Shown here piece after piece: positions 1 through 64,000 of a DNA stretch of 64,000 bases. Origin of the DNA: Brachionus manjavacas. Taxonomy: Eukaryota; Rotifera; Eurotatoria; Ploima; Brachionidae. The notes beneath the pieces were generated by a model. The model was not told the origin of the DNA, made no database searches, and saw only the letters and a list, made by a program, of their open reading frames with translations. The DNA lies in assembly GCA_019054805.1 (NCBI GenBank), contig JAHQIY010000007.1:1369501-1433500 (forward strand), read 5' to 3'. The translations under genes were made by a program, and so were the position numbers. Each line of letters begins with the position of its first letter. The stretch's first letter is position 1.

Positions 1-2865
1 TAGGGTCGTGTCCCATCAGCTTTTTAATTTGGGGATATTTGGCTAAAAGCTATCATTAACACTTTTAATTTTTTTTTAAATTTTGAATAAATACCTAGAA
101 TTTGTTTTCTTCTTGAAGCATGTGGTTCATCTGTCGCTTCCCAGTAAAAGTCATTTTTGTTAGATTTGAATAAATCGACAAATTCGCTTATCATTGTTTC
201 TTTTGTTAGTTTTATTTAGTTTTTCAGATGATACTTTCAACAACAAATCTAAATAAAATTTTTATTATATAATTTGTTTTTATTATAATAATATTCCGAA
301 TTCAAATTTACAATTATCTTTTTTATTAAATGGTTCGATGCAAAATTTGTTTCAATTTAAAGAAGCTACTAATACATAATTGAGTTTTTGGTAGCTAATA
401 TTTTAATATTTCGCACAAAAATGCTAAAATACATTTATAAACCAAATATAATTAAACTTCAAATGGTGAGCAATTTACTTTTTTTCTATAAGATACTCTA
501 ATTTGAATATAATTTTTTGAAGAAATATTATAATTTTTTTATAAATTTTAAAAAAGTATCATTAATTAAAAAAGTTCAAAAACTTCAAAAATATATATGT
601 CTATTAAAACTACCTTAATCTAGTGAAATCTGTTTATTAACAAATTTTAGAATAAAAAAAAACAAAAAAATGTTCATATTTGATGATTAATTTCTTTTAA
701 AAATAATTAACCAACCCTCAAAGTTAAAATTTATGCGTTAAAATCTGAAAAGCTGCTTCGGAAAGAGGAAGAAATTCTTATTTTTTTTTCCATTTTTCTT
801 ATGATAATTAAACAAAAGATATTTTTTCATTTGTTAGTAATTAAATTTCATATATAAAATCGTTCGATATTTTAATATTAATTTGGTTTATTCAAAATGT
901 TATTTTTGAAATTTTTTTCTTAATTAATCGAAATAAAATGAATTCTATACTGTAAATCAACTTTAACTAAAAAAGCTCTCAAATAAAAAAATCAAATTTT
1001 ATTTTGTTGATTGTAGAATTTCAGAATTTAATCAAGAAAGGTAATATTAGGATAACAATTTTTTTTTCAATTAACTTATATATATTTGATTGTAAAAGCT
1101 TTTTCTAATAATTTTGCTTTTAAATTGACAAAATAAAAATTAATTTATTTTTTTTTATTTTTGAAATATTGGATTCGGGGATATTTTTTTAATAAAAATA
1201 TTTTGTTGATAAAGAAATATTTAACACAAAATTTATTCCAAATCTTTTAAAAACTTAAATAATTAAACTTTTGAGTAATTAAATTAAAAAATATATATTA
1301 ATTATTTCTTTCTTTTTTTTAAGTTTGTGGCTTGAATTTAATTTTCCCAAATAAATTAAAATATTGCAAAAAATATCTTAAAAGTTTAAAGAGAAAATAA
1401 AATTTCCTTTTAGTCATTTAATCTACTAAATTTAGATCAAAGTTATTAAATCGACTAATTAGAAAATGGCAATAAAAATTTAATTTATTATTTTCGATTT
1501 TTAAAAATTTTTTTAATTTCGAAATGGTGTGCATATTAGGTCTTGGCATTTAACCTAATACTGGCAATAAATAATTTTCTAAATAATTTTTTTCCACAAT
1601 AATGATTCCATGTTTTAAGAAGCCATGTTAAAATCAGCCGCTTTATGAGGCATGTATTAAATGTGTTAATTAATGTTTAAATGAATCTTGAAAATGAATC
1701 AGTCGGTTGGCACCTCTCAATCCTATTTATGCTAAGTCAAAAAAAATTACAAGAATCCTTTAACCAAAGAAAGCTTAGTTAAAATTTATCCGTACACAAA
1801 CCTGCACATGAGTTACGCATATAATTCGAATTTTTTTTTAACTAATTAATATTTAAATATCGTGATGTCAACTTTTTGCCGCTTTGGCTTCGAATTACTT
1901 TAGACGATATTACCATAAGCTAATTAAGGCAATCTCATGAATCAACTGATTTTCAGTGGGTCTGCTTAAGAGAAAACTTGATACTTGAAGCTTGACAAAA
2001 TTATTCAAATTATTCTAATATATCAAAAAGAGTAAGGAAAGAAAAAAGAAATATACACTTGACATTAAAAAACAGGACCGCAAAGGCGTAAGCGGTTCTG
2101 AGCAGCCTTGGTGGTTTATAATTATTTTATTATTTTAAAAACTAATGATTATTTTAAAAATAAATTATTTTAAAAATAAATGATAATCTGCATTCATTAA
2201 AGTTTTAATAAAATTTTATTTGTCAATTTTCTAAAAATTATATAATATCAAAAATTAAAATTATAAATCAAGGATAATTTAAGTTACTTAAATAAAATGA
2301 AAGATGAAATATTGATAAATTATTTGAAACTGGCGATGAAATTAACAAAAAAAAAATAATTTAAATTTGTGTAAAGAAATAATGAAAAACTTCTAAATTT
2401 ATATTAAAAAAAAATTCAATCAATAAAATAATTCAAAAAGTGAATCAAAAAAACAACATGATGAAGTAATTAAATATGGCAGTCTAAATTTTGGAATAAA
2501 AAAATTTTAATTATAAATAGATTAATGTTACATTAATTTTTGAATTCAGTAAATTTTTTGAAAAATTCTCGCTGAGATAAAATAAAAAATCCAAAAATTT
2601 ATTGTACCTAATTCTGAAACCCATTTAACTCATAAGTTCTAAAAAATCAATGATTCTATAAAAAGTCATTAGAAAATCATTGAAAATTTAAAAATTTTAT
2701 TATGGAATTTTGAGGAAGGAGTTATTAAAGAAATTTTTCTTAGATAATCATTAACTTTTCGTAAACATTCAAATAGAAAAAAAATCTCTAGGAAGTCATT
2801 ACTTTTTCATTATAATTCAATATTTTCTGTTTTTTATTTATTAAAAAAATTAAAGAATTCAAAAC
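1..2865. other. AT-rich intergenic sequence without a recognisable gene
   Basis: No reading frame with family resemblance was seen on either strand. Most of the stretch is long A/T runs. The part from about 1580 to 2110 is visibly more complex and GC-richer than its surroundings, with a compact GC-rich patch near 2073-2112; it may be regulatory or a short exon of a gene outside the window, but nothing identifies it. Confidence 0.6.
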
Positions 2866-3558
2866 GGGTGTAGAATAAAAAATGACACAAAAGTTTAGTT
2901 TAATTTGCCATAAGAGTAGACAAGGACTTTCTCAATTTTTTTCAAAATTTTAAATCAGGCTGATACTAGCTTTAGAATAAATAAAAATTATATCATAAAG
3001 TTGAATTTTCGACAGGATGTTAGTAAAAAACGTACGAAATCATCAAAAAAGATTTGTACAACTTTGTAAAAAGTAACCAAAATTTGCCAAAAGCTGAAGC
3101 TGTAAGGCGATTCAGTTTATAACAGTAACGTTAGCAAGACGCCGGAGAGTGTTAAGCATCATTTCATTATGCCAAAATGATTCAAAATTATATGTTAGAT
3201 AAAAATAAATGGTTGTTGCCAAAGAAGTGAATCCAGTAAACGTACCAAAAGCACGACCAATCGAAGATTTTTGGGGAAATTTGAAAGCTAAAGTTTATGA
3301 AGGTGATTGAAAGGCCAAAAATCTTAAGCAACTCGGAAATAAAATTTGCACTTGCCTGAGCAATATGGACCCAAAGGTTGTACAGGACCATGCCAAGACT
3401 GTGCGCTCTAGGCTCGATATCATGCGTCGTCATTGAGTTCAATACCTTAACTAATATTATTTTTTCATCATAGGAATGTATAGTTATAATTAAAAATAAA
3501 ATTTAAAGCCTTTGTTAAATAAAAAATTATTTTTGTGACATTTTTTATTTCATACCCC
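2866..3558 (+). mobile_element. Tc1/mariner-type transposon relic, 0.7 kb
   Basis: The two ends are inverted repeats. The left end reads GGGTGTAGAATAAAAAATGA and the right end, reverse-complemented, reads GGGGTATGAAATAAAAAATG, and the match continues into ACACAAAA/TCACAAAA, about 27 bp in all. Between them lies a decayed transposase reading left to right, with the helix-turn-helix-like phrase TPESVK near 3131-3150 and the C-terminal catalytic-Glu block further on. The element is far shorter than an autonomous mariner, so it is an internally deleted, dead copy. A TA target duplication is not evident at the ends I chose. Confidence 0.75.
3228..3436 (+). pseudogene. Degenerate mariner-like transposase, C-terminal part
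   Basis: In frame from 3228 the translation contains ARPIEDFWGNLKAKVYEGD, the conserved block around the last catalytic acid (E of IEDFW) in Tc1/mariner DDE transposases. The codon expected to be Trp after EGD is TGA, a likely TGG-to-TGA mutation. The frame then continues to a natural-looking end in TVRSRLDIMRRH and a stop at 3434. The upstream catalytic aspartates are missing or out of frame. A related copy lies at 18.5-19.4 kb. Confidence 0.75.
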
Positions 3559-3837
3559 TTATTTGATAATTTTTGATAGAAAAATTAATACACAGTTAAC
3601 AATAAAAATTTCTGAAGTCTTATAAGAGACTTTTTACCATAATTTACTCTAAAAAAATTTAAATCTACTAGAATTTACGTAAATTTCGACATCTATCTCT
3701 TTTGTAAAATCTGCGAATTGTAATAAAATCTTAGATTAAAAAAGTTTTGAATATGGAGTAGAGTTTTGAATAATTTTGAATCTCGTCCTTTTTTTATCAT
3801 TGTAATCCAGTCTTTGTTTACATGATCAGATTTTTAT
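3559..3837. other. AT-rich spacer
   Basis: No gene seen. The segment 3778-3830 contains ATCTCGTCCTTT and CTTTGTTTACATGATCAG; both recur in inverted orientation near 8940-8986, so part of this spacer belongs to a dispersed repeat. Confidence 0.4.
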
Positions 3838-4136
3838 TATTTTTTTTGAAAATTGAATTTTAAATAATATTGAAATAAGCTTGTAAAATAAGTGGGGGTC
3901 AGTGCTTTAGTAAGATCCTTAAAAATCTGTATAATAATAATTTAAAATGTATAAGAAATTATTGGATTTTTGGAACTAAAAGGATACATTTAACAATTCT
4001 GGTGCTAATCTTTGAGACGGGGTAGACAAAAACGAGGTAGTCAAAAGAAATAACCCTTGATTTATTATTTTGACCATCTATCATAAAAAATTGGCTTTTC
4101 TGGATTTTCATAAATGCAGAAATAAGAATCTGTGGT
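3838..4136 (+). repeat. Dispersed 300-bp repeat, copy 1
   Basis: This segment is nearly identical to 10150-10450 in the same orientation, including the runs CTTTGAGACGGGGTAGACAA and GGCTTTTCTGGATTTTCATA. The copies differ by a few substitutions and by a short indel block just after the shared GTGGGGGT. Similarity stops sharply after ATCTGTGGT. No coding potential or recognisable promoter was seen, so it is probably a fragment of an unclassified mobile element. Confidence 0.85.
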
Positions 4137-5386
4137 TTGATTTTTATATGACCCTAATATCAACCAAAAAATTGCAAATAAAACAACATTTTAAATAATT
4201 GTTAATTAAAATAGAAAATAGAAAAAATTTCCAAAAAAAAAGTTTTTTAAATTTGGACTAAATTCACAGGCAAAATGGGTAATTGGTTATTTTTCTGGTT
4301 AACTCGGTGAATTTTTAGAAAAAAGGGATAAGACCCGATTTACCCCTTTGCCTCAACTTCTAAGATTCTTTTTATTTGGATCCTTAACTTTAGATAAGTT
4401 AGCAGTCTAATTAAGATGGTTAAAATCAAGCATTTTAGTCCCAAAAATCACCTGAAATCAAATTTAAAATTTGACTAAATCTCACAAAAAAAGCTTTTCA
4501 TTCTACGGACCCTAGATTATTTAATTGATAAAAAAAACCTGAATAATATATGATGTTAATAAGAAAAATAAAATATTTTTTAAAAATTGTCACCCGCTTT
4601 ACAAATCAAATAATTGTCCTATGCTACAATTTTCAATAAAATATAATAACAGGTATAAACATTCTATTATAAATTTATAATAAGTAAATTAGCTTAGCAA
4701 ATGCAGCTGCAAGCATACTCAAAATATTATTCAAAATGAAGAAAATAAATTGTACTCAACTTGCAAAATCCCAATGGCTAGACGAAGAGATATTTTTTTT
4801 GCTCTCAAAAACTCAAAAAAATATATTTTTTTAACTAGATGTAGTTTTATTAAATTAGATTTCTTTTTATTTAAATAGCAATATTTTAATAAAAAGAAAT
4901 CATTGGGACTAAATTAGTGGTGAGGAAAATTAAGGACCATTTTGAAGTTAAAAAAAAAAAATCTTTATCGTTATTTGTTTATTTTAATATAATTTTAAAA
5001 ATAACATTTTATCAGCTTCTATTTTCTTCTATTCGTCTTGCATCGAGCTAATTGAGTTTATTTCATAATTTTTATACAATTCTTTAAAAAAATTCTAACA
5101 AAACCCGAAACAAACGTTAGCTTGGTACAAAAACCTTTTGGGAAAATTGACGCTGATAAAATTATAAATCAATAAGACTAAAATTTGAAAAAAAAAATAA
5201 AACAAATAAACAGTAAGTTTTTCATAGAAAAAAAGAAAAAGAGAACCCAATCGAAGTACAACAAAATACACGAAAGATTGAAAATAGTTGAAGAAGAAGA
5301 AGAAGAAGTAAATTGTATTTATAACGATATTTCGACGAAACAATTCTAATTTTTAAGCTGATCGAAAAATAAATTCCGAAATTCAT
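4137..5386. other. Intergenic sequence downstream of SEC61 alpha
   Basis: AT-rich, with no supported gene. The part next to 5387 is the expected 3' UTR of the minus-strand SEC61 gene; a minus-strand AATAAA lies at 5057-5062. Open frames here translate to Phe/Ile/Leu-rich low-complexity peptides and look like chance. Confidence 0.5.
5290..5308. repeat. (GAA)6 microsatellite
   Basis: Six perfect GAA units lie in the probable 3' UTR of the SEC61 alpha gene. Confidence 0.9.
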
Positions 5387-6935
<1,549 letters not shown>

Positions 6936-9351
6936 TTTATCTTCTTAATCGGTATCTATTGTCTCTTATTCCAACACGTCTAAAAAATTTATCTAAAAAA
7001 TAAAAATTGTTCCTGTAAACGTCACCGTTCTAAATATGAATAGAAAATTTTCGAAATCCTAAACTAAGTTTTGTGTTTGTTGAAATTCATTTGATTTTAT
7101 ATTTTAAATTTGGCAAACTAAACAGAGTGGATAAACTAAAGAGATGTTGATGTTGTCGATGATGATGATGATGATGTGTTGGCATAAATAAGTCTAAGCC
7201 ACACACACACATATATAGACGCAAAATTCAAATGAATGCATCGTGCAAATATTTTAAAATTTTTTTGTTCAAACAAGAAAACAACTAGAATTAGATTTAC
7301 AAAATAAAACAAAAAATTGAGTGCTGGCAGATTGGTTTATACACGTAAAGGGAAAAAAAATTCTTGATCAACTTTTGGGGAGGGCTTTGCCATCATCATC
7401 ATTATACCTATTTTTGCTGCGTGATTTTATGTGTAACACTCAAAATAGAATAAATTCAAGATAACTTTTTTTCGAGTTCAAGTATGCATTCAATGAATTA
7501 AAATTTCAGCTCAAACTAGTCTTTGTTAATAATGTTTTGCTTAAATTTTATCTTTATAAATGAAAATTGCTTAACTTTATTAATTTATATTGCCACGAAT
7601 TGTCAACAATTTAAGTTAACATAAATATTTTAGTTCATATTTGCTCGGTAAATAAAAAATAATAATAACAAAATATTCAAAGATTATCAATGTAGTAAAG
7701 TTCGCGCTGGTCAAAACTACAGAACAATTTGAATTAGTCTTTTTCGATCACCGATTCTTATTCTTTAAATTTTTTAATTAATTTCAAGGTTAATCAACAT
7801 GCTAGTGCCCAAGTCTAAAAAAACTGGTTAACACTTCATTTGGCAAGTTTTTTCTTCTATTATACATTTCTAAAAATAATTGCGTAATTATATTTCAAAT
7901 TTTAACATGCTTAAGTATTGAGTTTTAATGAAACAACGTAATTTCAAAATTTCAAAAAATTTAAATAAAAAAAAAACTTGCCATTTATTTAAATTCATTA
8001 TAAAATATTGATAATATATAAAATTTTAAACTATTTAATTTTTTAATCTCATAAAAATTTAACAACAAGTTATTCAAGTTAAATTATTCAAATTCTGAAA
8101 AAACTCGAGTAAAATTGAAAATCGAAAGTTTGAATTGATCTCTTGATGTCAAAGAAATTCATTAATCTTGAATAAAAATTTTCGCATGTTTTTTCTCAAC
8201 TTTTAGTTAGATTTAGCCATCGGTTCAATCAATTTTGCTGTTCCTTAAATTATATTTCAAATTTCTTGAGTCATTTTTCTTTAGTTTTTTCTTTTAAATT
8301 AGATGTTGAGGCTTTATAAAAAATACATTTATAAGAAAGTAATCTTTCTTTCTAATTTTCCATGTTGGATAGAAATTGGTCCATATTTTTCTAAAAAATT
8401 GTTTATTTCATTAAAGCTGTTTGATTCAAATTTTAAATTTAAGAGTTTTGTGACAAATAAATAACTCTTAGCTAATTTTAAGATTGCTTACTTTGAAAAA
8501 TAACATAAAGAGAAGATCATTAATCAAAATAAGGGAGATTAAAGGTCTTAAAAGATTGGGCTTTTTCAGAGGTTACAAGATAGGAAATTCTTTTGATAGA
8601 AAATAGTTTCCTATTAACTTTGATCGATAAACTACATGCAAGTTTTATTTAATTAAGATTCTGATAAATTATAAAACCTAATAAACAAATTTTCTTCAAG
8701 TTTTAGACCTATTCATATATATTTTTTAAAATTACACCATTCATTTAAATTTTCGCTGTAAAATTTTAACTTATCAAGACTGCTTCAAGATCTTTGTCAA
8801 AGATGCTTAATGTTGTATGATTTCTTTTTTATTTTTAATTATTATAAAACAAATTCAAAAAGCTCAAAAATTGGTGGACTTAAAAGTTAAAATTAAAAAA
8901 AGTGAGCTCATTAATTTGATCAGAATTTTGTCCGGTTTCTGATCATGTAAACAAAGGTAGGGTTAAAGGGATAAACAAAGGACGAGATACAAAAAAGTCT
9001 CGAAATTTCCAAAAATTTTTCGTATTCGGTTAATTTTAATGGGCAGAGCTTTAAAAGCGGAAAAATGATCCCAGAATTTTTAAATTTTTAAAATTTCCTG
9101 ACCACCCCTTTTTTAGATAGCGGAAATATTTTTAAAAGTTTGAGAATGTCTAATGAATAATAATGAATAAAAATAATAAATAAATCTACGACAAGCAAGC
9201 TTGCGGAGGCAATTTATTAGGAATGGAAGCACATTGCGCTTTTCAAGGAAAATTACAAAAACACAAGAACTTATAAGTTTTTTTGAGTTAACAGACATTA
9301 TTTACAGGATGAGGTAAGAAAGAAATTATAAAGAACTGATAGGGGCTTATT
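6936..9351. other. Intergenic, 5' side of SEC61 alpha; mostly AT-rich
   Basis: The SEC61 promoter and 5' UTR should lie just upstream of 6935, but no TATA box or initiator can be called in such AT-rich sequence. The stretch holds a (GAT)n microsatellite and a CA-rich run near 7200-7216. At 8938-8986 there is an inverted match to the sequence left of dispersed repeat copy 1 (GATCATGTAAACAAAG, AAAGGACGAGAT). No gene was seen. Confidence 0.5.
7158..7176. repeat. (GAT)6 microsatellite
   Basis: Six perfect GAT units followed by G lie about 220 bases upstream of the SEC61 alpha start codon. Confidence 0.9.
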
Positions 9352-9582
9352 AACCCGCTGATGGTGAAAAAATCTTCAAATATCTCTGCAATACGGGGCG
9401 AATGTTTAAACCTCTTTCATCATAAAAATAGGGGCACCAGTTTCGACTGGGTAATAATTGCAGGGTAGATGATCATCTCGATGCAGTAACCTCTGTGTCA
9501 GATCGGAGCCGTTGCTCAAAAAGGTACATGAAAAGGAGATGAGCGCCTTCTCATTATCCACTAGAATAGAATAGGGATAAAT
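9352..9582 (+). mobile_element. tRNA-derived SINE, 5'-truncated copy B
   Basis: This segment is the same family as the SINE at 12749-13037, in the opposite window orientation. Shared runs include CTCTGCAATACGGGGCGAAT, GGCACCAGTTTCGACTGGGT and GTAGATGATCATCTCGATG. The copy starts at AACCCGCTGATGG, so it lacks the tRNA-like head of the complete copy, and it has drifted (about ten or more differences plus small indels). It abuts a LINE fragment in inverse orientation, which suggests this spot has collected insertions. Confidence 0.8.
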
Positions 9583-9638
9583 ATTATAGGGTTTTATAAA
9601 AGATATTGTTAGATCAAATTAAATTAAAATTAAAATTG

Positions 9639-10105
9639 TTATGTGATAAAAACTTGGTGACCGGTCACGAAGACATCGTAGCGATTCTTGAATTGATTGA
9701 CTGAGTCGGAGTCTGTGACTTCGGCGGGCAGAGGATTCCACTCATTGACAGCCCTGTTAGTAAAGAAATTGGCCCTCTGCATACATTTGGTTGTGGCCTG
9801 TCCAGACAGTCTCCTCGTGTGCCCCCTGATTCCTCTGGCCGGCCCAGACTGGGAGAGTGAGTTGCTATGGATCAATGGGTTCGCCCAATTTACTTTGTTG
9901 ATGCCGTTTAACAGTTTAAGCTGTTGGATCATTTCGCCTCGTGCAAGGCGCTCGTGAAGCGATGTCAGGTTCAGAATAGAAAGCACAATGGAGTCCTTAA
10001 TGTGTCAATGGTCCAGTAGCTTCATTTTAATGATACTCGTTGCTCTGTTCGCTTGTGGTCGAATGTGCTTAGTGAACTTAAGATTACTTGAGAAAATTAC
10101 ACCGA
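9639..10105 (-). pseudogene. Non-LTR retrotransposon (LINE) fragment, 3' end of reverse transcriptase ORF
   Basis: The minus-strand translation shows the post-catalytic part of a LINE reverse transcriptase. First comes LGVIFSSNLKFTKHIRPQAN, the D/S-L-K-F thumb segment (9.99-10.1 kb). Then, after a break, comes the C-terminal block with RANFFTNRAVNEWNPLPAEV and SVNQFKNRYDVF. The stretch that normally separates these (the R-P-H-L-E-Y-A region) is missing, and a stop interrupts the joint, so this is an internally deleted, 5'-truncated fossil. It is similar in kind to, but clearly diverged from, the LINE copies at 34.6-35.9 and 48.4-49.7 kb. Confidence 0.75.
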
Positions 10106-10149
10106 GAATTTATTTATGAATTTCCGGTTTTTTTTTTCCAAATTTTTAT

Positions 10150-10450
10150 TTTATTTTTTTTGAAAATTGAATTTAAAATAATATTGAAATAAGCTTGTAA
10201 AATAAGTGGGGGTAAAAATCTGATAAAATCTTGTAAAAATCTGTATAATAATAATTTAAAATGTATAAGAAATCATTGGATTTTTGGAACTAAAAGGATA
10301 CATTTAATAATTCTGGTGCTAATCTTTGAGACGGGGTAGACAAAAACGAGGTAGTCAAAAGAAATAACCCTTGATTTATTATTTTGACCATCTATCATAA
10401 AAAATTGGCTTTTCTGGATTTTCATAAATGCAGAAATAAGAATCTGTGGT
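10150..10450 (+). repeat. Dispersed 300-bp repeat, copy 2
   Basis: Near-identical direct copy of 3838-4136, about 6.3 kb away. The right boundary is sharp after ATCTGTGGT. The left boundary is blurred by T-rich sequence. No coding content was seen. Confidence 0.85.
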
Positions 10451-11366
10451 CTAAAAAACTAAATTCATGTAGTGCTGTACAAACCTTACAGTCATGTCTA
10501 TTCTTATAACGAAAAAGTTGGATAGAAATTTTTATTCCTGTTGTAACGAAATTTCAAACAAAAAGATAGAGGAAAACATTTTTTTTAGATTTTTATAAAA
10601 AAAATCGACTTTATTATTTTAATTTTAAAGATTAGAATATTTTTCCTTAAGCTTTATTTAAGAATAAAATTTTCAAAATAATATAATTATATCAAGTATA
10701 AGCGAACCGTAAATTCGGCCAGTTCAGTCGCTAAAATTTCATAACTGCTTTAGAATTTCTTGTTTCCAAATTAAACGGTGAGAAATTTTGCATACGAGCA
10801 TTTGCTCTGGCATAGCAAAAAAAAATAATATTTCTTTAAGCATTATAACTTTATTTATAAGAAAATTCTTTTAGTCAAAATTTTTACAAAATTTTTACTG
10901 TCAAAGTGAACTGTCATTCATCAGCAAAAAAGTTCGCCAACTTAACCAGTAAGTTTTGACCACGTCCAATACTGTTTTCTGAATTTTTTTTTAATGTCAC
11001 TGTCAATTTGTAAAATGTCTTGGCAAATAATAAATTCTATAAGTCCAGATCTCATATCCTTTGTCTACAAGACATGAAAAAATTATTTTATATATTTTTT
11101 TTGGTCTATTGATCTTTTCTTTTTTTTCATTCTTAAATTTTCCATAATTCTATTTTTATTTCTTGTTTTTGTAAACTTTAATTTTTACTCCACAATGGAG
11201 GTTAATTTTGAAACAAATAAATAAATACTAAGATTTTTAATTAAATATTTATTGTCCCTAGAAATTAAGCATAAGTTAGCTAATATTTGCATTCATACCA
11301 ATTTTCGAAATACTGAGTTATGAAAAGGATTTTGCTTGCTTAAATAAAAAAAAAAATATTTTAAAA
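10451..11366. other. Intergenic, upstream of the uL2m gene
   Basis: AT-rich and without a supported gene. The promoter of the gene starting at 11367 must lie here, but no core promoter motif is convincing. Confidence 0.5.
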
Positions 11367-12427
11367 ATGCTTCAAAATAAAATCTCATCGATTATTACAA
11401 AAAAATCAACAGCCTTAGGAAGGTAATATTTAAAAAATAGCTATTAAGTTAATAATATTAAAAATCTAGATTTCTAAACTCTTCTCAGACAACAGAATTC
11501 TCTTTATACTCGGTACTGAACCAATATTCGGCCACCAAAGCTACTGATTCTGTCCCCATTGATTGGAAAAAAGACGTCGTCGTTATTCCAGTTCAGACTT
11601 CGATTGAAGATTTAAAAAGAAACCATAGGTTAGTAAAAGATGGATTTTATGTAAGCCACCGACTTTATGTAGAAAAAATTCCCGAAAAATACACAACAGA
11701 ACCTTTACCTACACGCCGTACTGGTGGTTATGATGTGGAGACCAGAGAACGGCTATACAAAAGAGTAGGTGGAGGTCTACCCATTTATTGGCACTTTGTT
11801 GACTTCAAAAGAGTGGGACCAAAGTCAGGGCCACCTTTGGTTGAAAAAGTAATTGATATAATTAAGACGAGAGACCGAACTTCCTTTTTAGCTTTGGTGG
11901 CGCATGCTGATATAAAGCGATACATTTTAGCCACACAAAACATGAAGGTCGGAGATTTAATTCGAACATCAGGAGAAATTCCTCGAATTCCGGTGAAAGC
12001 TTTTGAAGGAGACGCTTATCCTTGCGGAGCTTTACCAATTGGTACAACCGTCCATAATATAGAGCCTACACCTGCTTACGGTGCTGTATTTTGTAGAGCA
12101 GCGGGCAGTTCTGCCGAAATTGTGAATCAAATAAATGATAGAGTCATAATTAAACTTCCGTCTGGTTTAGAGTTGTCTCTTGATAAATTTTGCATGGTCA
12201 CAGTTGGTCAAGTTTCGCATGCTACTCACAAGGATGAAAAGCTTAGTCATCCTGTTGATACCAGAGATTTGGGTTACAGACCAAGAAGTGGTTTATGGCA
12301 AAGAAAAGATGGCTATTGCGGACGAAAAGTTCATCCACCAAAGCCAATAAAAGTTGTTGGAACTTTAGAAAAAGAGGAAATAAACAAAATTAAATATACA
12401 TTTAATAATTGGAGTCTAACTGATTAG
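11367..12427 (+). CDS. MRPL2: Mitochondrial large ribosomal subunit protein uL2m (MRPL2)
   Basis: A core protein of the mitochondrial 50S-type subunit near the peptidyl-transferase centre (family knowledge). Exons: 11367-11422 and 11470-12427, with a 47-base GT-AG intron; 1014 coding nt give 337 aa. The N-terminus (MLQNKISSIITKKSTALGR) is basic, hydroxylated and free of acidic residues, as expected for a mitochondrial targeting peptide. The L2 core follows: KRYILATQNMKVGDLI in the OB-like domain, then ALPIGTTVHNIEPTPAYGAV, RAAGSSAEI and the GYCGRKVHPP region. Bacterial L2 has a conserved His in a VNPVDHPHGGG loop; that C-terminal tail is shortened here, as in other mitochondrial forms. The acceptor at 11469 was chosen because it alone keeps the frame; other nearby AGs give stops. 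A poly(A) signal follows at 12464. Confidence 0.92.
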
Positions 12428-12463
12428 AATATGTTGTCCAAAGAATATTTTTTTTATAATTTC

Positions 12464-12469
12464 AATAAA
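12464..12469 (+). promoter_or_regulatory. Probable poly(A) signal of the uL2m gene
   Basis: AATAAA lies 37 bases after the stop codon of the uL2m gene, a normal distance for a compact gene. Confidence 0.6.
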
Positions 12470-12748
12470 TAAACTATAAAATTTAATTGATTGATTAGAT
12501 TTAAAAAGTTTAAATTAAATTCACAAATAAGTGGTTAATTTCGCTCTCAAAAAGCTATTATTTCCTAAATACTAATGAAAGAATTTGTAAATTTATTTTT
12601 ACATCGAAAATTTTCTTGAGCCCTAATTAATTTGACTTAATTCTATCATTGAATATATTTTAAATTTTTTGAATTTATTAGTAAATAAGGAAATACATTG
12701 AGTAATTAGTTAAGTGCCTATACTAGTTTTATCACTAATTTAACTTTA

Positions 12749-13037
12749 ATAATAATAATTGACCCTATTTTATCCTAGAGGATAATGAGGAGGCGCTCAT
12801 CTTCTTTTCGAGTACCTTTTTGATCAACGGTTCCGATCTCACACAGAGGCTACTTCATCGAGATGATCATCTACACCGCAATTATTACCCAGTCGAAACT
12901 GGTGCCCCTAGTTTTATGATGAAAGAGGTTTATACATTCGCCCCGTATTGCAGAGATATTTTGAAGATTTTTTCACCCTCAGCGGGTTTTGAACCCTCGA
13001 TCCTCTGCTTGCATGGCTAACACGCAAACCATTCGAC
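12749..13037 (-). mobile_element. Complete tRNA-derived SINE, copy A, with target-site duplication
   Basis: Read on the minus strand, the element starts GTCGAATGGTTTGCGTGTTA, a tRNA-like head. It has a plausible A box (ATGGTTTGCGTGTTAG) and a good B box (GGTTCAAAACC) about 30 bases later. A non-tRNA body follows, and the element ends in a short (ATT)n tail. It is flanked by perfect 14-bp direct repeats, plus-strand CTAATTTAACTTTA at 12735-12748 and 13038-13051. This is the signature of a fairly recent LINE-driven insertion. The body is shared with the older copy at 9352-9582. An open frame of 66 codons over it on the plus strand is incidental. Confidence 0.88.
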
Positions 13038-13051
13038 CTAATTTAACTTTA

Positions 13052-14426
13052 CCTCTAAAAATTTATTTTTATCGTTATAAATTAAATTTTTATGTATAAA
13101 TAGATTTATTTAAGATCAAAAAATTTATATTTTGATTTTATTTTAAAAGAATATTTTTATATATAAAAGACTTCTTCATTATAATGAAACTTTTTTTAAT
13201 TAAAATTTCCTAAAATGACTTCCAAACTGAAAAGTAATGAGCGCCTTTTTCTTTTTGGTCTTAATATTTATCAAGCAATTGCCTGAGTGTCCATTCTTTC
13301 AATAAAACTTCTTTTGGGTTCACTTTCAAAATCAAGTATTTTAGATTTGGTAAAAAAATTACAACAATGTTATTACAATTTTAGAGACAGGTTTTATGTC
13401 AAATGATTTTTTTCTTGTGAAAATAGTTTTTTTGAATCAAAAAAGTTATTTATTTATAAAAAAAATTATTTAAATATAAAAATAAAAAAAATTTATTTTA
13501 GTGATAAAATGTAATGTTAAAAAAACGATTTCTAGCCTTAATTATGAGAAACTTCAGACCACTATTGATTCTTGAATTGAATAATTTTCATTACCGAATT
13601 AAATCATTTAGAAAAATTTTAAAAAAATAAAGTTTTGTATTATATAAATTGCTTCTATGAATGATATTAAGATGAAAGTTATACAATAAGTTTATATTTC
13701 GTGCTATTACACAATTTTTTTTATAAAATGATTAATAATTATATGTTCTAAGGAAATCAATTGCATGTAAAATACTTAAAATATAATTTTTTTCATGTTG
13801 AAAAAATGTGAATCAGTATAGTTTTTACGGTCCTGTCTTGACTGAATGAATTGTTTGTACAAGCTCTGCAGATACTGGCATAGCTATTCATAGCAGTCGT
13901 TTCGGTAGACTTCTCAAAAACCATGTGTCCAAATTTGACATTCACGTTAGCTGCAGTTGCAATTTGGTTTGGTTTTTATTGTTGTGACCCTGTTCGAAAT
14001 CAAATAAATTAAATTTTACGGACAATCAATGATTATTTTAGCAGTTTGACATCTCTCTCAAACCTTCATTTCTATCATTAGGGAAAGATTTTTTCAAAAC
14101 TGCATTAAAATCTACAATTCATTTACATAATTTAATTTTGTTTAAAAAGATTTTGGTGATTACAAAACATGAATTTTATTTATTCACAATTAATAATCAA
14201 TTTGAAAACAAAAATTTAATTTAGGATAAAATTAAAAATAGTTAAATTCATCTATTTTGAAACTAATCTCATAAATTAATAATAATATTTTTAGATGAAT
14301 TTTCTCGGTGGTATAAGATTGAATAATTCTTATAAAATTCCAATAAGGATATTTTTAATTTTTATTTAATCTAATAAACGTTATGAATATTGCTATAAAA
14401 TTCTACATTTTTTTATATAGATCTGG
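13052..14426. other. Intergenic between SINE and the EXT1-like gene
   Basis: Mostly A/T runs. One GC-richer island at about 13825-13990 contains an open minus-strand frame (13793-13975, 60 codons, opening PNQIATAANVNVKFG after a stop). No family was recognised and no start or splice context is convincing. The leader of the EXT1-like gene may include an intron whose acceptor is TTTTTTATATAG at about 14420. Confidence 0.45.
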
Positions 14427-15623
14427 ATGAGAATTCGAAAATATTTTCTTAAAAGATATTTGGTTCTGGGATTTGTTTGTTATATGATTATTTTTTTTGG
14501 AAATAAAAACAACTACAATCAAAACATTGATCAGACCAACATATCAAAATCCGAATTGAGAATTTATGCGTCTAATGATGAACAGTGTTCGCTCAAAAAA
14601 TGCTTTGACATCAGAAAATGTAAAAAGTTTAAGATCTATATTTACAAATATCCGATCATCAACAAATCTTCAATTTATGTCAATATTTTGTCTGCTTTAA
14701 AAAAGTCAAAGTATTATACTCGTAATCCGAACAAAGCATGCCTATTCATTTCAGCCATTGATACTTTGGACCAGGACCCACTAAGCAAAGATTTTGTTAA
14801 AGCTGCTTCATCACTTATTCCAAAGTTAAAATATTGGAGTCATGGCAGAAATCATTTAATTTTCAATATGTATTCAGGAACTTGGCCAAATTATAGAGAA
14901 AAAATACCATTTGAAACTGAACATGCAATTTTGGTCAAGTCTTCTATTTCAGCAAGACATTACCGAAAAAGCTTTGACATATCATTTCCACTGGTTCATG
15001 CCGACTTTCCTTTTTATAATTCAAAAGTTAAGCACCTAAATAAATCTAGTTTGATCCATGGTTCAAGAAAATACTTTCTTACATTTAAAGGTAAAAGATA
15101 TTTGCATGGAATTGGATCAAATGTTCGAAACAAACTATATCATTTAAACAATCATAGAGATGTAATTTTATTGACCACATGTAAACATGGTTTCAGTTGG
15201 ACCAGATTTAAAGACAGACGGTGTGATGAAGATAACATGTATTATGATAAATATGACTACAATGAACTATTGAATAGTTCGACTTTTTGTCTCATTCCTA
15301 GAGGAAGAAGACTTGGCACCTACAGATTTTTGGAAGCGCTAAAGGTAGGCTGTGTTGCTGTGCTTTTAAGTGATGGATGGATTCTACCATTTTCCGAGAT
15401 AATTGACTGGAGTAGAGCAGTAATATGGGTGAAAGAAAATGAATTGATGCAGGTAACTTCAATTCTAAGAGAAATACCCCTTGAAAAAATTATTGAAATG
15501 AGAAAGTTGTCATTGTTTTTATACGAAAAGTATTTTTCCTCTTTAGAATTAATAATTGATACAACTCTAGAAATTTTAAGAAGAAGAATAGAGCATTTTA
15601 AATTTTTAAATGACATTTCATAA
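14427..15623 (+). CDS. EXT1: Exostosin-1-like glycosyltransferase, GT47 domain only (EXT1/rib-1 type)
   Basis: EXT1-family proteins form the heparan-sulfate polymerase with EXT2-type partners in the Golgi. This single-exon frame gives 398 aa: a short basic cytoplasmic end, one hydrophobic anchor (about residues 11-25, YLVLGFVCYMIIFFG) consistent with a type II Golgi protein, then the exostosin (GT47) domain. Diagnostic blocks are GRNHLIFNMYSGTWPNY, FKGKRYLHGIGSNVRNKLYH, LLTTCKHG, STFCLIPRGRRLGTYRFLEA and the LPFSEII region. Vertebrate EXT1 continues for over 300 residues with a second (GT64) domain. Here the frame stops soon after the GT47 domain and no GT64 sequence follows, as in nematode rib-1. 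AATAAA follows at 15689. Family membership is certain; the exact orthology call (EXT1 rather than an EXT-like) is strong but from memory of the family. Confidence 0.9.
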   Translation: MRIRKYFLKRYLVLGFVCYMIIFFGNKNNYNQNIDQTNISKSELRIYASNDEQCSLKKCFDIRKCKKFKIYIYKYPIINKSSIYVNILSALKKSKYYTRNPNKACLFISAIDTLDQDPLSKDFVKAASSLIPKLKYWSHGRNHLIFNMYSGTWPNYREKIPFETEHAILVKSSISARHYRKSFDISFPLVHADFPFYNSKVKHLNKSSLIHGSRKYFLTFKGKRYLHGIGSNVRNKLYHLNNHRDVILLTTCKHGFSWTRFKDRRCDEDNMYYDKYDYNELLNSSTFCLIPRGRRLGTYRFLEALKVGCVAVLLSDGWILPFSEIIDWSRAVIWVKENELMQVTSILREIPLEKIIEMRKLSLFLYEKYFSSLELIIDTTLEILRRRIEHFKFLNDIS

Positions 15624-15694
15624 TTAAAGATAAAAAATTCAGCTTTAAATAATCTATTTTATTATTTTAAATTAATTTTTTTAATTGAAATAAA

Positions 15695-16054
15695 TTTTTT
15701 ATATAAGTGTCTACACTTTTAATATTTTTTTTCGCTGCTTGGTTATACAAGGAACAATTCAATTTGACGAATTTTCTTCGTTTGAATCTTTAAGTAATCA
15801 GATATAATAGACAGTTAATATCTTCAAAGAGAAAAGTTTTTAAAAAATTCCAAAATATATTGTATTAACAAACAGAGTCGTAAATCTAAAAAAGAAAAAG
15901 AATCAAAAATTTAATTAAATTATGAATTCATTTAAATTTTATTCACATAATAAGTAAACTAAAAAAAGGAAACAAACTAAAAAAATTATTTATTTTTTGT
16001 ACAACCATTTAAAAAAAAAACTTTCTCTTTTTTTTTAAACATTTTTGTTAAAAA
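15695..16054. other. AT-rich spacer between convergent EXT1-like and coatomer gamma genes
   Basis: No gene seen. Likely 3' flanking sequence of both neighbours, whose 3' ends face each other. Confidence 0.5.
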
Positions 16055-16348
16055 AATTGAAAATATTTTTTCTCAATCCATTGCTAAAATCGATTTTAAA
16101 TCTAACTCATTTTTTGTAAAGTTTATTTTGAAATTTTTTGATTCAAAAATATTGGTAGGAAAGATCGATCTTTTCATTTTATTAATTAATTAGAATTAAA
16201 TATTTGAATTTCATTTTTAAATTTAATTTTGAAAGCTAAATACAAATCCTTTTGAATAAAAAAATTTCAAAATAAACTTTACAAAAAATGAGTTAGATTT
16301 AAAATCGATTTTAGCAATGGATTGAGAAAAAATATTTTCAAATTTTTT
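16055..16348. repeat. Foldback element with about 90-bp inverted arms
   Basis: The left arm (about 16055-16147) and right arm (about 16253-16348) are near-perfect reverse complements, for example CTCAATCCATTGCTAAAATC on the left and GATTTTAGCAATGGATTGAG on the right. They are separated by roughly 105 bases of A/T-rich spacer. No coding sequence fits inside. This is typical of a MITE or foldback transposon; no target duplication could be fixed in the A/T-rich flanks. Confidence 0.8.
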
Positions 16349-16695
16349 TTCTTTTCTAAATCTACTTAACATGCAAAGCATTACATTACATTGAAATTAT
16401 TTAAATTTTATTAAAGATTAATTTTGGTATCTAATAAGATAAACTCTTTGAATTGAAATGAAATTTTGAATTGATCATCAACTTCACAACTCCAATTTAA
16501 TGCACCTATCGAGGCATCAAAAATAATAAAATGAATTTATTGATAATAAACTATTCTGTATTTCATACGATTTTATTTTAAATTTCTAAAAATTATTGAA
16601 AAATAGTTAAATAAAATTAAAAAAATCCAAAAATAAATTAATCAAATCGTTCTCGAATATTTACTTAGAAATTTATATCAAAAAAAATTTAAAAA

Positions 16696-19600
16696 TTAAC
16701 CGACAGCTTGGGCAATAACTTGTGGAACAATCGAATCTGAACTACGAATAGTCAATTGCATAGCAACACCTCCATCATTGAAGGCCAATTTTGCCCTCAC
16801 TAGAACGTCATGTCCTCCCCTGTAGATACCAGCCAATAAAAGCACATGAGAATTTTTGCCTTCAGGTGCTCGCTCGGACCTCTCGCATGGCTGTAATCCC
16901 ATAAATTGAATAATATTTTTAATTGCTTCTTCTAACGAAGGCATCGATAGAGCATAAGTATCTTCTAGTTCATTAGCATCACCAACTTCTTCCCATGAAG
17001 CACCAAAATTTGGCTTAAGAACCTTTTGTACATGATCTGACACAGTTATTTCCACATTCTCCAATCCATACTCATCTTCATAGCCTTCTTCATTGTCTGG
17101 CTCGCCTGTGTTCGGATCACAGTCTTTAACTTTATATTTCATATTGCACCCAAATGTTGCTACCACTTGAGATGGATCATCTGGAATTTTTACCAAAGTG
17201 TAAGCGATTCCCGGTGTGTTATAAGGCAATTTTGCGCATTGCTTATAAGATATTATTTCATAACCATCAGCCGTGTCCAATTTGACGACAACATCTTCCA
17301 ACAACTGGTCATTTAATGTATTTAAGCAATCAAACTAAAAATTTAAAATTGAAAATCTAAAATTTTCATTTAAATCAAAAATTTGTACCTGAAATACAAT
17401 GTAATTTGTAAATGTATGCTTTATGCATTTTACATTGTATTCAGTCTCTGATTCAGTTAATTCGACTGGAGATGAAGATTTAAACAACGGACCCAAATGG
17501 GCGAATTCTGGAATTGCTGATAATTGTTCTATAGAAAATCGAATTAAAAATGAAGATACTTTTTTAAAATAAAGTACCCATATATAGGTCTTGACGTGAA
17601 GCTGTTGGTTTTTCATTTGGCTTAGTTGTACTTGGCAGTAAGGTTTCACCAGAAGCTAAATAAATAAATAATTAAGAGAAAAAGACGGCTTTTGAAGTTT
17701 CGAAATATTTAAGCTATTTACCAAGTTTATAAATATTTATTTTATTTCAGAGATATACATTTCATAAATAATAAAAAATTATTTTAAATTAAGTGTCAGA
17801 GTAAGAGACCACACTTTGTTTTGAAAAATTTGAATTTTTTATTCTTGATTTAGTACAAAAATTTTTTTCAAAAGCTTTCTCTATTAGGAATACAAAATTT
17901 ACAATCAAACTTTAATTTAAGTGAAATCAAGGAATTATTATTATTTAAAGTCTTACTATACAAAAAAGAATAATTCCTTGAATTCACTTAAATTAAAGTT
18001 TGATTGAAAATTTGTTACGATACAAACTTGTATAGTACTTTTTAAAAAAATTAATACTCTGATTAACTTTAAAGATTATCTTGTTTAAAATATTCTTTAC
18101 TTAATTAATTAGATCATTTTCTTAGGAAAATTTAAATTTTCCTGATAAAGATCTTAACAAATTAAATTATCGATATTCTTTATGTAGGCCTTTAAGCGTA
18201 AAAATCTGAATTAAAAATTTTATAAAAAATTTTAGATTTAAGAAAACAATACGAATTTATTTTAAAAAATATATCATGTTTTTTTTTAATTTTCTAACTT
18301 AATAAAATTTTTTTTCTAATCTTAGAAAAGTAAGATCTTCTAGTATTTTCTAAAAGCGATCTTATTTAAAATCTCAATTAGATTCTTACTTTTGGTAAAT
18401 TTCCGTAATAAAATTTCAAATTTATTAACTTGATTATTAGTTAGAATTGTTTTCAATTTGGGATTGCTGCAGTAACAGCTGAAGACAAAGCTTCGGGACT
18501 AAGTTTGTGTTATCATAACTTCCTCATTCTAAATGCAATCTCAATTCTGAAGACAGACGCCAGCTAGTGTTAAATACAGAGTTGTTTTAAAGTCTCAAAT
18601 TAAAGTCCAAGTCATTTTTTATTTTTTAAAAAAAGTCCAACACTCGCTTGGCTTCCATTTTAACCACCTGGTACCGCAAAAATACAATTTCCTGGAGCGG
18701 AAGAAATTTCATTTGTCACTTCACATTCATTGAACGCAAAAAAAATCTCACGATCATGTTAAGCAATAAAAATGACTGGAAAATGCTTTGACTGTAGTTG
18801 AGAATTAGGTGAAAATTTTCGTGATCTTCCGTTCCTGAATAATTACTCTACAGGGAAAAACAGGAACATTTATTTGAATAATTTTTAAAACCGGAGAGAA
18901 AAATGTCCCGACTTGGACTTGACTTGAGACTTTTAAACAGCTCTGGTTAAATAAAATAAAAAGATCAAGTTCCACAAAAAACTTTTAATTTCGGTTGCTG
19001 TGTCTGCAAATAGAATCTCAGAAATTGCTTCCTTTCATCAATAAGTATCATTCAGACAAAAATTTTATATTCTGGTCCGACTTGGCGAGCTCTCAGAACA
19101 CAAAAGCGTCATTGGACTTTCGATTTTTAATCGAGAATTCAGCCGATCTTGTCGACAAGATTTATAAACCTACAAATTTGCCTGAAGCTAGACCTTTTGA
19201 AGATTTTTGGTCAATTTTGAAAGGGAAAGTCTACGAGAATAGCTGGGAAGCGAAAACACTTCATCAATTTAAGCTCAGGATACTAAAATATCTGCATGAA
19301 ATCAGCTTAACATCAATACAGAGCCTAATAGAAGGTGTCAAAAGTCTGATTGAAAAAATTCGAAGAAATGATAAAATAGAAAAAAGTTTATAAATAAACT
19401 TTGTAAAGCTTTAGATTCTATTTTTAAATCACTTAGCCTCTGTCTTGATCCTTTAAAAATGACAAAGTTATGACCTTTAGAAAAAATTCCGGAAACTTTG
19501 TCTTCGCCCGTTATTCAGAAATAATTAGAAAGTTCAATTTGTCAGAAATGGCAGCAAAAAATTTAGATTACGCTTTTGAGTTTCGACTTCAATCGTTGGC

Positions 19601-21759
19601 ACAACCTTTATATCAAAAGGTTTCTCAGTAACGTGTTGATTGTATTGTAAAAGAGCTCTCTCTAGACCAACCGGTGAGACATTGAGAGCTTAATTAAAAA
19701 AAAATATTTAAAAAATTGAAATTAAAAAAAAATATTAAAAAAATTAAAATTAAAAAAATAAATACTATTTAAAATGTAAGCTGATGATAAAGCTTTATCA
19801 TTTTGGCTTAGAATATCATAAAAGAATGTAGCTCGATCTCTGACCTCGTCATCTTCATCCAATTTGGATCTGTTCAGCAAAACTAAAATTGACGGCAACA
19901 AATCATCTGAACTGGCGCCAAACTTAGCCAACGCACTAACTGCCGCAGCTCTTACTTCAGCGCTCTCTAAAATCACTCTATTGTATATATATCTAATATA
20001 TTTGGCTGGAGTAGTGGTTCTTGGGCCTTCGCGACCTAAAAGATGAAGAATACGGGTGGCCAATGGCAAAAATTCACAGTCTTCGATGAATTCACATAGA
20101 TGTGATAGACCGATTTCTCTGGCCTCAGGGTTTTCCTCAATAATCACGATGATGGTGTTAACAATTGCTTTTTTGTACTCAAATCCTCCATCTTCTCTGA
20201 GCATAGAAGCCAAAAAGGTCATCATTACATTGTGCTTGCGGGGAAATTTGCTGCACAAGGACTGTATGGCTTCGACCACCACTATTTTAAATTCGTCAGA
20301 AATCTCTGACATAAAAGTAGCAATTTGTTTCATTAAGCGATCTACTCCACTCTCATTTCCTGTTTTAAGCAAAGTGGTTATAGCCAAAGTGGCAATACTT
20401 CGGTTCTGATCAGTGATCAAATTTTCCAAATCTATGTTGCATGCGGTAACTGCAGCCGGATGAGAGATTGAAATTTTGTTGAGTGTTTTCACTGCTGCGT
20501 ATCTAAGACTTGGTTTGGGAGAATTGCAAAGCAATTGCAAAACACCGATGGCTGATACTAATTCTTTGGATGTTGTGCATCTAAGTGAGACAATTGCTGA
20601 TGCTGCTTCGTAAATGACCATTTCGCTCTTGTGCCGTAAGCATGATTCTACAAAATCAAACAAAGTCTTGTCGAAACCATCTTTTTCTTCTTCCAATTGA
20701 CGAGCCGCCACACGTATCTTAATTTTTTTTTATTTTTAAAATCTATTTTCAATTTTTTTATTATGTTTTTTTTTTTACCAAAAAACAATAGGCAAATGGT
20801 GATCTCAATGAAGATTTGGAAAATTTCGACACCAATTTTGTAATTGCTAATTTATCATTTTTTTTTATTTGGTACAATAGGCCAAGGGCATGATACTTTA
20901 TAATTAATAAGTTTATAAAACAACTAATTAAATTTTTTCATTTTGCTCATTATTTACTTGAACCATAACATTGTCCGAATTAACAGCCTCGGACACTTCA
21001 TTAACCCATCGCTTTACAACTTCGGGCCCTTGCTTCATTAGATGCAAAGACGACACCAAAGCAGCGCTTGAGACACTTGAGCTTCTGTCAACAATGGCTT
21101 GCTTCATGTAACGCTCGATACTCTGCAACATGGTGTTGTCAGTAATTCGACATAGGGCCCTAATGGCAGGACCCCTATATATGTCCTCTTTGCCGGTCAT
21201 GTCTTTGGTTAATGAGCTAGTAACAATTATAACATCATTAGCAATATTGGCCATTTCTTTGATACAAAGATAAAGCATTCGTCTAAGCATTACATCTTTA
21301 GACTGAAATAGCTTGGTCATCGCAAAAAATGCTTGAGTTGCTTCAGTTGGAGCTAAATGTTCACCCTTGTTAAAAAAAATTTGAATTTGTTTTATTAAAT
21401 TTTTTAAAATAACCAAAACCGTAAAGCTAATATTTTTTATCAATAACTTACGGGTATATCCTAAATATAAAATTTAAAAATCTTAGCTTATTTGTACAAA
21501 TACTGGTTTCTCAAAAGAAATAAGTAAAATTACCTGGTTGATCATGTAAAGTATCTTGGTCAAAATCAAGCAGCATTTTTTTGCATTGATAGGCGTTTCA
21601 TTAAAAGTTCTTGTCTCTTGCAATACAGCGGCTTTTTCAAGGTGTCTAAATGGATTCGATCCGCCACCTAAAAAATTAATAGAAATTAAAAAGTTGAATT
21701 TCCCCATAAAAACTTGTCATACTTTCATCATCCTTTTTGGAATCTTTTTTACCCATCAT
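16696..21759 (-). CDS. COPG1: Coatomer subunit gamma (COPI coat)
   Basis: Gamma-COP is part of the COPI F-subcomplex, which binds Arf1 and cargo tails on Golgi membranes. Exons (minus strand, in order): 21723-21759, 21534-21667, 20958-21365, 20779-20895, 19766-20717, 19572-19688, 17578-17655, 17389-17528 and 16696-17334. They total 2622 nt, 873 aa, matching the usual length of about 874. All junctions are GT-AG and in phase. Residues 1 to about 550 are the adaptin-type HEAT trunk ([26 protein letters not shown]-like and [18 protein letters not shown] blocks). A linker follows, then the appendage ([20 protein letters not shown] to the C-terminus). Short introns are 37-168 bases. One intron, 17656-19571, is 1.9 kb and holds a hairpin, a mariner relic and a hAT-type MITE. 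It falls at about residue 588, in the linker between trunk and appendage. The second of two adjacent ATGs (21756) is an equally possible start. Confidence 0.96.
17893..18016. repeat. Perfect-like hairpin in the long coatomer gamma intron
   Basis: Arms of about 45 bases (ACAATCAAACTTTAATTTAA on the left, TTAAATTAAAGTTTGATTG on the right) flank a loop of about 28 bases, with only a few mismatches. It would fold strongly in the pre-mRNA. It is probably a small foldback MITE. Confidence 0.75.
18550..19393 (+). pseudogene. Mariner-like transposase relic inside the coatomer gamma intron
   Basis: This is the same family as the relic at 2866-3558. The open part, 18995-19393, contains [18 protein letters not shown] (second catalytic Asp in WSDLA) and [20 protein letters not shown] (catalytic Glu), with 39 residues between D and E, then a basic C-terminus. 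Upstream, at 18552-18575, the frame reads RQTPASVK, matching SKTPESVK in the other copy. Between these two parts sits a hAT-type MITE (18577-18945), so the transposase was interrupted by a later insertion. The first catalytic Asp region is lost. The relic is antisense to the host gene. Confidence 0.75.
18577..18945. mobile_element. hAT-type MITE, 369 bp, with perfect 8-bp target duplication
   Basis: The ends are inverted repeats: left CAGAGTTGTTTTAAAGTCTC, right (reverse-complemented) CAGAGCTGTTTAAAAGTCTC, continuing through AAGTCCAAGTC-like sequence on both sides. Directly outside are identical octamers GTTAAATA at 18569-18576 and 18946-18953. Ends starting CAGAG plus an 8-bp duplication are the hallmark of the hAT superfamily. 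There is no coding capacity, so it is non-autonomous. It lies within the mariner relic, itself inside an intron. Confidence 0.88.
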
Positions 21760-22523
21760 TTTTTACTTAATTTAAAGCAAGTCTCAGATTTGTCAAAGTT
21801 TTTCTTAAAAAATTAGAGAATTTTATGATGACGACTATTGAAATCGCTTAAAATCAAAAATTAAATGCGAGTAGCTGAATTTTTTAAAAATATGTCTGTA
21901 CGTGGTGTGAATGTGTGCACTATGCATTTATGGTTTTTATTTTGAAAATTTTAATTCTTATAAATAAGCTAACAATTTTATTCATTTATAAACTTAATAA
22001 GTTTTTTGTTTATTTATGGATCAGGATTTAAATTTAACATGAATTCGATTTAATTGATTCATAAGATAAAATTTAATTTTTAAAATCTATTTATTTCTTC
22101 ATTTCTTCATTTCACAATTTTTACTTTTTTACATAGTATTTTTGACAATATTTTGATTAAAAAAGATTAAAATAAAGACATAAAAACTAAGCATTAAAAT
22201 CATCTTTATATTAGATAAATATTATATTTCTTTCGTCTAAAAATTTTATAACAATTCCAGTTGTTATTTTATTTGCCATAATATTTTTCACAAAATGATA
22301 TGCTGTCGACAAAACACATTTAAAGCATTGTCCATGAATGATACAATATCCATTATTTATAAACTATTTATCACTGAATCATTAAAAAATACTGGAGAGA
22401 TGCCTTGGCTGATTGAAATACTATTTGATAGAGCAGCAATCATTACTTTATTATGAAATGAAGAAGCAGGAATTGGTAATAAATGGCGTTTCAGTTGAGA
22501 CAATTTTTTTATAACGGGTGCCT
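21760..22523. other. Intergenic, upstream of coatomer gamma
   Basis: This must contain the coatomer gamma promoter. AT-rich; a more complex patch lies at 21890-21940 (CGTGGTGTGAATGTGTGCAC), but no core promoter motif can be called with confidence. No gene seen. Confidence 0.45.
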
Positions 22524-23160
22524 AATAACGCTTGTCCGAAATTTCAATTAGAAAAAAGCTTATGATCAGATAATTATTAAATTATGAAAATTTACAGTTT
22601 GATACAAAATTTTCTCTATTTAACGAAAATAAAAATGGGTTTTTAAATTTTTTATTTGTTCGCATGCTCTATGAAAAAAAACTCTTATAAAAGTGCTTTA
22701 AATTAAACACGAATATTAATTAGACATTAATTTAAAACATTTGTGTGTAAAATTTCAGGTCAATATCTAATTCTGGTCGAAAGATATTTGAAAAAAACGA
22801 TCAATTTACTGAATTTTCACTTTTTCAAAAAATCCTAAGATTTTGCTGTTTTTTTTTACCATTACTCCTTCAAAAATCATCCGTTAAAAATAAAAAATAG
22901 CTCATTTTAATCAAATTAAAATTTTCTACAAATTGATATATCATACTTGTATTCGAATTATCTTGACTACCGAGGATAATTTTGGATCAGGGTATGTGCT
23001 GCACCTGAGCATAGAGCATGCGAACAAATAAAAAATTTAAAAACCCATTTTTATTTTCGTTAAATAGAGAAAATTTTGTATCAAACTGTAAATTTTTATA
23101 ATTTTATCATTAATCTGACCATAAGTTTTTTTCTAATTGAAGTTTCGGACAAGCATTATA
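22524..23160. mobile_element. Non-autonomous DNA element with about 145-bp terminal inverted repeats
   Basis: The left arm (22524-22674) and right arm (23010-23160) are reverse complements with scattered mismatches. Landmarks are GCTTGTCCGAAATTTCAATT at the left end, GGACAAGC at the right end, and the inner boundary TTCGCATGCTCTATG against CATAGAGCATGCGAA. The roughly 335-base interior has no long open frame. The long TIRs and absent coding sequence fit a MITE-like derivative. Superfamily cannot be assigned: no clean target duplication was found. Confidence 0.8.
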
Positions 23161-23194
23161 TAATTGACTTGATACTACTTAGAAAATAACCTAA

Positions 23195-24664
23195 AGAGGC
23201 TTTACACCCTGAACCAACTAGCACTGAACACTATATTGACACAGAAGTGCCTTGTCAAAAAGAAGTTACTGTAAAGGCTCTAAAGAACAGAAAAGCCCCG
23301 GGTGTTGACGGAGTCACGGCAAAGGTGTTGAAAGCTGACCAAAGTATCATAATAAGGATGTTGCAAAACACCTTTAGCAAGATTCGGCGGCAAGAAATCC
23401 CACCAGAGGACTACTCAAAAGGCCTCAGTTTCAAAATCCCCTAGAAAGGTAAAAAATTATTTGCAACAATTGATGAGGAATAACACTGATACCAATAGCA
23501 AGCAAGGCGTTCAGCAGCATTATCTTGGGAAGAATCACGAACGCTTTGGATGTTATACTTACAGAAGAACAAGCAGAATTTAGACGTGGTCGAGGATCCA
23601 TATATCAGATATTTGCATTTAGGAGCATCATAAAACAAAGTCTGAAATGGATAAATAGCCTACTGTATCTTAACCTTATTGACTTCAAGAAAGACTTTGA
23701 TAGCATACATAGAGAAAACTTGTGAGCCATATTTAGATCTTATGGCTTACCATAACAGAACGAAGTTAACTTGGTAAAATTTTTCTATGAGAAATTTGAG
23801 TCTAGCAAGCTCCTGGAAAAAGGACAATCTGAGAGTTTCAAGGGTGCGTTCTCGCTCCAATACTATTCCTAATACTAATTGACTTTATCATGAAGAATAA
23901 AACTAACAGTGCGAGGCGTATACAATGGGGATTAACAGCAAAGCTTGAAGACTTAGATTTTTGTTTGCGAGCAACGCCATATCAACTCGATTCAAAATTA
24001 ATAGGACCAAAACGAAAGTCATTTACATGAATACCAAATTGTATACCCCGATCACCATCGATGGTACCTAAATCGAGTGCGTAAGCGAATTTACAAACTC
24101 AAGAAGCACCATTAGTACAGCGATGGGAATAAGAATAGACTGAGACATTAAGAATAGGAATAGACTTGCTAAAGCAAAGAATGCTTTTGCTAGACTCCGA
24201 CAACCATGGAATCAAACAGCTTCAACAAGGAAAAAAAACTTAGACTGTACAACACTATAGTAAAACAACACTGATGTACGAATGTTGGGAATTGTCAGAA
24301 CCTGACAGAAAAAGCCTGAACACCTTCCGCGATGGAAGCCTGAAAAGGATTCTCGGAATGCACTGACATCGACATCGTCGAACGCTGAACTATACACAAG
24401 AACAAATTCAGAATCAATTTATCAAGAATAAAAGTCAGCTTTTGAGTTGGCTTCTTCGGTTTCGCTTCGATACCATAAAGAGCCTTTCAATGGACACATC
24501 AAGGCCGACACAAGGTAGGACGGCTAAAAGTAACATGGAAATCAACAATCATGAAAGAGCTCATCAAAATAATAATGAAATGGGGAGAAGCAAGGGTAAA
24601 AGCGAAAGATCGACTTGAGTGGAAATCAAAAGTAATGACCCAATGCTCTAGAAGGAGTGAATAA
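23195..24664 (+). pseudogene. RTE/L1-like non-LTR retrotransposon relic (reverse transcriptase)
   Basis: A reverse transcriptase can be followed through several frames on the plus strand. Landmarks: KALKNRKAPGVDGVTAKVLK (23274-23333); TEEQAEFRRGRGSIYQIFAF near 23.56 kb; a NLIDFKKDFDSIHREN block near 23.7 kb, the region of the first catalytic Asp; SARRIQWGLTAKLEDLDF near 23.92 kb, where the expected Ala-Asp-Asp is mutated; and ECWELSEPDRKSLNTFRDGSLKRILGMH near 24.3 kb. Frameshifts and stops break it at least five times. The 5' end with endonuclease is absent. It is old and dead. Confidence 0.75.
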
Positions 24665-25049
24665 TGAGAAAAAATCCAAGTCGATTTCTCGGTATTACAT
24701 TAAAAATAATCGGAAAAAAGAGACTGTCTTCTTTTAAAGCTCTTAATAACTTTAACTGATAATTTATATCATTATGGTCAGAAATTTTTTTTTCACAAAA
24801 AGTTATGAGAATGGTTATTTATAATTTCAAGTCTATTTACATTTTATTTTAAATAAGGAAATTCTTGTCAAAATCTTTAGTTTATAGTATTTTTTTAAAT
24901 TACTGTTATCCTGTTCAAATAAAAATTTTAAAATTTTCATCAAAGGTAATTTATGCAATGATTTTGAAATAAAAGTTAAAAAAATTTCTTGAAACCTTTT
25001 TTAGAATTGGGAAATTAATTAAATACAATATTAAATATAAATATTAATA
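24665..25049. other. AT-rich spacer
   Basis: No gene or repeat structure recognised between the LINE relic and the dimeric TIR element. Confidence 0.5.
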
Positions 25050-25241
25050 TACAGTGTTGATTTGACACGTGGGTTTTGACCTAAAATTACGTAAAATTAC
25101 GAAAATTTACGTAAATTTACGTTAAATATCGTAAAATTACAATTGTAAAATTTGGTAATTTTACAAAAATTTACGTAACTTTTCGTAATTTTACGTAATT
25201 TTACGCTAAAAAGGGTAAAAACTAAAAGGCCAAAAATTGAA

Positions 25242-25427
25242 ATGGTCTCGAGTGAGTTAAAAAGGTTAATTCTTTCAGAATGTCCAGAAAATGAACAAGA
25301 CGTCATTGATGCAATTTTTAATTTTCAAAACAGATTAACTGCAGAGAAGTGTATCCATTATATAAACCATATTAAAAAGGTATTATTTAGTGTACAAACA
25401 TTTTTAAATTCGAGTTTAAATACATAA
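25242..25427 (+). CDS. Small ORF in unit 1 of the dimeric TIR element
   Basis: A 61-codon frame opening MVSSELKRLILSECPENEQD and containing RLTAEKCIHYINHIKK. It is charged and not low-complexity, unlike chance frames nearby. The block with Thr-Ala-Glu-x-Cys followed by a hydrophobic/basic helix resembles the C-terminal tail of some Tc1/mariner-type transposases, so it may be a transposase remnant, but I cannot confirm that. A GTATT donor-like site follows the Lys-Lys-Val codons, so the true frame could once have been spliced. Confidence 0.35.
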   Translation: MVSSELKRLILSECPENEQDVIDAIFNFQNRLTAEKCIHYINHIKKVLFSVQTFLNSSLNT

Positions 25428-25813
25428 ATTTAATATAAGGTGATACCGATTATAATTGAAAAGAATGGAGAATGGTCGAATCATTAAAATATATTCTTAC
25501 ATTCTTAACATTTAAAAAATAAAATCTCTGCTTAATATCTATTTTAATTTTAAACTTTTTACGAAATTTTACCACTTTTAAACTCAAATTTTACGAAATT
25601 TTACGTAAAATATCGTAAATTTTTTTTCTCGAGTTTGAAACTTATATTTTGTTGAATTTGAGCAAAATACCAAAAAACGGCGAATTTTTGGCCTTTTAGT
25701 TTTTACCCTTTTTAGCGTAAAATTACGTAAAATTACGAAAAGTTACGTAAATTTTCGTAATTTTACGTAATTTTACGCTAAAAAGGGTAAAAACTAAAAG
25801 GCCAAAAATTGAA

Positions 25814-25999
25814 ATGGTCTCGAGTGAGTTAAAAAGGTTAATTCTTTCAGAATGTCCAGAAAATGAACAAGACGTCATTGATGCAATTTTTAATTTTCAA
25901 AACAGATTAACTGCAGAGAAGTGTATCCATTATATAAACCATATTAAAAAGGTATTATTTAGTGTACAAACATTTTTAAATTCGAGTTTAAATACATAA
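25814..25999 (+). CDS. Small ORF in unit 2 of the dimeric TIR element
   Basis: Identical in protein sequence to the frame at 25242-25427. The identity reflects the recent 572-bp duplication and is not itself evidence of selection. Confidence 0.35.
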   Translation: MVSSELKRLILSECPENEQDVIDAIFNFQNRLTAEKCIHYINHIKKVLFSVQTFLNSSLNT

Positions 26000-26378
26000 A
26001 TTTAATATAAGGTGATACCGATTATAATTGAAAAGAATGGAGAATGGTCGAATCATTAAAATATATTCTTACATTCTTAACATTTAAAAAATAAAATCTC
26101 TGCTTAATATCTATTTTAATTTTAAACTTTTTTACGAAATTTTACCACTTTTAAACTCAAATTTTACGAAATTTTACGTAAAATATCGTAAATTTTTTCT
26201 CGAGTTTGAAACTTATATTTTGTTGAATTTGAGCAAAATACCAAAAAACGGCGAATTTTTGGCCTTTTAGTTTTTACCCTTTTTAGCGTAAAATTACGTA
26301 AAATTACGAAAAGTTACGTAAATTTTCGTAATTTTACGTAATTTTACGTCAGAACCCACGTGTCAAATCAACACTGTA

Positions 26379-27260
26379 ACTTTTATTCAAATCGATCAAA
26401 ATTAGATCAAGTCTTCTTGATGTTTTTCACTTAATTATATTTGGTATGTAAAAATTGTAAATGGTACATAATGTACATAATTTAGAAAAGCAATAGAGTA
26501 ATTTATTGAATTTTTTTAATAAAATTCCATTTCAAAACCGATTAAGATCTAAGATTGTTGTAGAATAATTAATAAAATTATAGTTTAATTTGAACACTAG
26601 CATATTTAAATTTTGAATCGTGATTTTTTTTGAAATTTTTTTCAAAAAAAATTTGTTACTTTTAGGAAAAAAGTCTTACGTTTAAATAAGATCAAAAATT
26701 TTCTATAAAATTTTATCAATGTTTTTAATGATCAAGATTAGATTTATTTGTTTCGAAAACTTCACCAATGATTTTTTAATTCTTGGTTCTATAATGTTTC
26801 AAATTGAATATTTTACTTTTAAATAAATAACCCTAAGAATTAAATTTTAATGAATTTGGCAAAAAACAACAATTTCTCTCTTTCTATATAATTCTATTTA
26901 AACAAAACATATTAAAAAATAAACTATTTTTTTTAAACATTGGTTTCCATTTGGTCAATTATTATAATAGATTTCTTAAATCGTATTTTTGAATGATCTA
27001 CTTGAATTAGATTACTTTAAATTTGGTCTCAATAATCAGACTGGAACTATTTAAATAATTGAGTGGAAAAAAAACGATTATAGTTTCCATGGATATATGA
27101 AGCTTTTTAAATATCTTATATAACTTATATGCTTAAAATATAAATAAACTAATCAAGAATTGAATAAATTTTTTCCCTCTTAAAAAAGCGTGATATCTGA
27201 TTCTATTTATGTTAAAGGGTTAAATGAACGTTGCATAAAATTAAGTTAAAAAAACTTAAA
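26379..27260. other. Intergenic, upstream of the NACHT-WD gene
   Basis: AT-rich, no gene seen. The promoter of the gene starting at 27261 should be here. Confidence 0.5.
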
Positions 27261-30200
27261 ATGTCCGAGACGCCAGCCGAAATATTAGATCTTAATTATG
27301 ATCTTTTGATGGGAAGATTTTTGCTCAACAATTTGCCAACACTCAAACCAAGATCGATCAGAATTTTCCTTTGTGCACCTTATAGTGGTAAATTACTTAA
27401 CTTAAATTAAGTCGTTCATTTCAAGACATCAAACTTAGACACCAATCTTGAGACGGCTTGTTTGTATAAAAATGTATTTCCGAAACTTCGTGAATATTGC
27501 ATGTCTAGATATGGTTTGGAATTTCAAGTAATTTGTTTTTATAAATTTAATATTCCCAAGGGCCTCTTCTAGCCTACTGAAATTTTAGACTAACTAATTG
27601 AGTAAATTTTAAGGTTGTTAATCTTAACTGGGACATAGAAACTGAAAGCGCTCTACTTGATGAGTCATTGCTGGAAATAGACAAGTGTAAGGAAATATCA
27701 ATCGGAATTATTTTTTTGGTAATCAATATATTCTAATAAGCTTTGTTTTAGGGAATTTCTAAGTTGTCATAGAAATTCTCTTTGATGTTTTGCTTTAATT
27801 TGCTTTAATAATTTCTATTATATAAGAGTTTAATTGGTGATGAATATGGAAAGGCACTTTTACCTGATTTCATTGAAAGATCGAAGTACGAAACTATCAT
27901 TAAATGTTTGAAAGAAGCGGAAATTGAATGCTCAACTTTAGAAAGCTATTTTAAACTAAATATTAACTTTCTTTCAAATCGATATGAATTTGAACGTAAG
28001 GAATAATGGACTTAGGTTGAAAATTTTTCTAATTTGGTTTTATCTAGATGATGGTATTAATTTGCAAGTTAAAGAAAGAATCTTGGAATTGTTAAAACTT
28101 GGTGCAAAGCTGGCCTGTGAGAAAAAATTGATTCACACTGACTTTTACAATGAGCTTAATGAATCAGGTAAAAAAAAGAATTTTTTATTTTTTATTTTGT
28201 TTTATCCAAAAATTTAAAATGAACATTTTATCTAAGCTAAATTTTAGATTAAGAATCATTATCGTAAAACAGCAAAATTTGGATAATTATAAAGGAAAAA
28301 AGGAAAAAAAAATAAACTGACTTTAATAATTTAAATTTAAGACTAGAATGACTGGTGTCATTTGACACCGTCTTTTATAATGATTAACTCAAGGAAGCTC
28401 TATTAAACTTTTAAAAAATTTATTCTATTTTGTTCATTTAAATAAAACCGATAAGATTAAATAGAAATTATCAAAAATTAACAATTATTTTTCGATAAAT
28501 TAGCTTTCTAGAGTATTATTTTGAAATTGTTATTTACAGTGATTAATTAAATTTTAATTTGAATATTTTAATTCAAATTTTTTAAAAATTTGCATCCTAA
28601 ATAGTTTCACAATCATAGTTTTATTTAAAACTGATTTTCAATAACAATTCTTAATAAAAATCATGGGTAGCTTCAGCTTTGTAATTAAGTGTGCAAAAAA
28701 AGATCTTGTTTCCACTGATCCTTGTAATATTATCAGTAATTTTGTGTGATCAATAAAAGAGAAAATTAAAAGAAATGTTCATTTTGACGATTAAATAATT
28801 TTTAATTAATGATAAAATTTCAAATCTTAACAAGTGTTTAAATCACTAAATTAATACAACATGCAACACACCAACCACCACTTATCCCTGAAAGCATACC
28901 AGGTACTTAAGTAGTTACAAATACCATAAAATTTCAACTATGCAGCAGGCCATATAAATTACACATTGGCTCACACAAAAAAAGACCTCACACTAACTGA
29001 TCCTTTTCTTACTCTTTTAAACCATGTCATAATTGTTCTAATTTTTATATACTTTATCTAATTTAAAACTAGACATACTTAAACAAAAAAAAATGGTGTA
29101 ATTTACCCTAATCAGGTCCAAGTCAATTTTAAATAGATATATAATTCTAATGAAGATAAATTTAATTTGAACTTCTTATTAATGTACAATCTAAATTTCG
29201 TATCATTCTTCATAAATTGTCCGTTTTCAATTAGTTTAGCTTCCTGGGACATTTTTTTTTTACAGGAAATTATTTTTTAAATGAAGCTATTTATTCTTAT
29301 TAAGTTCAAATTTTCTGATTATGTTCCAATTTTTAATTAATATTATAACATTTCGATTCTATTTCTATTTATTTAATATTTTAGTTCATTTAAAAAAAAT
29401 TACTTTGATTCTTCAATAGGTTAGGTAGATTAAAAAATTTTGTTTTTTAATTTAAACATCGAAAATTTTTGAATAATTTGATTATTTTTTGATAAAAATA
29501 ATGTCTTAGATCAGATTTTTTTTCGAACACTTTACACTAGCATTTTGCAATAAAATTATTCTAAAAAGATTTTATGATTTAATGTTTTCTTAAACGATTC
29601 AAATAACTCGCTGAATTTTATTCTTTGGTTTATATCGTATCAAAAGCGGTTTGTTAGTTAGGTTAGAGGTTACCTTGTTAGCGGTTTAGTGAAATTCAAT
29701 ACAAAATGATAAAAACAATAGCTGAGAAGTCAAAATAATTGAATAACTTTTTTTCTAAAAATTTAAAATTATTTCCGTGATTGCGCCATGCTGCAGCATT
29801 CAAAGTTTTAGAAAAAAAAAAAATTTTATCTTTTTCTTCTGTTCTTTCGTACTGCATTTCAAAAAATCTTTTTTGCTTTGATTTTAGAAAAAAAATATAA
29901 TCAAATTAAACATTTTACATTTAATTATATAACAATTATTTCATTTAGAATTTACTCAAAAAATTTTACTTAATTTAATTTTTTTCTCTTTTTATATCAC
30001 CATATTGATGGCAATTCAAATGAATAATTTTACTTTCCATTATTTTTGGCGGCATTTAAGCTTTTGGTCTGCTCAATAATCGTTTGAAAACCGTTGAAAA
30101 ACATTTAAACTGAATAGGAAGATGGCCTGGGGCTAGTAAAATCAAAGCGATAGTGAATTATTAAGCTCAAATATAAAAAAAAAATGGATTTAAGTTTGTC

Positions 30201-33200
30201 TGCTCCACAAATTTCGTTTTAATAAGTCTTCTTAAGACCTAATTTACCTAGTTTTTTTGTTTGCCCAAGTTTTTCTATAGAAAAAATTGAATATGTAATA
30301 AGTAAGAATGAAAAATTAAAAAATTTGACAATAGCTCCACTTATTGTGTTTCAGATCCTTAAGATAAGAAAAGCTTTTAGTAAATTTTAAAATTTTTACC
30401 TTGAATGTAATCAATTAATAAAAAATAAATTTGATATTACAAAAAGATAAAATAATTAACTATTCAAAGATTTTTGACAATATATTTAAAAAGGATCAAA
30501 AATTTAAGTTTAATGTTTAACTAAATACTATAAAGTAATTAAGTACAAAAAGGAACAGGGTCAAAAAAAAAAAAAATACCAAAAAGTACTAAAAGTACAA
30601 AAAGGATTGTAACTTTATAATACGTCTATATCAATAGCCATGGTCAATCACACAATATTTTCTTGAACATTCATGATATTTCACAAGCTTTCATAATTAT
30701 CTTTATGCCATAAAAAATATAATAAATTTGATTTAAAAAATATCGTGAATATTTTTAATTTTAAGAATCTTAATAATTACTAAAATTTCCCAAAAAAAAT
30801 TACAAAACATTTCTTCAAAAACCCTTGAAAAAAGATAATATTAATGAATTAAAAAAAGAAGATATTTAAAAATATTGAAAAATATTCGCGAATATTTTTT
30901 TTCAAAATCTGAAAAACACACTATAAAAACTTTTTTTTAACAACCATTTCATGACATCTTTTGAATTAAATTTTATATGCTTTTATTAAAATTTGATTGA
31001 TGAAATATGTACATATTGATCATTGAGATTTGTGAAAGAAATGAAAATTCGGCAAAAAATTATGAAAGCTTGTGAAATATTATGAATGTTAAGGAAAATA
31101 CTGTGTGAATGACCATGCCTGTACCTCGAAAAAAATCAATGCCCACAGTTCCATCGTGATCGCACTTCTGATCATTTAGTTTATTGAACATTTAATTGCA
31201 AAAATTTTCTTTTTGTTTTTTTTTCAAAAAATAATTATTTTAATCTAAAATTTTTTTTAAAAGCTGATTTAAAATTTAAAAAAATATTTTTTATTTAAGT
31301 TCTTCAAAAGCTAATGAAGAAAGGTGTTTTTAAGAATGACTCAAATGATAAATTAGCCTACAGTTTTGTTCGATTACATAAATCATACAAAGATGAATAC
31401 CCTACACAAGTAAATACATTGGAGTACCTTCGTGATCGGGAGATCAACTATTTCATACCAGCTGAACAATTGTATCGAATAAAAGTGGATCAGTGTGATG
31501 ATACCTTTCTCAAAAATTTTGCTTTATATTATAAGAAAACTTTTGAAAAAGCAGTGGATCGAATTGTGCGCGAAAATTCCCAGTTTTCTTATGATACGCT
31601 GAATGAGCAAGTTTTGTATCATTTAAATTATATAAAGCTCAACAGCATAAATGAGGTAGCTCCCAGAACTCAGAGTATCATCAAAATTATGACCGATTAT
31701 GTCCTAGACAACACGTTCAGACAACCGTTCATTCTGACCGGAGATTCAGGAAGTGGTAAAACCAGCATTATTTCGACATTAGCAAGCAATCTGTTTTTAC
31801 AGCTGGCCGCAAATGATTATTCTAGTGAAAATCTCCCACATCATGCAGTTGTAGTTCGATTTATTGGAATTGATGGCAAATGCGAGTACTTGCGCTATTT
31901 ATTATACAGCATTTGCTGTCAATTACAATATATCAAAACAGGATCTCTGTCCAAAATAAATCTAGTTCCAACCAACTTAAAGGAATTAAAGCATTTCTTT
32001 AGAAAACTTTTAACTGAAGACTGGGAAACCGATTTAAACAAACCCAAAAGAAAGATAATATTAATTCTGGATTCTTTGCAGGATTTGAAAAAATACGATC
32101 ATTCTTACAAATTCGACTGGTTGCCGAAATTTTTAAATCCTTTATTTAAAGTTATTATCAGTGTTTCGTCCCAGTCGAAAGAATTAATCGAAAGATTAAA
32201 CAGAAAGTATTCAAATCGCCAATGTTATGGCCAAGTGGAGAGTTTGAATTATGAGCAGGCTGAATACATGGTGAAAAAATTATTAACTTCAAAAATGTAT
32301 CGACTTGAGCCTCCTCAATTAGATTTTATCTTTAATTTAATTAAAACAAAAAATATTCCTTCTCTAAGTGTTAAAATTTGGTCAGAAGAATTTCTCAATT
32401 GGAGATCGCATACAAGTACAAATGAATGCGTTCTGAAGGATACACTTATCAAGGCAGTACAATATTTTCTGTTTAAATTGGAAAAAAAATTCGAACCTAC
32501 ACTTGTTAAGCATTTGTTGAGTAGGTTTATTAATATACAATAGGACAGATCCCGCGTGGTCTAGTGGTTAGGATTTGACGCTCTCACCGTCAAGGCCCGG
32601 GTTCAATTCCCGGCACGGGAAAATTTTTTTTTCAGCATAATTTTTTGAAGTTTTAGTTCATTAGAAAAAAAATTTTCCCGTGCCGGGAATTGAACCCGGG
32701 CCTTGACGGTGAGAGCGTCAAATCCTAACCACTAGACCACGCGGGATCCTAATAGAATACATTAGTTTATACAATTTTCTAAAAGGCTATCTAACAATTT
32801 CGTTGAGTGGCTTCAGTGAAATGGAACTTCAGGACATTTTGTCTCTGGACAATGAGCTTATGAAAGTTTACAAAGCGAAAAATCTTATCAAACCTACTGA
32901 TAATGTGTTACGCATGCCTTGGCTTTATATTTTAAACATTCTAAACTATTTAAGAAACCATTTGCTAGTAAAACCTTTGCATGGAATTAACATAGTGAGC
33001 TGGAAGCATTCAATTTTTAAACAAATAATTTCAGAAAAATATTTAAGTGAGAAAAAATAAAGTTGTTTATGTTTATTATCTAAAAAGTAAATTTTAAGCT
33101 GATAGAAAATTTTCGGCACATTTGCATAAAACTGTTGCTGAATATTTTCTTGGAATATGGTCAAGTCCAGCTCAGAAACCACTCAAATATCAGACTATTA

Positions 33201-36200
33201 CTCTGCCAAAGTCTGATGATAGTGACAAACAATTGAGCATTGGTAAACCTATAATTGATAACTATGAAATACAAGTCGATAGGCTTTGTCCCATACAACC
33301 GATTCAATATGAATCATTTCATACTCATGTAAAGCCGAGATACAATCTAAGAAAATTGGCTTTATTACCATATCATTTGGTAAATGCAGACATGATAAGT
33401 GAAATTTTTGAAAGTGTTTTTTTTAACATTGAATGGATATATGCAAAAATAAGAGCTTTTGATTTATTTTCAGTTTTGTATGATTATGACCTGCTTAAAA
33501 GTGATCCGGAAGTTAACTTGGTCTGTGAAAGCTTGAAAATGTCCGAATCAGGTAATTTTTTAAAATCTGAAAATATGAGATAAAACCACATTTTACCCTA
33601 AGCAATCATCGAGGATCCAAATTTGTTATTCAGTCAACTAATAGGACGTCTTTTGCCGTATTATCAAATTTTCAATAAAATACAAGGCTTTGTTGATCAA
33701 TGTGATGCAAAAAGCTCAATAATTAACCCATTGATTCCTATCGGGCAAATTTTTGAATCACCTGGTATTTATTTGTAGCCGTAAAAAATATTTCTGAAAT
33801 TTTCTTAATTAAGCTTGGCTTTATCAGAGCACTATAGATATGGGTATTGATTCGATTGAGAATATTCAACTCGAGTTAGTTGAAAGTGATTTCAATGGTC
33901 AAATTTTAGTTTATAAAAAGTTAATGAATCCAATGACGAAATTTTTTGACATGAATTTATTGGATTTCAAAAATGAGATCTACAACGGAAAAGGTAAATT
34001 TGTAATACTCATGACTTCCTGTAATTTATGGTTAGATATAAAATGTGATATTTAGAAATGATTAAAATAACTAAAATGCGATAGATATTTTCATTAAAAA
34101 AATTTAATGCAAATAGCTTTTAAATTCTATTCAACTCCGAATTACAATTTATTAAAATTTCCGCTGCTTAAGATATGTTTAAAATAGAAAGAGAAATTTT
34201 AGATTTTGTTTAAAATTTCAATATTAATTAAACAAAAGTTTTTTTTTAATGTCAAAGTTAAAATTTAAAAATGACTTTTCTTTTTGATTTGATTAATTTG
34301 AAACTTAGAAAATTTGAAATAATTTAGAAAAAAAAATTGGTTCAAATTTAAAATAATTTCCTTTTTTATATGTCTGTCTTTATTTAAATTAGCTATATCA
34401 ATAAAATTGGGTAAAGGGTAAAGTCAAATAAAAATCTGGGAAACTCATACGAAAAAAATTTTTTTGGAAAACCGAAAAAGTCATATAAACGACTTTCATT
34501 TCTGGGAAAGTCATATAAAAAATTCTCAAATTTAGTAGTTTAGTTTAACTGCAGCATGTATGCATTACCGAAGTACTTAGCTCAAAAGTGAGCTTTGGCA
34601 GTTACCATTCAATTTTACATCCAAAAAACCCTTGAAACTATTTAAACTCTTCGCCGTGATTGCTTTTTCAGACAATTTATTTCAGTAAGGTACAATTCTA
34701 TTTGTCAAAAACACGTCTCGTGGTGTACACTTTCCACCGCGTAACTTTTCTATGCAAATTTCAAACCATATTTTAAATTAACCGACTAGTAGTCATGGAC
34801 CATCTTAAAAATTTGAATAAGATCACCTCTAACGCGTCTCTCTTCTAGAGTTGTCAAAGAGAGAGCCTTCAGTCTTTCAGTATAAGTTAGGTTCTTTAAT
34901 CCAGCGACAAGCTTAGTTGCTCTTTCTTGAATCTTTTGAATTCGAGTTATATCTTGTTTCAAATGCGGTGACCAAACACTAATGGCGTATTCTAGGTGTG
35001 CGTAATGACGAACACTAATGGCGTAATGACGAACCAGTGTCATGTAGAGCAGACGAAAGCATTCTTACTAAGATTCTTAAAACATCTTCTAATTACCCCA
35101 ATCATGCTGTTTGCCTTGTTGACTGCTGTGTTCACATTCATTGACCATTTTAAATCGCTTGTTACGCAGACACCAAGATCCTTCTCACCTTGGCTAACTG
35201 AGAGAGCACTTAGAATTCCATCCGTATCATGCATAAAATACTTGATAGTTTTATTCTTTGACCCAAAGTTCATAATTTTACACTTTTTGCGGTTTAACTG
35301 CACCTCCCAAATTCGCGACCATTCTTCAATTTTAAAAATGTCATTTTGAAGGGTAGAGGTCAACACTTCAGAATACTTATAAATTTTAAAAATTTTGTTG
35401 TCATCAGCATACATTCTACACTCTGACTCAAGAACTTCCGGTAAATCATTAATATAAATAATGAACAAAAGTGGACCCAAAATGGATCCTTGTGGCACAC
35501 CACCGGTTGCATTTGCCCAGGCTGATTTTGATTCACCAAGAACAACTCGTTGCATCCTATCAGATAAAAAGTCACTTATACAATTAAGGATAGGACCATC
35601 AATTCCATAATTTTTTAGTTTTAATAATAACTTACGATGTGAAACTTTATCGAACGCTTTGCAATAATCTGTAAAAAGAACATCTATACAATTACCTTCG
35701 CTCAAGGAACTTGTTATTAGATCAAGTGATTCCAATAAATTTGTAGTTCAACATTTGTTAGGAACAAAGCCTTGCTGAACATTCGTCATCAACTTGTTGA
35801 TAATCAGATATTCCAAAAGACTTTGCTTTATTATCTTCTCTAACATTTTGCAGAGTATACAAGTTAGGGAGATAGGTCGATAATTACAAATTGGTAAAAT
35901 TACAAATTTGGTAAAATCCCTACATTATAAATTTGGTAAAATCTTATAATACTAGGGTTAAGTCAAAAAAAAAAATTTGTTTTTTTAAGTAGGAAGATAA
36001 AGCTTAGCTAGGTTTTTTTTAAAAAAAAAGATTTAAGATTTTTTTGTATTCGTTTATTTCTGTGTCACTTTTATCCGTAATATAATTAATTATCAATAAA
36101 TTTTGTATTAAAAAAAACAAAATTTTTTTTTTTGACTCTACCCTAGTATCATATGACTTCTGTATGACTTTCCCAGAAATGAAAATCGTTTATATGACTT

Positions 36201-39200
36201 TCTAGGTTGGCCAAAAATAAATTCTTAAATCTGGTAAAGTCATATAATACTAAGGTCAAGTCATTTAGATAAAGGATTTATCATATTAAAGAGACGAAGC
36301 AAAAAGTTCAATTGCAATTTTTTCCATTATTTTTAAAAATTAAATTTTTTTATATTAATATTGACAGTAAATTATTTAATCAATATTTGTGAAAACGATT
36401 AGAAATTTTAAAAAGTGATAATGATGGACTTATTGAAATTTAAAAGAGTTGTTTTTTAAATATCTTTTTTTGCATTTTTTGTCGACTGTGATCATATTTT
36501 TGCATATGTTATTAATAATTACAATAGATGAAAAAAAATTTAAAACAAGCAAATAAATTTAATTCGTGAAGAACTTTTGAATCGATATTGCACTTAATTA
36601 CATTAATCTACCCAATTTAAATTATAAATTTAAAAGAATATCAAATCAGATTGTTTAGAATAAAATTTTTTTATTTGATTCAAAACTAGCTAATTTAAAT
36701 TTTTAACTAAAAATTAAAAAACACAATTTAATATTATTGTGGGAAGGTGTAGTTTGGAACAATTTTTCTCTGAAAAATTGCGTAATTTTTTTAAATTACG
36801 CAATTTCATAATTTATTAAAAAATCATTGAGTTTCTAGTAAAAAAAAAATTACCAAGTTTTACTTTTTTTTCGTAAATTTACGTAAAAACCTTTTTCTCA
36901 AATGGTAAAATTTTAAAAAAGAGTAAAAATAGTAAAAAATACTAAAATTTCAAATGTCAAATCACTACTGTAAATTTATTGATAAACTATTATTATTATT
37001 GTAATTATTAAAATTAAATTTTAGTTATTTCAGACAGATATTTTACATATCAAATATTTTTAAGATATCATTAGTGAATACTTTGATAAAAACTTAAAAA
37101 ATTTAAATAAAAGAATTCAACATTCAATTTTTTAATTATTGCAAAATTAACTTCAAAAATCAATAATCGATTTTCAATATATTTTTAACTTTGAAATTAT
37201 CATTTTATATTTAACAAATTTTAATGCTCTGCTCCATATAAAAATTGCCCCCAACTTCACTCTCCCTATTATTATTTGATAAATTTATTTATCTAATTCT
37301 ATTTTATTAATTTATTTATTAGGTAAAATCTATTGTAATAAATCAGGTGATTTTGTTTGTATAATCGAAAACAATTCAAAGCTTATCATCCGAAGAATCG
37401 AAAGTGGGGAATTTTACGGAAGTGTTGAATTCGAGCCATGCGAAATAGCTCATGTTGTTTTATCCTCGAAATTCATTTGTTTTATTCTTCGTAAGATACC
37501 ATCTCCCCTTATCATCGATCTAAACAGTTCCACTTTAATTAAAACACTTCCTTATCCAACCTGTTTTTGTGCAATAAGCCCGGATGATACTGTAATCGTT
37601 GTGCACAGCGAGAATAGTCTGAACTACCATTCGATACCCAGTTTTGATAGACTTATCACTCTTGATTCGGCTGAAATACCCGACAAAATTCTCTTTGCAA
37701 ATAACAACCGCAAGCTGTTCGTCTTGTCCAAAGACACCAAACAAATAACTTATTTTAAGCTAATTTTGGAAAAAAAAATCAAAACATCAGAACATGTTCT
37801 GCAGGATCCGAACATATTCGACATGATGGCCAGCAGTGACGAGTCAATGCTAATTGTTTGTGCTCTGTATTGTGTTTACGTCATCCAAATTAAAGACTCT
37901 ATAAACATTAAATTTAAAATTAACTTAAGTGAAGTTGAGTCTTATATAAATTTAGATCCCAAATTAGTGGACGACTCTCTGGCCTCTTTTAATTCAAGAT
38001 CTCAGTCAAAAAACACGTTCACGGGCTTCGGGTGCACTCGCAACCAAGCTGTAGTATACGCTACTATGTACACCTATTTGGTCTGCTATGATGCCCATTC
38101 TGGACAGTTGCTGCGAGTTTTTCAAAGCACCTTGTCTGCCAATAGAATAATTAAAACAATTTCAAGCCGGTTACAAGATCTGGCTGTATCTTTGCTTGAT
38201 GATGGAAAAATTCTTATCTGGAATTTAGAGGCCATCGACTACAAGGACATCAAGTTCGAAGACCAGCGAATTTTCAATAGCAAAATCGATGCATGCTTTT
38301 CACCACAAATTGATCATAATTCAAGCAAAAATTCAAACTTATGTCTTGTCTATTCTCGAGCTTATCCCGATGCCAAGACTCTTCACTCGAAGAGAAACTT
38401 TCACTCAAAATCAGTGGTCAAGACATGCTACTTCGAAAAAAATGATAACCCATTTACCAGTCAAATTAAACATGCTTGTTTAGATGATAATGGAAAATTT
38501 TGTTTCATGGTAACTGATGTGGAAGATTTTAATGGCAAAAAATGTCCCCAAGAAGAAGGATTTTACAAGAAAATTTGTTCTATAATTGACCTAGGCAATG
38601 AGAATAGAGTAATTGACGAATTTTCGTATGTAGCTCGAAAAAATTCGCGCCTGGAAATCAATGGTAAATTTTTAGCCAAAAAAAATGGTTCCATAGACGA
38701 GACATATTTAATTATAAGGCAAGTTAGTTGCTTGAATGATTTTGATGCGTACAGTAGCGAAAATTTGGACTGGACTGAGTTCGAAACTTGCATCAAAATA
38801 ATGGGACCCATAAACAGCCATGTTTCCAAAGTGGAGCTTTTTGACGAGTTTAAACTCAATGGAGATTCTCTAGAATCCAATTTTTGCATCAATAAAGCCG
38901 CTGTATTTGCTTCATTAGTCCAAGAGTGCTCAAAATTGTATGACAAACAAGTTGCTGGTTTGATCAAGGCAAAACGAGTCGATGTTCATCTAGATGTTTA
39001 TGATCTATTCCAAAGTAGAGAAAAAAATTTGAAGGTGCAAGTTTTTAGCCTGAGTGAATTTTTATCAAGTGAAGAAAATCTAGGAGGCAAAAATGTGTTC
39101 ATTGATATCCGAGTTTTGGGCGATCAAAATTTTTTTCTGATCTATTCAAAAAATGGTTTCGGAAAAGACGATCTTAACCATTTTGAATTTGATTTGGAAT

Positions 39201-39973
39201 CACTTAAATTTAAAAGAAATATTAGAGGCGATAAAGCTGCCTTTATTTATGACCCTCATAGAAGTCAAGTTGTCAAAAAATTTAGTTCTATATTTAATTC
39301 GGAAATAGATGTAGAGAGAGTCGTTTTTTCCCAAGGTGACTTTGTCATGGATAATCAATTGAATTTATATGACTTGAAAAACAATAGTTTGGTGAAGAAT
39401 TTTGGAAATATTTTGGTGAAATTTGATTTTAGCTTTGTTATTTTTATTTCGAATGGAAGATACTTTTTGACGTGTACAGAAGAGCGAAGAAAAATTTTGC
39501 TAATTCGCTGTTATGATTCGGTTTTGGTGGCTAGCGTTAGACTGACTGATGAAATTAGCTGTTTGTCCATTGGGGAAAACGAGCGTACTATTCTTATCGG
39601 AACAGTAAATGGTTATGTTTGGCCATTAAAATTGGTGATAGATTTGGAAAATAATGAAGCTATTAATAGTTATATTAGATTTTACCGAAATGTTCAGGAG
39701 TATGTAAGTCCTAGCAGTTCCTCATTTGATTCAAAGAGTGCTGATCTCAAAAATGACTTGAAACGAGTGTCGCATTCAGCGCACGCGCACAGAGCTTTAA
39801 AAACAATTGAATCCAAACAAGCTTTTCTCACCACAAAAAATTCTTATACGTCTTCTAATTACAGTAAACTCGAGTCAGATTTTCATTCAGGTCTATCAAA
39901 ACTGAGTCTGACACAGATTTCGAGTGGAATAAAACAAACAAGAAGTCCAAGCAAGGCTTGCATTATTCAGTGA
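27261..39973 (+). CDS. NACHT and WD-repeat domain protein (NWD1/NWD2-like)
   Basis: A STAND-type NTPase with an N-terminal DUF4062-like region, a NACHT ATPase and a C-terminal beta-propeller. Exons: 27261-27387, 27439-27527, 27614-27718, 27827-27995, 28048-28167, 31300-32520, 32786-33046, 33099-33551, 33603-33764, 33814-33993 and 37323-39973. They total 5538 nt, 1845 aa. All junctions are GT-AG and in phase, and eight of ten introns are phase 1. Residues about 33-110 match the NWD N-terminal fold (RSIRIFLCAPYS, FPKLREYCMSRYGLEFQV). Walker A is GDSGSGKT (351-358); Walker B is IILILDS (456-462). A winged-helix-like part includes SGFSEMELQDILSLDNEL and HKTVAEYFLGIWSS. The last exon holds degenerate WD-like repeats (LLDDGKILIWNLEAID) and a Ser-rich tail. 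Vertebrate NWD2 is about 1740 aa. Cellular role of the family is poorly known; some link NWD proteins to receptor and neuronal signalling. AATAAA at 40086. Confidence 0.92.
28337..28372. repeat. Possible piggyBac-type terminus at a TTAA site
   Basis: TTAA is followed by GACTAGAATGACTGGTGTCA, whose GGTGTCATTTGACACC core (28354-28369) is a perfect short palindrome. TTAA plus a GGTGTCA palindrome occurs at ends of some piggyBac-like elements. No partner end was found in this window, so this is only a suggestion. Confidence 0.25.
30636..31119. mobile_element. Non-autonomous TIR element in NACHT-WD intron 5
   Basis: The left arm AGCCATGGTCAATCACACAA and the right arm, reverse-complemented AGGCATGGTCATTCACACAG, are similar. 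The match continues for about 70 bases through TATTTCACAAGCTTTCATAA. The interior is A/T-rich without an open frame. This fits a MITE of about 480 bp; no target duplication could be fixed. Confidence 0.78.
32550..32620 (+). tRNA. tRNA-Glu (anticodon CTC), plus-strand copy
   Basis: The cloverleaf can be drawn directly: D-arm TGGTCTAGTGGTTAGGA, which carries the A box; anticodon stem TGACG/CGTCA with loop CTCTCAC, giving anticodon CTC; T-arm CCGGG-TTCAATT-CCCGG, whose GGGTTCAATTCCC carries the B box. The acceptor stem TCCCGCG/CACGGGA has one C-A mismatch at pair 6-67. No intron. AAAA and then a run of nine Ts follow, a Pol III terminator. The mismatch leaves some chance that it is a pseudogene; both copies share it. 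Confidence 0.9.
32676..32746 (-). tRNA. tRNA-Glu (anticodon CTC), minus-strand copy
   Basis: Reverse complement of the copy at 32550-32620, identical over all 71 bases including the acceptor-stem mismatch, and also followed by A-rich then T-run sequence on its own strand. The two genes converge, so transcripts would run toward each other across a 55-base spacer. Confidence 0.9.
34408..36262. mobile_element. Old TIR element split by a LINE insertion
   Basis: Left part 34408-34517 and right part about 36140-36262 are diverged inverted repeats of about 110 bases. The best blocks are AAGTCATATAAACGACTTTC and TTCTGGGAAAGTCATA on the left, against their complements AATGAAAATCGTTTATATGACTT-like and TATGACTTTCCCAGAA on the right. 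Most of the material between them is the LINE fragment below. The simplest reading is a MITE-like element later hit by a LINE. Confidence 0.6.
34576..35895 (-). pseudogene. 5'-truncated LINE (CR1/Jockey-like reverse transcriptase), minus strand
   Basis: On the minus strand the order is: NYRPISLTCILCKMLEKII (about 35.88 kb); FTDYCKAFDKVSHRKLL (catalytic Asp); GVPQGSILGPLLFIIYINDL; MYADDNKIFKI (the YADD box, intact); the DLGVCVTSDLKW thumb; then, after a frameshift near 35040 and local duplication of a short CGTAATGACGAAC unit, HLEYAISVWSPHL and RRVRGDLIQIFK; finally VFLTNRIVPY-stop-NKL and SLNSFKGFLDVKLNGNC to about 34576. Endonuclease and 5' part are missing. Stops and frameshifts make it inactive. 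It lies antisense in the NACHT-WD intron. Confidence 0.88.
36948..36970. repeat. Orphan TIR end related to the dimeric element at 25-26 kb
   Basis: The right end ATGTCAAATCACTACTG, followed by TA, resembles CACGTGTCAAATCAACACTG-TA of the dimeric element. It is likewise preceded by CGTAAATTTACG-type strings (36873-36890). No matching left end was found nearby, so this is a truncated relative. Confidence 0.45.
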
Positions 39974-42469
39974 AGACAGTTCCTGCAAAATTTAGCATCA
40001 AAATGCACCAAAAACTATTTTTGGTCACAAGATATTAAGCTTTATAGTTATTTTGATCAGTCTTTTTTTTTAACTAAAAAATTTGAATAAAAAATATTTT
40101 TAATAACATTATTTTTATTTCAAAAATTTTATTTTTTTTTTAAATCATACCACCGTACATTAGCTTTAAATCAATCCAATAAAAGTTAAAAACCCAAATA
40201 GTATGGCGAGTTTATAAAAGCACACCAGTAAAAAAGACAAATTTAAAGATTAAAGCGATGCTTTAAAATTAATTTTCTTACTTAATGACAAATACTTGAA
40301 GCATCTTGAAGTTGATAATCAATTCAAAATATCATTTGAGTTAAATTATTTTAATGTAACATGCTTTAAATGTTATGTATTTTTTTTGGTCGAAGCCCCG
40401 ATAACAGGGGGGTATTTGAGGATTGAAAATTGGGGCTCTCAAACAACAGCAATTCCTGAATTTTTGTTTTTAAGGGCTCTTAAATTAATTTTAGAATTCA
40501 ATGATCAAACTAACATTTTTTTTAATTGCTCTATTAAATTTGACTTTATAAATAAAATCTTAAAAAATCTTAAAAATTGACTAAGAAATTACCATTTTAA
40601 GTACAATAATGATTTAAACTTTGAGCTTGTATATTTATTTTAAGAAAGTTTCGATTTTTAAGATTTTGAGTTTAGTTCGTCAAGAAAATATCCTAAAATT
40701 CAAAATTTTGTTTTTTTTTTCCATATTGCCTCAAATCCTTTACAATAAATTTTAAAAAAATACAATCAGGTAAAAAATCAAAATATAAGAAATCGAGATA
40801 AATTAAGATTTTCTCAGTTAATTGAGAAACAAACAATTTAAGATGATTCTGCTAAAGTTAAAAAAACAAATTCTGTTAGTTATTTTTCTAATTATAAATT
40901 CGCCATTTTTATATGAAAAATTTTAGGTTCTCGTAATCCAAATTTTCGTTAATTCGAAAAATTTTTTTCATAAATTACCTGTTCGGATTAAAGAGGGTTG
41001 ACTGAGAAGAGGGCTATTCTAATTTTGATTGCATTTTCAGTTTTATTTGTAATACAATAAATTTCACCAAGTCATCATAATAATTAATTAATCATTTACA
41101 TCAAAATTAATTTCTTTTCAACACTACTTAAACCCAAAGAACGAATTTTTATAATTTAAATAAAAAATTTTCTTATAAAAAATGCGGTCTTACAGTTATC
41201 ATAAATAAAAACCTAAATAAATCTTTATATGTATATATTTTAGATTATTTTTCACCAGTATCAGATCAGAAGTATATTCGTAATTTAGCCAATTTTAAGC
41301 CTTTTATAAAACCACTGTTTATCAAGAGGTCTTTAATAAACTTAAAATTCCAACAGTCTCGAATCGACTTTTTGAGTTTAGTGAGAGCTATGTTAGGACA
41401 GGACTGAGTCATTCTGTTCCATTGGTTGTCAGACTGGTGTAGGAATACAAAGAAGGTTTCGAATCAAGATAAATTGAATATCCAACTCCATTTAATAATT
41501 TAAACTTACAAACTCCTGAGATAATTTTATTAATCTGATCATTCATTTGAAAATCGACTATAAAAATTTTAATCCAAAGATTTAACAATTTTAGAATTAC
41601 TCAAAAAGTGCTTAAAATTTTTCGATAGAGACTCAATAATTTGTTTCCTGCTTAAAAAAATCTTTATTTTATTTTAGAAATTTTAAAAAAAGTCATTTTG
41701 ACCTCGAATTTATCAATTCTAATAATTTTCAAATTGAACTTTAATTTAATTATATATTTTGATTCTTCACAAAAATATTCAAAATTTCAAAATTTTGCAT
41801 AATTCAATTCATAATTAAGTTTAAAATAAAACATTAAAAAATAATCAGAAAACTTGTCTACCAAAATATTAAATTATAAAGATTCAACTAAAGAATTCAT
41901 GGAAATGAAATTATTTTAGAACTTTATTTAAAAAAAAAATTATTTTATTGTCTAAATAAGAGCTATGATAAAACACCTGACTAAAATGCATGGATATAAC
42001 TTAACTTCGAATATTGATCATATGACTTTGGGTGGTAAAATGCTTATTTTACTTTGCAAGTCTCAATCAAAAATCCTTTTTGAAAAATTTGAATTAATTT
42101 AGCATAAAAATTTCAGTATAATATTTTATTTTAGCTTTGAATTAAAAACAAAGTTATTAATTTCTGTTTTAAAATAAATAAAATCACGTTATCTATTCTT
42201 TAATTTAAAAAAAAAATACTCAGTTAAACTCAAATTTAAATTTTAGGATTTTAATTTGTTTTTTATTAATGGACTTTTGAATGATGTCTTTAGAAGCAAA
42301 ATCTAATGAAAATGAGTGGATTTTAACAAGCTGTACAAGTTCTACTATCAACATAGAACCTAAAAATAAATCCAATCCTCTGGGTAAGAATTCTGAACCA
42401 TTTTTTTCAATTTGAGCAATGATCATTCTATATTTTAAATTAGACTCTTCTAATACATTGAGTGAAGGT
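39974..42469. other. Intergenic between NACHT-WD and TBC1D5-like genes
   Basis: Mostly A/T-rich; no gene supported. A 94-codon frame at 40296-40580 has no recognisable domain and biased composition. A probable pogo/Tigger-type transposon end lies at 40925-41004. Upstream coding exons of the TBC1D5-like gene could hide here, but I could not identify any. Confidence 0.5.
40925..41004. repeat. Probable end of a pogo/Tigger-like DNA transposon
   Basis: Read on the minus strand this begins CAGTCAACCCTCTTTAATCC and about 50 bases later contains AATTAACGAAAATTTGGATT then ACGAGAACC. A CAGT-GACCCTC start with repeated AATCCGAA and ACGA-type motifs is the usual look of pogo/Tigger termini. Only one end was found; flanking TA is not obvious. 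Confidence 0.4.
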
Positions 42470-45400
42470 ATGGAAGCAAATGAGGCTTTTGTTTCTGATG
42501 AATCAATGACCCTTAGTCCAGAAAATTTTGCTTTCATAAATCAAGAACTTAATTCTTCAAGCATGTCCAATTCCAATGTAAAATTGACAAGCGATACTTT
42601 CAAAGTTTTGTCCAGAGTCAATATTGACGAACTATCTTTTAAATCTAAATTTGAATTATTGTTCAATGATATTAGCATGCTAAAGGCGTCAGCAGTTCAA
42701 GGAATTCTAGCGAAGACAAATTTTAGATTTTTGGCCTGGATGATTTTTCTTGACTGTTTACCTATGGAAAAATCTAGATGGACTTCATGTTTGAATCAAC
42801 ATAGACAGGCTTATGATAAAATCAAGAAAGAAATATGCTGTGATCCGCACAAAAAAAATCAAACAAACGAACTCAATTTCGATCATCCATTGTCTCAGCA
42901 CCAAAACAGTGTTTGGAATAGATATTTTACCCATAACCAAATGAAAGCTGTTATTATACAAGATGTAATTAGAATGTATTATTTTTAAAAAATTTTCTTT
43001 ACACCTTGTATATCACTTAAAAATTTTGAGTGATAAAAACAGGAAATCTAAAAAATTGTTTTAATTCATCTTAATTACAGAAACCGATACTCCGAATTTT
43101 TTAATTGTGAAACCACTCATGAAATGATTATTAATCTGTTGTTTATATATGTTCAATTTACTAAGACTGAATATCGTCAAGTAATAAAATATTTTGATAT
43201 GGTAGCTCAATAAGTCATAGTTCTTAAAAGGGGATGCATGAAATATTGACATCGATTATGTATGTGGTTCATCAAGAGTATACCAATTTGACAAAAGAAA
43301 ATAATTCAAAGTAAATTTAGTTATCTTTTTACTCTAATGCTGCTACTAATTTTATAATTTTTCAAGACAAAATTTTCCTTTATTGGGGCTTCTGATCAAT
43401 TTTTTAAAAAAATCGCATTTAATTAATGCTATCTGTTTATTTACTAAAAAAGATTTGTTTTCAAAGATTCTTAAGAAAGAAATTTCAATTCGTAATGTAA
43501 TGTTTAAATTCTAATTTAACTCAAATTTTGTTCCTATTTGAATACTCATTTAAATTATATAGTTCAATCTGAAAATTATAATTTTTATCTTTAAATATAG
43601 GTATTTTTGAGCGTATTTTATTTCCTATATTTTTTGAATAATTATTTTTACTTGATTTTTAAAACTGGTGAAACTGGAATACAGAATTCCCATTAAATAA
43701 ATTATAACTTATTAAAACCTGTTGGAAGTGGATTTAAAATTTTAAAATTTTTTTAAAAAGGCTTAATTTTCTGCAAAATTTCCCCATGTTTTGGAAATTT
43801 TTTTATGGTGAAAAATCTATTTTTAATTAAAACAAATTAATTGATGTAAAATTTTAAGTTATTTATAAAAAATATTTGGAAATTTTAAAATTGTTCAGCA
43901 TTTTATTGATTAAATTTTTACCTCATTCTACATTCATATTCGAAATTTACTTTTTTTCTTCAGGATTTTCCCAAGAGTTCTATAACGCAAAGCGAATCGG
44001 GAAAACGCCAAATTAACTAAAAAAAATAAGTAATTACTATTTAAAGAACCAAAATGGATTATAAATTTTTTGCAAAAATTAATCATTATTAAATAATGTG
44101 AAATATTAAATTGTTTAAATCAAACCTAATCTTTACAAAAAAATACAACTAAATTCTTTAATTCTATTAAAAATTAGATGATAATTTTATAATTAAAAAT
44201 TAATCTCTTAGGTTAAGCAAAATTTTTGATTTTTAATTTATTTCTAATCAGTAGCCCCATTAAATTGCAGAGAGCATTTGAATAATTAAAATATAAATTT
44301 TTTTTAGCGAATTTATCAGCAAAATGGTCAATTTAGACTTCTTAGAGCATGATACATTGTAAATTTATTGAAATGTTTGTCTTTTTATTAAATTTATTAA
44401 TAAATTTTGTTCAGTACCATATTCCAAGCTGTAATGGAAAGCATGCAAGAGTGGTTTGGAACTACCAAAATAAAAGAAAAGAGCTATAATAGAAGACTTT
44501 CTTGTCCAACTTTGAATGGAATGGTAATTTTATTTTTGATTGATAAATTAATATTTTTTTTATTAGATAATCAAGAATCTACTAACTACTAATCCGAGAC
44601 TATTTCTCGAAGAAGATCAATTTATTGAAAGCAAAATAATTCATAAAATTAATTTTATAACAAACGTAGTATTAAAGAACAATGACATAGAGATATTCGA
44701 TCATTTGAATAAAATAGATGTTTCCCTTTGTCCATTCGGAATGTAAGGCTTTGATTTTTTTTCAAAATTTATATTTATTTTTTTTTTAATTCAAAATATC
44801 AAAATAGCCGATGGTTAAGACTTTTATTCACAAGAGAGCTTTCGTTCCCCGATTGTTTGATACTTTGGGATGCAATTTTTGCCACAGATTATCATGACTT
44901 TAGCTTGGTGAACTACATATTTGTGGCTCTTTTAACCTATCTGAGAGATGACATTCTCAAAATGGACAATAGTGGATGTTTACGTTTGCTAATGCAGCCC
45001 CATTATCATCTTGATGTACTTGAGGTTTTAAAAACAGCATTATATCTTCAAAATCCAGCGGTAATTATTTTAATTGTCGAATTATACTTTGGAGAGTAAA
45101 GCTTTATTAGATATATGCTCGACCGTCTTCAATGGAGAATTCTTATGAGATTATCAGTGGTTTTAACCACAGACACTTTTCGTCGCCTCAGAGGACTTTG
45201 ACAGAAAAAAGAAATAGTTCGTTTAACAGAGACAAAAATAACAATTCAAGTCATGTTAGAGCTCTCAAAAATCATCACCATAATGAATTTAATCCCAAAA
45301 AAATATTAAATAAGCTTGAATTGGATCTTCCAGGAAGTGATAAATCGAAAAGAATCGATCATCCTTTAAAACTGTATAGTATGCAGCAAATGCATCATAA

Positions 45401-46689
45401 TGTCGACTTAGTGATTCATACTTACATAAAAAAGGTATTAGATTTAATCCTTTAATTTTTGAATTTTCTGGAAAATAAAAATAATTTCAAATTGTGAAAT
45501 TAAATCTCTCAAACCGTTTTTTTTCTAAACGAGCATTAATTTAATTACAAAATAAAGGCTCTATAAATAAATTTTAAATAATTTTTTTTTGGAGAAAAAG
45601 GAGCTCTTTAAAAATAAAATTAAATTATTTTTCAATTGAAAATTTATTTTTAAAATGCTAAATCGCTATCTAAAAAAGGTATTATTAAATATTTATTACT
45701 TGGACGTGGACACTACTTAAATATTATTTTTTTACTTTTGATTTGTTAAATAATTTAAATTTTTTCTTAGATAACTGAATTACAAGATGAAAATGATCTG
45801 TTGAGAAAACAACTAAATGAAGTGGAAGACTTGTGCAATCGTTCGTCATTGAAAATAAATGCAAACATTACCATTTTGCAAGAGGAAATACTGAAATCTA
45901 ATGATTTATGCGATGATGACACAACTTTGTTGGCAATAGCTGGTTTAAAACAAGTGAGCATTTTTAAAAATGAATAATTGGATTTAATTTTTTGAATCTA
46001 ATTATTTTATTCTAAATAACCTCACCAGAGCTGTTATGGTCACGTTTTACAGAAATTCTTTTTTCTTAATAATTAAAGAAAAAGAAAAAACACAAAAAAG
46101 GAATTTTTTAATTTTTAAATAAAAAATTACGATTTAGTTTTTTGTAAAATGTCAAAATTGAATAAGATAATTAAAATAAGCAAAAATATAGTAAAAATTT
46201 TAAAATAAGGTGAGAGATCAATTAAATCCAGTATACAATTTTGAAGAAGAACATGTCTTAGTTCAAAAAAATGAAGAAAAAATAAATTACCGAAAAAATC
46301 AGCAGCATCAAATGGTACAGACAACAATGGATTCAGTACGATGTTCATCCGAAGACTTGGTTGATGGAAATGAAGACAAAAAGGCACCTTCATTAAAGAG
46401 ACGGTTGTCTCTATTTTTGACAAAAAGTTCCCAATTAAATGATGACTTAAAAGCTAATGATAATTCACAAAGCATTGGAAGCAGGCTAAGATCATTCTCT
46501 CTCTTAAATAGTTCAGGAACAAGTGATTTTTTAAATATTGGATCCTTAATAAATTCAAAAACAAAATCTAATGCATCTATACCAAATATTGATAATTATT
46601 CGACTTTAGACGAAAATTATTATTTAGATTTAAAAAATTCGAAATTAGTTTTAAACGATGAAAAAAAACAATTACTGGAAAACAACTAG
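42470..46689 (+). CDS. TBC1D5: TBC1 domain family member 5-like Rab GTPase-activating protein
   Basis: TBC1D5 acts as a GAP for Rab7 with retromer and autophagy proteins on endosomes (family knowledge). Exons: 42470-42975, 43081-43180, 43231-43310, 44308-44358, 44415-44523, 44567-44742, 44808-45060, 45111-45434, 45771-45953 and 46210-46689. They total 2262 nt, 753 aa (human about 795), all GT-AG and in phase. The TBC domain starts near residue 100 (ELLFNDISMLKASAVQG). It keeps both catalytic signatures: the Arg finger IIQDVIR (about residue 165) and the Gln finger YRQGMHE (about 201). It ends at LTYLRDDILKMDNSGC and VLKTALYLQNPA. The C-terminal half has a His/Asn-rich linker, a coiled coil with the TBC1D5-specific AIAGLKQ block, and a Ser-rich tail. 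The start is uncertain: an in-frame ATG at 42419 and a possible acceptor TTTTAAATTAG before 42444 mean a 5' exon could be missing. AATAAA at 46727. Confidence 0.92.
43311..44307. other. Intron 3 of the TBC1D5-like gene (1.0 kb)
   Basis: The only long intron of this gene. A/T-rich throughout; I see no repeat structure or coding sequence in it. Confidence 0.6.
45435..45770. other. Intron 8 of the TBC1D5-like gene
   Basis: 336 bases of A/T-rich sequence between the His/Asn-rich linker exon and the coiled-coil exon; nothing else recognised. Confidence 0.6.
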
Positions 46690-46726
46690 TGTTCAAAATT
46701 TATATATTTATTTTTATTTGATAATT

Positions 46727-46732
46727 AATAAA
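46727..46732 (+). promoter_or_regulatory. Probable poly(A) signal of the TBC1D5-like gene
   Basis: AATAAA lies 38 bases after the stop codon at 46687-46689. Confidence 0.6.
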
Positions 46733-47117
46733 TGTTAAACTGTTGTTATTTGTGTTTTTTAATATTTTCTTATTTAAATAAAGTAATTCCAAGTCGAAAT
46801 ATTTTTCTATGTGTAAAAAATATTGTTTGAAATTTATTTATTAACCTATTTGAATAAAAATTTAGGAATTTGACTCCATGGGACTCTCGAGCGGCTATGG
46901 TTCTGTTATTATTTTTTGTTAGAAAACTTTTAATTTGAAGAAAATTTAAAAAGTATCAAAAAAAATGATTGAAACAAATTATTCACGAACATCTATGAAA
47001 TTAAAATCAAATTTTAATATTGCGTGGAGTAATTTCATTTCCATATAAATTTAATTAATCATGCATGCCTTTTTTTTTGAATATTTAAATGGAAATTGGA
47101 AAAACTTCAACACAAAA
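46733..47117. other. Intergenic spacer before the Ser/Gly repeat gene
   Basis: A/T-rich with a short complex patch at 46871-46905 (CCATGGGACTCTCGAGCGGC). No gene seen; likely promoter of the next gene. Confidence 0.4.
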
Positions 47118-47807
47118 ATGTCTTATTTAGATAATGATCCTTATCAGCTAAACTATTCGATTTATGATTATGATGACGAGTATCAAGACTATCATAGACA
47201 ATATATGGACTATTATAATTGGTACTGTGAATATAGTGAAAACTATTATCCAGAAAAAAAAGGAATTTTTAAACGTATAAGAAATTTTTTTAAAAATATG
47301 ATAATTCAAGACGAATGGTCTGACGATGAATATGACTATGATTATTATCAAGATACGCAAAAATCTTTTTCTAAAAATTCTTTCTCCCCCTTTCGATCTG
47401 ATCGTTTTACGAATAAAAGAAATATTTTTCATTCTACTTATATGCCTAATAGAAGTTACTATTCAAACAATGATGATTACGACAGCCAAAGTGAAAGCAG
47501 TAGCTTTGGAATGAGTAATGGTGGAAGCAGTAGCTTTGGAATGAGTGATGGTGGAAGCAGTAGCTTTGGAATGAGTGATGGTGGAAGCAGTAGCTTTGGA
47601 ATGAGTGATGGTGGAAGCAGTAGCTTTGGAATGAGTGATGGTGGAAGCAGTAGCTTTGGAAGTAGCAGTATTGGCAGCAGTAGTAGCGGAATTAGTAGCA
47701 GTGGAAGCAGTGATAGTGGAAGTAGTAGTAGTAGCAGTAGCAGTAGCAGTAGCAGTAGCAGTAGCAGCAGCAGCAGCAGTAGTGGTGGTAGTGGAAGTAA
47801 TGATTAA
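47118..47807 (+). CDS. Tyr/Asp-rich protein with Ser/Gly repeats and a polyserine tail
   Basis: I do not recognise the family. A single exon gives 229 aa from the ATG at 47118 (MSYLDNDPYQ); an in-frame ATG at 47061 would add 19 residues but has a T-rich context. No signal peptide is evident from 47118. Residues 1 to about 90 are strongly Tyr/Asp/Glu-rich around a basic amphipathic stretch (KKGIFKRIRNFFKNMI). Next comes a Ser/Asn region, then a 10-residue repeat, G-S-S-S-F-G-M-S-D-G, five times, then Ser-Gly-Ile spacers, about 25 serines and a Gly/Ser end. The composition suggests an intrinsically disordered, structural or matrix-forming product. AATAAA follows at 47876. A real gene is favoured because the composition changes in blocks and the frame stays open through non-repetitive DNA; expression data would decide. 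Confidence 0.6.
   Translation: MSYLDNDPYQLNYSIYDYDDEYQDYHRQYMDYYNWYCEYSENYYPEKKGIFKRIRNFFKNMIIQDEWSDDEYDYDYYQDTQKSFSKNSFSPFRSDRFTNKRNIFHSTYMPNRSYYSNNDDYDSQSESSSFGMSNGGSSSFGMSDGGSSSFGMSDGGSSSFGMSDGGSSSFGMSDGGSSSFGSSSIGSSSSGISSSGSSDSGSSSSSSSSSSSSSSSSSSSSSGGSGSND
47491..47660 (+). repeat. 30-bp coding tandem repeat, five units plus a partial
   Basis: Units of 30 bases (GTGGAAGCAGTAGCTTTGGA then ATGAGTGATG) start at 47491, 47521, 47551, 47581 and 47611. The last three full units are identical at every base and the first differs at two or three positions. A sixth unit is cut after AGCTTTGGA. Identity at silent sites points to recent expansion or homogenisation. Confidence 0.95.
47722..47781 (+). 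repeat. (AGT/AGC)n trinucleotide tract coding polyserine
   Basis: About 20 uninterrupted AGT or AGC codons, mainly alternating AGTAGC. Likely length-polymorphic. Confidence 0.9.
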
Positions 47808-47881
47808 GGATTTTAAATTTAATTATGATTTTAAATTTACATCATTAAAATTAATTTGCTAATTGAATTTGTTCTAATAAA

Positions 47882-48359
47882 ATGAATATAACTTTGCTAA
47901 AAAATTAAAAGATAATTAGAAATTAGAATTTTAATAATTTTAATACAAATTTACAATTTTTCCTTTTTAAAGGTTTAACTTTAAGCATAAATTGAACAAA
48001 AACAAGTTCGAAATTTATATATTTAAATAGTGGAAAATTTTTAAATTAATTATATTTTATTTAACATTATTAGGCATTTTATCAGTTCATAATATGTATT
48101 TTCATTAAGCAACTGTCTTTAGTCAAATCTTATAGATTTTTTAATTTAATTCTTAATAAATTTTGATATATTAAATCCGGTTTCAGTAAACAATCGACGC
48201 TGTCATAACATCGAAATTTTGACCTCATATTCAAAATATCAGTCCTAAGAAACCCTTAAAAAAAAATTTGTTTTTTTTTATCCTGTCTCCTTTTCAAAAT
48301 TTAAAATTAGGATTGAAAATATCTAGTCCATATTTTTACTCTTTGTTTATTTTTCACTT
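47882..48359. other. AT-rich spacer
   Basis: No gene seen between the Ser/Gly repeat gene and the LINE. Confidence 0.5.
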
Positions 48360-49743
48360 CTAAAGGGAGGTTCTAAATTGTCACCAAAGAATTATCGTCC
48401 TATCTCGTTAACCAGTTTGATTTGCAAGTTACTAGAGAGCCTAGTAAAAGATGTAATGCTAGAACATTTATTGGATAATAACCTCATATCTGGCTGCCAA
48501 CATGGTTTTTTGCCAGGTAAATCATGCCTGACAAATTTGCTAGAAACAATGGACATAATTACTAAAGCTCTCGCACAAGGTTTTTCGGTGGATCTGGTGT
48601 ATACTGATTTTGCGAAAGCATTCGATAGAGTTTCGCATGATAAGCTTTTGTATAAGCTTAATTTTTATGGTTATGGTGAACGTATGATAAGATGGATCAC
48701 ATCGTTTTTGAAAGGTAGAACTCAGAAAGTGGTACTTGGTGAAACATGTTCAAATTGGATAGATGTGATAAGTGGAGTGCCTCAGGGCTCAGTACTGGGG
48801 CCATTACTTTTGTTATTTATATTAATGACATGTTAGAACTTATAGAAAATGAATGTGAAGCTTATGCAGATGATACAAAAATTATATCAGTAATCAAGAG
48901 TTTCAGCTCGATCCTTAGCCTACAATCGGATTTAGACAACATATGTTGATGATCAAGGGACTGGTCAACATCATTGAATATTGATAAGTGCAAAGTTTTA
49001 CATATTGGCAACATGAACACAAAATTCGATACTCTATCGATTCAAAACCGCTCAACAACTCTGTTTGCGAAAGAGACTTAGGTATTTATATCCAAAGTGA
49101 CTTGAAATGGGATTCTCAAATCAAAAATGTGACTGCAAAGGCAAACCGTATATTGGGGATGATTCACAGATCTTTCAAATTCCCAACAACAAAAATAGTA
49201 AGACTACTATACTGCTCACTTGTCAGGCCTCATTTGGAATATGCCATCAGCTCATGGTGTCCTTACTTAGAAAAAGATATAAATGAGATCGAAAAAGTGC
49301 AGCGTAGGGCGACGAGGTTAGTACCTGAACTTGCAGATTTGGATTATCCACAACGGCTATCTAGACTGAAATTACAAAGTCTAAGAACAAGAAGGATACG
49401 TGGAGATCTAATCCAAATGTTCAAACTAGTGAACAATATGGAGATTGTGAATTTCAGAAATGGTTTAAACTACAGCTTAAACACTAGGCCTGACAGCAAA
49501 ATGTATAATCTCAGAAGAAACTCCAAGAACTTGATGCGAGAAAGAGTAAAGAATTGTATTCATCGATTTAATTACTTTACTAACAGAGTTGTTGATGTTT
49601 GGAATAAGTTGCCAGAAGAAATTGTAAGTTGCTAAGATTGACGTTTGGATGACGAAACACAATGAATCGACTGCTATAGCTCATTAGAGCTTTGCTTGGA
49701 CTAGCTCCAAGTTGCAGTAATTACTACTACTACTACTACTACT
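48360..49743 (+). mobile_element. 5'-truncated LINE with (TAC)n tail
   Basis: A non-LTR retrotransposon lacking its 5' half and ending in a trinucleotide repeat, (TAC)7-8 at 49722-49743, in place of poly(A). Its 3' UTR is short, about 85 bases after the ORF. It is inserted between the Ser/Gly repeat gene and the IGSF9-like gene. A target duplication could not be fixed. Confidence 0.85.
48375..49635 (+). pseudogene. LINE reverse transcriptase, frameshifted
   Basis: Order of motifs: KNYRPISLTSLICKLLESLV; VYTDFAKAFDRVSHDKLLYK (catalytic Asp); GVPQGSVLGPLL; then a frameshift near 48800; EAYADDTKIISV (YADD intact); stops near 48948; a second shift; then RDLGIYIQSDLKWDSQIKNV, RPHLEYAISSWCPYLEKDIN, RRIRGDLIQMFKLV and FNYFTNRVVDVWNKLPEEIV to the stop at 49633. 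It is clearly the same clade as the minus-strand copy in the NACHT-WD intron, and better preserved. At least two frameshifts and two stops make it inactive. Confidence 0.9.
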
Positions 49744-50370
49744 TATATCATCGATTTTTCATCATGGAAGTGCAGATTTTAATCTGTAACAGATCAAAAA
49801 AAAAAAATTAGAGTCTAGAATAAGTTTAATTTATCTGTATTTTTTATCTTTTTTACAAATCTTTTTTAAAGATTAATAAAACTGATCACCCATTAAGACA
49901 AGGATAAAATGATAAATTTTACCTAAATTTTTGAAAATTTATTATATTTTTTTGAATTATCTTAATCTAAAGTTAAAGTTTCTTAAAAATTCTATTCTAT
50001 TCAAAAAATTAGTCTATAACTGTTTTAATTTTCGAAGCAAATGATTGTATTAAAAAATTTTTAATTTAACGCATTTCATTCAGCAGAGTAAGTTCATGAT
50101 TAGCGGACTTAAAAATTTTATGCAACATATTTTATCTATATTTGAATTTAGACACTTGGAAAACAGTTAAAATATTTTAACAGAACTGAAAATAGAGCCT
50201 ATTTATTTTGAATTTAAATTTTTTTTTAAGAAATAATTTATTCTTTAAAAACACAAAATTAATTAGAAAAATTTAACAAAAATTAAAACTTTCGAAAATA
50301 TATCATTCACTGTAAAAAAAAAATTTACAACTTTTCAAACTAAAGAATGAGACCATTTAAATTCTAATAA
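49744..50370. other. AT-rich spacer, includes 3' flank of the IGSF9-like gene
   Basis: No gene seen. A minus-strand AATAAA lies at about 50236-50241, roughly 130 bases beyond the IGSF9-like stop, a candidate poly(A) signal. Confidence 0.5.
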
Positions 50371-53300
50371 CTAAACGTAATCGATTCTGTTGGGCTTGAA
50401 TGTAGACGTATGATACTTATTCGGAGACTCTTCGAGCAATAAATTAGTTCCTGCTGAATTGATCGATTTTAAAACAGGCTTGAAATTTGTTGAATAAATA
50501 AGTTCTTTTTTGTCAATTGTTCTTAAATATTTGCTGTTGTCATCCATGTTGACACATAGACTATTTCTTTGATTTACAAAATTTACATTCTTTTTTTTAG
50601 ATTTGTTAAGGTTCTTGTCATTTATAAGCGTGTAAAATTTGCCCACTTCATGCTTGGTACAAATTTGCTGAGTCATGGACGAGCAGCCTGAAGACGAAGA
50701 AGAGCTCGATTCGCTTGACAAATTTTTTTTTGCCTCTTGATTAGTAATATATGAAAAAGAACTTGTTGGTAGACGCGAAACCATAGTCAGAGACGAACAA
50801 CTATCTAGTGGCATTTTATCCTTGAAGTGACATGTCGGGAACGGTGGAACTGAATTTTGAGAATCATTTATTTCAATTGAACAATTCGATTTAGCTGGCG
50901 ATGCTTCGTTCCAATTTTTTTTCTCAGAACTTGAATTTGATGCATCAACATCAAGACTTATACCACTATATTCATTCAGGCAATTGTTAACTTCTTGTGT
51001 TTGTTTTCTATTTAGACTAGACTTTAAAATTTTCGAATAATTATCTTCTAATAAAACATGCTCATATTTTTTTCTTCCTGGACGGTACATTTTGGCCGCC
51101 TTGCTAATATCTTGAGTAGAAAATTTATTCGTTTTGGCATTGTATTTTATTTTATTCACTGAAATCTCATTTGATTTGTCACTCACATCATCATTGTAAT
51201 CGTCGCTGTTGATTAGACTGCTGGTAACACTGGCACTTGTAATTCCGCTACTGGTAGCATCACTGGTGTTTATCAAATTTGGGCTATGAAAAATTTCAGA
51301 TTTTTGATTATTGCTTCCAGTGCTGCTGGCACTACTGGCACTTCGACTACTTTCAATAGGATTAGAACTTATACCAGTGCTGTTGCTTTGGTAGGAAAAA
51401 TTCCTGGATTTTATGGTAGTGGTCTGTAATTTCGGCTTTGCATAATAATAGTCTCCATCGTCAAACATATCATCCTCATGGTTAATAGCATTGGTCTCAT
51501 TCTTAAGAATATTTACATTATCGTTAAGAAATTTTCGTTCAGCTTTGTTTTTTAAATTATATTCAACTTCTGGATGCCTGAATCTAAATTAAAAAAATAA
51601 AAAGTTATTATACAGAAGATTATCGATGTCAAAAGCGAATTTAAATAGCAGAGCAATTTTAATATTCATTTAGCAATAAGGCTTTCGTTCTGAATGCTTT
51701 TTTTTTTTTAATTTAATTAAATCATCTATCATCTAGTTAAACAACTAAATTAATCTATTATTTTTAATTAGTTTTTGTTTGAAAGTCTTTCAAAATAAAA
51801 ATTTTAAATTATTTAAAACTTTTAAAATTTTAAAAACTTCGCACCATTATCTGTTTTATTATTTTTTGTAAAATAATTAGTATCTTAAAAAAATTTTTCT
51901 CAAATTAAATTTTCTTCAAAACTCTAATTTTTAATATTCATTTATTGAGATCGATTGTTGGTAGTGATTATTTGTTTTTACAAAAATAACATATATAAAC
52001 TATTTACAATTATTTTTTATTGCTTTATCTATTATAAATGATTATAATAAAAATTATTTTTGAATTATTATTTTTCTCTTTTTGATGTTAAGTATTAATT
52101 TTTTTTTTGAAGAATATAAGAGAATGATAAGTATAAAAGTGCTTTTGCTTAATGCATTTTTAATGTTTCTAAAAATAAATATATAAAAGCATAAAATCAT
52201 TAATAATTTTTTACTTTTTTTATTTTATATTTACGAACCATAAGTATACTTTTTGAGCTATGAAAATAACTTTATTTCATACTTGAAACTAATATTTTTT
52301 AATTGAATACATTGATAAAGTCTTCTATTTTTAATAGTTTTAATTAAATTAAGATTCTTATTATTTAAATTTTTTTAATTATTCAAATAAAATTGAAAAT
52401 TTTTAAATCATTTAAAAATATTAATTTTTAGTGAAAAATCAAGTTTAAGAGACTTGACAATTAAATATGATCAATTGACTGCAATTTGAAAAATTCCACT
52501 TTTTTAAATATTGCTCTGTTATATTTATAAAAAATAGCAATATTTGCTTTAAGCATGCAATACAGGTTTAAATGATGAAAAGCTTAAATTCTGACTTGAA
52601 CACTCGCTTAGGGTTTAACTAGGGTTCTTAACAAACCTTTAATTTCATAAATCCTTATTTTTGTTAATGATAAAATTTTTGGTATGTTTTTTATGTTATT
52701 AAAAATTGCTTACAATTTATTATTTTTTTGTGAAAAAGAGTCCAAGGAAGTTGATTTCTCAGAAGATGAAGAGGATAAAAATGTAGTTGTAGCTGCTGAA
52801 GATTGAAAACCCCAATCGTCAATATCACCTTAATTTGTACATACAATTTAAAAACACAAATCATGAAAAAAAATTTAAAAAAATACCCTTTTGCTGTTGC
52901 TTGACACTTTTTTCTGATTGTCTAAAGAGTACACAAGCTGTTATGCTAATGATAAGCACACATATTAGTATAAGAAATATGGCTGCTAAAATCAGATCCA
53001 GTTGAGACAAGTTGTTCAAACTATTTAGTGAAAATCTTTTGATGTAATTACTTTTTGTTGGTTCAACTGCATAGATCGAACTACGGAATTGTTTAACTAA
53101 ATAAAAAAATTTTAAAAAAAATTTAAAAATTTTTAAAGTATTACTCTGGTCTTTTTTTGGTTGGTATCTAATTTTAAAATTTTGTGTTGGTAAGCTTTTG
53201 GAAAAAGACGAGAATGATACAAGCTGTATTTCATAATTTTTGCCTTGTTCCAATTCTGAGTAATCGATCAAATATTTATATGTGTCAAAATTTATGGGCT

Positions 53301-55295
53301 CAGTTGTTTTCCATTCGTAATTAAATATGCTACTGGCCATGTTTGTTGGTTTAGATCGATGATCGTTTATTTCACGGAAATAAATCTGAAAATATTCTAT
53401 ATCAACCGGAGTTTGTTGAGGATAAATCCATGTGACCAATATTCCATTTTGTGTCTGATTTAGTTTAACATTTTGGGGGCACAATGGAATTTCAGCTATT
53501 CAAAAAAAATACAATTAAATTTTAAAGAAATTTTCAATTTGATTTTTTACATAATTCCAAATCGTTTTCAGATGAAAAGTTCGAATCAGATACAGATCGA
53601 TCTAAAGAAAAAAAAAATAACTTTTTTTATGACTTAGAATTGGCAAAAAAAATACTTTTTTTAACAAATAACTTAATCAAAATTTCTTCTTTATAATTTA
53701 ATAAATCTTTGGCAAATTCTTCTTTAATTTTGCAATAATAAAATCCGGCATCAGTCGACCTTAAATTTTCCAACACTAAAGACCCATTCGAATCCACTGA
53801 ATATCTATTTGTAGGTAGTTTTGAGTTTATTTTAAACCATTGAACATTTTCGTGATTAGGCTGAATATGGTCTTTGACACAAGGAAGCGAAAATTCATTG
53901 TTCGAAGTGGTGAAGCTTAATTTTTCGAATTTTCTTGCCTCAATGAGCTCAACTTTGACATGCTGAGAAACACTCTTCTTAATAGTATTATTGCACACGC
54001 AATAATAGTTTCCTTCATCCTTTCTGCTCGGATGTTTTATCAACAAAGAATTGTTGGCAAGTATTTCATATTTATCTGTATTGCTAATTAAATATTGATC
54101 CTTAAACCACTCGAGAGTCGATATACTTGGGCTGGCCTTAATTACACAATCAATAATAATTGATCTTGAATTTTCAAAGGCGTAAAATGGTGACGGAAAA
54201 GACTCTATCTCTGGGCCATCTTTATAAAAAAATAGATTAAAATTTTTTTTAAGATATTTTCTAAAAGTTACATAAAACATTTAAATAAGCACTAGTTATG
54301 ATCCTTTTGTTTGACGTGAAAGCATGGCATTCGTAAAAACCGGAATCAGTGCGGTAAGTCTCCAGCAAATAGAGCATTCCGTCTTGGAAAAGAGCGCCTC
54401 TATCGGACCATTTGAACAAATGAGACTCAACTGAAATCGAATCTTTGAACCATTTGTAAGTAATTTCAGTGTTTGATTGAGCCAAGCATGGCCAGTTTAA
54501 AATAGTGCCCTCAGTTATGGTCAAATTTTTTAAAGTCTCGGTAAAAAATAAACTACCGGAACGAATAACTTTAGTGGTGTGCTCAATAAAGCCTACATCA
54601 TTCTCCGCTCTACACTTATACTCGAAAATATCCGATATTTCAGTATCAGAAAGAGTATCTTGCAGTACTGAAGTATTAGTTTCCATATATTTACCATTTT
54701 TGTACCAAGTAATGCTCGGAATAGGTTTTCCTTTGGCATAACAGTACAGTCTAATTGGTAGATTTGGCTTAAAGTAGACAATTTCTTCGTTTGGATACTC
54801 AAACTCGGGCGCTATCTGGACTTGAAGGTAAAACATCGATCCAGCTAGACTGTCAGCATAGGCTTTGTCAAAAAGTATTAGCCTACATTCGTATAAGGCT
54901 TCGTCCACAGCACGTAGACTAGTTATGTTTAAATTTATTTTATCTACTACTTGAATTCTGTCTTCGAACTCCTTGGAAATATGAGGAGCATAATCGATGT
55001 TGTTGGCTAAGTATTTGGCGTAGATTGGTTTATCACTATGCCGATTGGGACTATAATGCTTGAACCAATTGACCAATATTGGCATTGATGGGTCAGTGGA
55101 CTCGAGTTTCCTCAAAAGTTGATGCTCTTCGGCACCACATTCAAGAAGAACCGGCTCGCCCAAGCGACTTGCTCTGTTCGCTACTGGCTTTTGATTTAGA
55201 GGTGATGGTTTTTTGGGTATGTAATTGTTGATTATATTATCATTAGATAAAACAAAGTTTATTATAGTTAAAATTAGGATTATTCTTAAAAACAT
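50371..55295 (-). CDS. IGSF9/Turtle-like immunoglobulin superfamily receptor
   Basis: Turtle/IGSF9 proteins are neuronal adhesion receptors that shape dendrites, axon tiling and synapses. Exons (minus strand, in order): 54272-55295, 53656-54219, 53551-53601, 53145-53495, 52887-53096, 52714-52828 and 50371-51583. They total 3528 nt, 1175 aa, GT-AG, all in phase; the first five introns are phase 1, as usual between extracellular modules. The start at 55295 opens a signal peptide (MFLRIILILTIINFVLS). Five Ig domains follow: about 45-145, 150-255 (YCYAKGKPIPSITWYKNGKY), 262-345 (the IGSF9-typical long F strand), 350-430 and 440-520. One fibronectin III domain lies at about 553-655, a TM helix at 696-721, then a 450-residue Ser-rich cytoplasmic tail ending RIDYV. 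IGSF9/Turtle usually has two fibronectin domains; here I find one. An in-frame ATG 75 bases upstream exists but would bury the signal peptide. Confidence 0.9.
51584..52713. other. Long intron 6 of the IGSF9-like gene (1.1 kb)
   Basis: Separates the juxtamembrane cytoplasmic exons from the large tail exon. A/T-rich with no repeat or coding sequence recognised; a plausible place for alternative tails. Confidence 0.6.
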
Positions 55296-58200
55296 TTTCG
55301 ACTGATTTTTACAAACTAAACAAATTCCATCTAAACAAAATTTGCGCTTTAAATGAAAATTAAAATTCAAAAATTTTTAAATCTCTTGATAGAAAAATGT
55401 AAATTGATTTAAATTTTTGCTTAGTTTAACTAGGAAATTGATTGACTGGAAAATGATGGCATTAAAAGAAAACAAAAAAATTTTGTTTATCAATAAATTT
55501 TTGAAACAATTACAAATCAATTAAATTACGTAATAAATAAAGATTATTTTGTCATTTATTTAAGTTGCCAAATCACGCACACTATTAGTCATACGTAAAC
55601 GATCAGTTTAAATTTAATTTTCTAAAATTTTATTTTATTTTTCATTTAATACTTTTAAAATAGCACATCAAAATATCTAGCCTTGTTTACGGTTTAATCC
55701 AAAAAATACTAAGTCTTAATTTTAAGCTCTAATTATTTTAAAAATTTTACATAGAATTTTAATTTGACAGAAAATCTAGCATTTTACCTTGAGTTTTTTT
55801 TAAGGCCTGAAATTGATACTAAACATTAATAGCTCGAAAACAATCAAAACGAAGGCCGTGGAAGCACTTAAACGTCTCTTTTCATTTTGCTTTATTTCAC
55901 TTAAAGTAATCTTTCTTTTACTTGGCTAAATATTTGCTCATATTCATTGAGCAGTTGCCGTAAACATATCACTTTCAGCCCAGATTCCACAAAACCAATA
56001 AATGACAAAAAATAAAAATAAAAAAAAAACCTAAAAATTCCATATGTTTAATTAAAACTTATTAATTTTCCAGTTATTGAATTAAATGAAGGGCATTTAA
56101 GCGTGAATCATAGGTATTTGACTAATCATGCTATTTAGGCCTTCTTAAACTCGGAACTTTTAGTCCTGATTGATTTTTTTAATCAATAATTAAAATCTAC
56201 AAATTCCCATGATATTCCGATTCAACGCTTGATTTATTCACTGTCAAACTAATCTCTATTTAGATCTAGAAAAGTGTTTAGATTCAATCTTCAAACATTT
56301 TATTATTTATCTTATCTGCAATGAACAAATTAAAAGCAAAAAAAGGATTCGAAAATTTTATTAAAAAAATATTCTTGATAAGCCAAGGTATGGGGCTGGC
56401 TAATGAAATAGTGAAGCATGTGTGCTCAAGCCGAATTGTGACGACTAATCTGGATTTCTAATTTAAACCAGATATTTTTAAAGATAAAAAATATTTACAG
56501 CTTTAAAAGAAACATAAAACCTCAAAAAACATTTGAGTTGATTGCTTTACTTAATCCAAAAGTGTCGAGCGAATCGAGAGTGTCAGGCCAACAAATTTGG
56601 ATTTAAAGCAGATTTTACTCTTCTTTCAATTGTTTTTATCACCAAAAAAAAATTAAAATTTTGATGAATTTTAATTTCTCAAATTAATATTCTAAAATTG
56701 AAATTTATCCGCAAGGAGGACTTGAATCCAGAAGAATTCTAATTACTTTAATATTTCCTCTTTGACAAGCGGAAAAGTTCTATGTTTTAATTAAATTTGA
56801 GCCTCATTCACTTTGACATATGTGTTTGACTAAGTTTCGCAACTGCGACTATTTCTTCCGTGTTCAAACTAAATTTACTAGACTGAGATACGCTGACACA
56901 ATTCATGACTAGTAACAAAAAAATTATAAATTAATAAACTTATTTACAAGTGAATGACACTTTTTGAGCAAAATCACTTGTAAAAAATATAAATAAATCA
57001 TTTAGGAGCACACAGTTTTACTTAAAATTTTGGTCACACAAAAGTGCGCCCAAGCAGGGCCTTTGATTTTGTCGGGCTCTTTTTTTTCTTTCAATTTAAA
57101 TTTGGACTCTTTGGACAAATGAAGCGTGCATTTCAACCTATTGCCAAATAATCGTAGACGTGGCTGCTTCATTCATACTGCCTATTTTTAAAACTAACAA
57201 AAAATATATTTGAATATTTTTAATCTTTTCAAAGTCTAGCTTTAGCTTATCTATTTTCTTTGAAATCGATCGCCTATACAAATATTTCAATTAACTAATT
57301 TGCTGGCTACAGAGCGCTTTCAAGTGCTTAATTCTGTTTATTCTAGTCAAAAATGTTTTGTTCTTGGCGATTTGGAATATTTTCAATTTTCTAGATTAAT
57401 TTTTTGGATAAGATTTTAATCCTAATGGGTCTCTAAACTAGCCATAAATTATTTTCCATAAATTCGCATCCCATGAGCTAATTTAATTCAAATTAAATTC
57501 AAAAGGGCTTTGCAAGACTCTACTCACTGCAAATAGAACAAAAATATTTCCTTTTTTGTTGTTTAACAAAGTTAAAAATTTTCTCAAAAAGAAAATTTTT
57601 TTTTTTAAGAAAATATTTCTAAAATTTACTTTTTTACTCATTGATTTTTTTAATTAAATTAATCTTGGAAAAAAAAATTTTTTCATGTGCCAAAAAAATA
57701 AACCATCAAAGAATTTATTCTTGGTAAAATTTGTTATTTAAAAAAAAGGAAATATCTTTGTTCAATTTGTAGTGAATTTGACAATTCAATTGTCATTTGA
57801 TTCCAACTTAAGTGCTCTCTAAAGCCTATTCTCAACTCTTGATCGGTGGGATTTTTTAAATTGACTCTTTAATTCCAAAACAAGCGGATTAAATACTTTT
57901 TTTCTTAGCTCGATATTTATATTTTTTACTCTAGCATCCAGCTCCACACGAACCTGTATCTGGTCTTGGATGCAAACCGTAGCAAAAATTAAACAAATAT
58001 TTAAGCTTTTGTTATCTAGAATAGACGAGGCTAATTGAGGGGCGCCTTTTTAATTGTAAAATTAAAGCCGGCGATTAGGTCTGATCACAGCCAGAAACCC
58101 TAATCGCATGGCCATTTATCTAAAATTTTTTATCGTTAAATTTTTGGACCTGACCGGCTCTTTTCTGTATTTTGTAGTGAAACTTAAGAACTGTGATTCT

Positions 58201-61200
58201 GAGAAACAAGGCTGAAATACGATAGGTTCATGTTGGCATAAATGGCTTGAAATGTCTGCGAAACAAACATGTGGAATAACAAATACTCTTAAGCTAACAA
58301 AACACATCTCAGCTTATGGCTTGAGCGTGATTTGTAAAATTTTCCAAAAATTGTGCACAGGCTGACAACTTAATCGTTGTACTCGAGGAAGAAAATTAAA
58401 CTTGTTTGTAAAAACAAAGCCTCGAGGCTCGAAAAGATTTTGTGTGGCCATGAGCACATCGGCTGATAATGGCTATCTATTTAAAATCGATTCGAAAATT
58501 GTTTTCAACATTTGACACTTGAGCAAACATGTAATTAAGATTGGTAACAGTCTAACGATTCCATTGTTGAATGTTAATAATAAGGTAGAGGGCCTAGATT
58601 AAGATCGATAATCATTTTTTGTTGGTAATGATTTTTGAAAATCGGATATCATTTAAAGTGTTGTTTATTCCTGTAGCGTATCGAGGCCACCTCATGTTGT
58701 GTGCGTTTATTGTTTGGCTATCTGTGGCGATTCTAAAGGAAACAAAATTTCAAGCTAATCTGTTCAAACTATTCGCGTATTATCTTAGGCCTACCGTCAT
58801 AAACAAACACTGACTAAAGAAAATATTTGCTCGGCTCATGTCCGAATAAAGAAAACTAAACATTAATGTTACGCTTGAGAGACACGCAACCGAGAGAGTG
58901 TTTTCATTGAATTTTTGTTTATCTATAAAAGTCTTTTAATAAAAATTTTATTGCTTTTTATTTTTATTAACAGCTTCCTTTGAGCCTTAGCAAATAGATT
59001 ATCAACTAGTGAACAATAAAATCGATATCTTTGCTTTTTTGACTATGGCTAAATAGAACAAACTAGCCGCTTACAAAGAGTCACACAGGCAATTAGCGTC
59101 AAGGCTCTTCTAAAACCTTTTCAAAAAATCTTCAGCTTAATAATCTTGAAGAGGAAAAATTTTCAAAAAAAGGAAAAATATTTTTTTATTAATTTGAAAT
59201 TAAAAAAAAACCATTTGTTCTCAGGAACCAAATTACCTTAAGCGATATATAAATTCTGTCAAGATCTAAAAACAATGATTTTGTGTGTCATAAATGACAA
59301 CTTTTAATTTAAAGTCTACTCGATGTGGCTAGGTTGCACAATAGTTAAACGAAACTTTTATCATGGCTAAAAAACCTTAACCTGATTTAAATAATTTATA
59401 TGTTTATTTTTCTCAAATAAAAATTTTGCATTATCTCTTTTGTAAAATTGATTGCAACGAAAAATTTTTTTTAATTATTGACTATTATTTTTAATAAATA
59501 TTGATTAAAAATTATTTTATTAAAAATCTCTTTCATTTTTATTAGTTTTTTTTCATAAAAAAATACACAAATATTTTCTAATTTAGAAATAGGCTTAAAT
59601 GAGAATCCATTAAATTAAAAAAGTACTTTAGTTTTAACGCAAAACTAAAACTATTGTAAATTATCTTTTAAAACGATACTTAAATTTTCGTTAAAAAAAA
59701 ATAAATTTTTAAATATTTATCACAGAGATCAATATAAAAAAATAAAAAAAAAATATTTTAATATTTTAAAAAATATATTCAAATCTAAAATTAATGAATT
59801 TTTCATCTGTTTGACCGGTGATTAGAAAAGGGCTCGTTGTAGAGTTTTATTAAAAATAAGATTATATTATAAAAATTAATTTTGATTAAGGAAAACCATT
59901 TAAAATAAATATGTCTGAAATTTATAAATATGAATAATTTAATTTTTTTTCAATTTAAAATTATTTCTTTAAGCGAAAGAAAAAATGATGCATCATTTTA
60001 AGGCCTGCAAAACGTGTGCAAAATACTTGCTTAATTTGCTAAGCCTAAATAAAAGGAATTTAAATATTGATCTTGTTTGTTTTTTTGAAATTCTTTATTA
60101 CCTTAGATAGCTTATCAAGGCGATCTGAAATCAAAAATAAAAACTGAAATTCATGTTTCAAGAATTGTAATTTAAATAAATAATTTTATGAATTTTGATA
60201 TACAAATTTAAAAGAATTAAAAAAATAAAAAATTAATTGATTTTTTTTAAACATTCAATTCCTAGGAAATTAATAATTAATATAATAAAATATCACATTG
60301 CCCCTTTCAAACATTTCAATAAAAAATAAACTGAAAATTTCTCTTGTAGTTTTACTCACAAAACTAATTATTAACTAGAAAGAATTAATTTTATTTTTAT
60401 CTTTTTGTCTTGATCTTATATACCGAATTTAACAAGACCGTACTGTACCATTTTTTATTTCACAAAAAGTAACAAATCCTAAATAGAATATTTAAATAGT
60501 TTTTACAAGTCGGCGCTAACTGATTCAAGTCGATGAGAAGTGCTGAAAATAAATATTTTTTTAAACGATTATAGTTTAAAATGTTTACAAACTAAAATCA
60601 GTAAGCTTATTATTTTTATCTTAGATTAGCTTTTTCGGCGAATACTAGTTATTTTAATGATATATAGATTTGCCGGCCAAATTAGAGAGCTTCAAGTGGA
60701 ATTTAGATGCGTGTTTGTCCGCTCGATTTTGGACTTATTGGCATGTTTTGTTTGATTAGCTTATCTCGTTTCCAAACACCGAGATTCAAGCACTTTTAAT
60801 ACCTATGTTTTGATTGATGTTTAAATAATGTAATTTGATGCTAAGCGCATTAAAATTGCTTGTCACGCGTATCTCTTTTATCAAGTTATAAAAAAGAGCG
60901 CGGACCAACTTTAACTAAATGAATGTTTACTCTATCACACTAAGTGCAAACTTCCAAACTTTTAAAATTTAATTTTAATTTTTAATTTTAATAAATGATT
61001 AATTTTGTTAGTCTAGCTTAATTTTATCCTAAAAAAAATAATAATTATGTTTGGCTTCATCGATAACAAAGCCAGGAAAGTAAAATATTCAAATATCCAG
61101 ATTAAGTGATTGTAATGGATTTATTAGTGAAAGTAATAAAATTCGAAATTTAATACCGAGAATATAATTATAAAGGCACCTGGCAAAATCTAATGGTAAC

Positions 61201-64000
61201 GGGTAATTCGACCAAAAATTTCAACTAATTCGATTGGAATTTTCAGGCCGATTCGATATTCAACAAGTTAACCCAATGATGGATAATCGATTAAGAAAAT
61301 ATATCGACTGTTTCTGTTTATGTGTCTCCGAAAATTCTTAAAATTTACTTTTCAAAAAAGAGTTATTTGATTCTAGCTTTATTTTCTTGACCTAGAACTT
61401 TCTTTAATTGACTTTTCATGGCTTTGACTAATTTTTGAAAGCGTTTTTTTTATCGTCTATGTTCAACTCATTAAAAAAAAACACTAATTGAAAAACTTTC
61501 ATTTGAATTGTAATTTCTATTTTATTCTATAATTAAAAAGTTAAATCTATCTAGATTTAAATTCAAATTAAATTATTCATAGAAATGATGGTTTCAAGTA
61601 GTTTCGATTATTCAGGCTGATTCTCGGGCAAAATCTTAGATTTTTTTTGCAAATGATCTAAGTCTAACTCAATTTAACAACACTCTTCCACAAATATTCA
61701 ACAATCCTTCAGCTTTATGACAAAACTTGATTTTAATGAGTCAATTTAGATTACAAGATTTAAATTGTTCAATTAATTTTAATAATAATTTTAATTTTTG
61801 CTTACTACTCTTGGTAATAAGATTAACTTAAAGATGGAGTTATTAGCATCCCAAACATCATGACCATGCTATAATTAATACTTTTTAGAATTTAATTTAA
61901 TTTTTGGGTTGAATAAAGTTGAACATAGTGCATTAATGATAGAAAATAATCGAAATTTAAGTCTAACTCTATAATTAAACCAAAAAAAAAATTACATTTT
62001 AATTAATTTTATTTTATTTTATCTATTTTTATTTATTCATCGCACATGAGCCGCTAATTAAATTTAATAATTATAATACTGCTTACTCATGATCATCCAA
62101 ACCGTGTTTTAAATTTTTTTAGCTTTTTTTTTGGTAAAATAAGACTTAAATTTTGATTATCTTCCATCAATAATGACAATTTTCAACTTAATTCTTGCTG
62201 ATAATTAAATTTAAATCTAAAAAAATTTAAATTTTTGCAACTATTTCAAACTTTCAAGCTTAATAATTAGATTTAAGTTTGATGGAAGATAATCTAAATT
62301 TTAGTCTAGTTCTAATTTTAAATTTTGTCTGATTTTTTTTCTATTTTATTTTCCTTCATCTAATTATTTTATTATCTAAATTAAATTTCTTATTACAATT
62401 TTATATTAATTACGCGATTTTTTTTGTATTTCGAAAGGCTGAATAGAAGAACTTGATTCAATCTATACAGCCCTCTGAAGGTAATCCCTCAAATTATTTA
62501 ATTAAATGAAATAAATAAAGTCTAGTTCTAAAATAAATCCAAAAAAAATTCTAAAACATGGTTTTGATCGTCAAGAGTAGACTGTAGTATTATTATTTAA
62601 TCAGCGTCTTATATTGATGAATAAATAAAATAGAAAAAAAAGTCAAGGTAAATATAAAACCGAAATAGATTACTATTATTATATCATAATCTACAATGAG
62701 TTGTGATGACAGAGTCTGGGTACTTTGGTACCCATTTATGGCAGATGCGATACATTTTCTTTAAATTAAAAATTAAAATCTTTACAAAATCAATCTGTGG
62801 CTTTGAAGCAATCTATGAATAAAAAAATTTAAATCATGTTTATTCTTGAACGAGTTAAAAGATGATTCACTGATTAAGTTATTTGGAAGTTCTTAGATTA
62901 GATAAAATAAGAGGACACATTTTAATTTAATATTAACTTTCACTTGAGTTTAAAATTGTTATTCTTAAATTGAATTAAAAAAAATACTAAAAAATGTGAA
63001 ATCATAAAATAATCTCACGGAATAGTTATCAATTCATGCCCGTAAAAATCAATACCTCTTAAAATGTGTATTTCTAGGATACGGCATATCTTAGAATTTA
63101 ATGGAACATTGAATAAATTTTGTTATTAAACACATTATAATGAGCTTGATTGAAAATTTTGAGTGCAAAATTGAATTGAGAGAACCAAATTTCCCAAAAT
63201 AACAATCTTTTTTTAATCCCATTTAAAGCCTTTAATTGACCAATTTCCTCAAGAGTCCTCATTCAAAAGAAAAAATCATGACTCGAAACTATTTACATGC
63301 AATAACCTTTAAGTTCAATTTGGAAACCCTAGTTTAAAAGCTTTGTAGTCTCCTGATATTTCAACATGTATTTTCGTCATTATTTGACATAGTTTTTATT
63401 GTGGTTCATCCAAAATGTAATTAAACTCGAAAACCTCTGCCATTGTTTATTTGTGTGATTTTAATACCATCCATTTAGAGCAATAATTAAATGAGATCTT
63501 AATAATTAAATAGATATTCAAATTTACCAAAACTAAGTCCCAAGCTTAAAGTATTTAAGCGAAATTCAAATGAACTGAAAGTAATCCTCGATATGTCCAA
63601 AGCAAGAATAGCACGGCAAACTCTCACGACTGGACATTTGAAACCGCGGAGTCGCAAGCCAAGTCTTTGAGTTAAAAGTCTAATTTGGAGTCATAAAGTG
63701 ACTTGAGCATGTCCGAGAAAAAGGCTGAAATTTTATATCTTAGGCTGAGCCAGATTTGGACGGTCTAATTGGACTAGTTAGAATGTAAGCACTCAGAGCC
63801 GGCACACCAAAGACTACAGCTCGACAATAAATTGAAAGAATAAATTAAAAATTTATTTATTAAAATAAAAAGTGTTTGACCAGTAAAGTTTTAATAAAAT
63901 ATGTTTATCTCTTGATCTAAAAGACTTTATAAAATATTTTATAGACTCAATGATAACCTAAATTTTAGGCCTCGAATGCTGCATTGAGTCAAAATAGACC
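55296..64000. other. Gene-poor right flank, 8.7 kb, with scattered complex islands
   Basis: No gene with family resemblance was found on either strand. A/T-rich DNA alternates with islands of more complex, GC-richer sequence, for example near 56380-56450, 57010-57080, 57930-58110, 58370-58480, 58660-58800, 60640-60900, 61190-61310 and 63580-63830. The islands show no sustained reading frame. They may be regulatory DNA of the divergently placed IGSF9-like gene or of a gene beyond the window, or decayed repeats. A weak inverted pair lies at about 62140-62172 and 62276-62315. Confidence 0.5.
60882..60900 (+). promoter_or_regulatory. Possible TATA-type promoter
   Basis: GTTATAAAAAAGAGCGCGGA, a TATA-like box directly followed by a rare GC-rich block. 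In DNA this A/T-rich the TATA string alone means little; the GC-rich step next to it is the only reason to list it. No downstream ORF supports it. Confidence 0.2.

Follow-up and report, generated by a model that had tools for sequence, protein, structure and literature searches.

The window analyzed here, a 64-kb stretch of DNA taken as a whole, contains two tRNA genes according to ARAGORN and two according to Rfam at the gathering threshold, both at 32550–32746, and neither program returned a third tRNA-like match in the window. Both are tRNA-Glu(CTC) genes that pass the RF00005 model (57.9 bits each, gathering score 29). One lies on the plus strand in the sense orientation of a protein-coding host gene (32550–32621), and the other lies on the minus strand, antisense to the host (32675–32746). 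The two copies are identical at 72/72 nt and converge tail to tail at a distance of 53 nt, adjacent and well within the 1000 nt used to define such pairs. A preliminary description of the locus had proposed two identical, inverted tRNA-Glu genes within a predicted intron, and this is borne out, with the identity corrected from 71 to 72 nt and the spacing between the genes from 55 to 53 nt. The acceptor mismatch that it had described as common to both copies can be read from the sequence as C6-A67; this shared mismatch leaves tRNA-Glu function unproven.

Each gene is followed by its own T-run, beginning 2 nt beyond the tRNA: a T9 run at 32624–32632 on the plus strand and a T8 run at 32665–32672 on the minus strand, both resembling Pol III terminators, a role that is established for such runs. 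Candidate internal A and B boxes were read by eye against the consensus (B box GGTTCAATTCC). The leader upstream of the plus-strand gene ends in AATAGGACAGA, that of the minus-strand gene in CTATTAGGA. Both genes probably work, each being transcribed on its own by Pol III to yield one and the same tRNA. Products that end at their own T-runs would be identical for 80 nt or more and would not be complementary; the best duplex between them is predicted at −47.8 kcal/mol, about twice the single tRNA fold of −24.8 kcal/mol. Double-stranded RNA from terminated Pol III transcripts is therefore ruled out, and because the products are identical and the T-runs separate, convergent dsRNA requires read-through. 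The earlier suggestion that converging Pol III transcripts might form dsRNA is thus a weak one.

The tRNA genes are embedded in a palindrome whose left arm (32548–32631, plus strand) and right arm (32665–32748, minus strand) form a perfect 84-nt inverted repeat around a 33-nt spacer (32632–32664), giving a stem-loop of 201 nt in total. The inverted repeat had been recognized previously, and it is perfect as stated, with arms of 84 nt around this spacer instead of 71 nt. We simulated 15 windows from a first-order Markov model of the 64-kb sequence, allowing spacers of up to 500 nt, and the longest perfect inverted repeats that arose by chance measured 13–18 nt; chance is therefore excluded as the source of the palindrome. 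Long perfect inverted repeats in the window are not unique to the tRNA site, as others have perfect arms of 59–87 nt, the longest, 87 nt, belonging to another palindrome. Beyond the tRNA itself, each arm extends by 2 nt on the upstream side and by 10 nt on the downstream side, the latter consisting of the terminator's A/T stretch. An extension of the arms into decayed flanking sequence is unsupported, as 1,793 of 2,000 shuffles reach the best inverted-similarity score of the flanks. With arms that approximate the tRNA plus its terminator and no inverted similarity outside them, the perfect identity of the copies is a weak sign of recent duplication or gene conversion, contrary to the earlier reading.

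Folding of the host pre-mRNA predicts an 84-bp hairpin, longer than the roughly 71 bp suggested before, with the spacer as its loop and a minimum free energy (MFE) of −177.4 kcal/mol; shuffled sequences averaged −60 kcal/mol (sd 4.64), and none of 200 was as low. Both splice sites of the surrounding intron lie beyond the long stem, yet the first three intron bases are paired in a small local stem in the MFE and centroid folds alike, so that we can only infer from the model that the donor would be accessible. The hairpin falls below every Rfam gathering score for microRNA precursors, with MIR2606 as the best match (60.7 bits versus 139.7).

Host Gene and Intron Structure

The intron that holds the pair is predicted at 32521–32785 on the plus strand, a phase-1 GT-AG intron of 265 nt in a NACHT/NWD-like gene. 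Upstream lies coding sequence for a NACHT-like P-loop NTPase domain (31299–32520, plus strand, where 31299 is the start of a stop-to-stop ORF and not a defined exon start), and downstream an exon for an NWD1-like winged-helix domain (32786–33046, plus strand), followed by the next intron at 33047–33098. The best Pfam match of the translation of 31299–32540 is NACHT, whose score of 25.4 bits narrowly misses the cut-off of 26.7. Taken by itself, with its end read a little further on, the downstream exon scores 27.7 bits against HTH_NWD1 (cut-off 27); the next host ORF matches APAF1_C (24.1 bits, cut-off 22.8); and a later ORF of 896 aa gives a weak match to the NWD2_C beta-propeller (21.7 bits, cut-off 33). 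NACHT-WD, as the host had been called, is thus a fair label, even if the NACHT and propeller matches stay under their cut-offs.

We tried nine GT-AG pairs around the tRNA intron, four of which are free of stops when joined. The 32521–32785 join yields an HTH_NWD1 match of 34.1 bits (profile positions 21–118) that runs across the junction, whereas the three other stop-free joins score 25.8, 25.5, and 24.3 bits, all below the cut-off of 27. The gain of about 6 bits over the exon alone is support for this intron, not proof. The claim that removing 265 bases restores the host frame stands, with the best domain score among the four open alternatives. If retained, the intron would place a stop codon in frame at 32541. 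Frame and domain score put both tRNA-Glu genes wholly within the predicted intron.

Subtracting the 201-nt stem-loop from this intron leaves 27+37 = 64 nt. This residual length is close to those of the two well-placed introns nearby, namely the 52-nt host intron at 33047–33098, which was the only open combination listed, and the 65-nt Sec61-alpha intron at 6356–6420, which is set by two exon alignments to solved Sec61. Other introns of the host are less sharply delimited: the second one downstream allows six open combinations of 51–104 nt, and the third could measure 49, 73, or 55 nt. For the second we take the length to be presumably 51 nt (33552–33602), a choice made by eye from an NWD-like reading of the next exon that does not make this intron well placed. 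Like the tRNA intron, the 52-nt intron (33098), the 51-nt intron chosen by eye (33602), and the Sec61 intron (6356) end in AAG, perhaps a lineage preference.

With the splice sites outside the long stem and a residual intron of 64 nt, the hairpin could be neutral or even helpful, and the interference with splicing that had been raised as an outcome appears weak. The next large host ORF (37283–39973) starts about 3.3 kb past the end of the last exon that was read, and a reverse-transcriptase ORF sits in the gap; should this gap be an intron, long ones would be tolerated, with no need for special looping-out.

Discussion

Our preferred explanation, which we hold to be probable though far from assured, is that one tRNA gene was duplicated locally, in inverted orientation, inside an ordinary short intron, with both genes probably active and the hairpin looped out of the host transcript. 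The starting point would be a spliceosomal intron of about 64 nt in an animal NACHT/NWD-like gene, carrying one tRNA-Glu(CTC) gene. An inverted copy of that gene would then have arisen a few dozen bases off, the simplest routes being template switching during replication or some other small local inverted duplication. Both copies would have kept the tRNA structure, the internal promoter regions, and a T-run of their own, each being transcribed by Pol III to give the same tRNA. During Pol II transcription of the host, the arms would pair as an 84-bp hairpin and be looped out, so that a normally sized residual intron with both splice sites remains. We infer the Pol III activity, the mechanism of duplication, and the splicing behavior from a locus whose anatomy, copy identity, frame, and domain continuity across the join are directly observed. 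The most economical account of the hairpin is that it is a by-product tolerated by splicing.

Each element of the locus has a precedent in other animals, and the arrangement itself is real and tidy. Of the tRNAs of C. elegans, 47% are reported to lie in introns; 56% of the intronic ones share the orientation of the host, and those on the host strand have lower Pol III occupancy (PMC4999229). The present pair resembles those described there in that tRNA genes on either strand sit within introns of protein-coding genes, but differs in having two identical, opposite copies in one predicted intron. A survey of eukaryotes describes adjacent tRNA pairs as mostly parallel, the antiparallel ones in Caenorhabditis being biased toward the tail-to-tail form (PMC2888827); ours is likewise adjacent, convergent, of the same amino acid, and within 1000 nt, whereas the cluster section of that survey reports on orientation and pairing, with a parallel majority, and not on intron location or arm identity. 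Template switching is reported to create and mend perfect hairpins, yielding perfect inverted copies (PMC8794818), and to homogenize hairpin arms (PMC8604942). The palindrome shares with the hairpins of PMC8794818, as they are presented, the short perfect inverted copy and the small spacer; unlike them, its arms coincide with a tRNA gene, and the event behind it is a putative one. In yeast RPL7B, an intronic stem is reported to aid splicing (PMC12311795). Among the literature matches listed, mostly non-subscription, we recognized by title or abstract start no description of identical tRNA genes forming a palindrome that fills an intron, and we make no claim to a first report.

Several observations temper the case for local duplication. 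The positions of the arm ends would also be expected from independent insertions or from an old duplication whose flanks have decayed, and, since most adjacent pairs in the survey are parallel (PMC2888827), an inverted pair is not the usual form. The perfect identity of the arms provides no date, since the tRNA and its terminator could be held identical by selection alone, acting on a multi-copy tRNA family; the arms would fit both a very small segment duplicated recently and an older duplication with decayed flanks. The shared C6-A67 mismatch would favor a local copy only if the genome's other tRNA-Glu genes are without it. Sequence collections were also searched for relatives: the exact tRNA pattern occurred in 0 stretches of the viral and 0 of the prokaryotic contig collections, the tail-to-tail pair pattern and a relaxed tRNA-Glu(CTC) pattern each in 0 of the viral one, and for protein relatives of the NACHT exon two viral stretches matched the pattern and 0 were confirmed. 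As these collections are viral and prokaryotic, the blank results say little about relatives.

The palindrome might instead have landed whole in the intron as an inserted mobile unit, either MITE-like or a pair of retroposed tRNA units, and the 8-nt direct repeat TATACAAT found on both sides of it, together with the other long, near-perfect inverted repeats of the window, some of them foldback- or MITE-like in look, would suit such an origin. The direct repeat, however, does not abut the arms; among 3,000 randomly drawn pairs of sequences from the window with matching geometry, 159 have a shared word of at least 8 nt, and 172 of 2,000 shuffles reach the score of the flanking repeat. Removing the insert with one copy of TATACAAT would leave an intron of 31 nt, shorter than any placed here, and a third tRNA-like match, as another copy of such a unit might give, does not occur in the 64 kb. 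Given that chance frequency and the 31-nt leftover intron, we do not claim TATACAAT as a target-site duplication, and we regard insertion as unlikely. It is also quite unlikely, in our judgment, that the tRNA genes are secondary and the pre-mRNA hairpin is itself the functional element, whether as an hpRNA-like Dicer or ADAR substrate giving rise to siRNAs that match tRNA-Glu or as a selected splicing structure. In its favor are the 84 perfect pairs, with a predicted fold far better than shuffles, and a report that in human reporters splicing can be promoted by intronic tRNA-like elements (PMC7722341). Against it, two inverted, identical tRNA genes produce perfect pairing automatically, and the sub-gathering matches to miRNA precursors in Rfam are what any long hairpin might give.

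Amplification and read folding are known to create perfect palindromes as artefacts, and a single tRNA copy could in principle have been doubled as a fold-back chimera during library preparation or assembly. A simple fold-back would stay inverted and not return to the host gene, whereas here the outer flanks differ and bear the matching donor and acceptor of one intron, making an artefact very improbable. We would add, as a speculative extension that we think improbable, that selection maintains the palindromic form: inverted pairs may be tolerated or favored in very short introns because the pair, folded as a hairpin, hides the insert from the splicing machinery, leaving an effective length of about 64 nt with one gene always against host transcription, and the hairpin may in addition supply a small-RNA pathway that targets tRNA-Glu.

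The locus illustrates, as one example, how an intron of about 64 nt could carry a 201-nt palindrome. If both genes work, it would offer a compact natural test of the interplay between Pol II and Pol III, with one gene oriented with and one against host transcription, and the two identical tRNA genes can be distinguished by their leaders and trailers.

Other Features of the Window

The GC content of the window is 27.7%, a value that many taxa could fit; monogonont assemblies are reported at 24.95–31.14% (PMC11954553), so that a Brachionus-like monogonont rotifer would be a compatible, tentative source. A near-perfect, AT-rich palindrome at 16050–16348 has arms of 108 nt that are 95% complementary and that match perfectly over a core of 83 nt (16057–16139/16259–16341); it is not a tRNA, and in Rfam it gave only matches to miRNA models, below the gathering score. 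A MITE/foldback-like element at 22571–23112 consists of 103-nt arms, 97% complementary with a perfect 87-nt core, enclosing 336 nt, and weaker inverted similarity (81%) continues out to about 22525/23159. Nested direct and inverted repeats of TAAAATTACG-like units occupy 25050–26378, with several possible pairings and arms of up to 95 nt. Two ORFs encode LINE-type reverse transcriptases (RVT_1), at 35040–35747 (minus strand) and 48327–48836 (plus strand); the former, antisense to the host gene of the tRNA pair, has ORFs of that gene on either side and lies perhaps within a long intron. Finally, a Ser/Gly-rich coding repeat at 47490–47782 recurs every 30 bp with 98% match across 47491–47661 and is followed by an AGTAGC run.
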